A model generated the notes under the pieces. The model was not told the origin of the DNA. It searched no databases and saw nothing but the letters and a program-made list of their open reading frames with translations. DNA of 50,394 bases from an uncultured Planctomycetaceae bacterium. Lineage in GTDB: Bacteria > Planctomycetota > Planctomycetia > Gemmatales > Gemmataceae. Made by a program: the position numbers and the translations under genes. Below, piece after piece: positions 1 to 50,394 of the stretch. The stretch lies in assembly GCA_937888715.1 (NCBI GenBank), contig CALARU010000198.1, positions 1 through 50,394 on the forward strand. Direction: 5' to 3'. Numbering within the stretch: the stretch's first letter is position 1; each line of letters starts with the position of its first letter.

Positions 1-11
1 GCTTCGGTTAA

Positions 12-137
12 TATCAAGGCACAATGTATTTGGATGCCCAGATCAAGGCCTCCGACGATAAACCCACCATCGGCCTAATGCTGAGTGGGGAATTAAGCGT
101 GGCTGGTACTGTGCTAATCCTTAGGAGGTGTTTGTAA
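12..137 (+). pseudogene. Remnant of a second DUF1016 (YhcG-like) nuclease gene
   Basis: Bases 31-83 match bases 1515-1567 of the intact DUF1016 gene with only a few substitutions, in the same reading frame, giving D-A-Q-I-K-A-S-D-D-K-P-T-I-G-L as in that protein. Upstream the frame is closed by TAA at 9-11 and the nuclease core residues are absent. Downstream the frame diverges after the repeat and ends at TAA 135-137, which overlaps the ATG of the next gene (TAATG). I read it as the broken 3' part of a duplicated cassette. The left part may continue outside the window. Confidence 0.7.
123..128 (+). promoter_or_regulatory. Shine-Dalgarno site deciding the start of the 101-aa gene
   Basis: AGGAGG lies 8 nt before the ATG at 137. 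An in-frame GTG at 128 would fall inside this site, so the ATG is the better start. Confidence 0.75.
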
Positions 138-442
138 TGAAACCATACAAAAACGAAATACGATACAAAATCAAGTTTACCGGCTTGGAACTTGTGGTCC
201 TGCACAAACTGACTGGAAAGATGTGTGAAGCGTACGGATTGGATCGCAAAATCGATGCCTACAAGGGCGTTCGGGCTATCACTCTCTACTCCTGGGATCT
301 GGACTGCCTTGATGCCGTTTTGAATACCGCAGTGGGAGACCCGGCTGGCGAAGGTATTTCCAATACAGCAGAGTTGGAAATGCTTCAAAGTTTAGAAATT
401 CGGGTGCGCAATTTGATTGATTCTAGAAAGGCCCTGCAATGA
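137..442 (+). CDS. Hypothetical protein, first gene of the DUF1016 cassette
   Basis: This 101-aa protein is of no family I recognise. It is a small soluble alpha/beta-looking protein with no signal peptide, membrane segment or cysteine cluster. The ATG at 137 is preceded by an ideal AGGAGG. Its stop overlaps the start of the next gene by ATGA (439-442), and that gene in turn overlaps the DUF1016 nuclease gene, so the three are very probably co-translated. The context suggests a partner of the nuclease, for example a specificity or immunity factor, but that is inference only. Confidence 0.7.
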   Translation: MKPYKNEIRYKIKFTGLELVVLHKLTGKMCEAYGLDRKIDAYKGVRAITLYSWDLDCLDAVLNTAVGDPAGEGISNTAELEMLQSLEIRVRNLIDSRKALQ

Positions 443-711
443 ACAATCTGATTTCAGCACAAAGTGCGCGCTTCAACTTCAGCCTGGAGAGAAACCCAGG
501 ATACGCTTTATTATTTCATCAAGCCTTGAAGGGTCGGTACAACCGTTGGCCCGCCTTTTCAGGGCTTATGATTTTTTTGAACATTAGACCCAAGGCGTTG
601 CCCTGGGTTATCGTAAACCGCCTCTTTGGGGCTTGGGAACAACATGCAGAGTCTGCAAAATTGGAGCAGGCCATCAAAGCTAATTTGAAAGGGCTGGGTT
701 ATGGCCTCTAG
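439..711 (+). CDS. Hypothetical 90-aa protein, partly repeat-derived, in the DUF1016 cassette
   Basis: It overlaps its upstream neighbour by ATGA and the nuclease gene downstream by 11 nt (701-711). No domain is recognised. Residues about 33-65 (G-R-Y-N-R-W-P ... K-A-L-P-W-V-I-V-N-R) look like the translation of a palindromic repeat: the DNA at 585-607 recurs inverted at 1845-1867. From memory, similar A-L-P-W-type strings appear in many short planctomycete ORFs that are repeat translations. The frame may therefore be a true gene with a repeat inserted, or a repeat-derived frame that survives because it keeps translation running into the nuclease gene. Confidence 0.5.
   Translation: MNNLISAQSARFNFSLERNPGYALLFHQALKGRYNRWPAFSGLMIFLNIRPKALPWVIVNRLFGAWEQHAESAKLEQAIKANLKGLGYGL
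585..607 (+). repeat. REP-like palindrome, copy 1
   Basis: The 23-bp segment is matched on the opposite strand at 1845-1867 with two mismatches. Within it the arms CCCAAGGC and GCCCTGGG pair across a 3-nt loop with one G-T pair, so each copy is itself a short hairpin. Copy 1 lies inside the 90-aa frame. Confidence 0.6.
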
Positions 712-1762
712 CAAATCTATTCTCCCGGCAGATTATACACCTTGGCTGGTCCGCCTTAAATCTCGCATTGTAAGTTCCCAGCAGCGTGCCACGCTTGCTG
801 TCAATCAAGAACTGGTGCAACTCTATCACTACCTTGGCAGCGAAATACTGGAACGGCAGTCCTGTCAGGGTTGGGGGGCCAAAGTCATCGATCGTCTGGC
901 CAGTGATCTGCGTGAAGCTTTTCCAAAGATGAAAGGCTTCTCTAGCCGCAACCTCAAATACATGAAGTTTTTTGCCCAGCAGTGCCCTAGCGGCGTAATT
1001 GGGCAGCAGGCTGCTGCCCAATTGCCTTGGTTCCACCTTGTCACGCTGCTAACTAAGGTTTCAGAGGGAACTCAGCGTGAATGGTATGCATTACAGACCA
1101 TTTCCCAAGGCTGGTCTCGGAGTACGCTCGATATGCATATTAAGAACAGCCTGCACTTGCGGCAGGCCGCTGCAGTGACCAACTTCGAAAGCCGTTTGCC
1201 TAATCCCCATGCGCAGCTTGCAGTTGAGGCACTGAAAGACCCTTACCTCTTCGATTTTTTAGGATTGGGAGACGAGGCCCACGAGCGAGATATTGAAAAT
1301 GCTCTCATTCGCCATATCACCCGATTTCTTTTGGAACTTGGCGCAGGCTTTGCTTTTGTGGGCCGCCAGTTCCGACTTGAGGTGGGGGGTGATGAATTCT
1401 TTATCGACCTCCTTTTTTACCATACTCGCATCAAATGCTATGTAGTAGTTGAGCTCAAAGGTGTAGATTTCAAGCCTGAGCATGCGGGCCAGTTAAACTT
1501 TTATCTTTCAGCCGTGGATGCCCAGATCAAGGCTTCCGATGATAAACCCACTATCGGCCTGCTGCTGTGCAAAAAGCAAAACCGTCTGGTCGCAGAATAC
1601 GCTCTGTCCGGTATCAATAAACCGATCGGTGTGGCGGAATACCAACTCGTACGCTCACTGCCGGAGCCGCTAGATACCAGCATGCCCACGATCGAAGAGA
1701 TCGAAGCGGAATTGGCCGGAGACATGCTGCCTGATGACGGTAGCGAAAGGGCCGCACCATGA
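701..1762 (+). CDS. DUF1016 / YhcG-family PD-(D/E)XK nuclease
   Basis: This 353-aa protein has the two parts expected of the family. The helical DUF1016 N-terminal domain spans roughly residues 15-165, with the S-R-N-L-K-Y-M-K-F-F motif near 81-91. The C-terminal nuclease domain spans roughly 170-330. The PD-(D/E)XK core is visible as D236 (in F-F-I-D-L-L-F-Y), E251-L-K253 and Q264 (H-A-G-Q-L-N-F-Y), so the enzyme looks catalytically intact. AAGGG at 689-693 serves the ATG at 701. Family members are widespread, often in accessory DNA near restriction or mobile genes; their substrate is poorly known. The gene overlaps the 90-aa frame upstream and a 21-codon ORF downstream. A fragment of a second copy lies at the left window edge, and a 20-bp piece of this gene recurs at 2045-2064. 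Confidence 0.92.
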   Translation: MASSKSILPADYTPWLVRLKSRIVSSQQRATLAVNQELVQLYHYLGSEILERQSCQGWGAKVIDRLASDLREAFPKMKGFSSRNLKYMKFFAQQCPSGVIGQQAAAQLPWFHLVTLLTKVSEGTQREWYALQTISQGWSRSTLDMHIKNSLHLRQAAAVTNFESRLPNPHAQLAVEALKDPYLFDFLGLGDEAHERDIENALIRHITRFLLELGAGFAFVGRQFRLEVGGDEFFIDLLFYHTRIKCYVVVELKGVDFKPEHAGQLNFYLSAVDAQIKASDDKPTIGLLLCKKQNRLVAEYALSGINKPIGVAEYQLVRSLPEPLDTSMPTIEEIEAELAGDMLPDDGSERAAP

Positions 1763-1824
1763 ACCCCTTAAAGGAAAAGATGAAGCATCTTGTTGAGGTC
1801 ATCGGCTTTGAAAGATTTATTTAA
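1759..1824 (+). CDS. 21-codon tail ORF coupled to the DUF1016 gene
   Basis: An ATG at 1759 overlaps the nuclease stop codon (ATGA), and the frame runs 21 codons to TAA at 1822. The peptide is charged (K-E-K-M-K-H at positions 5-10). The overlap geometry is the same as at the other junctions of the cassette, which suggests the 5' end of a fourth gene truncated by the rearrangement that brought in the REP-like repeat and the IS3 remnant. It could also be chance. Confidence 0.35.
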   Translation: MNPLKEKMKHLVEVIGFERFI

Positions 1825-1844
1825 TGTAAAATTTATTTAATCAG

Positions 1845-1867
1845 CCCGGGGCAATGCCTTGGGTCTA
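1845..1867 (-). repeat. REP-like palindrome, copy 2, inverted relative to copy 1
   Basis: This is the reverse complement of 585-607 with two mismatches. Its arms CCCGGGGC and GCCTTGGG flank a 3-nt loop. Together the two copies bracket the DUF1016 gene in inverted orientation, about 1.24 kb apart. Confidence 0.6.
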
Positions 1868-1883
1868 TGTTGAAAGCGTAATT

Positions 1884-2175
1884 TTAATGATGCGCAAAAA
1901 AGATCGCCGTTTTTTTAAAATCTCCCGCTCTGCTAGCAACCTTTGATTCTCCAATCTCAGCCTGGCTATCTCTGCATCCTTCTCATTCATTCGACCCTTA
2001 CCCGTAAATGATTCTGGCCCTTCTGCGTTAATTTGACGACGCTATTTGCCTAATCCCCATGCGCTGGTATCCTCAATAAATCTTCCAAATCTTTGGCACT
2101 CAAACCTTTGCTTTCCATCATTCTTATTGTTGACACTTTGAACCCTTTGGAATGCACAGTCCGTACCTTCTTCAT
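1884..2175 (-). mobile_element. Decayed IS3-family OrfA (transposase helper) remnant
   Basis: On the minus strand an ATG at 2175 opens a helix-turn-helix-like frame (S-K-G-F-K-V ... K-G-L-S-A-K-D-L) that ends at TAG, 2050-2052. A second piece reads R-R-Q-I-N-A-E-G-P-E-S-F-T-G-K-G-R followed by E-I-A-R-L-R-L-E-N-Q-R-L and E-R-E-I-L-K-K, the hallmark leucine-zipper end of IS3 OrfA. The residue before R-R-Q is TAG where family members have Trp (TGG). An A7 run (minus strand of 1910-1916) throws the end out of frame; with one more A the frame would read T-A-I-F-F-A and stop at 1884. The middle is replaced by sequence including 20 bp identical to 1195-1214 of the DUF1016 gene. No OrfB or terminal repeats are visible. 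Confidence 0.75.
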
Positions 2176-2466
2176 TGGTAACCCCTCGTTTAATGGATGT
2201 TTTTTAGCATATATTTACACACTCTACTTTTCTTGGCTCAGTCCAGAGAAAACTATAATTTTTTAAGTTCTTTTGGTCTCAAGAATCTACAAGCCTCGAT
2301 AATTTTGCCAAGAGCTCAGGAGTGGCGCAACAAGCAAAAGTAATTAATCGTGATCACAATTCAACATCAACTAACTTGCATTTATTATTTATTGACATTA
2401 GTATTAACTATTACGAATCATTTGGAATACTATAGAGTTATCATATTTTTTTTTGGAGAATTCTTA

Positions 2467-4119
2467 ATGAATCCTACATATTTTTCTGTGTTAATAATTG
2501 TTCTTATATTTGCGAAATATGCTTTTGTTCAGAATCTGCAGACCAATCCCAAATCGTCTGCTAACTCCATTGGGATGATAATGACTGAACTCCCGCCTGG
2601 GAAATTCAAAATGGGGAGTGGTGTTTTCGCTGTCGATGTGACACTAACTCAACCTTTCGCAATTGGCAAGCATGAGGTAACCCAACAACAGTGGAAGAAA
2701 GTAATGGGCACCGAACCCTGGTCAAATTCCAGCCCAATTGTTGGGATTGGTGCGGACTACCCCGCGGTATGCATTCCTTGGGATGATGCCAGTGCCTTTT
2801 GTTTGAAACTGACTGCCCTTGAGCAAAAAAGCGGTAAAATATCCCGTGAAGTCGAATACCGTCTGCCCACCGAGGCGGAGTGGGAATACGCTTGCAAGGC
2901 CGGCACTACAACGACCTATTCCTTTGGTGATGATCCATTGCTTTTGGGCGATTATGAATGGTTCAAAGACAATTGCACGGGCCATGCAGAGAAAGTGGGC
3001 ACGAAGAAACCCAACCCCTGGGGCCTTTGCGACATGCAAGGCAATGCCTGGGAATGGTGTTCGGACTGGTGTTTGTGGCCTGCAATGACTTTGCAAAGTG
3101 GAACCGATCCAATCGGCCCCGCAAGAGGCACTTTCAGATCTCTCCGCGGTGGCACTTGCTACTTTCCTGCAGACCTTTGCAAAGTATACGCCCGAAGCAT
3201 GCTGCCCTCGTACAATTTATCTTTGTTTGGATTCCGGGTGGTTCGAAGCGCAGTAAAGATAAAAGATCCTGCAACCAAACCTGTAGAGCCAAGCCTAGAA
3301 ACCGCAGCGCAATATAAGTTGGCTCCCCAATTGCGATTTGAAGATATCGAAGTGACGAGGGATGTCGTTTATGGCCGCAAGGATGGTATGGCCCTTACTT
3401 ACGATATTTTTCAACCCAAAAAGAATTCGAAAGGGGTAGGAGTACTTTGGATGAACACCGGGCTTTGGGTATCGATGTGGGTGCCACCCGAATTAACCGT
3501 GGGGTTCTTTAAGCCCCTGCTCGATGGGGGATACACTGTTTTTTGTGTTCGCCATTGTAGTAGCCCTAAGTATGTTGTTCCCGAAATGAATGCGGATACG
3601 CATTTGGCTTTGCAACACATCTACGCTCACGCGGCAGAATCCAAAGTTGACCGGGATCGATTGGGGGTATTTGGCTACAGTGCGGGCGGGCATTTATCTT
3701 TGCTGCTGGGCTTAACCGCCGAGGTTCCTGATTCGAAGGGCGCCAAAGAAAAACTATTGATCCGGGCGATTGCCGCCATGTATCCGCCCACGAATCTGCA
3801 AGGAGTAGAAGACCCTGAAAACCCTTCACGAAAAAGAATTCCCGCTTTGCGCATTGATAAGGCTCAAGCCTTGGCGTGTTCGCCTATATTGTTGGTGAAG
3901 CCTAATAGTCCGCCTACGCTTATGGTTCAAGGCACCTTGGACCCCTTGGTTCCAATCGCCAATACCGAAAAGTTTCGAGACACTCTAGTCAATGCAGGAG
4001 TCCCCAACGAGTTGATTATCATCCAAGGGGGAGGCCATGGCTTTGATTCTGCGGGTAATTTCCGCATGTTTGAGGCGGTGGTCAAATGGTTTGATAAACA
4101 CCTCGCCCCGAAACCATGA
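2467..4119 (+). CDS. Secreted SUMF1-domain / alpha-beta hydrolase fusion protein
   Basis: The ATG at 2467 (550 aa) has GGAG 8 nt upstream and begins a signal peptide (hydrophobic residues 6-20); the longer frame from 2350 lacks this support. Residues about 35-265 are a SUMF1 (FGE-sulfatase) fold with M-G-S-G, L-P-T-E-A-E-W-E-Y and R-G-G-T signatures. The segment after R-G-G has cysteines at +2 and +9 relative to the second glycine, whereas known formylglycine generators have +4 and +9, so catalysis is doubtful. Residues about 290-550 are an alpha/beta hydrolase with S405 (G-Y-S-A-G-G), D492 and H524 as a plausible triad. A secreted esterase or peptidase tethered to a SUMF1 binding fold is likely; the substrate is unknown. 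Confidence 0.87.
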   Translation: MNPTYFSVLIIVLIFAKYAFVQNLQTNPKSSANSIGMIMTELPPGKFKMGSGVFAVDVTLTQPFAIGKHEVTQQQWKKVMGTEPWSNSSPIVGIGADYPAVCIPWDDASAFCLKLTALEQKSGKISREVEYRLPTEAEWEYACKAGTTTTYSFGDDPLLLGDYEWFKDNCTGHAEKVGTKKPNPWGLCDMQGNAWEWCSDWCLWPAMTLQSGTDPIGPARGTFRSLRGGTCYFPADLCKVYARSMLPSYNLSLFGFRVVRSAVKIKDPATKPVEPSLETAAQYKLAPQLRFEDIEVTRDVVYGRKDGMALTYDIFQPKKNSKGVGVLWMNTGLWVSMWVPPELTVGFFKPLLDGGYTVFCVRHCSSPKYVVPEMNADTHLALQHIYAHAAESKVDRDRLGVFGYSAGGHLSLLLGLTAEVPDSKGAKEKLLIRAIAAMYPPTNLQGVEDPENPSRKRIPALRIDKAQALACSPILLVKPNSPPTLMVQGTLDPLVPIANTEKFRDTLVNAGVPNELIIIQGGGHGFDSAGNFRMFEAVVKWFDKHLAPKP

Positions 4120-4219
4120 TTTACTGGGGTGCGCTGATTTTGATCCGAAAATTTCATCTGTAATTATAAAAAAGGTTCCGTGTCCTATAAAAGCAACAAC
4201 TAACATTAGGTGGATTACA

Positions 4220-6397
4220 ATGCGCCAAAACCCAATTTTTATTCTGTTATTTGTATTCGTATTTGGCTTATGTCCCCTGATTCTCTCCAGCAAGACATGG
4301 GAAGTTGCTGAGGCTGAAAACACGAATGCCCAATCAGCAATTCCTGCAGAAAAAATCAAGCTTCATGATGCCCAAAAAGTCGAACGAGGCTTCGATGAAA
4401 TCCTAGGCAAAAGCCGTGCTGTTTGCTTTGTGTATTTCTATCCTGAATGCCCCCTTTGCAAAAAGTATACCCCCGTGTTGGCAAAGTTAATCAAGGAGTT
4501 TGAGCAACAAGGCATTCGCTTTATAGGTGTTGTTGGGGAACAGGTGGGGGCCGATAAGCTGGAAAAGTATCACCTCGATTTTACTCTGCCTTTTCCAATT
4601 TACATCGACAAAGGGTTTCAGTTGGCCAATGCACTTTCCGCCATGACCACTCCCGAAGTTTTTTTAATGGATCGCGAGCGCAAGATTCTTTATTCCGGGC
4701 GGATCGATGATCGCTTCCAGCAGTCTAGTAGCCAAACAAATCCTGGAATTGTTAAATCTGCTGAAAAGCATCGGGACGATCTGCGTGAGGCAATTATGGA
4801 TGTTCTTTCGGGCAAAGCAGTAAGGGTGCCAAAAACCGCTGCACCGGGTTGCCCACTCAGCAGGCCTGAACTGCCAAAAGAGAATCCGCCATCAATCGCA
4901 AAACCCGGCGATTTAAGGGAGAACGTCAAGGTTACATATTACAAGGATGTATTGCCCATCCTCAATCGACACTGCCAGGCCTGCCATAGCCCTGGTAATG
5001 CAGGCCCGTTCAGCTTGATCAATTATGAAGATGCAGTGGACTGGATTGAGATGGGGCTGAATGAAATTGATGCTCAAAGAATGCCGCCTGCCCAGATTGA
5101 AAGCGACTTGGAATACACCGCAGCCAAACCTCCAAATGCCAACGAGATTTCAAAGCTTCGGAGGTGGTTGGCCAATAACAAACCCAAAGGCGATCCTGCA
5201 AGCCAACCTAAACTTGAACCACTTCAAGATTCTAAAGCCTTCCGAACGGATATAGGGCCTCCAGATATCATCATTACGCAACCAACTCCATCGATTCTTG
5301 GTTCTGATGGCAGCGATGTTTATCGCAATATTGTTTTCCCCTTCAATAGCAAAACAACCAGCCGCATTCGGGCCATTCAATACCTTCCAGGTAACAACGC
5401 AATTGTTCACCATGCCTTATTTGCATACTTGCCCAGTGAAACCGCAGTGCAAGCCGTGAAGGAGTTCGGGGGCAATGAAGGATATTCCCATCCTGATGAC
5501 AAAATGCCAGGCTTTTGGAGCGAAATGAATATTGGCTTCAAAATACCAAAGCCAAGGGCTGACGGCTTATTACCGTCAGCATTTCTAGGGGCATATATAC
5601 CGGGCAGTGGCCAGGGCATTCTAACTCCAAGAGATGTAGACATGTTGGTGCCTGCTGAAACTGATTTCGTTGTGCAAATCCACTATCACCGCACAGGCAA
5701 ACGCGAAACCTCAACGAGTCGCATAGGAGTCTGGTTTGACAAAGACCCAGTTGAAATCATCAAGAAGAAATTAAATTTCGTTTACATCTATGGTGATTTC
5801 ATGGCTATCCCTGCGGGTGCGAAAGATTTTCGGATCAAAGGCAATTACACGCTTCCTGAAGAAGCTAATTTAATGGACATCGGGCTCCATGCGCATTTCT
5901 TGTGCAAATGGATAAGTATAACCGCTTATGTTCCAGGCCAAAAAAGACCTATCAACATCATTCGGCAGCCGAACTGGAACTTCGATTGGCAAGCCACCTA
6001 CAGTTTAAAGGAACCGCTGCACTTCCCCAAGGGAACCCGTTTCGAAACCGAAGCTGCTTACGATAACTCATCTGACAACCCAAAGAACCCCAACAATCCA
6101 CCCCAGATCGTTTACAACGGGGAATCGACTTTGGATGAAATGTTGTTACCCATGCTTTCTTTCTCAGCTAACTCCTTCATTGATCCGGAAAATTCTACTT
6201 TCTCCAAGTTTGTCGCCTCGGTTAATGCAAGTTTTGTACTCAGGCGATTTGCTGAACATAATTATAAATATGTTTGGAAACCCGATGGTACCATTGTGGA
6301 ATCGCCCGATTACCAAGTGCATGGGAAGCCGCGAACTCCAGGTTCAGCAGCAAAAGCTATCAAGCTGCCTGAAAATCCTTCAACATCTTCCAAGTGA
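4220..6397 (+). CDS. Secreted redoxin - cytochrome c - copper monooxygenase-like fusion
   Basis: The start at ATG 4220 gives a 725-aa protein with a clean signal peptide (residues 5-24) and TAGGTGG just upstream. Residues 45-195 are a thioredoxin/AhpC-like domain with C77-P-L-C80. Residues 235-325 are a planctomycete cytochrome c-like module with C252-Q-A-C255-H256 and M288 as possible axial ligand. Residues about 345-700 resemble copper type II ascorbate-dependent monooxygenases: H397-H398, H488-Y-H490 and H557-A-H559 are spaced like copper ligands of the PHM family. This suggests an exported oxidase using haem and copper, with the thioredoxin part supplying or receiving electrons. The ABC transporter begins 33 nt downstream on the same strand. 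The exact substrate cannot be read. Confidence 0.87.
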   Translation: MRQNPIFILLFVFVFGLCPLILSSKTWEVAEAENTNAQSAIPAEKIKLHDAQKVERGFDEILGKSRAVCFVYFYPECPLCKKYTPVLAKLIKEFEQQGIRFIGVVGEQVGADKLEKYHLDFTLPFPIYIDKGFQLANALSAMTTPEVFLMDRERKILYSGRIDDRFQQSSSQTNPGIVKSAEKHRDDLREAIMDVLSGKAVRVPKTAAPGCPLSRPELPKENPPSIAKPGDLRENVKVTYYKDVLPILNRHCQACHSPGNAGPFSLINYEDAVDWIEMGLNEIDAQRMPPAQIESDLEYTAAKPPNANEISKLRRWLANNKPKGDPASQPKLEPLQDSKAFRTDIGPPDIIITQPTPSILGSDGSDVYRNIVFPFNSKTTSRIRAIQYLPGNNAIVHHALFAYLPSETAVQAVKEFGGNEGYSHPDDKMPGFWSEMNIGFKIPKPRADGLLPSAFLGAYIPGSGQGILTPRDVDMLVPAETDFVVQIHYHRTGKRETSTSRIGVWFDKDPVEIIKKKLNFVYIYGDFMAIPAGAKDFRIKGNYTLPEEANLMDIGLHAHFLCKWISITAYVPGQKRPINIIRQPNWNFDWQATYSLKEPLHFPKGTRFETEAAYDNSSDNPKNPNNPPQIVYNGESTLDEMLLPMLSFSANSFIDPENSTFSKFVASVNASFVLRRFAEHNYKYVWKPDGTIVESPDYQVHGKPRTPGSAAKAIKLPENPSTSSK

Positions 6398-6430
6398 TTT
6401 GCAGCTTTTAAATATTAAGAAAGATCGATC

Positions 6431-8407
6431 ATGACAAATTCAAATGATAAACCTTCCTCCAATGAAAACCATGGGGGGTTGTCCATCTTGGCAGAGGGCT
6501 TGGGCGTTTCGATACGCTTTGCAGGCGAAGAAAAACATTTGCTCAAAGATGTCGACTTCCTGATCGAACCGGGGGAATTTATTTGCATCCTTGGCCCCAG
6601 TGGCGCAGGCAAGACCACCCTCGTTTCCGCAATGCTGGGCCAACGCAATGCAACCCATGGGAAAATTCGAATTGCTGGTCGAGATCCTGTAACGGAATTT
6701 AGACGCCTGCGCGGGCTTGTAGGCTATGTGCCCCAGCAAGATATCTGCCCCGGTGCGCTTCCATGCAGGCGCGCTTTTAATTACGCAGCCTTGATTCGAT
6801 TGCCTGCAGATACAACCAGCAACCAGCTTCACCAGGCGATTGATCAAGCCATGGATGATGTTGGTATTTCGCATTTGCAATACACCCCCATAGATAATCT
6901 TTCAGGCGGAGAAAAGAAACGCTGCAGCCTAGCAACGGAAGTTCTTTCCAGCCCGGGGTTGCTTCTTGTCGATGAGGCTACCAGCAGCCTCGACCCTGCA
7001 AGCGAAGCAAGAATCATGGATCTTCTTGCCAAGAGGGCGCGATCCGGCATGACTGTGGTTTGTGTAACCCATCATCTCGACAATGTCGATCGCGCAGACA
7101 AATTGATTATTCTTGCAAAGGGACGGGTCGTTTGGATTGGCACCCAGACCGAGGCTCTCCAACATTTTGGGGTGTCTAGGCTTTCCGATGTTTACCTTCT
7201 GCTCGAAGATCAACCCATAGAGCAGTGGGCCGAAAAGTGGGTGACCTATCGAGCATCATTAAAAGCTGGTAAAGTTGAAGGCCAGCTAGAACAACCCAAA
7301 GGCATGACAACGCTAAGACTACATTCCGTTGCCAACGAGCACCCGATCGGGCAGGTTAAACAATTCAGCACTCTGGTTTCCCGGGGATTTGAATCCCTGC
7401 TCCGAGACCGTGTCAACCTAGCTGTTACGATTTTTTTGCCAATACTATTGGCGCTGGCGGTCTTTGTCGGTTTTCGTGACACCAATTACAGCGCACCCTT
7501 CATGATGACCCGCAATCTTGAAAATAGTGAAAAAGATGTCATCGCTGACTTGTGGGGCGATATACGCAAGGCAATTGCCCCCGCGGATGCTTCCACACTT
7601 GAAGATAAAACCGCCATCATGTTCAGGGTTTTTCTCGATAATCACCCCGCATTAATGGAGCATTTGAAAGCCGATCACACCGAGCGCATCATAAAAGACG
7701 CAATTGCGGAAAAAATCCCCCTGGCTCCCGATCGGGAAATCATCAGCCCTGCAGGCACCCACAAATTGCTTTTTGTCATCAATATCTCAATTGCCATCCT
7801 AGGCGTTCTCACTGGAGTCAAGGAAATCGTCAAGGAAAGACCCATGTGGCTGCTTGAACGAAGGCACGGCCTAGCTGTTTTAGCATATTCCCTTTCAAAA
7901 CTGACAATCGTTGGTGTGGTGCTTTTTGTCCAAGTGGGGCTTTTCTCCGGGGTAATGGAAATGGCGGATGCCTTACGGGTCACATTGGGAGGTCAAGGCC
8001 CTGCTGAACTCTACAGGCGCGGACCACTTATTGAATTTGGTTTCAACTGGCTTTCCGCTGTGGGGTGCGCTCTTTTGGGAATGATAGTTTCCGCTTTAAT
8101 CCAAACCATTGAACAAGGGTTTTTGGCAGTCCCACTTCTCATTGTTCCCCACTTGTTGCTTGGTGCACGCATCCTGCCTATCCGCGGTGGTTTACTTGAT
8201 GTTTTAGCTAAAACTTTTTCTCCCGTTTATTGGGCTCACCGGGGCGTTTCCAGCGAGGGCGATGGCGTACCTTATGTTTGGCAATGCTACGGCCCTTATA
8301 ATGATGCCATGTGGATTCCCTTGGTTGGGATCCTACTGCAAATTGCCGTGGCATTCTTAGTCTTAACTTTAGTCATCAAATACCGCTCCAAAGGTATCCA
8401 ATCATAA
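6431..8407 (+). CDS. ABCG-type ABC half-transporter (ATPase then permease)
   Basis: This 658-aa protein has an N-terminal ATPase and a C-terminal ABC-2 type permease, the 'reverse' order of the ABCG group. Walker A is G55-P-S-G-A-G-K-T62, the Q-loop is near Q103, the signature L-S-G-G-E is 157-161, Walker B L-L-L-V-D-E is 177-182, and the H-loop sits in C-V-T-H-H. Membrane segments follow from about residue 330 to the end, with a long periplasmic stretch after the first. It would act as a dimer in the inner membrane. It lies 33 nt after the copper/haem gene and 48 nt before a multi-pass membrane protein, so the three may form one unit. The cargo is unknown. Confidence 0.92.
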   Translation: MTNSNDKPSSNENHGGLSILAEGLGVSIRFAGEEKHLLKDVDFLIEPGEFICILGPSGAGKTTLVSAMLGQRNATHGKIRIAGRDPVTEFRRLRGLVGYVPQQDICPGALPCRRAFNYAALIRLPADTTSNQLHQAIDQAMDDVGISHLQYTPIDNLSGGEKKRCSLATEVLSSPGLLLVDEATSSLDPASEARIMDLLAKRARSGMTVVCVTHHLDNVDRADKLIILAKGRVVWIGTQTEALQHFGVSRLSDVYLLLEDQPIEQWAEKWVTYRASLKAGKVEGQLEQPKGMTTLRLHSVANEHPIGQVKQFSTLVSRGFESLLRDRVNLAVTIFLPILLALAVFVGFRDTNYSAPFMMTRNLENSEKDVIADLWGDIRKAIAPADASTLEDKTAIMFRVFLDNHPALMEHLKADHTERIIKDAIAEKIPLAPDREIISPAGTHKLLFVINISIAILGVLTGVKEIVKERPMWLLERRHGLAVLAYSLSKLTIVGVVLFVQVGLFSGVMEMADALRVTLGGQGPAELYRRGPLIEFGFNWLSAVGCALLGMIVSALIQTIEQGFLAVPLLIVPHLLLGARILPIRGGLLDVLAKTFSPVYWAHRGVSSEGDGVPYVWQCYGPYNDAMWIPLVGILLQIAVAFLVLTLVIKYRSKGIQS

Positions 8408-8455
8408 AAGGCCGACACGCCAACCCTAATGGTTTTATAGAAAGTAGCCTTGGCC

Positions 8456-9277
8456 ATGAATCAGCCCCCTGTAACAATACCCCGGAAATTCGAAGCCGGT
8501 CTCTTTGGTCTGCTTCTTTTTCAATCTTACTTTTTCGATTACGCACGCCCCATTGTCAACGCACTTACCCCGCCTGCGCCTCGTGGGTTACCCGGCTTTG
8601 GAGATTGGCTTCACGCACTAGCACCCATCTTTCTCGCCTTTATTCTGTTTAAGTTTTTCATGCGGGCCTTGGATCGTGGGGCGAAAATATCAATCACTCT
8701 GGTTGTTCTTTTTCTTTGCATCATGAGCCTAGGACAGGGAGTCCATCTCTCAGCAGATTCCGTCGATGGCAGAATGCAAATGCGACATACTGGACCATTG
8801 GATGTGGCGCCGGCGGATAACCCTGCTATCCAGCAACTCGGCGAAACCGTTCTCGAACTTTTTGTGCTTGTTTACAATTACGATGAAATCATTGGCCATT
8901 GGATCTGGTATGCGGCTCTCTATATTCTTCTCTTGTATTATGTGATTCATTGCATACAACCATCCACCAGCCCAAACCCACCTCTCAGCACTAAAATCTT
9001 GGCAGGGTTTTTCGTTGCTCCCCTGGGGCTTTTTTGGTTTTACGGTGGTGTCGAGGCTGGCGTATGGCAAGGTACCATCCTGCTTGCCTTCTCGTTTCTT
9101 CTTCTAATAGCCTTTAACTTTTTTTCTAGTGCAAAGTTGGATTTGAACGGATCTTGCCTGGTTGCATCTTTCCTTTTGACCGCAATTTTCATGGCCGCTT
9201 GGGGCGCTTACTTCAACGATATGCCAGGCGTTTGGGAGGTTTGGCTCCGCAATGTCAATCCTGAACAAATGAAATAA
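8456..9277 (+). CDS. Multi-pass membrane protein of unknown function
   Basis: This 273-aa protein has about seven hydrophobic segments (for example near residues 17-30, 54-70, 80-97, 155-175, 190-205, 212-230 and 235-255) and no motif I recognise. I chose ATG 8456; a TTG two codons earlier is possible. It follows the ABC transporter by 48 nt on the same strand, which suggests a transporter partner or an electron-transfer accessory of the upstream haem/copper protein; that is inference from position. Confidence 0.75.
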   Translation: MNQPPVTIPRKFEAGLFGLLLFQSYFFDYARPIVNALTPPAPRGLPGFGDWLHALAPIFLAFILFKFFMRALDRGAKISITLVVLFLCIMSLGQGVHLSADSVDGRMQMRHTGPLDVAPADNPAIQQLGETVLELFVLVYNYDEIIGHWIWYAALYILLLYYVIHCIQPSTSPNPPLSTKILAGFFVAPLGLFWFYGGVEAGVWQGTILLAFSFLLLIAFNFFSSAKLDLNGSCLVASFLLTAIFMAAWGAYFNDMPGVWEVWLRNVNPEQMK

Positions 9278-9380
9278 GCGTGCTTTCTTTAATCAATACA
9301 TTCTTGTTTCATCTTTCTTTATCAAGCTGATTTGATACGGAATTGAGCCTATTCAATGAACTCCAGATTATTGGGGAAAC

Positions 9381-10141
9381 ATGCGAATTCTTTCTGGCTT
9401 TTGTTTTGCGTTTAGCCTTGCGACTGCCTTTATGCAGATGCGCAAACAGCTAAAGAAGAAATTATCAACCTAGGCCCTTGGATTAAAATCTAACTGGTTT
9501 CAATTCCGCAGGGGAAATTTATGATGGGTTCTCCTCTTTCAGAACCGGGCCATAAGGATGATGAACTCCAGCATCAGGTTGTTTTCTCTAGGCCCTATTT
9601 CATTGGGAAGTATGAAGTAACCCAAGAACAATGGGAAGCTGTAATGGGGGATAATCCTAGTCAAACAAAGGGCGCTAAGTTGCCTGTCACGAATATTTCT
9701 TGGTTTGATTGCCAGAACTTTATCAGCAAGTTGAATGAGAAGGCCGATGGTAATTATCGGTTGCCTACCGAAGCAGAGTGGGAATATGCGTGTCGATCTG
9801 GTGCGAAATCTGCATATAGCGTTGGGGATAAAATCACGAAGAATGATGCTAATTATGAAAATGTTAAGGGCGGTGTAAAACCAGTGGGTAATTATAAGCC
9901 CAACGCCTTTGGTTTGTACGATATGCATGGCAATGTCTGGGAGTTTTGTTCTGATTGGTATGGTGCATATTCCGCAGGTAAATCTTTAGATCCGATGGGG
10001 GTTAAGAATGGCCGCGATCATGTGTTGCGAGGCGGTTCTTTTTTTGTTGATGGCCTTTTACTTCGTAGCTCAACCCGGGATTTCGTCGCACCGGATTTTC
10101 ATAATGTTGTGATTGGCTTCCGTCTTGCAAAATCCAATTGA
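9381..10141 (+). pseudogene. SUMF1-domain protein with broken N-terminus
   Basis: The SUMF1 core is intact from ATG 9521 to 10141 (206 aa) with L-P-T-E-A-E-W-E-Y, G-N-V-W-E-F-C-S-D-W-Y and V-L-R-G-G-S-F-F. But the family's usual beginning (I-P-Q-G-K-F-M-M-G-S-P) extends upstream in the same frame to an in-frame TAA at 9491-9493, before which the frame still reads sensibly (A-K-E-E-I-I-N-L-G-P-W-I). Further upstream a signal peptide starting at ATG 9381 (M-R-I-L-S-G-F-C-F-A-F) lies in another frame, so one frameshift near 9430 and one nonsense codon separate it from the core. No SD is seen before 9521. The active-site cysteines of true formylglycine generators are absent. Either a recent pseudogene or two sequencing errors. 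Confidence 0.75.
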
Positions 10142-10241
10142 GCCTCATTGCTTCTCGTTAATAGAGATTAGTTTTGCGCTAAAGGTAAATAAATGATTGC
10201 AGAAGTGGTAAGGCATTTGACTTAGTTGAGTTTGTTTAAAT

Positions 10242-10280
10242 TATATCAAGGAGCCAGATTTTCTCCGGCTCCTTGATATA
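10242..10280. terminator. Hairpin terminator between convergent genes
   Basis: Arms 10242-10255 and 10267-10280 form a perfect 14-bp stem with an 11-nt loop. It lies between the SUMF1 frame (ends 10141, plus) and the DUF1559 gene (ends 10306, minus). The minus-strand exit is T/A rich, so it probably ends DUF1559 transcription and may act both ways. Confidence 0.8.
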
Positions 10281-10305
10281 GTCGCAAGTTATTAAACGTA
10301 ACTGA

Positions 10306-11253
10306 TTAGGGCAGTGAGCTGGTAACTTCGCCGCCGGAATGGCTGGCAAGGTTTCGGTATAAGTTCAAATCGATTGCTTGAGCTATAAACTTGACGCTTC
10401 CATCTGCAAAAGCAAAGTTACCGCCCCCGGTATGCCTACTTCGGAATGAATAAACATTAGGCCAATCGCCGGGATTATTGAATCCTGGTTGCCCGGTAAC
10501 TAGCGCATTATTAAGAGGAATTGCGCAAGTTCCTGTGGCATAGTTAGAACGAACCCATCCGCAGTGAGTATTAATATCCATTAAGTCTTCGCCAATCATC
10601 ATGGTATTGCTAGTTCCATCTGCGATTTTGCTTAGTTGAAGTGCTCGGGTATTGTCTGAGCGGTAGAAAATACCGTTGCCGACATCTAGGCCGTTGTTGT
10701 TTCCTGTGGGCCCGGTATTTTGGAAACTTCCCCAGGCCCAGTTATTGCCTGCAACGCCCTTATAGTTTGTAGGGCCTGTTCCAGAACCAGTGCTGCCGTT
10801 GGCTCGGTTCCTGCTTATATTTCCGCCGCCCGGGTCGCTAGGGCATACGTAGGATTTAATAACAGTGGCTTGCATAGCTGCCAAGCTATTAAAGGTTGGA
10901 ACACTAGCGGCAGCGGTGGTTGGCCCAATGCTATCTTGGCCAAGCTTGCTGAAAAGGGCAGCCTGTTCAATGTAAGGAAGGATTCGCACAAGCCAGCTCC
11001 AAGAGCGATCACCATCACCGTAACCATAAGTGTTAGAACTTAAATTGTAGGGGATTTGGTTTTGCGAATCTTGAAAGCCGTGAACTGCAAGGGCGATTTG
11101 CTTGAGGTTGTTTGTGCAGCTCAAGCGAGCAGAAGCTTCGCGGACTTTTTGAACAGCGGGTAATAGAAGGCCTATCAAAATGGCAATGATAGCAATTACT
11201 ACCAGTAATTCGATAAGGGTAAATCCCTTGATTCTTTGACTTGACTTAAACAT
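10306..11253 (-). CDS. DUF1559 pilin-like protein (prepilin N-terminus, H-X9-DG C-terminus)
   Basis: This 315-aa protein begins with a type IV prepilin leader: K-G-F-T-L-I-E-L-L-V-V-I-A-I-I-A-I-L, with cleavage expected after the Gly before Phe and a membrane helix to about residue 32. The C-terminal signature H-T-G-G-G-N-F-A-F-A-D-G matches the H-X9-DG motif typical of planctomycete DUF1559 proteins. These are highly multiplied in the phylum and are thought to be surface or pseudopilus-like proteins. GAGGTG precedes the ATG. The lipoprotein gene lies 55 nt upstream on the same strand, and the strong hairpin at 10242-10280 closes the unit. Confidence 0.94.
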   Translation of the reverse strand: MFKSSQRIKGFTLIELLVVIAIIAILIGLLLPAVQKVREASARLSCTNNLKQIALAVHGFQDSQNQIPYNLSSNTYGYGDGDRSWSWLVRILPYIEQAALFSKLGQDSIGPTTAAASVPTFNSLAAMQATVIKSYVCPSDPGGGNISRNRANGSTGSGTGPTNYKGVAGNNWAWGSFQNTGPTGNNNGLDVGNGIFYRSDNTRALQLSKIADGTSNTMMIGEDLMDINTHCGWVRSNYATGTCAIPLNNALVTGQPGFNNPGDWPNVYSFRSRHTGGGNFAFADGSVKFIAQAIDLNLYRNLASHSGGEVTSSLP

Positions 11254-11308
11254 GAAAGCACCTCACGAAATGAGAAAGAAAAAAAAAGAAGATTGAAAGG
11301 ATTCCAAT

Positions 11309-11758
11309 TTATTTTGTCACTTTTAGTTCGTAATTGCTTGGTGGCGCATTCGCCTTAACTTCAACAGAAAGTGGCGTTGAATCTTTGGAGCTATACTTTC
11401 CGCTAATTAGTTGTTTGGGTGTTGAGTAAGGGTCTTTTGGGTTTGTAGGTTCGGAGTAGTTAACTGTGACTTTATACCAGCCTTCAGGAATACCGGGTTT
11501 GCCACTGAAATTAAGGGTGTACTGCCCGGTCTCGGATACCGAGGCTACTGCAATTGACTTGGCCGTATTGCCCTTGGAAGAGTCTGGGTGAAAATTGATG
11601 ATAGCTGTTTTGGTTTTGTCGGTGGAGATAGGTTTATCGTCGAGAAGTAGTTGCCCGGAGACGGGAGGCAGATTTGGGGTGCTGCAACCTACAAATAAAA
11701 GTATGAAAACCATAAACATTGAGAGAAGATAAGGGAATTTTAAAGGGAAAGAATTCAT
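11309..11758 (-). CDS. Small lipoprotein paired with DUF1559 protein
   Basis: This 149-aa protein has a lipoprotein signal: hydrophobic stretch to L-L-F-V-G-C with the lipidated Cys near residue 25. It continues with P-P-V-S-G-Q-L-L-L-D-D-K-P, the start of a beta-sandwich of the carboxypeptidase-regulatory/transthyretin-like type often seen beside DUF1559 genes in planctomycetes. It is probably anchored in a membrane facing the periplasm. No enzyme motif is visible. It sits immediately upstream of the DUF1559 gene and is likely co-transcribed. Confidence 0.85.
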   Translation of the reverse strand: MNSFPLKFPYLLSMFMVFILLFVGCSTPNLPPVSGQLLLDDKPISTDKTKTAIINFHPDSSKGNTAKSIAVASVSETGQYTLNFSGKPGIPEGWYKVTVNYSEPTNPKDPYSTPKQLISGKYSSKDSTPLSVEVKANAPPSNYELKVTK

Positions 11759-11995
11759 TGAGGTGACTCATGTATAGGAGTAATTAACTAATCACAGCAT
11801 TTAAGAATAAATTTAAAAATTATTAAAAGCAAGTGAGAAAGGGGGGATTTTTTATTTATCTTCGAATTGCGCTGCCTTTAAATTTGGGTTGCTAGCATGG
11901 GCATTTTGCCACCTATAATAAATATATATTTTGTTGCGCCCCGCTTGCTTTATTGCTTGTGCCAAATGCATTGTTTGTTTGCAGGAGAGATTTAT

Positions 11996-12169
11996 ATGGA
12001 TACTTTTGAAAATGCCTCGCCACCCCATGAGCAACCTGAAAAAGTTCTCGCCAAATGCTGGGAATGTGGCGAAGTGAAAATGTGCTTTGAACATATCGTT
12101 TGTTGTACCGGTACTCGTTTTCATACATGTCCTGCCTGCAGAATTCTCATTAATCAGAAGGCTTCATGA
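11996..12169 (+). CDS. 57-aa zinc-ribbon protein
   Basis: ATG 11996 is preceded by AGGAGAG at 11983-11989, which argues against the longer frame starting at 11897. The protein carries two CxxC knuckles (C-W-E-C and C-P-A-C) separated by about 20 residues, plus C-F-E-H and C-C between them, so it could bind one or two zinc ions. Its stop overlaps the deaminase start by ATGA, implying coupled translation. No family is recognised. It may be a small adaptor for the deaminase or an RNA/DNA-binding ribbon. Confidence 0.75.
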   Translation: MDTFENASPPHEQPEKVLAKCWECGEVKMCFEHIVCCTGTRFHTCPACRILINQKAS

Positions 12170-12618
12170 ATAATCTTGATCATGAATTCTTTATGAGGCG
12201 GGCCATCGAACTTGCTTTGAATGTTCCCAATGTTCCTTTTGGTGCCCTGATCGTAAATCGTGACACCGACGAAATTCTCGCTGAAGGTTGGAACAAAACC
12301 AATATTAATCCAACATGGCATGGCGAAATCGATGCAATCAACCAACTTGCATTGCATCATAATTCTGCTGATTATTCAAAACTCGTTTTGTACACAACCG
12401 CCGAGCCTTGCCCCATGTGTCAGGCTGCAATTCTTTGGGCAGGTATTGGCATGGTGGTGTTTGGCACTTCGATAAGATTTTTACAGAGCAATGGCTGGCA
12501 TCAGATTGATATTCTTGCGGATGAAGTAGTTCGCCGTAGTCCTCATTGGCGTTGTGAACTGATAGGTGGCGTTTTGGAAAAAGATTGCAACGCCCTTTTT
12601 CAATCATGTAATGGATGA
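12166..12618 (+). CDS. Nucleoside/nucleobase deaminase (CMP/dCMP deaminase fold)
   Basis: This 150-aa protein carries the zinc-dependent deaminase motifs: H52-G-E54 (zinc ligand and proton shuttle) and P81-C82-P-M-C85. The W-H-G-E-I-D-A-I-N stretch is closer to guanine/cytosine deaminases than to the tRNA-editing TadA, where H-A-E is usual, but the exact base cannot be assigned. Length is normal for the family. It is coupled to the zinc-ribbon gene by a 4-nt overlap, and the RNase H-like gene follows 59 nt later. Confidence 0.9.
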   Translation: MNNLDHEFFMRRAIELALNVPNVPFGALIVNRDTDEILAEGWNKTNINPTWHGEIDAINQLALHHNSADYSKLVLYTTAEPCPMCQAAILWAGIGMVVFGTSIRFLQSNGWHQIDILADEVVRRSPHWRCELIGGVLEKDCNALFQSCNG

Positions 12619-12677
12619 GTATGATTGATAGATTAAGCCATGCTGATCTTAAAAATATTTAGCGGGTTATATCTGTT

Positions 12678-13469
12678 ATGCCTCAATTTGAACGCTACCT
12701 AGGAATTGATTATTCCGGGGCCCAAACGCCTGTGAATAGCCTGCCTGGCTTGCAAGTTTATGAAGCAACTCTTAAGCGACTTCCCTACGAAATAAAAGTT
12801 TCTCAAGGCGCGCCTGGGTATCCCAAGAAAAAGTATTGGTCACGCAAGGGCATTGCAGAATTTCTCGCCCGTGAACTTCAAGAGGGGCCTTGCACCCTTG
12901 TTGGAATCGACCATGGGTTTTCTTTTCCTCTTTCTTATTTTAACGAACATTCCCTGCCACATGATTGGCATAAATTCTTAGATGATTTTCAACAACATTG
13001 GCCTACTGATTTGGATCATATGAAAGTTGATTTTATTCGTAACGGCATCGAGGGGAATGGGCGCGCGCGCATGGGGAATTCCCGTTGGCGCAGGTTAGCA
13101 GAGCAGCGCTGTGGTGCAAAATCGGTCTTTCATTTTGATGTGCAGGGATCGGTTGCTAAATCCACTCACACAGGGTTACCCTGGTTGCGATTTTTACGCC
13201 AGCAATTGGGAACACGATTACACTTCTGGCCTTTTGATGGTTGGCAACCCGTTAAAGGTAAGTCGGTCATAGCTGAGGTTTACCCTTCTTTATGCAACCA
13301 GAATTATCCCAACAAAGGTGTTAGTTCACATCAGCATGATGCCTATTGTGTAGCAAGGTGGATGAGGCAGAGTGATTTGGCAGGCGATCTATCAGGATTT
13401 TTTCAACCTGAATTAAGCTCATCTGAAAGCAAGCAAGCGATCTTGGAGGGCTGGATTCTAGGGTTGTGA
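12678..13469 (+). CDS. RNase H-fold protein resembling DUF429
   Basis: This 263-aa soluble protein starts with a beta-hairpin motif Y-L-G-I-D-Y-S-G-A, followed by V-G-I-D-H-G-F-S-F-P, A-E-V-Y-P-S-L and H-Q-H-D-A-Y-C-V-A-R-W. This series of acidic motifs is the pattern of DUF429-type predicted nucleases of the RNase H superfamily, with D10, D75 and the late D as candidate metal ligands. No biochemical role is known to me for this subfamily. It follows the deaminase on the same strand. The family assignment is by motif pattern only. Confidence 0.65.
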   Translation: MPQFERYLGIDYSGAQTPVNSLPGLQVYEATLKRLPYEIKVSQGAPGYPKKKYWSRKGIAEFLARELQEGPCTLVGIDHGFSFPLSYFNEHSLPHDWHKFLDDFQQHWPTDLDHMKVDFIRNGIEGNGRARMGNSRWRRLAEQRCGAKSVFHFDVQGSVAKSTHTGLPWLRFLRQQLGTRLHFWPFDGWQPVKGKSVIAEVYPSLCNQNYPNKGVSSHQHDAYCVARWMRQSDLAGDLSGFFQPELSSSESKQAILEGWILGL

Positions 13470-13516
13470 TTATTTCTTACCTTATATAAGAAGATTTAAA
13501 GCATTTGTTTTAAGGG

Positions 13517-16063
13517 TTAATCATTCCAGATGAGAATTTCGGAGACGCCGCTGCGGGCTTTACCTGCGTGAGTGAAAACAACCCTAACCTTGCTAGCTTT
13601 CACGGGGGTAAAGGTAATTTGGTTAAACTGTCCGCCTATCGGTTTTTCAGGAAGCTTTTTGGAAGAGAGCACTTCTTTCCATTCTGAACCATTCCAGAAT
13701 TGAACTTCGTAATTAGTGGGGGGTTGGACACCGCCACGATCATCATAGATCGCAAGTTCGATTTTATTGAAAGACTTATCGGCGCCAAAATCGACCTCAA
13801 GCCAGTCGGAAGAGTTTGGGGATTCGTAACTAGTCCAGCGGTTGGTGGGGGATGGGAGGAAATTGGTTTTGCCATCGATTGCAGAGGCAGGTTTGCCGCC
13901 AAAGCGGTCGGCATATGAAGCAGAAGCTTTAGGGAAGGGAAGGTTGCCTGGGTTAAAAGCAATATTGCCTGGCGGGTTGATTGGTTGCGTGATTGGAAGG
14001 AGAGAGTCGCCCCAGATTTCAATTTCGGAGAGCCCTGCCTTGGCGTTTACTGGGTGATGAAGCGTGAGTCGAATTTTGGAAAGTTCCATTTCGGGGAAAG
14101 TAATGGTATTGGCTTTTCTGCCCACGGGTTTACCTGTGGAAAGAGTTTGGTTCGGGATGGGTAGCCAAGAGTTATTGGCCCAATATTCCAGGGTGAGTTG
14201 AGAAGGTGGTGTAACATTTTTGCCATCATCGAGAAGATAAAGTTTAACGGAATGTACTTTGCGTTTGCTGCCCAGATCGATGGAGACCCAGTCGGTTGGG
14301 TTGGGTGAACCTTCGCAGGTCCAGCGGTTGGGCGGGGAAATATGGTACCAGTAATTTCCATCGATAAGTTTTGAAATAGGGGTTTTGGGATTCACAAAAG
14401 AAGAGTTTAATCTGGGGTAATAATCGCCATCGTTATTGACTGCATAATTGACCTGGGCAAGATTAGATTTGATAGCGTTTTTTTCGAGCAATGGGAGTTT
14501 AGCAGAAAGCGGGACAAGATCTGTGCTGCTAGCGATTTCCTTGCCATTGGCAAACAGCCTGAGGCCCTTGCCTTTGTTATAGCGACTCCCATCCTTATCC
14601 CAAATAATGCTAATAAGATGATCTTTATAGGGTACATCAGAGAGGGCGAAGTAATGCCAAGATGTGGGGGCCAGAGGTTTGACTTCGAGGGTGTTGTCAT
14701 CGCGTGGGATGATACCGATCAAGCCGGTGATTAGAAGATCGTTGAAGGAGGAATGAAAATAGTGTTCGCTATGGTTATAGCCATCATGCCCTTCGAAGGA
14801 ACCTGTGTCAGGATTGCAGGCCTCGGCGAGGTATGGGAGGCCATTTTTTCGATGGGTTTTGGAAAAGGTTTTGAAGAGTTCAAAGTAATCAGAGGAGTTG
14901 ACGATAGTTTGGGGATAGTTTTGCAGGAGGTTTGCCATGGCTTTGAGGGTTTGGCTAGTTGCGTAGGGCCAAGATTGTCCGCTCCACCAGCAGCAAGATT
15001 TTTTGAGAAGGAACATGGGATCATTTCGTTCGACGGTGCTGGGGCCGAAAGGCGCTTTAAACCCTTCTGAATCAAGTAGTTTTTTCCATGCTACTTCGTA
15101 ACCTTTGTTGGCATCGGGCAGATTGAATTGCCAGGGGATATAGCCGATGAGTTCTCTGCCATATTCGCTTCCTGCATATTTTCCTGATTGGTAGGTGAGT
15201 GTAAGGGCGTTGGTTTTAAAACCATCGGCTTCTTCCTCGCGTTGGGAAAGAGGGAAGAAAAATTTTCGTTTAGGGTCCCAAAGTTGTTTTTGCAGATTAT
15301 CCTTGATGCCTTCTGCTTTGGTGCGAAAAAGGGCGGAGGTGTTTTTATCGTTTGCGAGTTCTGCAATTTTGGCGATGGCGATTGCATCAGCGTACATATA
15401 GGAATTGATGGTGGGCCTGAATGCTGGAGCCCCTCGTAGGATATCTTTTGATTGCCTGCTGTTGATGTTGAATTCCATGCCATCATCGTGGCCATTTTGC
15501 CAGAAGAGTCCGATTTGGGGGGAGAAGAATCGTTTTTCCCAGCCTTCGTGATTAGTTTTCAGGCTGGAAAGAAGGTCGTTAATGAAGGCAAGGTTTGGGT
15601 GGATTTGGTGAGTGGCCCAGACGGAATCAGCAAGCCAGGTGCTGTAGTTTCTGGGTTGAGCGCCCGGGGTTTTAAGCCAGTAGCGGCAATAATCCTGGGA
15701 ATATCGGTTATTGCGGAGCCAGCGGGCTTCATAAAGTTGATGTCCTGCGGGGCAAGAGATTGCGCCGTAGGTGCCCGACCAAAAAGGGCGGTCGATGAAT
15801 TCGGTGAAGGAGTAGCCTGAGTTTGGAGAACCGTAGGTAAGGTGTTTAGTCAGGAGTTCCCAGCGATAATAGTAGGTGGTTTGAATTTCAGAATCGGGGC
15901 ATTCGAAGAAAGGGATGTTGGATTTGTACCAGTCCCAATCTTTGTTGTCCCAGAAGGTTTCTTTTTCGAGTAGCTCTTGTTTGGGAAGCAAAGAGTTTTG
16001 TGCCAAGGCTGGTGAAACGAAGGCAAGGATAAAAGCGATTGCGAAAGGGAAAAGGTTATTCAT
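13517..16063 (-). CDS. Secreted MGH1/GH63-like glycoside hydrolase with two discoidin domains
   Basis: This 848-aa protein has a signal peptide (residues 1-22, ending A-L-A-Q). Residues about 60-500 form an (alpha/alpha)6 glycosidase with W-L-A-D-S-V-W, G-H-D-D-G-M-E-F, G-P-S-T-V-E-R-N-D-P and C-C-W-W-S-G-Q-S-W-P-Y, as in mannosylglycerate hydrolase / GH63-type enzymes; D and E in those motifs are the likely acids. Two F5/8 type C (discoidin) carbohydrate-binding domains occupy about 560-695 and 715-848, each with an N-R-W-T ... D-W core. It probably cleaves an alpha-linked sugar from a polysaccharide outside the cytoplasm. It stands alone on the minus strand, convergent with the RNase H-like gene. 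Confidence 0.87.
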   Translation of the reverse strand: MNNLFPFAIAFILAFVSPALAQNSLLPKQELLEKETFWDNKDWDWYKSNIPFFECPDSEIQTTYYYRWELLTKHLTYGSPNSGYSFTEFIDRPFWSGTYGAISCPAGHQLYEARWLRNNRYSQDYCRYWLKTPGAQPRNYSTWLADSVWATHQIHPNLAFINDLLSSLKTNHEGWEKRFFSPQIGLFWQNGHDDGMEFNINSRQSKDILRGAPAFRPTINSYMYADAIAIAKIAELANDKNTSALFRTKAEGIKDNLQKQLWDPKRKFFFPLSQREEEADGFKTNALTLTYQSGKYAGSEYGRELIGYIPWQFNLPDANKGYEVAWKKLLDSEGFKAPFGPSTVERNDPMFLLKKSCCWWSGQSWPYATSQTLKAMANLLQNYPQTIVNSSDYFELFKTFSKTHRKNGLPYLAEACNPDTGSFEGHDGYNHSEHYFHSSFNDLLITGLIGIIPRDDNTLEVKPLAPTSWHYFALSDVPYKDHLISIIWDKDGSRYNKGKGLRLFANGKEIASSTDLVPLSAKLPLLEKNAIKSNLAQVNYAVNNDGDYYPRLNSSFVNPKTPISKLIDGNYWYHISPPNRWTCEGSPNPTDWVSIDLGSKRKVHSVKLYLLDDGKNVTPPSQLTLEYWANNSWLPIPNQTLSTGKPVGRKANTITFPEMELSKIRLTLHHPVNAKAGLSEIEIWGDSLLPITQPINPPGNIAFNPGNLPFPKASASYADRFGGKPASAIDGKTNFLPSPTNRWTSYESPNSSDWLEVDFGADKSFNKIELAIYDDRGGVQPPTNYEVQFWNGSEWKEVLSSKKLPEKPIGGQFNQITFTPVKASKVRVVFTHAGKARSGVSEILIWND

Positions 16064-16165
16064 AAAATCGATCCAATGTAAATCGTTTGGTAGTGAGGCA
16101 TGTCAAAAAACATCGTAGTTCATTCGTGATAAAAATCTACTTTATTTGATCGATCAATTGAGATT

Positions 16166-17497
16166 TCATTCGGTGCGGATCACACGCTTGATATCAATAG
16201 GTTTGATAAACGCATCAGCCTTGATGGGGCTTGCAAAAATCTTTGTAAGAATGTCAGGGTTTTTGATCACCTTACCAAAGGGGATAAAGTTAAGGTTATC
16301 CACAGTCGGGGAGCCGAGGAAGATGACAAAGGTACCCGATGCTGAATCATTTTGAAGCAATGCAATGGTGCCAGCAGTTGGGGGAACCTTGGAGGGTGGG
16401 ATTTTTTTGATGTCGGCATCTGTAGCTTGTTTAGTATTCCAAGAGTTATTGGTTCTGGCGCCAATCCATCCAGATTTTAAGTTTTGATCATGGACATGTC
16501 CAAGGTGAAATTGCCCGCTATGATACCCACCATCAAGAGCGATACTAAGGAAAAGGGAAGTTGCCTGCGGTGCGGTTTTTGAATCAAGCACGACATCAAA
16601 ATCACCAAGATCTGTTTGAATGGTGGCTTTGGGGCTTTCACCAAGTGGAGCGTTCCGCCATTGAAACTTGGGGAGTTTTGTAGGATCGAATGCGGTCAAA
16701 TGAGCAAGATCTAGGGGTTGTCTGTTGCGAGGTCGTTGATAACGCCATTTGAAGTCATCAAAAACTTCTTTGCAAAGTGCAGCAAGGATAGGGTCGTAGG
16801 CAATTAATTTTTCGCGGGTTCGTATATCGTTATGAAGAGCATCGGGAGGGGCGTTATCATCGAACCAGCATTGAACGCCTTCGGCCCAATATTCTGAATG
16901 ATTGGTAGCTGCGTAAGTGTTTTTCCATAAACCTCGATCGATAGCGGATTGAAAGGCCAGGCGAAGCCTTGGGTCAAAAGTTGGATCAGTTTTATTTAAG
17001 CCAGTGCCGTGGATTGCATGGGCAAATTCATGGATGAATATATTTTCGTTGGGATAGGGATCGCGATCGAAGCCAAGAAGGTTTTCTTCGCCACAACTTA
17101 CTGCGGGGTTGCTGGGGGTTGCACCTAAACCACGCGCCCGTCGATCCCAGAATAATTTTGGGGTAAGTTTTGAGTGCTCGGGCACATCCGTTGTGTATTC
17201 GTTTGCAGCCATTACTGCTACCCGGACATGGGTGTTTTTCATGGCTTGGACAATATCTTTGCGATGCCCGAGCATTTGTCTGACAATCCAGGCAGCTTCA
17301 TCTAGGGCGTTGTTGGAAACATTTTTAGAACCGATAACGGGTAGCCCTAATGCGTTGGTGTACTTTTGATAAAAGTTATCAAGCTTGTTTTCGCTGCGAA
17401 TATTGTCGGGCAGGGTGTAGGGTGTGGAGTCTTGTGCCTGGGAGTAAGTGGCGAGACAAAAGGGGATTGAGATTAGGAGATATCTGAGAGTAGCCAT
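16166..17497 (-). CDS. Secreted zincin-like protease fused to a cyclophilin domain
   Basis: I start at ATG 17497 (443 aa) because it begins a normal signal peptide (M-A-T-L-R-Y-L-L-I-S-I-P-F); a frame start at 17539 adds 14 polar residues. Residues 30-255 contain H156-E-F-A-H160 and a downstream Y-W-A-E206-G, the zinc site of a gluzincin-like peptidase. Residues about 290-443 resemble a cyclophilin peptidyl-prolyl isomerase: T-D-L-G-D-F-D-V-V-L, A-P-Q-A-T-S-L-F, and S-G-T-F-V-I-F-L-G-S, though several isomerase active-site residues appear altered. A plausible role is clipping or refolding exported proteins. The direction matches the upstream glycosidase gene at 13517-16063, about 100 nt away. 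Confidence 0.85.
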   Translation of the reverse strand: MATLRYLLISIPFCLATYSQAQDSTPYTLPDNIRSENKLDNFYQKYTNALGLPVIGSKNVSNNALDEAAWIVRQMLGHRKDIVQAMKNTHVRVAVMAANEYTTDVPEHSKLTPKLFWDRRARGLGATPSNPAVSCGEENLLGFDRDPYPNENIFIHEFAHAIHGTGLNKTDPTFDPRLRLAFQSAIDRGLWKNTYAATNHSEYWAEGVQCWFDDNAPPDALHNDIRTREKLIAYDPILAALCKEVFDDFKWRYQRPRNRQPLDLAHLTAFDPTKLPKFQWRNAPLGESPKATIQTDLGDFDVVLDSKTAPQATSLFLSIALDGGYHSGQFHLGHVHDQNLKSGWIGARTNNSWNTKQATDADIKKIPPSKVPPTAGTIALLQNDSASGTFVIFLGSPTVDNLNFIPFGKVIKNPDILTKIFASPIKADAFIKPIDIKRVIRTE

Positions 17498-17593
17498 AGG
17501 AGGTCTCTTGGGTGGTAAAAAGAGGAACCCTAACTTCATGATAATGTTACATTATAAATTTTGGAGCAGGAGAGTGATTGGCAATTGAATCAT

Positions 17594-17785
17594 TTACTTC
17601 AACATTGGTCGGAAACCCGCAGATTTAAAATGTGCATCCTTGGTAAGTGCATCGGAAATTTTTAATTGTTTCATTACTTGGAAACTTAAGCAATCAGTGA
17701 ACGACCAATCTTGATCTGCATGTTTAAGAAAGAAGGCTTGGGTTGAAAAAAAACGATCTGAATCAGTCCATTCGATCCTGCATGC
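17594..17785 (-). pseudogene. Truncated VapC-type PIN toxin (C-terminal half only)
   Basis: The minus-strand frame ending at TAA 17594-17596 reads W-S-F-T-D-C-L-S-F-Q-V-M, D-A-L-T-K-D-A-H-F and A-G-F-R-P-M-L, the classic C-terminal half of a VapC PIN nuclease, including the W-S-x-T-D acidic motif. It opens only about 63 codons before the stop, and the N-terminal half with the first two catalytic acids is missing. Only 11 nt separate it from the antitoxin stop at 17797, so the front half was deleted rather than frameshifted. The toxin must be inactive. Confidence 0.85.
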
Positions 17786-17796
17786 TTATGATTGTT

Positions 17797-18042
17797 CTAG
17801 AGTGGTGAGAAATTTTTGCAATAAATGATGCCATCCATTTCCGCATTGCTTAGGGATGCACCTTTTCCCAAGCCACTAAGCAGAAAAAACGGGTCATTTT
17901 GATTCTGTGTTTCCTGTATTATTGGTTCAATCCGGGCGACAGGAATCCCTCTGCGGGTTAAAATCAGTGATTGCCCGCTTTGAACCTGCTTGATAATTTT
18001 TTTAGTATTAAGCCGAAGTTCCAGCATGGATATCTTTTTCAT
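17797..18042 (-). CDS. Phd/YefM-type antitoxin, orphaned
   Basis: This 81-aa protein has the family's shape: an N-terminal DNA-binding part (K-K-I-S-M-L-E-L-R ... Q-S-G-Q-S-L-I-L-T-R-R-G-I-P-V-A-R-I) and an acidic, flexible C-terminus. AAAGG precedes the ATG. It stands directly upstream of the truncated VapC, so it was the antitoxin of that pair and now has no intact partner here. It may still repress its own promoter or neutralise a related toxin elsewhere. Confidence 0.85.
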   Translation of the reverse strand: MKKISMLELRLNTKKIIKQVQSGQSLILTRRGIPVARIEPIIQETQNQNDPFFLLSGLGKGASLSNAEMDGIIYCKNFSPL

Positions 18043-18149
18043 GATTTACCTTTAAATAATTAACTTCAACTTAAATATTATCAGGTAAGAGTAAGGGTAA
18101 GGGTTGAAATTGGAAAGATTGGTTTTGCGGATGGGAGAAAATGCCATGC

Positions 18150-18185
18150 CGTCCTATTTACGAAGGCGGAAATCTAGAGCGGCGG
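18150..18185 (+). repeat. 36-bp direct repeat, left copy
   Basis: It matches 18967-19002 with one mismatch (T/C at the tenth base). It contains the core CGAAGGCGGAAATCTAGAGC. The two copies flank the antitoxin/VapC pair at 18211-18831. Confidence 0.85.
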
Positions 18186-18210
18186 TAAGTCAAGAAGTCG
18201 CCGTTCGAAA

Positions 18211-18598
18211 TTACCAAATGCGTTTGATCGGGTAAGCATCCAACTGCGGATCAATGCTTACCAGTGAAATCTCTTCCACCATTGCCTGAGAAACCATTAA
18301 TCGGTCGAAGGGGTCCCCATGATGCAAGGGCAGCGTCGTCAGCATTTCCGTGTGCCTTGGCTCGATGGGAAGTACCTTGAAACCATTGCTGTCAACCCCA
18401 TGCGTGATGAGAGTCAAGTAGGGCACAAATAGCCGGATACTTGCCGAGTTTGACTTTGATGGCGATCTCCCAATAGCTCGCCGGGCTAACTAAGATTTCA
18501 TTGGATGGGTCCGCGATAAGCACCTTTGCATCAGCGCTGAGTTGCGAATCATTGGTAATGAACCACAAGAATGCATGCGTGTCGAGGAGTAACCTCAT
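18211..18598 (-). pseudogene. Frameshifted VapC-type PIN toxin
   Basis: The first frame (18598 down to about 18440) gives M-R-L-L-L-D-T-H-A-F-L-W-F with the first catalytic Asp, then V-S-P-A-S-Y-W-E-I-A-I-K with the Glu. The second frame continues from about 18440 to 18211 with V-L-P-I-E-P-R-H, H-H-G-D-P-F-D-R-L-M-V-S-Q-A and L-D-A-Y-P-I-K-R. Joined they make a full-length VapC of about 128 aa; the two frames differ by one nucleotide near 18430-18445 (around G-K-Y-P). All four acidic motifs survive, so this is a recent lesion or a sequencing error. Confidence 0.85.
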
Positions 18599-18831
18599 TT
18601 CATGTACTCCTCAAAATCTTTTAGGTGTTCATCGTCTTCGATGAGGAGCGTAATCATGCCTTTACAATTTCCGGGCACCCGGGGCAGGCGCTGTGGGGCG
18701 GGAGGCGGAACGAGAAGTTTCGCCACGGGTTGTTGGTTCCGGGTCAAGATGACTTCATCCCCAGGAGTCAGGCTGTCGAGGATTTCTGGCAGCGTCAGTT
18801 TCAAGTCTTCCACGGCCATCGTAGTTTGCAT
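18595..18831 (-). CDS. Phd/YefM-type antitoxin of the frameshifted VapC
   Basis: This 78-aa protein reads V-E-D-L-K-L-T-L-P-E-I-L-D-S-L ... V-I-L-T-R-N-Q-Q-P-V-A-K-L, the DNA-binding half of the family, followed by an acidic C-terminus (I-E-D-D-E-H-L-K-D-F-E-E) that would bind the toxin. It overlaps the toxin start by 4 nt (18595-18598), the usual antitoxin-first arrangement. Two 60-nt lines of this region counted by hand hold 38 and 36 G+C, richer than much of the flanking sequence, which fits acquisition from elsewhere. Confidence 0.87.
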   Translation of the reverse strand: MQTTMAVEDLKLTLPEILDSLTPGDEVILTRNQQPVAKLLVPPPAPQRLPRVPGNCKGMITLLIEDDEHLKDFEEYMK

Positions 18832-18966
18832 GATTCTCTCTTTTTGAGCACGAAAAATAGTTCTTTAAGTTTTATTCCTATTTTTTTCGTGGTCAATCTT
18901 CATCCTTTGTACCACACACAAGTTTGAATTCCGCAAGGATGTCTGCAAAACTTGGCGAACGATTTT

Positions 18967-19002
18967 CGTCCTATTCACGAAGGCGGAAATCTAGAGCGGC
19001 GG
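18967..19002 (+). repeat. 36-bp direct repeat, right copy
   Basis: One mismatch to 18150-18185. The copies are 817 bp apart, and the DNA between them contains the antitoxin/VapC pair and little else. Confidence 0.85.
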
Positions 19003-19003
19003 G

Positions 19004-19069
19004 AAAAGAAGAAGCATAGCCACGGAACAACACGGAAAAAGAAGAAGCATAGCCACGGAACAACACGGA
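19004..19069 (+). repeat. 33-bp tandem duplication
   Basis: Two identical 33-bp units (19004-19036 and 19037-19069) begin right after the 36-bp repeat. The unit contains GAAGAAGCATAGCCACGGAA. A purine-rich C-A-C-G-G-A-A-type repeat like this is, from memory, common in intergenic DNA of planctomycetes and relatives. A frame through it (18952-19227) encodes K-K-K-H-S-H-G-T-T-R twice and is not a credible gene. Confidence 0.85.
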
Positions 19070-19103
19070 AGAAAATCCTAGTGGTTCTTCTTCCGTGTTG
19101 TTC
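19058..19103. terminator. 16-bp perfect inverted repeat after the tandem duplication
   Basis: Arms 19058-19073 and 19088-19103 pair perfectly with a 14-nt loop. No clear T-run follows on the plus strand, so it may be a terminator or the folded end of the intergenic repeat. The stretch 18848-19257 otherwise holds only the repeats listed here. Confidence 0.5.
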
Positions 19104-19257
19104 TCTGAAAAGAATAAACAATTTTTGGTTTTCTCGTACTCTGTCGATGGTATTTGTTAGAATCTTGCTAATCGGAAATTTGATATTCACCAAAAGGTAT
19201 GGACTAATTTCGATCCTGAACGAATAGGGCATGGGACTGAAAAGGAAGCCAAACATC

Positions 19258-19746
19258 ATGTTTGAGGAAAAGGGGATTGTAATAACAGAAACCCTTTTTA
19301 AATTGCCTAAGCAAACGATAGCTCTTTCAGGAATAACTTCGGTTAGAAGTGGTAGCAATCCGGTGTATCCGGAGGCTAGCGGAAGCATGGTGCTGTTCTT
19401 TATTGCAAGTTTCATCCTCTTAGAGAGTTTTTTCTTTTTGGTGATGGTGGCCAATTTTGGGTTTTGGTTTATGGGGGTCAACCCCCTGTTAGTTTTGAGG
19501 GGAGTTGCGGCGGGTAACGCAGAGAGCGTTTTGGGTTTTTCATTAGCGTTTTTCTTAACTACTATACAGGGTATAGTCTTATGTCAAATATTAAGGTGGT
19601 GGATTTCTCAAAAAAGAAGGCAATGGGTACATTATATTGTAATAATGACGGCCTCGGGAGAGTCCCGACCTTTGGAGGATTTGGACCAAAGTTTCATTTT
19701 AAGGGTGGTTATAGCGTTGGAAAAAGCTCTCGGTAGAACAACTTAA
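19258..19746 (+). CDS. Membrane protein resembling DUF6232
   Basis: I start at ATG 19258 (162 aa), which has AAGGA about 11 nt upstream; an in-frame ATG at 19231 is possible. The N-terminal part (I-V-I-T-E-T-L-F-K-L ... L-S-G-I-T-S-V-R) and the C-terminal part (H-Y-I-V-I-M-T-A-S-G-E ... I-A-L-E-K-A-L) flank two membrane segments near residues 42-65 and 85-110, the layout of DUF6232-type proteins. Function unknown. It stands alone between the repeat region and secG. Confidence 0.6.
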   Translation: MFEEKGIVITETLFKLPKQTIALSGITSVRSGSNPVYPEASGSMVLFFIASFILLESFFFLVMVANFGFWFMGVNPLLVLRGVAAGNAESVLGFSLAFFLTTIQGIVLCQILRWWISQKRRQWVHYIVIMTASGESRPLEDLDQSFILRVVIALEKALGRTT

Positions 19747-19863
19747 ACATTATGCATCTTCTCGGATGCCCTTGAGATTTCTATAATTGCATTTTGAGTT
19801 TCATGCTATTGTTAATCAAATGGTAATATTTTTTCGAATACTTATAAAGCAGGTTGAAAAAGA

Positions 19864-20481
19864 ATGATGGCGCCAACCTTTGCAATCTTGGAATGGTTTC
19901 CACCCGTGTTAAACATCCTGATTTGGTTAGTCAGTGTGTTTTTGATCCTTTTGATTCTGATTCAAAAGGGAAAAGGTGGTGGTTTAGCAGGAGCCTTCGG
20001 CGGTCCGGGGGGTCAAAGTGCATTCGGTTCAAAAACCGCAGATGCCTTCACAAAAATCACGCTTTATGTTGCTGGAATATGGGTTGCGCTGATTGTTGTT
20101 ATGATTTGGCTTGTTCAGCCTAAACCCGTAGTATCCAGCCCGACCGATATATCACAAATTAGTAATGAAGGAATGCCTGCGGAAGGTGCCCCTGTGGATC
20201 CTACTCCTGTGGATCCTACCCCAAAGGCTGAACCCGAATCCAAAGATACTCCTAAACCTGAATCCAAGGACGATAAAAAAGACCCAGTCAAGGATGCTCC
20301 TAAGGTAGAGCCAAAAGGCGCGGCCAAGGACGACAAAAAGGACCCAGTCAAGGATGCACCCAAGGTAGAGCCAAAGGGCGCTGCCAAGGACGACAAAAAA
20401 GATCCAGTCAAGGATGCACCCAAGGTAGAGCCAAAGGGCGCTGCCAAGGACGATAAAAAGGCTGAAACTAAAAAGAACTAA
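19864..20481 (+). CDS. secG: Preprotein translocase subunit SecG with a long charged tail
   Basis: Residues 1-80 are SecG: membrane helix 1 (about 12-33), the conserved cytosolic loop [15 protein letters not shown], and helix 2 (about 62-80). SecG joins SecYE in the inner-membrane export channel. Ordinary SecG is about 75-110 aa; here a hydrophilic tail extends it to 205 aa, with three exact 20-residue repeats ([16 protein letters not shown] ...) made of near-identical 60-bp DNA units. The tail is Lys/Asp/Pro rich and surely disordered. The gene heads a run yicC - gmk - rpoZ on the same strand. Confidence 0.92.
20269..20448 (+). repeat. Three 60-bp tandem repeats in the secG tail
   Basis: Units 20269-20328, 20329-20388 and 20389-20448 encode the same 20 residues and differ only at a few third positions; a fourth partial unit starts at 20449. 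Slippage during replication could change the copy number without breaking the frame. Confidence 0.9.
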
Positions 20482-20517
20482 GTGAGGCACAGCCTTTTAA
20501 AAGGCATGTGAAAGCCC

Positions 20518-21411
20518 GTGCTCTATAGCATGACAGGCTACGGAGAATCTTCCCACCAAGGGAAAACCTTGGCGGTTGCGATTGAGCTTCGTTCTGTAAA
20601 TAATCGGTATTTGAAGGTGTCTTTACGGGCCCCAGAATCCTATCAGATTTTGGAACCGGAATTTGAAAAGGCTGTGCGTAAGTTGGTGCGTAGGGGAACG
20701 GTACAGGTAAATCTTCGAGTGCATCGGGTCAAGGAAACGCAAGAACAGCCTTTAAGGTTGGATGTTCTTAAAGGTTATTTGACTCAGGTGGCCAAGGTTG
20801 CACAGGAAGCCAACCTAACTCAGGAAGCTTGTAATATATTGATGGGAAATGTTTTGCATCTGCCCGGGATTGTTCCTGAGGGGCAGGTTGGTGCAAAAAC
20901 TTTGGATGAAGATTGGCCTCAAATTGAGAAAACCCTTGAGATAGCCCTAGGTAAGCTGCAATCGATGCGCAGTACCGAGGGCGGGGTGATGGCGCAAGAG
21001 TTAATGGCGCTTAGGAATAAGATTTGCGAGCACCTAGCTTCGATCAAAGTTTTGATCCCGCAGGTAATGGAAGCGTATAAGGATAGATTGCTGGAAAGGG
21101 TGAGGAAATTGCTGGAGAGCACCGAGGCGCAGATTCAGCCTTCCGATCTTATCCGCGAGGTTGCGATTTTTGCAGAGCGTTCGGATATTGCTGAAGAAGT
21201 GACTAGGTTAGACAGCCATCTGGAACAATTTGGCAAAGTGTTGGAGCAGGAAGAAGGGGCTGGCCGAAAGCTTGAGTTTCTCACCCAAGAAATGGTGCGT
21301 GAAACCAACACCATGGGGTCTAAAGCTGCGGATGTGAAAATCACCCGCCATGTGGTTGAGATTAAGGGCGATTTGGAGCGCATTCGGGAGTTAATCCAGA
21401 ATGTCGAATAG
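20518..21411 (+). CDS. yicC: YicC/YloC-family endoribonuclease
   Basis: This 297-aa protein starts at GTG 20518, giving M-L-Y-S-M-T-G-Y-G, which matches the family's conserved beginning (M-x-x-S-M-T-G-F/Y-G). The C-terminal DUF1732 part carries D-I-A-E-E-V-T-R-L-D-S-H and R-K-L-E-F-L-T-Q-E-M-V-R-E-T-N-T-M-G-S-K, highly conserved in the family. YicC proteins are ribonucleases implicated in small-RNA turnover. It overlaps gmk by 11 nt, a pairing seen in many bacteria, and follows secG by 36 nt. Confidence 0.94.
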   Translation: MLYSMTGYGESSHQGKTLAVAIELRSVNNRYLKVSLRAPESYQILEPEFEKAVRKLVRRGTVQVNLRVHRVKETQEQPLRLDVLKGYLTQVAKVAQEANLTQEACNILMGNVLHLPGIVPEGQVGAKTLDEDWPQIEKTLEIALGKLQSMRSTEGGVMAQELMALRNKICEHLASIKVLIPQVMEAYKDRLLERVRKLLESTEAQIQPSDLIREVAIFAERSDIAEEVTRLDSHLEQFGKVLEQEEGAGRKLEFLTQEMVRETNTMGSKAADVKITRHVVEIKGDLERIRELIQNVE

Positions 21412-21991
21412 TACAAAACAAGCTTTTTTTGGGCCATTGATTATAATATCAGGGCCAAGCGGCAGTGGGAAATCGACCTTGGTAAAAGAATTACTCAAGG
21501 ATAAGTCGATGCCTTTAGAAGTTGCGATTTCTGCAACCACCCGCACTAAGAGGCAATTTGAAGTGGATGGTGTTGATTACTTTTTCTGGAGCAAGGAGAT
21601 GTTTCAGAATGAAGTGGCAAAGGGATCTTTTCTTGAATGGGCCGAGGTGTATGGCAACTATTATGGTACATTAATCTCTGAGGTGGATGCGCGAAGAAGG
21701 CGTGGTGCCGGGGTGGTACTGGAAATTGATGTTCAAGGTGCGGGCCAGATTCGCAAGACGGGTGCGGTTAGTAAAAGTATATTTGTGGTGCCTCCTGATA
21801 TGGAGGCATGCGAAGCGAGGCTTCGATCTCGGGGTACCGAGACTGAAGAAACGCTGGTAAAAAGGTTGGCGAGTGCGAAGCACGAGATGGAACAAGCCGT
21901 AGAATATGATTTCAAAGTTGTCAATGATGACTTGGAAAAAGCTGTAGGAAAGATCAAAGATTTTGTTAGACCGTTGTTTTTAGAAAGGTGA
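21401..21991 (+). CDS. gmk: Guanylate kinase
   Basis: This 196-aa enzyme converts GMP to GDP with ATP in the cytoplasm. The P-loop is [11 protein letters not shown] (about residues 17-27), followed by the GMP-binding region (S-A-T-T-R-T-K-R ... G-V-D-Y-F-F-W and [14 protein letters not shown]) and the lid D-V-Q-G-A. Length and motif order are normal. A GGAG lies about 10 nt before the ATG, inside yicC. Its stop is shared with the ribosome-binding region of rpoZ. Confidence 0.96.
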
Positions 21992-21996
21992 TGCTA

Positions 21997-22278
21997 ATGC
22001 TAGACGAACTTAAAGAAGAAGCCATTGTTAACCGAGTTGGTGGCCGCTTCAAGCTTTCCACCATGATTCAGAAAAGGCTAGCAATGCTTAGCCAAGGCGC
22101 AAAGCCTTTGGTGAACACTCGCCATACCGACAAGATGGCAATTGTGTTGCAGGAAATTCTGGACGACAAAATATTTCTAGACAAGACGGGTGCGATTCAA
22201 GCTCGTGCGAAGAACGAAATGGATGCAACCCGCAGGGCGATGGAAGGTGATATTTCTGGTGAATTAGGTGCTGATTAA
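21997..22278 (+). CDS. rpoZ: RNA polymerase omega subunit
   Basis: This 93-aa protein resembles Rpo[17 protein letters not shown] near residues 10-25 is the conserved contact with the beta-prime subunit. Omega assists assembly of RNA polymerase. I choose ATG 21997, 8 nt after AAAGG at 21984-21988; GTG 21988 and ATG 21991 are in frame but lie on top of the SD. The gmk - rpoZ order is common in bacteria and supports the call. Confidence 0.9.
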
Positions 22279-22314
22279 TTAAGTTGAGGATTTTTACTCG
22301 ACGGGGTTGATTGA

Positions 22315-23784
22315 ATGAGTGATTCGACCGAAAAGCTGACAGGTTCATCAGGAAAATATTCTTCTTTTCCTGGTGAGCCTGTTTTTACCGATTCTGTTCC
22401 GAGTGATCAGGATGATGGTTATAAGCCTTTATCTATCCTGGCAATTCTTGGCGCAGTGCTTGGTGGCTTATTTGTGCTTACCCTTTCGGGGGGATTCGTT
22501 GCAGCGTTTCTTGTTGGGACCCCTTGGATCATGTCGCCTTGGGTTATTTTCTGGCCCGCTTTTTCAATCCTTTTAAGCTTCTTTGCTTACAGCCGCATCA
22601 GGGCTTCTGATAACACCATGGGTGGAGAAAAGCTCTCTCTTTGGTCGATGCAAATTACTGCCATTTTTATTCTGTGCTACCTTGCGAATTTTGCAGGCAC
22701 TTACTTTGCGGTTAGAAATCAAGCGGATACTTTTGTCAAACAATGGCTTGGGGTTATCGCAAAGGGTGAGGTTGACAAGGCGTTCTTACTTACCTTGAAG
22801 CCCCCGCGACCTTCTGAAGATTCCAATCTTAGAACCACCTTCGAAATCACTTACAATATTGCAGCCGATCCCCTTGCAAAAGGCGCTTACTCTGCATTCA
22901 AAGCAAAGGACTTTGTGCGATTGATCCATTTTGCTAGCGATAGTGCGATCAAGTTTACGATGAAATCTGCAAGTTCCCCTGTTTATGAAATGGGCGGGTA
23001 TCTGGTTAGGCTTATTTATGAAGTGGAAATACCAGATGGTACCTTCGATGTAGCGGTTGTCGCACTTGGCCAGGAAAGTCCGACTGGTGGATATAAAGGC
23101 AGGCAATGGCAGGTGCTGGTAGATGGAACTGCGATGGTTCAAAAGTTAAAAACAAACGATGAGTCGCGCAAGAAGTTTGAGCTTTCTGTTTCTGCAATGG
23201 AATTTGCTGCAAGCTGGTGTATGGCGGTGGCAAATAAAGTTTGGGAGCCCGCAGTATATGGCATAGCAGAATTAAAAGACCGCGATCAAATAATGAAGGG
23301 CTTTACCCCTTCTATCCCTCTTGGGTTGGGCGTAGTCGGCGGGGCACTCCTACAAGCTGCTGAATCCCCTGAACGTCAGGCGTTCCTTGCAGCCTCGCAA
23401 CAATTATTCGATGGGAAGTTTGTTCGTGTTGGTGAAAACTTCTGGTCTGACCCCATCATGAAGGTTGGGATTCTTGACCTTCTCTCCAAGGCTTTTAGGC
23501 CAATGACTGATCATACTCCCCCCATTCAACTTCCTAGTGGCGGGGCTTGGATAAGGGTAGAAAATGGAACTGTGCCGCGTTATCGAAATGACGCAGGTAA
23601 AATTGAATATGAGTTTGATTGCTTGATATTGTTATTTCCGAAGTATCTGGTGCAGGCTGCGTTTGTGGTTACAGGCGAGGAAAAAGCAGATGTAAATACC
23701 CCTCCTGATTGGAAAGTAAAAGAGATCGTGCTTTACCGAGGTGTTTCTATGCCAGTCTCTGCGCCCAATCCGGGCGGGCGTTAA
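22315..23784 (+). CDS. Membrane protein of unknown function with DUF4190-like N-terminus
   Basis: This 489-aa protein has a polar N-terminus, then three or four membrane segments between about residues 40 and 135. The stretch R-I-R-A-S-D-N-T-M-G-G-E-K-L-S resembles the junction of DUF4190-type membrane domains. The remaining 350 residues are soluble and of no family I recognise, without repeats or cysteines. It follows rpoZ by 36 nt and may belong to that operon, and it ends 3 nt from the convergent ribBA gene. Confidence 0.75.
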   Translation: MSDSTEKLTGSSGKYSSFPGEPVFTDSVPSDQDDGYKPLSILAILGAVLGGLFVLTLSGGFVAAFLVGTPWIMSPWVIFWPAFSILLSFFAYSRIRASDNTMGGEKLSLWSMQITAIFILCYLANFAGTYFAVRNQADTFVKQWLGVIAKGEVDKAFLLTLKPPRPSEDSNLRTTFEITYNIAADPLAKGAYSAFKAKDFVRLIHFASDSAIKFTMKSASSPVYEMGGYLVRLIYEVEIPDGTFDVAVVALGQESPTGGYKGRQWQVLVDGTAMVQKLKTNDESRKKFELSVSAMEFAASWCMAVANKVWEPAVYGIAELKDRDQIMKGFTPSIPLGLGVVGGALLQAAESPERQAFLAASQQLFDGKFVRVGENFWSDPIMKVGILDLLSKAFRPMTDHTPPIQLPSGGAWIRVENGTVPRYRNDAGKIEYEFDCLILLFPKYLVQAAFVVTGEEKADVNTPPDWKVKEIVLYRGVSMPVSAPNPGGR

Positions 23785-23787
23785 TCT

Positions 23788-25053
23788 TTATTCCTCTTTT
23801 AAATTCGTCCCGTCTAGAATGTGACCTAGTTTGGTTTTTTTCGTTTCTAGATAGCGCCGATTATTATCGTTGGCAAGTATCTGGATGGGAATCCGCTCGG
23901 TGATTCTTAAACCATACCCATCAAGGCCTACGACTTTTTTCGGATTGTTGGTAAGCAGTCTTATGTCCCGGATTCCCAGATCGTTGAGAATTTGCGCTCC
24001 GATGCCATAATGCCTTAAATCGGCCCCAAATCCCAGCTTCTGATTAGCTTCTACGGTGTCTAAGCCTTCTTCCTGTTGAAGTTTGTAAGCTTTTAATTTG
24101 GAAAGCAAGCCTATGCCACGCCCTTCCTGCCTCATGTAAAGAAGCACTCCTTTGCCCACTTTTTCGATTTGTCGCATGGCATGATGCAACTGCGAACCGC
24201 AATCGCATAGCAAGCTATCGAAAATATCGCCCGTCAGGCACTGGCTATGAATTCGCACCAGCACGGGATCTGCTTGAATCGCAACTTGACCATTGGTTGA
24301 TACACCAATCCCCCCAGCGCACAAAGCTAAATGCGGTTCAGAGTCAACCACGGAAGAATAGGCGATGAGATCAAAGTTGCCTAGTTTTGTAGGAAGTTTA
24401 AGCTCAATTTCTCTGCGGATTAATTTTTCTCGTTGTCTGCGGTGTTTGATCAGGTCTTCGATAGTGCACATTTTAAGACCATGTTTTTTGCAGTAAGGGA
24501 TCAAGTCTGCTACCCGCGCCATGCTGCCATCCGGGTTTACAACTTCACAAATAACCGCAGCTTCTTTGAGGCCTGCAAGCCTGGCAAGATCGACGCTGCC
24601 CTCGGTATGGCCTGCTCGAACGAGTACGCCCCCATCGCGAGCCTTAAGGCCGGGCACATGGCCTTTGCCACGAATCAAGTCGTGGGGGGTGGAGTTTTCA
24701 TCGATTGCAACTTGCACGGTGCGGGCCCGATCAAAAGATGATGTTCCGGTTGTGATTCCAGTGCGGGCATCTATATACGGGGTAAAAGGGGTGGTAATAC
24801 CCTCTGAATGGGGGGAGGGAAGAACATCAAGGTTAAGCCGGTTGCAAATGGCGGTCGACATAGCCAGGCAAACCAGCCCACAGCCATTGCGCATCATAAA
24901 GTTGATGTTTTCTGGGGTGGCTTTCTCTGCAGCGATGACTAAATCGCCTTCATTTTCACGATTTAAGTCGTCAACAACAACGATAAGCCGGCCTTGCCGG
25001 AGTTCTTCGATTGCTTCATCAATCGAACAAAATATCGAATTATCTGCAGACAT
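23788..25053 (-). CDS. ribBA: Bifunctional DHBP synthase / GTP cyclohydrolase II
   Basis: This 421-aa enzyme makes the two precursors of riboflavin in the cytoplasm. The N-terminal RibB domain (about 5-205) shows D-D-L-N-R-E-N-E-G-D-L, the phosphate and metal site, and G-H-T-E-G-S-V-D-L. The C-terminal RibA domain (about 210-410) has the zinc triad C-L-T-G-D-I-F-D-S-L-L-C-D-C and the catalytic R-Q-E-G-R-G-I-G-L. Length and order are standard. I see no FMN riboswitch in the 196 nt before the start. Confidence 0.96.
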   Translation of the reverse strand: MSADNSIFCSIDEAIEELRQGRLIVVVDDLNRENEGDLVIAAEKATPENINFMMRNGCGLVCLAMSTAICNRLNLDVLPSPHSEGITTPFTPYIDARTGITTGTSSFDRARTVQVAIDENSTPHDLIRGKGHVPGLKARDGGVLVRAGHTEGSVDLARLAGLKEAAVICEVVNPDGSMARVADLIPYCKKHGLKMCTIEDLIKHRRQREKLIRREIELKLPTKLGNFDLIAYSSVVDSEPHLALCAGGIGVSTNGQVAIQADPVLVRIHSQCLTGDIFDSLLCDCGSQLHHAMRQIEKVGKGVLLYMRQEGRGIGLLSKLKAYKLQQEEGLDTVEANQKLGFGADLRHYGIGAQILNDLGIRDIRLLTNNPKKVVGLDGYGLRITERIPIQILANDNNRRYLETKKTKLGHILDGTNLKEE

Positions 25054-25249
25054 TCATGACTCCACAGCGGGGAAAATACTATCTTATGATTATTGTAGCA
25101 CTCTAAAGATTATTTCATATCATTGTTCATGCTTGCCCTATGGGTATGCGGTTCTGATAATAACACTTGTGTGTTTGGTAATGCTTGGCAGGCTGCCACT
25201 TTAACTATCCTTCCTTTTGATATTTAAATCATCATTGGAGCTGAATTTC

Positions 25250-26458
25250 ATGGCTAAGAAAAAAGTGGGTCTGTGGTTGATAGGTGCATGTGGCGGCGTT
25301 GGAACAACTGCAGCGCTGGGTCTTGCTGCCATTCGCAACAAGCTTTCTGACACCACATCGCTGGTGACCGAGTTACCTCTATTTGAAACTTTGAAGCTGG
25401 ATGCTTTAGATTCGTTTGTGGTGGGTGGCCATGAAATCCGCAAAGGTTCTTTTGTAGAGACAGCCAAGGAATTACATCTGAAGGCGAAAATATTTGATGC
25501 AGCAATGCTCGCAGGTTCAGAGAAGGATCTTGCAGAATGGAGCAAGAATATTAAGCCAGGCTCTGCGGTTGAATCGGGATCAACTATAGCCAAGATGGCT
25601 GATTTAGAAAAAGCAAATGTTAAAGAAACTCCCCGTCAAACCATCGAACGCATTCAATCCGATCTTAAAAACTTTCAAAAAGCTAATGATCTAGAGCATG
25701 TGGTTGTGATGAGCGTGGCTTCTACCGAACCACCTTTTCAAACCGGTGTTCAGCATGAAACTCTTAAAGCTATGAATGCTGCTTTAGATGCGGGCGAAAA
25801 TGTTCTCCCTACCAGTTCGATGTATGCTTGGGCCGCAGTTGATCTGGGAATGCCCTTTGTTAATTTCACCCCATCGCTGGGCGCTTCATTCCCTGCCATT
25901 CAGGAACTCGCAAAAATCAAGGGTGCGCCTCTTGCAGGGCAGGATGGCAAGACAGGCGAAACGCTGATGAAATCTGTGCTCGCGCCAATGTTTGCACTGC
26001 GCAACTGGAAGATTCTTAGCTGGGTTGGTCATAATATCTTTGGCAATCGCGATGGCATTGTCCTCGATGATCCCGCCAACAAGGCTTCCAAAATCAAAAC
26101 CAAGGACCAAGTAATTTCCTCGATCGTTGGATATAAGCCACAGACCTTGGTCACCATCGAATATATTCCTTCGATGGATGATTGGAAAACTGCTTGGAAT
26201 CATATTCATTATCAAGGGTTTCTTGGTACTCCGATGATTCTTCAATTCATTTGGCAGGGATGCGATTCTGTTTTGGCTGCACCTTTGGTGATTGATCTTG
26301 CAAGGTTTGCACTGTTCGCAAAACGCAGGGGTGAATCGGGTATCATGCGTCATCTTTCTTGCTTCTTCAAGGGGCCGATGGGCGAAACCAATCACGATTT
26401 CTTCCAGCAATTTGAAATGCTCCGCGACTATGTCGAAGAAACCGGAGAAAAATCATGA
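25250..26458 (+). CDS. Inositol-3-phosphate synthase
   Basis: The ATG at 25250 has GGAG 9 nt upstream; the longer frame from 25217 lacks support. The 402-aa protein starts with a Rossmann NAD motif (L-I-G-A-C-G-G-V-G-T-T-A-A-L) and contains S-V-A-S-T-E-P-P, N-F-T-P-S-L-G-A-S and D-G-K-T-G-E-T-L-M-K, the last being the signature of the catalytic lysine loop. It isomerises glucose-6-phosphate to inositol-3-phosphate. The downstream isomerase-like gene overlaps it by 4 nt, so the pair may supply a sugar-phosphate for a lipid or a secondary metabolite. Confidence 0.9.
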   Translation: MAKKKVGLWLIGACGGVGTTAALGLAAIRNKLSDTTSLVTELPLFETLKLDALDSFVVGGHEIRKGSFVETAKELHLKAKIFDAAMLAGSEKDLAEWSKNIKPGSAVESGSTIAKMADLEKANVKETPRQTIERIQSDLKNFQKANDLEHVVVMSVASTEPPFQTGVQHETLKAMNAALDAGENVLPTSSMYAWAAVDLGMPFVNFTPSLGASFPAIQELAKIKGAPLAGQDGKTGETLMKSVLAPMFALRNWKILSWVGHNIFGNRDGIVLDDPANKASKIKTKDQVISSIVGYKPQTLVTIEYIPSMDDWKTAWNHIHYQGFLGTPMILQFIWQGCDSVLAAPLVIDLARFALFAKRRGESGIMRHLSCFFKGPMGETNHDFFQQFEMLRDYVEETGEKS

Positions 26459-27294
26459 AGCTAGCTTTTAGTAGTAATGCCTATTTGCGATTCTCCTTTA
26501 ACGATGCTGCTAAAAAGATTGGCAAGCTTGGTTATCAGGGAATCGAAATCATGGCGGATGTGCCTCATGCCTGGCCTGCCTTCATGCTGGAAGAACAAAA
26601 GCAGGGCATTCGCGATTCTCTTAAATCCAACAACCTTGCGATTTCCAACATCAATTCCTTCATGATGCATGCAGTCAATGATTCTAGACAGCGTTATTGG
26701 TATCCTTCTTGGATTGAACCGGATAAGCATTACCGCCAGATTCGTATCGATCACACCATGCGTTGTTTAACGATGGCAAAAGAATTGGGCGCACCATGCA
26801 TCACAACCGAGCCTGGTGGTCCAGTTGAAGCTGGGGCCTCTTGGAATGCAGGGCTGAAGTTGTTTGTCGAAATGCTAAAGCCAGTGATCGAACATGCTGA
26901 AAAAGAAGGTGTTTTGTTGCTTATCGAACCTGAACCCGGTTTGTTGATCGAAACTGCAGATCAGTTTTTAGAATTCATGGGGCACATTAAGTCGCCTATG
27001 GTGGGATGCAACTTTGATATAGGCCATTCGTACTGTGTGGGTGATGACCCTGCCAGCACTATTCCAAAGCTTGCAAAGTACATCAAGCACTATCATCTTG
27101 AAGATATTGCAAATACTCGCGTGCATCATCACCTTATTCCGGGCGATGGAGCGATTGATTTTAAAGCAGCAATCGAGGCAATCAAGGCAACGGGTTATAA
27201 AGAATGGGTGACCATTGAGCTTTATCCCTATGTTGAAGATCCGGATCAGGCAGCTAAACTTGCCCGTGAGCGAATTGCGCCACTGCTTGCTTGA
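26455..27294 (+). CDS. Sugar phosphate isomerase/epimerase-like TIM-barrel protein
   Basis: This 279-aa protein has the xylose-isomerase-like AP endonuclease 2 fold: metal ligands are suggested by E-P-E-P, N-F-D-I-G-H, H-Y-H-L-E-D and the late E-L-Y-P. It overlaps the inositol-3-phosphate synthase gene by ATGA and is almost certainly co-translated, so its substrate is likely an inositol or related sugar phosphate. In some bacteria similar genes occur together with inositol-phosphate synthase in small clusters; the rest of such a cluster is not seen here. Confidence 0.87.
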   Translation: MKLAFSSNAYLRFSFNDAAKKIGKLGYQGIEIMADVPHAWPAFMLEEQKQGIRDSLKSNNLAISNINSFMMHAVNDSRQRYWYPSWIEPDKHYRQIRIDHTMRCLTMAKELGAPCITTEPGGPVEAGASWNAGLKLFVEMLKPVIEHAEKEGVLLLIEPEPGLLIETADQFLEFMGHIKSPMVGCNFDIGHSYCVGDDPASTIPKLAKYIKHYHLEDIANTRVHHHLIPGDGAIDFKAAIEAIKATGYKEWVTIELYPYVEDPDQAAKLARERIAPLLA

Positions 27295-27300
27295 TATTGA

Positions 27301-28014
27301 TTAGCCTCGCACTCGCAGGTTGATCATTTCCACGGTAAACGAGAAACCCATTGCAAAGTAAATATAAGCTTTGTCGATGTGTTGCCCCATGCCTTCCGCC
27401 ATCAATACCACCCCGATAAGAATTAGGAAACTAAGTGCAAGCACTTTCAGGGTGGGATGTTTTTCAACGAAGTTGCTAACCGGCCCCGCAAAAACCATCA
27501 TCACCAAGACGGTAATAACCATCGCGGTGATAATGATGTTTATTTCCTGCACCATCCCTACTGCGGTGATCACAGAGTCGAGTGAAAAAACAATGTCAAG
27601 CACAGCTATTTGTAGCAGCACCATCGCAAAATTACTCTTGGTGTTGGGCGAATGGTCTGGATGCCCTTCGGGGTGACCTTCAAGCTTATGGTGGATTTCG
27701 AATGTACTCTTTGCGATAAGGAACAATCCTCCCGCGAGGAGGATGAGATCTTTCCAAGAAATCTCTCTAGCTTCCTCTGTTTTTGCGGCCCAATCGGGAA
27801 GGGTTAAAACAATTTGATGCAGGCTTAAAATCCAAGATATGCTGAATAGCAGTAGAAGGCGGGTTCCCAATGCAAGAACAAGGCCTATTTGCCTAGCGTA
27901 GTCCCGTTGTTCCTTGGGAAGTCTACCTGCAAGAATTGCAAGAAAGATAATATTGTCGATTCCTAAAACAATTTCCATGCCGGTCAATGTGACCAGTGGG
28001 ACAATCCATTCCAT
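27301..28014 (-). CDS. TerC-family integral membrane protein
   Basis: This 237-aa protein has about seven membrane helices and the TerC signatures T-G-M-E-I-V-L-G-I-D-N-I-I-F-L near its start and A-V-L-D-I-V-F-S-L-D-S-V in the middle; the paired acidic G-I-D-N and F-S-L-D motifs likely bind metal in the membrane. TerC proteins are linked to tellurium resistance and to manganese export. The ATG is preceded by AGGAAG. It is convergent with the isomerase gene (6-nt gap). Confidence 0.92.
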   Translation of the reverse strand: MEWIVPLVTLTGMEIVLGIDNIIFLAILAGRLPKEQRDYARQIGLVLALGTRLLLLFSISWILSLHQIVLTLPDWAAKTEEAREISWKDLILLAGGLFLIAKSTFEIHHKLEGHPEGHPDHSPNTKSNFAMVLLQIAVLDIVFSLDSVITAVGMVQEINIIITAMVITVLVMMVFAGPVSNFVEKHPTLKVLALSFLILIGVVLMAEGMGQHIDKAYIYFAMGFSFTVEMINLRVRG

Positions 28015-28148
28015 TGCTTCCTGCCTCGATTAAATAACTTTCCTTGGATACAAACGACTTAGAAGGCATTATCATAACAAAAATAGTTTTAATGCCAGTA
28101 CTAAGTTGTAAAATTCGTTTCTATGCTGGGCAATTGGAAGAACTGAGA

Positions 28149-28853
28149 ATGTACATGGATTACTATGATTTTATCGTGAATGTTTATTCTGCGCTTGGTC
28201 TCGGGTTGATCATTGGGCTTGAAAGGGAATTCAGGCAACATCCTGCAGGGCTTCGTACAAATGCTTTGGTTTGTGTTGGTTCTGCCTTATTTATGTCGCT
28301 TACTTTTTTGCTGCACGATGTTGGCAGCCCCACCAGAATTGCATCTTACATTATTAGTGGGATTGGGTTTCTTGGTGGCGGAGTGATTCTTAAGCAAGGT
28401 GTAAATATTCGCGGGATGAATACTGCTGCAACTCTTTGGTGTAGTGCAGCCGTTGGTGCATTGTGCGGCGCAGGGCATTGGGGTTTTGCTATGACTGGGG
28501 CTTTTACGGTTTTGCTGGTTCACTTGATTTTCAGGCCGGTATCGTATTGGGTGTTGCGCCTTGAAAGATTTTCTGAAGAAGAATTAAATTTTAAAATCAA
28601 TGTGGCGACCACTTTTGGAAATGACACAGCCATTAGAGAGCTGTTTGTAAAGTTTTTGGAATTAAATCCTGCACTCTCGTTGAAGTCTCTTGCAACATCA
28701 AAGCAAGAGGCCTTAAAGGAAACCGAAATTACAGCCCAGATGGTTTCGCCTGTGAATCAGCAAAAAGCCATTCTGAATCTGGTTAATATTCTGAATGAAG
28801 AGCCTGGAGTCCGGGTGGTGAGTTGGGATAAAGAACCGAGAATTAATGATTAA
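28149..28853 (+). CDS. MgtC/SapB-family membrane protein
   Basis: I start at ATG 28149 (234 aa), with GGAAG 8 nt upstream; the longer frame from 28044 adds 35 residues that do not fit. The protein has four to five membrane segments with G-L-I-I-G-L-E-R-E, L-R-T-N-A-L-V-C-V-G-S-A and G-I-G-F-L-G-G-G-V-I-L, the conserved core of the family, and a cytosolic C-terminal domain. Some members modulate magnesium homeostasis or ATP synthase. The M3 peptidase gene follows 15 nt later. Confidence 0.92.
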   Translation: MYMDYYDFIVNVYSALGLGLIIGLEREFRQHPAGLRTNALVCVGSALFMSLTFLLHDVGSPTRIASYIISGIGFLGGGVILKQGVNIRGMNTAATLWCSAAVGALCGAGHWGFAMTGAFTVLLVHLIFRPVSYWVLRLERFSEEELNFKINVATTFGNDTAIRELFVKFLELNPALSLKSLATSKQEALKETEITAQMVSPVNQQKAILNLVNILNEEPGVRVVSWDKEPRIND

Positions 28854-28868
28854 TAAAGGATTATGCAA

Positions 28869-30683
28869 ATGAGTCTTGAAAATAATGGTGGTGCCAACGG
28901 TGTTGCTTGGGATCTTAAGGATTTGTATTCCAGCCTTGGTGATCCGAAATTGGACCAAGATATTGCAGAAGCCCAGAGACTGGCGCAGGAATTTGAAACG
29001 CAGTATCGAGGAAAGATCAGCAACCTTAAGCTTTTGGATGCGGCCTTTCTTTTACAAGCCATCCAGAAAATTGAATCCTTGTATGAAATCATGGATAGGC
29101 CTGCGATTTATGCATCTTTGGTGCATGCTGCCAAGACAGACGACGCTACGCATGGGGCATTGGTTGCGAAGACTCGTGAAACCCGGACTAAAATTAATCA
29201 GCATCTTTTGTTCTTCGATCTAGAGCTGATTAAAATTCCTGATGATGTTGCAACTGGGCTCGCAAAAACTCCGCAACTTTTGAAGTATGCCCATTTTTTA
29301 GAGCAAAAGCGTGCGTGGAAGGCTCATTACCTTTCTGAACCTGAAGAAAAAGTTGTGGATGTTAAAACCCTTACGGGCAGGTCTGCATTCGTTAGGCTCT
29401 TTGATGAAACTGTTGCTTCGATGACTTATCCCTTCACCCAAGATGGTGCGGAGCAAAAGCTTTCGTTTCAACAAATAAATGCCAAGCTTTATGATGCAGA
29501 CCGAAGCATTCGAAAAGCAGGCGCAGAGGGAATTACCAAAGGGCTGAAAGAGCAAAACAAATTGCTTTCGTATCTCTTTAACACCTTAGTGCTCGATCAT
29601 CAAAATGATTGTGAAGTTAGGAAGTTTCCCACGCCCATGGCTTCAAGGCATCTTGCAAACGAAACTTCTGCTGAAATGGTTCAGGCCCTTATGGATTCGG
29701 TTGAGAAGCATGGGGCAACGGTGCATCGCTATTACAAATTGAAAAAGCGGTTGCTTGGCTTACCTTCGCTTGAGGATTACGACCGCTACGCTCCGATACA
29801 AGGTGATATGCCTTTGGTTTCGTGGCAGGATGCTTCGAAGCTGGTGCGTGAGAGTTATCATGCACTTTCGCCCGAGGCGGGCAGTATTATAGATCAATTT
29901 TTTGATGCGAATTGGATTGATGCGGAACTAAGGCAGGGCAAGCGAGGCGGAGCTTTTTCTTCCAGTGCAATACCTTCCGTTCATCCGTATATTCTCATGA
30001 GTTATACGGGAAAAATGCGTGATGTTTCCACACTTGCCCATGAGTTGGGCCATGGGTTGCATCAATATCTTTCTCGAAAAAATGGCTATCTCCAGTGTGA
30101 TACCCCTCTCACCACTGCTGAAACTGCAAGTGTCTTTGGGGAAATGCTTGTCTTTAAAAAACTACTCGAAAAGTATCAAGAACCCAAAGTCAGGTTGGCT
30201 CTACTGTGTGGCAAAATTGAAGATAGTTTCGCTACGGTTTTTAGGCAGGTTGTTCTCACCCGGTTCGAGCAGAAAATGCACAAGGCACGAAAAGAAGAAG
30301 GCGAGCTTTCTTCGGAAAGATTTAACACCCTTTGGACGGAAGCCAATCAGCCTATGTTTGGCGACTCGGTTAATCTTTCGGAAAACTATGGCTATTGGTG
30401 GTCTTATATTGGTCATTTTATTCATGTGCCGTTTTATTGTTATGCTTATTCTTTTGGTGAGTTGCTGGTTCTCGCATTGGTCCAAAAGTACGAGCAGGAG
30501 AAAGAATCGTTTGTGCCCAAGTACATGGATTTATTGTCCCGCGGGGGTTCCGAGTCCCCTGTAGATTTGCTTGCCAGAATGAACATCGATTTGAACGATC
30601 CTGGGTTCTGGGGGTTGGGGTTGAAGTTGTTGGATCGCATGGTGACCGAGGTGGAAGAGTTGGCAACGCAATTGGGAAAATAG
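28869..30683 (+). CDS. M3-family oligoendopeptidase
   Basis: This 604-aa metallopeptidase carries H391-E-L-G-H395 with the third zinc ligand expected in T-A-E-T-A-S-V-F-G-E about 25 residues later. It resembles PepF oligoendopeptidases that trim short peptides in the cytoplasm. AAAGGA at 28855-28860 is 8 nt from ATG 28869, better than ATG 28863 which is 2 nt away. The NUDIX gene begins 4 nt after its stop, suggesting co-transcription. Confidence 0.92.
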   Translation: MSLENNGGANGVAWDLKDLYSSLGDPKLDQDIAEAQRLAQEFETQYRGKISNLKLLDAAFLLQAIQKIESLYEIMDRPAIYASLVHAAKTDDATHGALVAKTRETRTKINQHLLFFDLELIKIPDDVATGLAKTPQLLKYAHFLEQKRAWKAHYLSEPEEKVVDVKTLTGRSAFVRLFDETVASMTYPFTQDGAEQKLSFQQINAKLYDADRSIRKAGAEGITKGLKEQNKLLSYLFNTLVLDHQNDCEVRKFPTPMASRHLANETSAEMVQALMDSVEKHGATVHRYYKLKKRLLGLPSLEDYDRYAPIQGDMPLVSWQDASKLVRESYHALSPEAGSIIDQFFDANWIDAELRQGKRGGAFSSSAIPSVHPYILMSYTGKMRDVSTLAHELGHGLHQYLSRKNGYLQCDTPLTTAETASVFGEMLVFKKLLEKYQEPKVRLALLCGKIEDSFATVFRQVVLTRFEQKMHKARKEEGELSSERFNTLWTEANQPMFGDSVNLSENYGYWWSYIGHFIHVPFYCYAYSFGELLVLALVQKYEQEKESFVPKYMDLLSRGGSESPVDLLARMNIDLNDPGFWGLGLKLLDRMVTEVEELATQLGK

Positions 30684-30687
30684 GGAT

Positions 30688-31185
30688 ATGAATCAGGAAA
30701 TGGTGGATGTGTTGAACCTTGAAGGTGAAGTGGTGGGGATTGCGACCAGGCAGGAGATGCGCATGGGTCGGTTGCCTCATCGCTGTGTTTACATTCTTGT
30801 GTTCAATAAAAGTGGGGAAATTTTTATTCATTTAAGAACTGCGACCAAAGATGTTTTTCCCTCGTATTGGGATGTTTGTGCGGGCGGGGTGGTTGCTGCG
30901 GGAGAAGATTTTGAAACAGGGGCCAAGAGGGAGGGGTTTGAAGAATTAGGCATTTTGACTGCGCCACATTTCTTGTTCCCATTTCGCTATGAAGATGAGC
31001 AAACCACGGTTTTTGCAAGGGTTTATCGATGCATTGATGATGGCCCTTTTGTTTTGCAGAAAGAAGAAGTGGTGCGGGGTGAATTCGTAAGTTTGGCGGA
31101 GTTGGGGGAACGAATAGCCATTGAAAAGTTTTGCCCTGATGGTTTGAAGGTGTTGCAAGAAGCGAAAAACTTTAGGCTTATCTGA
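30688..31185 (+). CDS. NUDIX hydrolase
   Basis: This 165-aa protein has the Nudix box G-G-V-V-A-A-G-E-D-F-E-T-G-A-K-R-E-G-F-E-E (about residues 68-88), with the R-E-x-x-E-E-x-G core intact except that the usual hydrophobic residue after R-E is Gly. L-P-H-R-C-V-Y near residue 30 recalls the isopentenyl-diphosphate isomerase-like subgroup. Nudix enzymes cleave nucleoside-diphosphate-linked compounds; the substrate is not evident. Confidence 0.9.
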   Translation: MNQEMVDVLNLEGEVVGIATRQEMRMGRLPHRCVYILVFNKSGEIFIHLRTATKDVFPSYWDVCAGGVVAAGEDFETGAKREGFEELGILTAPHFLFPFRYEDEQTTVFARVYRCIDDGPFVLQKEEVVRGEFVSLAELGERIAIEKFCPDGLKVLQEAKNFRLI

Positions 31186-31304
31186 CTCAATCTACCTTGG
31201 ATCTTAATAAATAGTATTGAATGCCCTTGCTAGATTCCGCTACTTTTAGATAATTACTTGTATTAAGAAATTTTGTTTATCGCTCTGACAGGAAGTTGCA
31301 AAAC

Positions 31305-31724
31305 ATGGCATCTGATAGAACCGACCTTTCCAACAAAGATTTTTCGATGCAGGATCTTTCTAATACTAGTCTTGTTGGGGCGTTGCTGGTCAACACTAAT
31401 TTTCAGCAGGCGGTTTTGTTTGAGACTAATTTCTCCAAGGCTGATTTGACTGGAAGCAACTTTGTTGATGCCAACCTTTTTGGCACCAAGATGATGCAGA
31501 CGATTTTGGTTAACTCCAAAATGAAAGGTGCCAACCTTGTGGGTGCCAACCTTTCTAATGCCAATATGAGCGGTGCAGATCTTTCGAACGCGGATCTTAC
31601 CCGGGCCAACTTTTATAAAGCCAACCTTGCTGGCGCTAATCTCTCCGGGGTTAAGTTAGCCCAGGCAGACTTCTCTGAATGCAACTTGACCGGTGCGATT
31701 CTCCCTCCCAATTTTAAGTCTTGA
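31305..31724 (+). CDS. Pentapeptide-repeat protein
   Basis: I start at ATG 31305 (139 aa), preceded by AGGAAG with a 9-nt gap. From residue about 15 to 130 the sequence is a run of A-(D/N)-L-x-x units (A-N-L-V-G, A-N-L-S-N, A-D-L-S-N, A-D-L-T-R, A-N-L-A-G), which fold as a right-handed quadrilateral beta-helix. There is no signal peptide or membrane segment. Some proteins of this shape mimic DNA and protect gyrase, but no role can be fixed here. Confidence 0.93.
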   Translation: MASDRTDLSNKDFSMQDLSNTSLVGALLVNTNFQQAVLFETNFSKADLTGSNFVDANLFGTKMMQTILVNSKMKGANLVGANLSNANMSGADLSNADLTRANFYKANLAGANLSGVKLAQADFSECNLTGAILPPNFKS

Positions 31725-31754
31725 GTTTGTTCGTTCACTTAAGATTGAATGGGC

Positions 31755-32918
31755 TTATCTGAATTCCCATAGGTGTATATATCCCGCCATATCTGCTACT
31801 GCTATGCGGGTTCCATCAGGTGAAAACGATAAGGCGTGAAACCAGTCTTTAAATTGTCCACCCCTTGGCTTGCCTAGTTCTTTTATCATTTTACCATCTT
31901 CAATATTCCAAATACGCACAACCGTATCTCTGCCCGTGGATGCGAGATGCTTTCCATCCGGATGAAAGCACAGATCAGTAACACCATACTGGTGGATGGG
32001 TGATAGTTCGCGGATTTTTTTGCCTGTCGATGGGTCTATTAAGAATATCTTGCCCTCACCTTCGCCCCCTCTTCCCAGTGCCAATATTTTGCCATCTCTT
32101 GAGTAGGCAGCAGATGCGATTTGCATGTCTTTGAATTCTTTGCTTAAGTCATGTTGAACCGTTGAGGTTGCAACATCCCAGAGTTTTACTGCGGTGTGCC
32201 TGCCTGAATCAAACACTAGGGGATACCTTTCAGACACCAAAGACTGTTTTAAATCCGGGGAGATCGCAACAGCGAAAGCCCAGCCTTTCACCTGCCAGCG
32301 CTTTTTTTCAGCCCCCGTTTTTCGATCATACACCACCACTTGCCCCGCATCATCTCCAGTTATCAGCGTGGTTTCATCTTGGCTTAAGGATGCGCCGATT
32401 ATCCATTCTTTGCCTTGGATTATTTTTAAGGCATCCTGGGTTTGAACTTCTGCTTCTAATGGCGTTGGGGGTTTTCTACCAGAATTCTTGTTGCGATTTA
32501 TATCTTCGATAGTGCGTGCGTTTAATACATGCTTTGCCATGCCCGATGGTTTTGCTTCGATATCCCAATACTTTACCGTGTGATCATTACTTGCGCTAAT
32601 AAGCCAGCGGTTCTCTGCGCATAACAAGCGATTGATGATGTTGGAATGCCCAACCATTTGTCTGACTGGCTTGGGAGAGAGATAAAGCGGCCTTTCTGAT
32701 TTATCAGCGGGTTTGCTTTTTTCGGAGGGAGATTCGCCCAGCGGTTCGGGCTTTTCGGGAAGCTCCCAGATAAGGATTTCACCAAGGTTGTTGCCTGCAG
32801 CGAAATGTTTCTCGCCTATGAAACTTACTGCGGAAACCCAATCTGCATCCCAAGTGAAAGACCAAAGCAGCATAGCTTTCTCGAAGTTGACGCTTTTATT
32901 TGCTGCTGTGTTTTTCAT
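31755..32918 (-). CDS. WD40-repeat protein
   Basis: This 387-aa protein holds six or seven WD40-like blades (for example G-E-I-L-I-W-E-L, H-T-V-K-Y-W-D-I, T-A-V-K-L-W-D-V, T-V-V-R-I-W-N-I and G-Y-I-H-L-W-E-F), each with the G-H/S-x-D pattern before the W-D pair. It would form a beta-propeller used for protein binding. No signal peptide is obvious. Its start overlaps the DUF1501 stop by 4 nt, so the two are co-translated in the unit DUF1549 - DUF1501 - WD40, an arrangement common in planctomycetes. Confidence 0.92.
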   Translation of the reverse strand: MKNTAANKSVNFEKAMLLWSFTWDADWVSAVSFIGEKHFAAGNNLGEILIWELPEKPEPLGESPSEKSKPADKSERPLYLSPKPVRQMVGHSNIINRLLCAENRWLISASNDHTVKYWDIEAKPSGMAKHVLNARTIEDINRNKNSGRKPPTPLEAEVQTQDALKIIQGKEWIIGASLSQDETTLITGDDAGQVVVYDRKTGAEKKRWQVKGWAFAVAISPDLKQSLVSERYPLVFDSGRHTAVKLWDVATSTVQHDLSKEFKDMQIASAAYSRDGKILALGRGGEGEGKIFLIDPSTGKKIRELSPIHQYGVTDLCFHPDGKHLASTGRDTVVRIWNIEDGKMIKELGKPRGGQFKDWFHALSFSPDGTRIAVADMAGYIHLWEFR

Positions 32919-34201
32919 AGCAGAAGGTCCTTAATAGGTTTGGATCCTTCGGGCGTGGCCCAAATCGGTCTAGTCCCCACAAAATGTTTTGTGCGGGGGT
33001 TAACTCCCAGTGCGGTATATATAGTTGCGAATAAATCGCCTTCGCTTACGGGGTTTGTTGCAACATCACGGCCATCGGCATCGGTTGATCCGTAGACAAC
33101 TCCGCCTTTGATTCCCCCTCCTGCAAGTACGATGGTCCAGCCTCGGATGAAATGGTCGCGACCTGCGCGGTTGTTGATTTGTGGCGTGCGACCTACCTCG
33201 CCCATCCATACGACCAATGTGTTTTGCAATTGCCCTGTGCGTTCTAAATCGATCAGCAGCCCCGACCATGCGGGATCGAGTATTTGCATGTTGGCCTTAT
33301 GGCAGACAAAATTATCGGCATGGCTATCGTAGTTATCTTGTCCGATTTCGACGAAGGGCACCCCGGCCTCGGTTAATTTGCGAGCGAGAAAGCATCCCCT
33401 GCCAAAATTACTTGCACCATATAACTCCTGATGCTTTGGCCATTCCTTAGTGGTATCAAACAACGATTTTGCTTTTAGCAATCGCCAGGCTCTTTCTTTG
33501 GCAACACGATGGCTTTCGTAAGCATCAGCATTGTTTTCTTTTTTGTGTTCGGCTTCCATGAAGCGGAGTAAATCATTGCGTCTGGATTCGTTCGCTGCGG
33601 GTAGATACGGGCTGGTGAAGTAGGGCATGTTGCCATTCCGTTCGATTCCGAAGGGTTCGTAACGGGGGCCAAGGTAGCCTGAACCAGCGTTCCCTGTAGG
33701 GCCCATGCGGACGAAGCTGGGAAGGTCTGCATCAGTTTGGCCAAGGTATTTTGCGATCATCGCTCCCAGTTCTGGATGTGGCATGCGTTCGGATTGTTTG
33801 TAACAGGTGTGCATGTGGTAGATGCCATCGGGGTGATCTGGGGAAGTGGTGCGCATGCTGCGAATGATGCCTAATTTTTCTACTTGTTGAGCAATCTTGG
33901 GAAGGTATTCGCAAACTTTGTAGCCAGGCAGTTTAGTTTGGATTTCACGGAAAGGGCCAGCAGTGGCTTTGCCCGGTTTCATATCAAAAGTATCAATCTG
34001 GCTGGCTCCGCCGTTCATCCAAAGAAGGATACAACGTTTGCCTAGTTTTTGTGCCATCGAGGCGATGCTTTGGGAATGAAAAAGTCCGCCCCAGTTAGGG
34101 ATGGTGGCGCCCGCACCTGTTGCAAGAGAACCTTTGAGCAAGGCTCTGCGCGAGAAATGCTCGCTCTTTTTGCATTCACCAGATATCGATTGATTGTTCA
34201 T
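32915..34201 (-). CDS. DUF1501 protein, TAT-exported
   Basis: I start at ATG 34201 (428 aa), since the longer frame (to 34393) overlaps the DUF1549 gene and has no signal. Near residue 17 is a twin-arginine signal (S-R-R-A-L-L-K-G-S), followed by a short hydrophobic stretch. The body reads C-I-L-L-W-M-N-G-G-A-S-Q-I-D-T-F-D, S-P-D-H-P-D-G and D-N-Y-D-S-H-A-D-N, as in the DUF1501 family, which has an alkaline-phosphatase/sulfatase-like fold of unknown activity. It starts 20 nt after the DUF1549 stop. Confidence 0.93.
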   Translation of the reverse strand: MNNQSISGECKKSEHFSRRALLKGSLATGAGATIPNWGGLFHSQSIASMAQKLGKRCILLWMNGGASQIDTFDMKPGKATAGPFREIQTKLPGYKVCEYLPKIAQQVEKLGIIRSMRTTSPDHPDGIYHMHTCYKQSERMPHPELGAMIAKYLGQTDADLPSFVRMGPTGNAGSGYLGPRYEPFGIERNGNMPYFTSPYLPAANESRRNDLLRFMEAEHKKENNADAYESHRVAKERAWRLLKAKSLFDTTKEWPKHQELYGASNFGRGCFLARKLTEAGVPFVEIGQDNYDSHADNFVCHKANMQILDPAWSGLLIDLERTGQLQNTLVVWMGEVGRTPQINNRAGRDHFIRGWTIVLAGGGIKGGVVYGSTDADGRDVATNPVSEGDLFATIYTALGVNPRTKHFVGTRPIWATPEGSKPIKDLLL

Positions 34202-34221
34202 TTTATTACCGTTTATATTGG

Positions 34222-35862
34222 TTAGTGATTGAAACGAAACTCGCTCATGTTCATAAGTACCCAGATTGCTTCTTCCACAAGGTTTTCTGATTTTGGTTCG
34301 CTTTGTAAATAGGATGCAAACTTTGCTCTTTCGGAATCCTTGGGCAACCGGGTCAGAACAGAGAGAAACATTTGATCGATGCGTTGTTCCCAAGGTTCCT
34401 TGGAAAGATTGATGGTGTCTGCAAGGTTGCCCTTTTTACGGTTGATGAATGCCCTTACATTGCTGCTGTTGTTAAGGAAGAGATGCTCGCTTAGACTGCC
34501 TTGGAAATCGCCCAGCCCGTTCGTGGGCTCACCGAAGTACCTGCGGAAATACTCTCCAGTTGAGCCTTCGCTTTTCTGTTCTGGGTCGCCCCCCGCTACT
34601 TTCATGACTGTTAGAATTTCTTCAGCAGAAAGCGGCCTGATGCGTGCTCGCTCAAAATGTTTGGGAAGAGACTCTTTGTTCTCGCCCTTGCTTCCGAGTT
34701 GATAAGTCTCACTACTAACTATTTCCCGTATCAGCCATTTCGTGTCGAATTGATGAGCGATGAATTGTTCGGTAAGAGTATCTAAAAGATCAGGAAGGGT
34801 GGGTTTGTTGTCGGTTCCGAAATTGTCGATGGGGTGAACAATGCCCCGGCCCATGAATTGGCTCCATATCCGATTGACCGCGGCCTTTGCGAAGAAAGGG
34901 TTTGACGGTGCGGTTGCCCATTGCGCCAGTTTTTCTTTACGGGAAAATTGAGGCTTGGGCATGGATTTCGTACCGCTCTTGAATTCTGGTTCTTTATAGT
35001 TCGCTGGTAAGGCTGGTTCTTCGAGCGGTGCGCCTGAAAGGAACTTTGGTTTCACAGGCTCACCTTTTTTGCCTGGTTTCAACTCTTTTTGATTCCCGGA
35101 GAATAACACTTCCCCGCTATTCTTCTCGCCTATCTTGAATTTCTTCAATTGCTTTTCGCCACTCCCTGATGTCCCTTGATCCATCACTACCAGCCTGACA
35201 AAGAATCCTGTCATGCCATAGAAATCTTTTTGTAACAACTCGGTGAAAGGATGATCATGGCATCGGGCGCATTGGATTTGAGTGCCTAGGAAAATGCGGC
35301 TAAACGATTCGGTAAGGTCTTCAGGTTTGTTATTGAATTGTGCGTAGTACAGTGCAGAGCCTTCTTGCTCTGCAAGGATTAAATCACGAACCCAGATATC
35401 AAAAGGCTCGTTCTTTGTGAATTTTTCACCGAGCCATTGTTTAAACAAAGTTCGGTTTCGGGTGGCATCTTGATTCGGAGGGTTGCGCCCGAATAAGGTT
35501 AAATCCCACAGCGTTGTTTGATGTTGCGAAAATTGTGCATCGTTGAGTAATCGTTCAATCAACTTATCGCGTTTCTTTTCATCCTGATCAGCGAGAAATT
35601 TCTTGGCTTCATCATAACTGGGGATGGTTCCCAAAAGATCGAGATAGACCCTTCGCAAAAAGGTGGAGTCATCGCACTTCCCTTCCGCCTTGATTTTTTC
35701 TTTCTTCCAAGATTCTTGTACCGCTTTATCGATCGTTTGCCTTAATGGCGTTGATTCAGCTTTGTTTTGCTTGCTTGCAACTTGGGCTAGGCTCAAAGTT
35801 GCACTGGCAAGCATTAGGAGGCAGGCGATTTTGATTCTAAGAAAGTTTGAATTCGGCATCAT
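34222..35862 (-). CDS. DUF1549/DUF1553 protein with a CxxCH motif
   Basis: This 546-aa exported protein (signal peptide ending about residue 26, A-T-L-S-L-A) contains DUF1549 (F-L-R-R-V-Y-L-D-L-L-G-T-I-P, F-L-G-T-Q-I-Q-C-A-R-C-H-D-H-P-F) with a haem-type C-A-R-C-H, and DUF1553 (A-V-N-R-I-W-S-Q-F-M-G-R-G-I-V-H-P and S-E-T-Y-Q). Such proteins pair with DUF1501 in planctomycetes and may serve in extracytoplasmic redox chemistry. It is shorter than many relatives, which carry an extra N-terminal cytochrome. Confidence 0.92.
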   Translation of the reverse strand: MMPNSNFLRIKIACLLMLASATLSLAQVASKQNKAESTPLRQTIDKAVQESWKKEKIKAEGKCDDSTFLRRVYLDLLGTIPSYDEAKKFLADQDEKKRDKLIERLLNDAQFSQHQTTLWDLTLFGRNPPNQDATRNRTLFKQWLGEKFTKNEPFDIWVRDLILAEQEGSALYYAQFNNKPEDLTESFSRIFLGTQIQCARCHDHPFTELLQKDFYGMTGFFVRLVVMDQGTSGSGEKQLKKFKIGEKNSGEVLFSGNQKELKPGKKGEPVKPKFLSGAPLEEPALPANYKEPEFKSGTKSMPKPQFSRKEKLAQWATAPSNPFFAKAAVNRIWSQFMGRGIVHPIDNFGTDNKPTLPDLLDTLTEQFIAHQFDTKWLIREIVSSETYQLGSKGENKESLPKHFERARIRPLSAEEILTVMKVAGGDPEQKSEGSTGEYFRRYFGEPTNGLGDFQGSLSEHLFLNNSSNVRAFINRKKGNLADTINLSKEPWEQRIDQMFLSVLTRLPKDSERAKFASYLQSEPKSENLVEEAIWVLMNMSEFRFNH

Positions 35863-36093
35863 GGTGAGCCTGAATCATGGGTAAGGGAGTATCTAGCTGG
35901 GAACTTCATAGGCAGGTACTAATTAAAGAAGCTTAACTGGAATTATAGGTAAAGTCAAATGTTTAAGCGTTGTTGAAGCTCATCATTTGTTAATCTTTCG
36001 AAGAAGGATTACACCTTATGCTTTTATTCTCCGATTAATTTAACTAGAATAAAGCGTGTACCTACCAACTGGTTTTGAAGCGAACTTTTGAAT

Positions 36094-38424
36094 ATGAAAC
36101 TTTGCCTGTTCCACCTGCTATTGCTTGGATTAAAGTCAAATGCACTTTTATTTCTGTTGATTGCCTTCGAATCTGGCATGGCACTCGGGGCCCCCGAGGG
36201 TAAGAAAATATACGAGGCCAAATGTGTTTCCTGTCATGGGCCAGATGGTGTGGGTATTAAAGGTAAATATAACAAACTTCTTTCTGGAGATCTTACTCCC
36301 AATCAATTAGCGAAAGTTATTGAAGAGACGATGCCCAAGGAAGATCCCGGCAGCCTATCAGAGGCAGATGCTTTTGCAGTGAGTTCTTATATTCATGAGG
36401 CATTTTATTCCTCGATCGCAAGAGAAAGAAATCGCCCCGCAAGAATTGAATTGAGCAGGTTGACGGTTAGGCAGTATCGCAACAGTATGACGGATCTGGT
36501 TGGAAGTTTCCGGCCTGCTGCGGTTTCTTTAGACAAAACCAAAGGCATTCGTGGGGAGTACTTCAAAACTAGAAACTTCAATAAGGGCGATTTGGCGGAA
36601 ACTCGTATCGATGCCGAGGTTGATTTTGATTTCAAAGAGGAAAGCCCCATTCCTGGGAAGATGGAACCCGGAGAATTCACACTGCGTTGGGCAGGTGCGA
36701 TTCATGCTCCAGAGACGGGCTATTATGAATTTATAATTCAGGCAAGTCATGCGGTTCGGTTGTGGGTTAATGATAATAACTTGCCTCTTATAGATGCCTG
36801 GGTCAAATCTGGAAAAGACACAGAATACAAAGGAAGCATCTATTTGGTTTCTGGTCGGTCATACTCTTTAAGATTGGAGTTCACCAAAGCGAAGCAAGGG
36901 GTCAACGATAATAAAAAGCCCAAGGTTGTGCAGCCCGCGTTTGTCAAAATGCTTTGGAAGAAGCCTGGTGGGCCAGTTGAAATATGCCCGGGGGAATATC
37001 TATCTTCAGCCACTCTTCCTGAAATGTTTGTCTCGAACACTCCTTTTCCGCCAGATGATGGCAGCCTAGGTTGGGAAAGGGGAGTTACAGTTTCTAAAGA
37101 ATGGGATCAAGCGACCACCGAGGGCGCATTGGAGGCTGCGAAATATATCGCAATAAAGTTGCCTGAATTCGCCAAGGCTAAAGATGGGGATGCTCAACGC
37201 ATTGAGAAGATAGAAGAGTTTCTGAAAAAGTTTGCGACCAGGGCTTTTCGAAGAAACCTTCAAAATAATGAAAACGAGATCATCAAGAAAGTATTAAAAG
37301 AATTTAAAGACCCTCAGGATGGTGCATTGAGAGTTCTTGTCTGGGTTTTGAAATCGCCTAACTTTTTGTACCGAAACGAAGGGCAGGGCGGTGCGCTTGC
37401 AAGCCAGCTTTCCTACACTCTTTGGGATTCCATACCTGATCAGCAATTGCTTGATGCAGAGGCTTCCGGGAAGTTGAAAAACTCTGAAGGTTTGAACCGG
37501 GAAATCGATCGGATGCTTCTAGACAAGCGCGCTCACGAAAAAATAAGGGGTTTCTTTCACGACGTTCTCTTGCTGAATCAATCCCACGAACTTAACAAGG
37601 ATGCATCGCGCTTTCCGGGCTTCGATCCAAAGCTTGAATCTGATCTTCGAATATCCTTGGACAAAACAATCGACGAGATATTCTGGGAAAAAGATAGTAA
37701 TTATCAGCGCCTGTTTTTGGAACAAGACCTGTTTATGAATGAACGGATCGCCAAGTTTTATCAACAGAAGCCCGCATCCAAAAATGGTTTTGAAAAAGTA
37801 AGCTTCGATGCTGGGCAACGGGCGGGAATTATCACCCACCCTTATATGCTCAGTATGCTTTCCTACAGTGCGGAATCTTCCCCTATTCATCGTGGAGTTT
37901 TTCTCGCCCGTAGCCTCTTAGGGGTTACCTTAAAACCACCACCAGAAGCTGCTGCGCCTTTGGCAGCCAGCTTGCACCCTTCGCTAAATACTCGCGAAAG
38001 AGTTGCGCTGCAAACCAAAGGGGGCGCTTGCATGACTTGCCATAGTACCATTAATTCGCTTGGTTTTACCTTGGAGCGATTCGATGCTGTAGGCCGGTTG
38101 CGTGAAAAAGATAATGCAAAATTGATTGATAGTAATGGTTGGTATGTAGCAAGGGATGGAAAAAAAGTCACACTCGAAAACGCATCGGGGCTGGGTCGGT
38201 ATCTTGCTAACAGCCCCGATGCCCACAGGGCCTTTACGGAGCATTTGTTTCATCATTTGCTCAAGCAGCCTACCCGAGCTTATGGTGCAGATACGCTCGA
38301 AAAAATGACTCTATACTTTGAGAAAAATTCGTTGAACATGCGCCAGCTTGCTGCAGAGATGGCGAGGATGGCTTGTACAGAAAAAACAGGTGTAAAATTG
38401 CAGGAAGTTAGCAAACAACCTTAG
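36094..38424 (+). CDS. DUF1592-type cytochrome protein with PA14 domain
   Basis: I start at ATG 36094 (776 aa; a TTG two codons earlier is possible). A signal region is followed by a cytochrome c domain with C44-V-S-C47-H48. Then come DUF1587 (L-S-R-L-T-V-R-Q-Y-R-N-S-M), a PA14-like carbohydrate-binding domain (G-I-R-G-E-Y-F ... L-R-W-A-G-A-I-H-A-P-E-T-G-Y-Y), DUF1595/DUF1592, DUF1588 (H-R-G-V-F-L-A-R-S-L-L-G) with a second haem-like C646-M-T-C649-H650, and DUF1585. It belongs to the planctomycete cytochrome superfamily and is normally paired with a DUF1552 protein, as here. Confidence 0.93.
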   Translation: MKLCLFHLLLLGLKSNALLFLLIAFESGMALGAPEGKKIYEAKCVSCHGPDGVGIKGKYNKLLSGDLTPNQLAKVIEETMPKEDPGSLSEADAFAVSSYIHEAFYSSIARERNRPARIELSRLTVRQYRNSMTDLVGSFRPAAVSLDKTKGIRGEYFKTRNFNKGDLAETRIDAEVDFDFKEESPIPGKMEPGEFTLRWAGAIHAPETGYYEFIIQASHAVRLWVNDNNLPLIDAWVKSGKDTEYKGSIYLVSGRSYSLRLEFTKAKQGVNDNKKPKVVQPAFVKMLWKKPGGPVEICPGEYLSSATLPEMFVSNTPFPPDDGSLGWERGVTVSKEWDQATTEGALEAAKYIAIKLPEFAKAKDGDAQRIEKIEEFLKKFATRAFRRNLQNNENEIIKKVLKEFKDPQDGALRVLVWVLKSPNFLYRNEGQGGALASQLSYTLWDSIPDQQLLDAEASGKLKNSEGLNREIDRMLLDKRAHEKIRGFFHDVLLLNQSHELNKDASRFPGFDPKLESDLRISLDKTIDEIFWEKDSNYQRLFLEQDLFMNERIAKFYQQKPASKNGFEKVSFDAGQRAGIITHPYMLSMLSYSAESSPIHRGVFLARSLLGVTLKPPPEAAAPLAASLHPSLNTRERVALQTKGGACMTCHSTINSLGFTLERFDAVGRLREKDNAKLIDSNGWYVARDGKKVTLENASGLGRYLANSPDAHRAFTEHLFHHLLKQPTRAYGADTLEKMTLYFEKNSLNMRQLAAEMARMACTEKTGVKLQEVSKQP

Positions 38425-38473
38425 CAAATCGAAGATTACCATGCTAAGATTGAGTGTAACCTAGGAGCTGGAA

Positions 38474-39790
38474 ATGGGCATGAAATCATTCGATCGGCGT
38501 AGTTTTATTAAAAACGCGGGCATTAGTGCCGCGGCTTTTCCCTTTTTGGGTAATCTTGATGCCCTTGCTCTGCCGGGTAAGAGTATACAAAAGCAGCGCA
38601 TGGTGATTTTCTTCTCGCCCAATGGTGTGGTTCCCGAGTCTTTCTGGCCCAATGAAGATGGCGAAAACTTCCTCCTTAAGGAAATCCTTTCACCTCTAGA
38701 GCCCTTCAAAAAACAAACCGTGGTTATGAATGGTGTTTGTGACAAAGTTCGCGGAGATGGCGATAACCACATGCGTGGCATCGGCTGCTTGCTAACAGGC
38801 GTGGAATTGCTGCCTGGCAATGTGCAGGGCGGTTCGCATACTCCCGCTGGCTGGGCTAATGGATTATCCATTGATCAGGAAATCAAGAAGCATCTGCAAA
38901 AGACTGAGGCTACCCGTACTCGATTTGGCTCGTTAGAACTAGGAGTTTTGGTCCCGGACCGTGCTGATACTTGGACTCGTATGTCTTATAGCAGTGCTAA
39001 CAAGCCAATCACTCCGATTGATGACCCATACCAGTTGTTTTCGAAGCTTTATGGGCAGGCGAAAGATAAAGAGATTCTGGGAAGTGTGCTTGATCCAGTG
39101 ATTGCTGATTTGAAGAAAATCTCGGCATTGGTTGGTAAAGAAGACCGCAAAATACTTGAAGAGCATACGGGTTTTGTTCGCGAGATGGAGAAAGAACTTC
39201 GCGTTTTGAAAGTCTCGCAAAGTCATGCGATGCCCAAACTGGATCCCGGGGTTCGTGAAGAAAACGATAATCTTCCCAAGATCAGCAGAATGCAACTCGA
39301 CCTTTTGCATAATAGTCTTGTTGCAGATTTTAATCGCATAGCAACCTTTCAATTCACTAACTCGGTGGGCGGTGCTCGCATGAAATGGCTGGGTATTGAT
39401 GAAGGGCATCATCAGCTATCGCATGAACCCGATACCAACAAAGTTGCAGTTGAGAAGTTAGTTAAGATTAACAAATGGTTTTGTGAAGAGATTGCTTACT
39501 TTGCTAAAAAGCTTAAGGATACACCTGAACCTAATGGCCAAGGTTCTATGCTGGATAATACGCTTCTTGTATGGACTAATGAGCTTGGGAAAGGGAATTC
39601 GCATACCCTTGATAATATTCCATTTGTGATGGTGGGTGGCAATTTAGGTTGGAAGGCTGGCCGGTCGTTAAAGTTCCCCCGTATTGCCCATAATCGCCTT
39701 CTGATGGCAATGGCTCATGGGTTTGGCCACACTATTCCATCCTTTGGTAACCCTGAATATTGCAAAGATGGTCCATTGGTTCTTTCTTGA
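38474..39790 (+). CDS. DUF1552 protein
   Basis: This 438-aa protein has a TAT-like signal ([10 protein letters not shown]) and the DUF1552 body, with [11 protein letters not shown] and [19 protein letters not shown] lies 7 nt before ATG 38474. The partner DUF1592 cytochrome ends 49 nt upstream. DUF1552 proteins are related in fold to DUF1501 and are exported; their reaction is not established. Confidence 0.93.
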
Positions 39791-39956
39791 AATTAGCGGA
39801 GGGCTAGTTTGAAAAACCTCTCCCGATAATTAGTTTGTAGGGTTTTCTTTTTGTGGTAAGAAGTGATACTGAGTAAAATCTTATGTACGATGTCAATTCC
39901 TTGGCTTAAAATATTATCAAGTTGAGAAGAATTTCTGTCATTCATCAAGGTGCAAT

Positions 39957-40550
39957 ATGAAAAAGGTCTTTGGTTTAAGTTTTGCGTTGAGCTTTGTGAT
40001 TACTTTGTCTGCATTTGCACAACCTCCAGGTGTGAATAAAGGTGCTGTCGAGGCCTTTAATAAAGGCGTTTCAGAAGCTAACAAACGCAATTTCAAAGAG
40101 GCGATTTCTTTTTACTCCAAAGCTATTGAGCTCGATCCTAAGCATGCGAATGCATTACATAACCGTGGTATCATTTATTACAATATGCGTAGCCAGCCCG
40201 AAGCTATTGCAGATTTTACTATGTTGATCGGTATTAATCCAAAAGATCATGATGCTTATAATGAACGTGGCCTTGCTTATGCTGACCAGAAAAAATTTGC
40301 AGAATCGATTGTTGATTTCACCAAGGCGATTCAATTAAACGCTTCCTACACTGCGGCCTATAATCATCGTGGTAACTCTGCCTACGCTATGAAAAATTAT
40401 ACCGATGCCATTACTGATTACACCAAGGCCATTGAACTTGAACCAGCAGATGCAAAGCTGTTTAATAACCGGGCTAATGCCTACAAGGCTATGGGTAAAG
40501 ACAAGGAAGCTGCAGACGATCTTGCGAAGGCCAAAAATTTGACTAAGTAA
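39957..40550 (+). CDS. Secreted tetratricopeptide-repeat protein
   Basis: This 197-aa protein has a signal peptide (residues 1-21, ending A-F-A) and about four TPR motifs (for example A-I-S-F-Y-S-K-A-I-E-L-D-P, A-I-A-D-F-T-M-L-I, S-I-V-D-F-T-K-A-I, A-I-T-D-Y-T-K-A-I-E-L-E-P). It should form a helical scaffold in the periplasm. AAGGTG is close to the ATG. A strong hairpin terminator follows at 40604-40645. Confidence 0.92.
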   Translation: MKKVFGLSFALSFVITLSAFAQPPGVNKGAVEAFNKGVSEANKRNFKEAISFYSKAIELDPKHANALHNRGIIYYNMRSQPEAIADFTMLIGINPKDHDAYNERGLAYADQKKFAESIVDFTKAIQLNASYTAAYNHRGNSAYAMKNYTDAITDYTKAIELEPADAKLFNNRANAYKAMGKDKEAADDLAKAKNLTK

Positions 40551-40603
40551 TCTTTATCCGCAAAGAATCCAATGTAGTTTTCATTATGATTGGTTCGATT
40601 TAT

Positions 40604-40645
40604 AAAGAAAGGCATTAGCGATAAAGCTCGCTAATGCCTTTCTTT
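40604..40645. terminator. 17-bp perfect hairpin terminator
   Basis: Arms 40604-40620 and 40629-40645 pair perfectly with an 8-nt loop; the right arm ends in TTTCTTT. It ends the TPR gene on the plus strand, and its T-rich flank on the other side suits the minus strand as well. It overlaps the stop codon of the LamG fragment. Confidence 0.85.
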
Positions 40646-40875
40646 AATTCAAATAAGTGTTTTACTTCGGTGTCATTCAAGGCACGATTGAACACCCCTA
40701 AATCATCCATGTGCCCGACATAAGCTGCCCCTAAAACAAGCAATACTTGGGTTGGATCCCAGCCCAAGGTTAGATCCCAATTCTCGATGCTACCTTGTAG
40801 TTTTCCATTGATGAATAGTTGTCCCTTTGACTTCTTCGATTTGTCGTTGAGGTTTTCGAGTAAATAAAGCTTTGG
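40615..40875 (-). pseudogene. LamG/concanavalin-like domain fragment
   Basis: The minus frame between a TAG (40876-40878) and a TAA (40615-40617) reads Q-L-F-I-N-G-K-L-Q-G-S, V-L-L-V-L-G-A-A-Y-V-G-H-M-D-D-L-G-V-F-N-R-A-L and E-V-K-H-L-F-E-L. That is the last third of a LamG lectin-like domain (G-x-x-D-D-x-x-x-(F/Y)-N-R-A-L-S). There is no start codon context and nothing recognisable upstream of the TAG, so it is the stump of a larger secreted protein gene. Confidence 0.8.
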
Positions 40876-40926
40876 CTAAAAAAGAGATGGTTATCTAAGC
40901 AGAAAGGGCCTAGATTTTAAAAAGAG

Positions 40927-40998
40927 TGGGGCTACCTGGATTCGAACCAGGAACCAAGGAATTATGAGTTCCCTGCTCTGCCGTTGAGCTATAGCCCC
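40927..40998 (-). tRNA. tRNA-Met (CAT anticodon)
   Basis: On the minus strand the 72-nt sequence folds fully: acceptor GGGGCTA/TAGCCCC, D-stem GCTC/GAGC, anticodon stem GGGAA/TTCCT around CTCATAA (anticodon CAT), and T-arm CCTGG-TTCGAAT-CCAGG; discriminator A. The CCA tail is not encoded. It lacks the extra C-A mismatch of an initiator acceptor stem, so it is elongator Met or an Ile tRNA read after lysidine modification. Confidence 0.93.
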
Positions 40999-41009
40999 AA
41001 TAATATGCA

Positions 41010-41038
41010 ATTATATTGCTTCTTTGTATGGGTGTCTT
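41010..41038 (-). promoter_or_regulatory. Promoter of the tRNA-Met gene
   Basis: On the minus strand a perfect TATAAT (41010-41015) lies 17 bp from AAGACA (41033-41038), and transcription would begin about 5 nt before the tRNA. Confidence 0.6.
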
Positions 41039-41315
41039 GTGTTGTTAATGAGACAATGATTGGATTATGTGATTTCATTGTATTTTTTGAAGATTAGCTT
41101 TAGCATTTAAGTTTGTTTTGATGGAACACAAGTTGTTTGATTGTATCGGTTTATATTCTTTTTGGGTGCGTTCTTTCGCAGATAGAGGTGCATCGGTTGG
41201 GAATGGCTCAAGCGAGGTGAGGCCAGCTTTAATATCTTATTTACATGTTAGAAATTGGATGGACGTCGCTTTATTGATGTTCATTCGTGATGGTTCAATG
41301 CAAAAGGTGGGGTTG

Positions 41316-41987
41316 ATGGAAGTATGGTACTTGTTTGTAGCTGCTTCGTTGGTTGGATTTTTTAATGGAATCAGCCCTACGGGAATTACCCTGTTGGTTT
41401 TGAGTCTTAAAAATCAAAAAAACATTGTTCCTGCGCTGGGGGTTTCCGCAGCATTTTTTATAGTATTTGTACTTCTAGGCGGTTTGGTTTACTTTGGACT
41501 TGCTACTTGGTTGCAAAATATCCTGCCAAAAGATTCAACCGTTGATCATATTTTAGAACTGGTTCTTGCAGTTGCACTTTTTTATTTTGGTGTGACAATC
41601 AAGACGAAAGCAGATGAAAGAAGGGAGATTACACAAATAACCTTTGGTGGCGTTTTTATCGCATCATCCACCGTTGCAATTTTAGAATTCCCCTTGTCTT
41701 TGCCTTACTTTGCAATGCTGCAGCAAATTCACCAGGCTCGTGTTAATTTGGAAAATACTCTGATCGCCCTTGCCATTTTTAATGTATTTCATGTCGTCCC
41801 TTTGCTTCTTCTTACCTTTGCATCTTTATTTATACCCGAGTCTTATCGTTGGGTTTTTGATTGGCTAAGGCTCAAAATTATGGTTTTGGGTATTTATCTG
41901 GTAAAATTTCTACTCATCTTCCTTAGCTTGATAGGCTTGATCGATGGGGTTGGTCATTTGATGGGCCATCCCGTTTTGCCTTTTTGA
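41316..41987 (+). CDS. Multi-pass membrane protein, LysE/GAP-like
   Basis: I start at ATG 41316 (223 aa), where AAGGTGG stands 5-6 nt upstream and a membrane helix begins at once; the frame from 41118 adds 66 polar residues of doubtful coding. Six helices are visible (for example residues 3-25, 38-62, 76-93, 105-122, 145-165 and 185-210), with N-G-I-S-P-T-G-I-T-L-L-V-L in the first, like exporters of the LysE/GAP group. The space between the tRNA promoter and this start (41039-41315) shows nothing else that I can support. Confidence 0.72.
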   Translation: MEVWYLFVAASLVGFFNGISPTGITLLVLSLKNQKNIVPALGVSAAFFIVFVLLGGLVYFGLATWLQNILPKDSTVDHILELVLAVALFYFGVTIKTKADERREITQITFGGVFIASSTVAILEFPLSLPYFAMLQQIHQARVNLENTLIALAIFNVFHVVPLLLLTFASLFIPESYRWVFDWLRLKIMVLGIYLVKFLLIFLSLIGLIDGVGHLMGHPVLPF

Positions 41988-42000
41988 TTCTTTTTAATTT

Positions 42001-42004
42001 GGAG
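42001..42004 (+). promoter_or_regulatory. Shine-Dalgarno site for a TTG start
   Basis: GGAG lies 7 nt before TTG 42012. No ATG exists in the conserved N-terminal region, and the protein starts as the family does from this TTG. Confidence 0.7.
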
Positions 42005-42011
42005 TCGTATT

Positions 42012-42896
42012 TTGCAACCAATTGTGGGCTTTGGAGAAATACTTTGGGACATGCTGCCCTTTGGGAAGCAAGCGGGCGGGGCTCCGTTTAATTTCACTTT
42101 TCATTCTTACCAATTGGGATGGCCCGCAATTATGGTTAGTAGGGTGGGAAATGATGCTTTGGGCAAAGAGTTGGCCAAAAAATGCCAAGAATTAGGGTTG
42201 AACCCTGAGTTTTTGCAGGAAGATTTAATTCATCCAACCGGAACGGTGGCAGTGCAGCTGGATTCTCTAGGCCAAGCGGAATATGAAATCAAAGCTGATG
42301 TTGCCTGGGATCATCTTGAGTGGAATGATGGCCTTAAAAAGCTTGCGGGCAATTGTGCTGCGGTTTGTTTTGGAACCCTGTGCCAGCGTCATAGTGTCAC
42401 CCGAAGCACCCTGAAAAAATTCTTGGAATGCTGTCCCAAAAACACCATAAAGGTGTTTGATATTAATCTTAGGCAAAACTTTTATACGCGGGAAATCCTC
42501 GAGGAATCGCTTTATAAAGCCACTTGGGTCAAGGTGAATGAACAGGAACTGGAAACCTTGACGGATCTCCTAGGATTGAAAGGCGATGACTTAAAAGAGT
42601 CGCTCGAAATATTGCGCAGACGATATAAATTAGATTTGGCAGCATTGACTCTTGGGGAAAATGGCTGCTTGGTTAATACGAAAAACGAGCGGATTTATCT
42701 GCAAGGACATAAAATCGAAGTGGTGGATACCATTGGTGCGGGCGACTCTTTTACCGCAGGATTGTTAGTTGGGCTTTTAAAGAAAAAACCCTTGCGACGA
42801 GCAATTACCCTTGCGAATGATTTGGCTGCCCAAGTGGCTTCAAAGCAAGGTGGAACGCCTTTGGTCGACTTAGCTGAAAAGCGCTTTAATTCGTAA
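42012..42896 (+). CDS. PfkB-family carbohydrate kinase (fructokinase-like)
   Basis: This 294-aa cytoplasmic kinase starts at TTG 42012, giving the conserved V-G-F-G-E-I-L-W-D. It shows the sugar-binding region (G-G-A-P-F-N-F-T-F-H), S-R-V-G-N-D-A-L-G near residue 45, and the ATP/anion-hole motif D-T-I-G-A-G-D-S-F-T-A-G near residue 240, with Asp as the catalytic base. It phosphorylates a hexose, most likely fructose. There is no obvious operon partner; the Cys-rich gene downstream has its own leader. Confidence 0.92.
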   Translation: MQPIVGFGEILWDMLPFGKQAGGAPFNFTFHSYQLGWPAIMVSRVGNDALGKELAKKCQELGLNPEFLQEDLIHPTGTVAVQLDSLGQAEYEIKADVAWDHLEWNDGLKKLAGNCAAVCFGTLCQRHSVTRSTLKKFLECCPKNTIKVFDINLRQNFYTREILEESLYKATWVKVNEQELETLTDLLGLKGDDLKESLEILRRRYKLDLAALTLGENGCLVNTKNERIYLQGHKIEVVDTIGAGDSFTAGLLVGLLKKKPLRRAITLANDLAAQVASKQGGTPLVDLAEKRFNS

Positions 42897-43133
42897 GTTC
42901 ATGCCTTCAAACAACTTAAACCCAAAAATAAATGCACCGCATAGCTCGTAAACGCCCCATTGTATTATGTTGGGCTTGATGTTTAATATAATACAATCGT
43001 TAAATAGATCCTAAAGCTCCTAAACTTTTCATGTTTTTTTGCTTTAATTTCTTGCCTAGAGACAAAATCTTCTCTAACCTATGTGGACTGGGGAGGTTAT
43101 ACATCCAATGTCTATTTTCTGGGAGATTTGTAG

Positions 43134-43880
43134 ATGAAGAAGTTTTTGTTGTCTGTTGCTTTTGTAGCGATTGCTGGGTTGGCTATGTTGCCAGCCGATG
43201 CCAAGGCCTTTGGTGGCCGTAAGTCTTGCAAAGATGCTTGTGCTCAACCATGCGAAATGACATGGGAAGATCGCAAGGTAACTTGCTACAAGACTGTAAC
43301 CAAGGAAAAGGAAATCGAAGTCACTGTCTGCAAGCCAGAATATCGTGACGAAGTTCGTAAGTACACTACTACTGTATGTGTACCAGTTTGGACCGAACAA
43401 AAGAAGACTTGTACTACTTACAAGCGAGTTGCGAAGGAAGTTGAACGAGATGTAACCAAGTGCGTTCGCGTACAAGTTACCACTTGTGATCCTTGCACAG
43501 GCCGTACTCGTACTTGCTGCCAAAGGCAGATGGTTACCGAAAAGGTAAAGTGCACCGTTTACGAATGCGTTCCTGAAACCAAAGAAGTAACCGTAAAGGT
43601 TTGCTCATGGAAGAAGGAAGAAAAGACCACCGAATGCAAAGTGCGCGTTTGCGAAATGAAGCAAGTTAAAGAAAAACGCAAAGTTCAGTATTGCGAAAGA
43701 GTTGCTTACGAAACCACCATCAAGGTATGCGTTCGTAAGCCAGTTGAAGCCAAAAAGGTTGAAGCTGCAAAGCCTGCAGAATGCAAACCAGCTTGCGCAA
43801 AGACTGCATGCTGCGAAAAGAAGTGCGGCCGAGGTCTTAACCTTGGTAGCCGTCTTTCTAGCCGTAAGTCTTGCAGCTAA
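43134..43880 (+). CDS. Secreted cysteine-rich YTV-like protein
   Basis: This 248-aa protein has a signal peptide (residues 1-24, A-D-A-K-A) and 25 cysteines, about one in ten residues. The body repeats charged beta-strand-like units that end in T-V-C, V-T-V-C or V-K-V-C (for example T-V-C-K-P-E-Y-R, T-V-C-V-P-V-W-T-E, V-K-V-C-S-W-K-K). This recalls the YTV domains described from Rhodopirellula cell-wall proteins. I infer a disulfide-linked structural envelope protein. A strong terminator follows at 43907-43943; a TATAAT at 42987-42992 is a possible but poorly supported promoter. Confidence 0.8.
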   Translation: MKKFLLSVAFVAIAGLAMLPADAKAFGGRKSCKDACAQPCEMTWEDRKVTCYKTVTKEKEIEVTVCKPEYRDEVRKYTTTVCVPVWTEQKKTCTTYKRVAKEVERDVTKCVRVQVTTCDPCTGRTRTCCQRQMVTEKVKCTVYECVPETKEVTVKVCSWKKEEKTTECKVRVCEMKQVKEKRKVQYCERVAYETTIKVCVRKPVEAKKVEAAKPAECKPACAKTACCEKKCGRGLNLGSRLSSRKSCS

Positions 43881-43906
43881 TTCGATAAGGTTTTAATCAA
43901 ACTAAG

Positions 43907-43943
43907 AAGCAGGGGGAGTAATTATTTACCTCCCTGCTTTTTT
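43907..43943 (+). terminator. Rho-independent terminator of the Cys-rich gene
   Basis: AAGCAGGG... pairs with ...CCCTGCTT across a short loop, and six Ts follow directly. It is the most canonical terminator in the window. Confidence 0.9.
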
Positions 43944-44076
43944 GTATAATAAGCGTTAGAAAGGTAAGTTTTAGGTTTAGATTTATAATTGGTTCTTTGA
44001 TGGTAATTTTAAAGCTTTTACATTAAATTAATAGAACAATATGTCAGTTAGAAAATAGGACAGATGAATCCATTTT

Positions 44077-47000
44077 ATGAATCCTCAAGACCCAGATGAA
44101 AAAAAGTCTGATTTCATTGAAACCATGTCTTTGGAATCTAGCGATTCCAAAGATGTACTCGCTACAAGATTTGTCGAAAATATTACCCCACCTGATTCCC
44201 TCCAGGTTGCACCTAATCTCACGAGTGGCAATCTACTGTTAAATCGTTTTTTAGTGCTTAAAGTACTGGGAGAGGGTTCCTTCGGAAAAGTTTTTCTTGC
44301 CAAGGATGAGCAGCTTGGCAGATTGGTTGCGGTTAAGGTTTTCAAGCGCCCTGTGCAGGATAAAAAACAATTTGAAGTCTTCCTTTCGGAAGCAAGGATG
44401 CTTGCGAAATTAGATCATCCCAATATTGTTCCCGTGTATGATGTGATTAATTCTGAGTCTGAAGGGGTGTTCATCATTTCCAAATATTTGGATGGTGGAA
44501 GTTTGTCTGAGATTATTGCCAAGGGGTCTCATTCTTATCAAAATATTTCGAAATGGGTAGCAACTATAGCAGAAGCATTGCACCATGCCCATATGCGTGG
44601 CCTTGTGCACCGCGATATCAAGCCGGATAACATTCTTCTCGATTCCAAGGGGAATCTTTATATTGCAGATTTCGGGCTGGCCCTTAGTGAAGAATTATTT
44701 GGAAAGGTAACGGGATTGTTGGGAACACCAGCATACATGAGTCCTGAACAGGCATCGGGGTTGGCGCACATGGTGGACGGGCGCACGGATTTTTTTAGCT
44801 TAGGGATTATATTGTATGAAATGCTGACTGGTCGCAGGCCTTTTGAAGCAAAGACGATTTCTCTCACTCTGCAACAAATTATTAGGATTGAAGCCAAGCC
44901 GCCAAGGCAAATTAAAGACACCATTCCGAAAGAGTTGGAAAGGATATGCTTAAAAGCTTTAAGTAAAAACTTGAACAACCGATACCTTACGGGGCTCGAT
45001 TTTTCAGAAGACCTCCAAAATTATTTGAAACAAACTGATGTTGTACCTAGCATGAAAAATGCTGCGGAATTGAATGCAGCCAATCTTTCTGGGGTTTCTT
45101 CATTCCACGCTTCTTTATCTGGATCCGTGTCGAGTTGGACGAAGATTTCCAAAACCCCAGGAATGGATAGCGTTAACAAGATTTTGGAATCGGGTGCTTC
45201 ATTTTTGCAATCAGCCTTGGAGACCTCTGACAAGGAGTTTTCTTTTACCAGGCCTTTGCTAGAGCAGCATTTAAGTGATATTAAAGATGATACAAACGCA
45301 AAAACTAGGGTATTGCTCGCTCTTTTGCCCGCGGATCCATCCTATTCCAAGGCGTTACTTGAGCCTCTCCTGGTTGCAAAACCTCAAGACTATATTGTGA
45401 TGCGCCAGCGCCTTGCACCTTATGCGGAAATCGTGATCCCGCTTCTGGAGCAAAAATTCGCACAACTGCCAGATTCTGATTGCGCTATGAGTTTGCGAAT
45501 TGCAGGGGCACTAGCACTGTGGCGTTCTTCCTCACCCTTGCTGGATAAAATGTTGCCTTCAATTGTTGGTAAGCTTGTTTCACAGGATCTGATTTATCTT
45601 CAAGAGTGGGCGGAAATATTCAAACCCCTGCAAAAGTTACTAATTCATCGACTGGTTTCTTTCGGGCAGGAGCATTCGAACCCTTCTTCGAGCCGCAGTT
45701 ATGCCAATGCAATTGCGCTGGAATATGCAAGTGATAATGAAAGGGTATTGTTCCATTTGTTTGTCAGTGCAGATTACAGCATTATAAAAACAATCTTTAA
45801 AAAGATTGTTCCAGTTAAAGATAAAATGATCGCCTATCTTAAAAGATTTCGATCTGCGGTTGTTCCAGTAACTATTCCCCAAGAAAAAGTGAATGCTGAA
45901 ATACGCAAGGGCTTGGCTGCCTCTTTACAGTTGGCTCTAGGAGACGCTGAAGGATTCAGCATTTTTGCTAATTCATCAGACGCAACCTCTAGGAGCCAAG
46001 CGCAAACTTTTATTGGCGCACTTGGCGTAAGCGTTCAGATGCTTTTTGAAAAAATCCAGAAAGAAACAGATCTGGGAACCCGTGCAGCCTTGGTTCTTGC
46101 GCTGGGCGGTTTAAGTTTCGAAGATGTTTCCGAAGCGATAAAAAAACAGTTGAAAGATTATTTTCTCGATTTATATCAGAGCCATCCTGATTCTGGGTTG
46201 CATAGTGCCTTGGATTGGATATTAAGGCAAAAACTTGGCCTTGGCGCTGCCTGTGATAAATGCATTCGAGATCTTGAGCAGGTTTCTGAACCTGCAAAAA
46301 ATTGGAGTGTTAATTTTCTTGGGCAATGTTTTATTAATATAAATGGGCCTGTTCAATTCTTGATGGGGTCGCCCAAAGATGAACCCGATAGAGTTGAAAA
46401 CGAAAAGCTCCATGAAACTTTAATACCAAGGTCGTTTGCATTATCTCAAAAACTTATCACCATTGAACAATATTTGAAATTTAATCCGAGCTTTCAGGCT
46501 GGCAGAAACAATGCCAAGATTGCGGATAATCCCGTTGCGGGAATTTCTTGGTACCAAGCTGCAGAATATTGCAACTGGCTTAGTGAGCAGGAAAAAATCC
46601 ACCAATCCCAATGGTGTTATCTTCCTAATGAGAAGGGGTATTATGCAGGGGGAATGCGCCCCGCTAATGATTTTCTTAAGAAAAAAGGTTACCGTTTACC
46701 CACCGAGGCCGAGTGGGAATATTGTGCTAGGGCAGGTACGAAAACCCCATGGTTCTTCGGCGCTGATGGTGCACAAATTGATCAATTCTCCTACTATCAG
46801 ATTAATTCCAATAACCATTTATGGCCTGTCGGGCAATTAAAACCCAATAATCTTGGTTTTTTTGATATCGCAGGAAATCTCTATCAATGGACTCAGGATA
46901 TATTGCAGCCTTACAGTGATGCCCCAATCGTTGAAGATTCAAAGGTTGATTTGCGGGTTGTTGATGATCTGTCCACTAGAGTATTACGAGGTGGTGCATT

Positions 47001-47103
47001 TTATTACCCTAGGGATATTTTACGCTCTGCTTATCGGGGCGGTTTAAAACCTGATCAATCCAGCGATGGAAGTGGTTTCAGAATTGCCAGAACTTTATCT
47101 TAG
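44077..47103 (+). CDS. Ser/Thr protein kinase fused to a SUMF1 domain
   Basis: This 1008-aa protein has a kinase domain at about 55-325: G65-E-G-S-F-G70 loop, K87, E105, H178-R-D180-I-K-P-D-N, D198-F-G200 and S-P-E-Q. All catalytic residues are present, so it should be active. Residues about 370-745 look alpha-helical with HEAT-like repeats. Residues about 760-1008 are a SUMF1 domain with L-P-T-E-A-E-W-E-Y and V-L-R-G-G-A-F-Y-Y, lacking the cysteines of a formylglycine generator. No membrane helix is obvious. Planctomycetes have many kinases with sensory domains; the SUMF1 part may bind a ligand or partner. Confidence 0.93.
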   Translation: MNPQDPDEKKSDFIETMSLESSDSKDVLATRFVENITPPDSLQVAPNLTSGNLLLNRFLVLKVLGEGSFGKVFLAKDEQLGRLVAVKVFKRPVQDKKQFEVFLSEARMLAKLDHPNIVPVYDVINSESEGVFIISKYLDGGSLSEIIAKGSHSYQNISKWVATIAEALHHAHMRGLVHRDIKPDNILLDSKGNLYIADFGLALSEELFGKVTGLLGTPAYMSPEQASGLAHMVDGRTDFFSLGIILYEMLTGRRPFEAKTISLTLQQIIRIEAKPPRQIKDTIPKELERICLKALSKNLNNRYLTGLDFSEDLQNYLKQTDVVPSMKNAAELNAANLSGVSSFHASLSGSVSSWTKISKTPGMDSVNKILESGASFLQSALETSDKEFSFTRPLLEQHLSDIKDDTNAKTRVLLALLPADPSYSKALLEPLLVAKPQDYIVMRQRLAPYAEIVIPLLEQKFAQLPDSDCAMSLRIAGALALWRSSSPLLDKMLPSIVGKLVSQDLIYLQEWAEIFKPLQKLLIHRLVSFGQEHSNPSSSRSYANAIALEYASDNERVLFHLFVSADYSIIKTIFKKIVPVKDKMIAYLKRFRSAVVPVTIPQEKVNAEIRKGLAASLQLALGDAEGFSIFANSSDATSRSQAQTFIGALGVSVQMLFEKIQKETDLGTRAALVLALGGLSFEDVSEAIKKQLKDYFLDLYQSHPDSGLHSALDWILRQKLGLGAACDKCIRDLEQVSEPAKNWSVNFLGQCFININGPVQFLMGSPKDEPDRVENEKLHETLIPRSFALSQKLITIEQYLKFNPSFQAGRNNAKIADNPVAGISWYQAAEYCNWLSEQEKIHQSQWCYLPNEKGYYAGGMRPANDFLKKKGYRLPTEAEWEYCARAGTKTPWFFGADGAQIDQFSYYQINSNNHLWPVGQLKPNNLGFFDIAGNLYQWTQDILQPYSDAPIVEDSKVDLRVVDDLSTRVLRGGAFYYPRDILRSAYRGGLKPDQSSDGSGFRIARTLS

Positions 47104-47129
47104 TGGTGCTTAAATTGCTGAAACAAACA

Positions 47130-48275
47130 TTAGGCGGCAACTTTGTTTGTTGCGTTGCCTGATACAAATTTTGAAATTTGATCAAGCATACCTTGTTCAA
47201 AATTTTTCTGGTTGAAGGTTAGTGCAAATTTGCGTGCAGCATGACTGTTGTAGAAATTCTTTTCTTTATCAAATTCTTCGATGGCATTGGTCATGCATTC
47301 AACAGATGGTTCTGTAAAGAACAATCCGGTCGCTTCATTACCTGATTCGCGACCAATGATTGTTTCAGTAGCGCCACCTTTTCCTAAAGCTATGACTGGA
47401 GTACCGCAAGCTTGCGCTTCGACCGGAACAATTCCAAAATCTTCGAACCCAGGAAAGAGCAGGGCGCTGCATCGTTGCATGTGGTCGCGGATCGAGGCAT
47501 CTGCCTGCCAGCCAAGAAAATGCGTTTGCGGGCCTGCCAGTGATCGCAATCTTTTTTCGTCTTGCCCGGTGCCTATGATTACAAGCTTTTTCCCCAAGGC
47601 TTTGCATGATTCAATTGCAAGATCAATACGCTTATAGGGAGCGAAAGCAGAAACCACGAGATAAAAATCTTCGCGTTGGGTATTTGTAGGCGTATAGAAA
47701 TCGGTATCCACTGGTGGATATACCACCGAACTTTCACGTGAATAACAATCGTTTATTCTGTTTTGAATTGTTTTACTGATCGCAATAAAATGGTTCACTC
47801 TTTCAGATGTTTTTTTGTCCCATTCCCGAATGTGGTTCAACACTGGCGCAGCTAATCTCTTTTTCATGCTCGGCTTTTCGCCTGTTCCAAAGTAATCATC
47901 CCGCAAGTGCCATGCATATCTTACAGGCGTAAAACAATAACATAAATGTGGCACGCCCTTGGGTGGGATAACACCTTTTGCAACACAATGGCTTAGGCTG
48001 ACGACAAGATCGCAATCGGGAATTTTAATTGATTCGATGGCACTAGGCATGAAAGGTAGCAGATACCGATAGTAGTTATGGACGCCCGGAAGTTTTCCGA
48101 GCCAAGATGTTTGAGGTTTTAAATTTTCGATCGTGGGGCTGAGTGAGCCTTTTTTGTGAAGCAGTGTGTACAATTTCGCATCGGGAAATAGTTTGCATAA
48201 TGATTCGAGGCATTTTTCTCCACCCCGCATTCCCGTTAGCCAGTCATGAACAAAAACGATTCGTGGTTTCAACAT
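47130..48275 (-). CDS. Family 4 glycosyltransferase
   Basis: This 381-aa GT-B enzyme begins R-I-V-F-V-H-D-W-L-T-G-M-R-G-G-E-K, the acceptor-domain loop of GT4 enzymes, and contains the donor motif P-G-F-E-D-F-G-I-V-P-V-E-A-Q-A-C-G-T-P, with two Glu residues spaced E-X7-E. It transfers a sugar, probably mannose or similar, onto a lipid- or polymer-linked acceptor at the inner face of the membrane. It stands alone, convergent with the kinase gene (26-nt gap). Confidence 0.92.
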   Translation of the reverse strand: MLKPRIVFVHDWLTGMRGGEKCLESLCKLFPDAKLYTLLHKKGSLSPTIENLKPQTSWLGKLPGVHNYYRYLLPFMPSAIESIKIPDCDLVVSLSHCVAKGVIPPKGVPHLCYCFTPVRYAWHLRDDYFGTGEKPSMKKRLAAPVLNHIREWDKKTSERVNHFIAISKTIQNRINDCYSRESSVVYPPVDTDFYTPTNTQREDFYLVVSAFAPYKRIDLAIESCKALGKKLVIIGTGQDEKRLRSLAGPQTHFLGWQADASIRDHMQRCSALLFPGFEDFGIVPVEAQACGTPVIALGKGGATETIIGRESGNEATGLFFTEPSVECMTNAIEEFDKEKNFYNSHAARKFALTFNQKNFEQGMLDQISKFVSGNATNKVAA

Positions 48276-48438
48276 TGCACCTATTATCCCTGCAAAATTA
48301 AAAGGCGATGCAAGTGTACTTGGGGGCTGTTTTTTAAGCTAGACGAAGATCTTTTACGGTGGAAAGAGGATAGCGAATCTTGCCTAAACTTCCATTTTTG
48401 GTTTGAACATTAGTGAGAGTTATCTGCCCAGCAATAAC

Positions 48439-50394
48439 TTATTTGCCTGTTTTACCAAGGCTTTTCATGTATGCAAATAGATCTGCGATTTCTTGGTCTT
48501 TTGCCTCATCGAGCAATCCTGCTGGCATAATCGATTTTTGCGTTTGTTGCCTAAGGGATATCTCACCCCCAGATAGTCGTTGAGGCTCGCCCGTGGACGT
48601 TTGCAAAAGCACCCCATCCGCAGATTCGTAAACCACCAGACCCAAAATGATCTTACCTTTGGTTGTCGTGTATGCAATTGCGCGATAACGATTGGGCACA
48701 TCCTTGTCTGGATGGACGATCGCATTTAAAAGATCAAACCGGGAAAACCTTTGTGCAACTCCCTCGAGTGCTGGCCCCAGAGCCTGAGATCCTGAATGGC
48801 ATGATGCGCATTTAAGTTGAGTGAAGGTTTTCTTTCCTTTTGAAATATCGCCTTCCTCCCATTTGATTTTCTCAAAGCGGGTTTTCCATTGGTCCAGACT
48901 GATCCCGCCCGACATGGTCAAAGATGTTAAAAGTTTTGCATCATTGGCTTTGGCCCATGTAATCCATTCGTGCATTTGGTTAGGGGCAGGTGCATTGGTC
49001 CACTTCTTGCGTAAAAGAGAAAACACCTGATCCTGAAGAGGTTTGTATTTTGGTTCACTGGGAAGGTTTGGAAGTTTTTGCGCTAGAAGAAAATACTCGG
49101 CTTCGCCCAGGGGGGCAAGCTTATCAAGGGCAATAAGAATGTCAGGCAGATCATCATTCGAGATTTGGCGAAGAATAGTTGTAAATTTTTGTAGATCTTC
49201 CCTCACAGGATTTTTGGCAAGAATCTTGACTAGTATTTCGTCCAACCCATGCTCGCCCCAAAGCGCCCTAATTGCTGGAAACGATTCCGCTGGGGGTAGC
49301 AATTCCAAAACTCGCACGGACTGCGAATTCCAAGCTAGATCTGGTTTTGCCTGCATCTTTGTTGCAAATTTCTTGGCAGCATTCTTTTTCGCTTCTTTCA
49401 TCTCTCCCAGATAAATTGCATGATCGGGGTACCCAAAGTCATCTGAATTCGCTACCAAATTACTGAAATCCTTGTTGTTTTTGCAAAGATCTGCAAAAAT
49501 CTCTTGCAACCTTAATGGCCAGTTTCTGTCTCGCTTCATGCTCTTAAGGTCGAGCTCTGCCCCAAGATTTAACATCGCTTTGATGGCCTTTGGTTTTTGT
49601 TCCTCTGAAAAGGAAGATCCGGTTTGTGCGATGGATGCCAGAAGATGAATTTTTCTCACAGGATCATTTGAATGGCTTAACTGATCAAGAAGTAAGCTTA
49701 AGATTTTTTCGTCATTAAATTTCATTAGGCCAAAGGTTCGTTCTAATTCGAAATCAAGACCTGAGTCTCCGGATGGGTAAGAAAGAGCAAATAACTTCGT
49801 TTGTTCTATTGTTGGAGTCCACGATTCTTTAAGTTGTTTTATCGAATACCCCTCGCGGTAATTGCCGCGCTGCGAAATATTAGGAAGCTCACCCATTGCC
49901 ATTTGCATAATTCGAACTGAATCAAGCCTTGTTGCAAATGAGGCTTTTTTGTTCATGGTGTTTTCAAATGCAATTATTCCTGCTTTTGAGGGCTGCGATT
50001 TTGCCTGTGCCAGCCCCAAAGTGTTTGCAGCAATGGTATTGCTGGGATTAATGGTTACTCCTTCGCGCGCTTCAATCAACTTGGCGGTTGCATATCTGAT
50101 GAAACGATCTGGGTGATCAGCGTTGGCAGAAAAAATCTTATTAATGGACTCTGGGATTAGGGCAGTATCGAAACGGAGGGACTCAATCGCTTTTCTTCGT
50201 TCCAAAAGATTTGGTGCAGATGTTGCAGTTATTAATGCTTTTTCAGGGTTAATGGTTTTAAGCTTATAGGGCAGAGTGCTTGCAGAAATGGGATTTGTTT
50301 TGTGTTTGATGCGAAAAACAGAACCTTTGGTGCCTCGTCCCCCAATGCAAATAAATAATTCTCCAGTAATGGGGTTCATATCCACCGCAGTGGG
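48439..50394 (-). CDS. PVC-type c-type cytochrome protein, 5' end outside the window
   Basis: The frame is open to the right window edge (last in-frame codons read P-T-A-V-D-M-N-P-I-T-G-E-L), so the N-terminus is missing. The visible 651 residues include G-G-R-G-x-K-G-S-V-F-R-I, typical of a beta-propeller end, a long helical HEAT-like stretch, and a C-terminal cytochrome with C-A-S-C-H followed by G-P-A-L-E-G-V-A and a Met region (S-I-M-P-A-G-L-L). This is the layout of large planctomycete membrane-bound or secreted dehydrogenase-like cytochromes. No partner is visible in this window. Confidence 0.92.
   Translation of the reverse strand, partial: PTAVDMNPITGELFICIGGRGTKGSVFRIKHKTNPISASTLPYKLKTINPEKALITATSAPNLLERRKAIESLRFDTALIPESINKIFSANADHPDRFIRYATAKLIEAREGVTINPSNTIAANTLGLAQAKSQPSKAGIIAFENTMNKKASFATRLDSVRIMQMAMGELPNISQRGNYREGYSIKQLKESWTPTIEQTKLFALSYPSGDSGLDFELERTFGLMKFNDEKILSLLLDQLSHSNDPVRKIHLLASIAQTGSSFSEEQKPKAIKAMLNLGAELDLKSMKRDRNWPLRLQEIFADLCKNNKDFSNLVANSDDFGYPDHAIYLGEMKEAKKNAAKKFATKMQAKPDLAWNSQSVRVLELLPPAESFPAIRALWGEHGLDEILVKILAKNPVREDLQKFTTILRQISNDDLPDILIALDKLAPLGEAEYFLLAQKLPNLPSEPKYKPLQDQVFSLLRKKWTNAPAPNQMHEWITWAKANDAKLLTSLTMSGGISLDQWKTRFEKIKWEEGDISKGKKTFTQLKCASCHSGSQALGPALEGVAQRFSRFDLLNAIVHPDKDVPNRYRAIAYTTTKGKIILGLVVYESADGVLLQTSTGEPQRLSGGEISLRQQTQKSIMPAGLLDEAKDQEIADLFAYMKSLGKTGK

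Follow-up and report, generated by a model that had tools for sequence, protein, structure and literature searches.

Genes and repeats at the locus

The window, the whole stretch of 50,394 nucleotides that was analyzed, comes from an uncultured Planctomycetaceae bacterium, whose genome (G000; 4.56 Mb in 414 contigs) was compared with those of congeners (G001-G006). It contains a small VapBC-type toxin-antitoxin pair with a 36-bp direct repeat on each side, and a second, older pair of the Phd/PIN type adjoins it on the left. Coordinates of these features are given in Table 1.

Table 1. Features of the repeat-bounded module and its surroundings, in window coordinates
Feature	Position	Strand	Remarks
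PIN toxin remnant of the older pair	17597..17830	-	lacks about 173 bp; G001 and G002 have an open frame of 145 aa
Phd/YefM antitoxin gene of the older pair, flanking the insertion	17797..18042	-	PF02604; present in G001-G003
Segment missing from the orthologous locus of G001, G002 and G003	18128..19111	.	approximate bounds; insertion plus later repeat cluster
Left direct repeat, 36 bp	18150..18185	+	similarity as far as 18197; 2 copies genome-wide
VapC toxin, C-terminal part, other frame	18211..18426	-	PF01850, 1.9e-04, just below the curated cut-off; a single open frame in homologues
VapC toxin, N-terminal part (PIN), ahead of the frameshift	18392..18598	-	PF01850, 3e-06
VapB-like antitoxin, 78 aa, intact	18595..18831	-	96% identical in G005; weak VapB match
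Right direct repeat, 36 bp	18967..19002	+	similarity as far as 19014; orthologue in G005 diverged at 6/36 positions
Dispersed CACGGAACAACACGGAA-type repeats with inverted arm	19003..19103	.	similar repeats at about 30 genomic places; lacking in G005 and at the empty sites

The two repeats agree at 35 of 36 positions, the sole mismatch (T/C) falling at the tenth base, and in this respect a first-pass annotation of the same DNA had described them correctly, coordinates included. The 817 bp given there as their distance apart holds as the spacing from start to start, the gap itself being 781 bp. At the 90% level the similarity reaches 48 nt, and 100 shuffles of the window yielded no comparable repeat pair. 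Scattered genomic copies of the 36-mer, which by the earlier account would have made the flanking a coincidence, are absent: even a relaxed pattern with up to 3 mismatches returned only the two window copies from the G000 genome. A search of 98 relatives found no copy of the 36-mer, its exact cores had no match in the genome collection or the viral collection, and searches of plasmids, viral contigs and the genome collection with the cassette and repeat gave no match. Across 95 genomes of the family, a degenerate pattern that allows for the variant found in G005 matched at this locus alone, and only in G000 and G005.

Membership of the 36-mer in the class of dispersed CACGG repeats was considered and rejected, as these sit immediately to its right. 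The dispersed repeats there occupy the place of the native right flank and are probably a later arrival. Many of the approximately 30 CACGGAACAACACGGAA-type repeats in the genome are no more than a few hundred bases away from a contig end, and therefore probably break the assembly. Elsewhere in the window (20264-20461), three tandem 60-bp units encode the lysine-rich tail of a SecG-like protein.

The DNA enclosed by the repeats has a GC content of ~51%, compared with ~40% in the adjoining intergenic DNA. The earlier description of an enclosed antitoxin/VapC pair is accurate for the antitoxin, which is intact, and has to be amended for the toxin, which is split into two frames by a frameshift located between 18392 and 18426; VapC homologues consist of one open frame of about 130-140 aa. 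A sequencing error at this position is conceivable because G000 is very probably a metagenome-assembled genome, and the truncated toxin in G005 suggests that the decay of VapC is real. The antitoxin scores 19.3 bits against NCBIfam TA_VapB, for which the cut-off is 60, and its homologues lean to Phd/YefM. Both adjacent toxin-antitoxin pairs in the window have lost the toxin and retained the antitoxin frame, VapC through its frameshift and the neighbouring PIN toxin through the loss of about 173 bp. No transposase, integrase or other recombinase frame is encoded between the repeats, and PADLOC gave no hit.

The orthologous locus in congeners

The yicC gene to the right of the module served as the marker of the orthologous locus in all six congeners. 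In three of these species, G001, G002 and G003, the left flank (up to 18127) adjoins the right flank (from approximately 19112 onwards), with neither VapBC nor the 36-mer between them. As the pair is absent from the orthologous locus of three congeneric species, it represents, together with both repeats, an insertion of about 0.98 kb, which supports the reading of the locus as a mobile cassette. As the empty sites hold no 36-mer, the repeats came with the cassette; they are a host target sequence in none of the available relatives. The annotation had proposed that related strains be searched for an empty site with a single copy of the repeat, and such a search did find empty sites, each with zero copies. 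Its suggestion of an attachment-site duplication is consequently not supported, and neither is recombination that leaves one copy behind as the origin of the empty sites.

A duplication of the target or attachment site, in which the 36-mer would be host sequence duplicated on integration of the VapBC pair, would give the same architecture as is seen at those other toxin-antitoxin sites of the family whose repeats consist of host sequence (see below). The three empty orthologous sites without the 36-mer nevertheless make this origin improbable at the window locus, and candidates for a diverged second target duplication outside the repeats remained at shuffle level, with 220 of 500 shuffles equally good. 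Two further element types were rejected, namely a site-specific integrated element (no integrase in the element and no att copy at the empty site) and insertion at a tRNA attachment site (the sole tRNA of the window is 22 kb distant).

A fourth species, G005, retains the module in a decayed state, with 93% identity over 18505-19013. The left side of the module has been lost there, the gene at window position 13713 being joined by its end to the interior of vapC, and with this side deleted the original two-repeat state is not proven. The fusion junction, from the end of that gene to mid-vapC, falls at positions 712-713 of locus L113 (G005:C118) and reflects a deletion or rearrangement. The remaining two congeners, G004 and G006, contain neither the module nor the neighbouring antitoxin region. 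In a tree of the adjoining region G005 grouped with G001, G002 and G006, with G000 outside. The presence of the module in G000 and G005, and its absence from G001 and G002 that group with G005, therefore requires that the module was either lost without leaving a scar or exchanged across lineages; the 50 bp beside the insertion favour neither of the two.

The left and right copies in G000 differ at 1 of 36 positions, whereas the right repeats of G000 and G005 differ at 6 of 36, although the rest of the module is ~93% identical between these two genomes; the left copy may accordingly have a more recent origin or have undergone conversion. This would be expected if only the right repeat were native to the cassette and the left one had arisen later by local duplication or gene conversion, in which case the repeats would have had no role in integration; the similarity of the right repeat to G005 also extends further left than the left copy does. 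However, the left repeat lies at the left boundary of the insertion, an improbable position for a random local copy, and its tail, judged by eye, is nearer to the right tail of G005 than the present right tail is, which argues that the left repeat was not copied from the present right repeat. A late origin of the left copy is thus rather unlikely, if far from implausible.

VapBC pairs are common integron cassettes, and the repeats delimit exactly one module, as might an integron-type or IS-type cassette moved by a recombinase that recognises the 36-mer. Upon inspection, however, the 48-nt repeat has no attC core (GTTRRRY / RYYYAAC), and the terminal inverted repeats of an insertion sequence or transposon are lacking. 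The absence of a recombinase frame between the repeats, the genome-wide total of two 36-mer copies and the unrelated repeat sequences at other modules likewise speak against such a recombinase, and this origin is very improbable.

Direct repeats around toxin-antitoxin modules in relatives

VapB homologues were present in 42 of the 99 relatives. DNA totalling 595 kb yielded 80 VapB/VapC modules, and direct repeats spaced 500-1500 bp were sought throughout it. Removal of duplicates, collapse of an orthologous group (the orthologues of one site in G000, G003, G005 and G006 counting as one) and exclusion of repeat-rich loci (L082, L101 and L266) from the strict count left 61 independent VapBC loci. 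Seven of these 61, the window included, are exactly enclosed by a direct repeat pair; when modules were placed at random within these loci, a mean of 0.38 and a maximum of 3 were enclosed (5000 permutations). An enclosing repeat pair was also found at 4 of 30 ParE/RelE loci, in every case around the toxin. None of 80 yicC loci (875 kb) was enclosed, a comparison whose control is a core gene, often from other phyla, rather than matched accessory genes, and this is the main weakness of the claim of an excess. The bounding repeats at toxin-antitoxin modules are 36-200 bp long. This excess at the level of the class supports the general idea of toxin-antitoxin modules as cassettes bounded by direct repeats, and it is a more interesting result than the window cassette itself.

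The repeats vary in sequence between sites and often consist of duplicated host sequence. Several correspond to gene 3' ends: hsdS in its 3' part (L252), the terminal 144 bp of a ResIII-type helicase gene with its stop codon (L214), the 3' end of the phosphoglucomutase gene pgm (L322), what seems to be another gene 3' end (L299), and the 3' end of a gene for a secreted-looking protein upstream of a TRCF-type helicase gene (L229, L239, L241, L244 and L245). At three other loci (L251, L230 and L319) the repeat corresponds to the 5' region of the gene located downstream. The copies at L319 (1300-1386 and 1924-2007) overlap the start of the antitoxin, and the module may therefore have gained a promoter from its host.

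In G000 the site beside the TRCF-type helicase gene is split between the end of contig C285 (L245) and the start of contig C179 (L244). The two contigs overlap by a common 55-nt end that lies inside the repeat, and they carry one VapBC copy each, with ~800 identical bases. The shared end and the VapBC on each contig imply the order repeat-VapBC-repeat-VapBC-repeat, and this second VapBC of G000 has apparently been duplicated in tandem over a repeat of the host gene 3' end. In G001, contig C160 also carries this host gene, with one repeat copy that leads into the right flank, an arrangement that would fit an allele which is unoccupied or has undergone excision. Contig C372 of the same genome carries VapC and a repeat, the occupied form, so that a mixture of strains or a longer duplication is also possible.

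Proposed explanation and relation to known systems

We propose, with a probability of roughly 0.6, that a decaying VapBC cassette already bounded by direct repeats entered an intergenic site beside an older Phd/PIN pair, as one case of a recurrent toxin-antitoxin architecture. The cassette would have arrived in an ancestral lineage from which two species of a single freshwater planctomycete genus descend, or would have been exchanged between them, and the unit carrying its direct repeats would have integrated next to the older pair. At most other toxin-antitoxin sites the repeats are duplicated host sequence, taken from the upstream gene (3' end) or the downstream gene (5' region), and ordinary homologous recombination across them could then delete the module or amplify it in tandem. 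The window cassette shares this architecture, but its repeats have no counterpart at the empty target. For the class as a whole we suggest, tentatively and with some doubt, that type II toxin-antitoxin modules of several families in planctomycetes may propagate as bare units, inserting with long duplicated stretches of host sequence and using no transposase or integrase of their own, and that these duplications may then permit deletion and tandem amplification, as has been proposed for restriction-modification genes.

Insertion with long target duplication was described for restriction-modification genes of Helicobacter pylori by Nobusato, Uchiyama, Ohashi and Kobayashi in 2000, as cited in PMC3031569, PMC1643837 and PMC2654758 (reference 52), and the forms that result can, according to PMC3031569, amplify by unequal crossing-over. 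Within the open-licence literature the phrase stands beside toxin-antitoxin in only five papers, and passages in two of these link it to restriction-modification genes. The planctomycete loci resemble these insertions in that a small self-sustaining module is flanked by direct repeats of variable length, and at the other toxin-antitoxin loci also in that the repeat is a host gene end and tandem amplification is indicated. At the locus in the window, the module is present in G000 and the orthologous site is empty in relatives (G001-G003). The present cases differ from the reported ones in that they concern type II toxin-antitoxin pairs in planctomycetes, and the empty site of the window cassette is without the repeat.

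The entry of small toxin-antitoxin pairs into chromosomes is poorly explained because most are without mobility genes. An excess of exactly enclosing direct repeats, often duplicated host gene ends, offers a testable route for such entry and would connect them with a mechanism that until now has been described for restriction-modification genes. A route through long duplications would account for both the patchy distribution and the tandem copies of toxin-antitoxin pairs, and cassettes bounded by repeats hint at how small selfish modules move, multiply and become lost.

The window pair has the features of known VapBC modules (PIN toxin, PF01850), namely the order of antitoxin then PIN toxin, overlapping ends, and homologues across the family and order, and departs from them in its toxin, which is frameshifted in G000 and truncated in G005. 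It shares with the toxin-antitoxin cassettes of superintegrons a VapBC-size unit delimited by repeats, and differs from these in being a single cassette without attC core or integrase, with repeat sequences specific to each site. The ccdO157-type chromosomal islets of E. coli, as presented in PMC2654758, involve other toxin-antitoxin families and another host, and resemble the window locus as lone toxin-antitoxin pairs that form a genomic islet and decay within a species.
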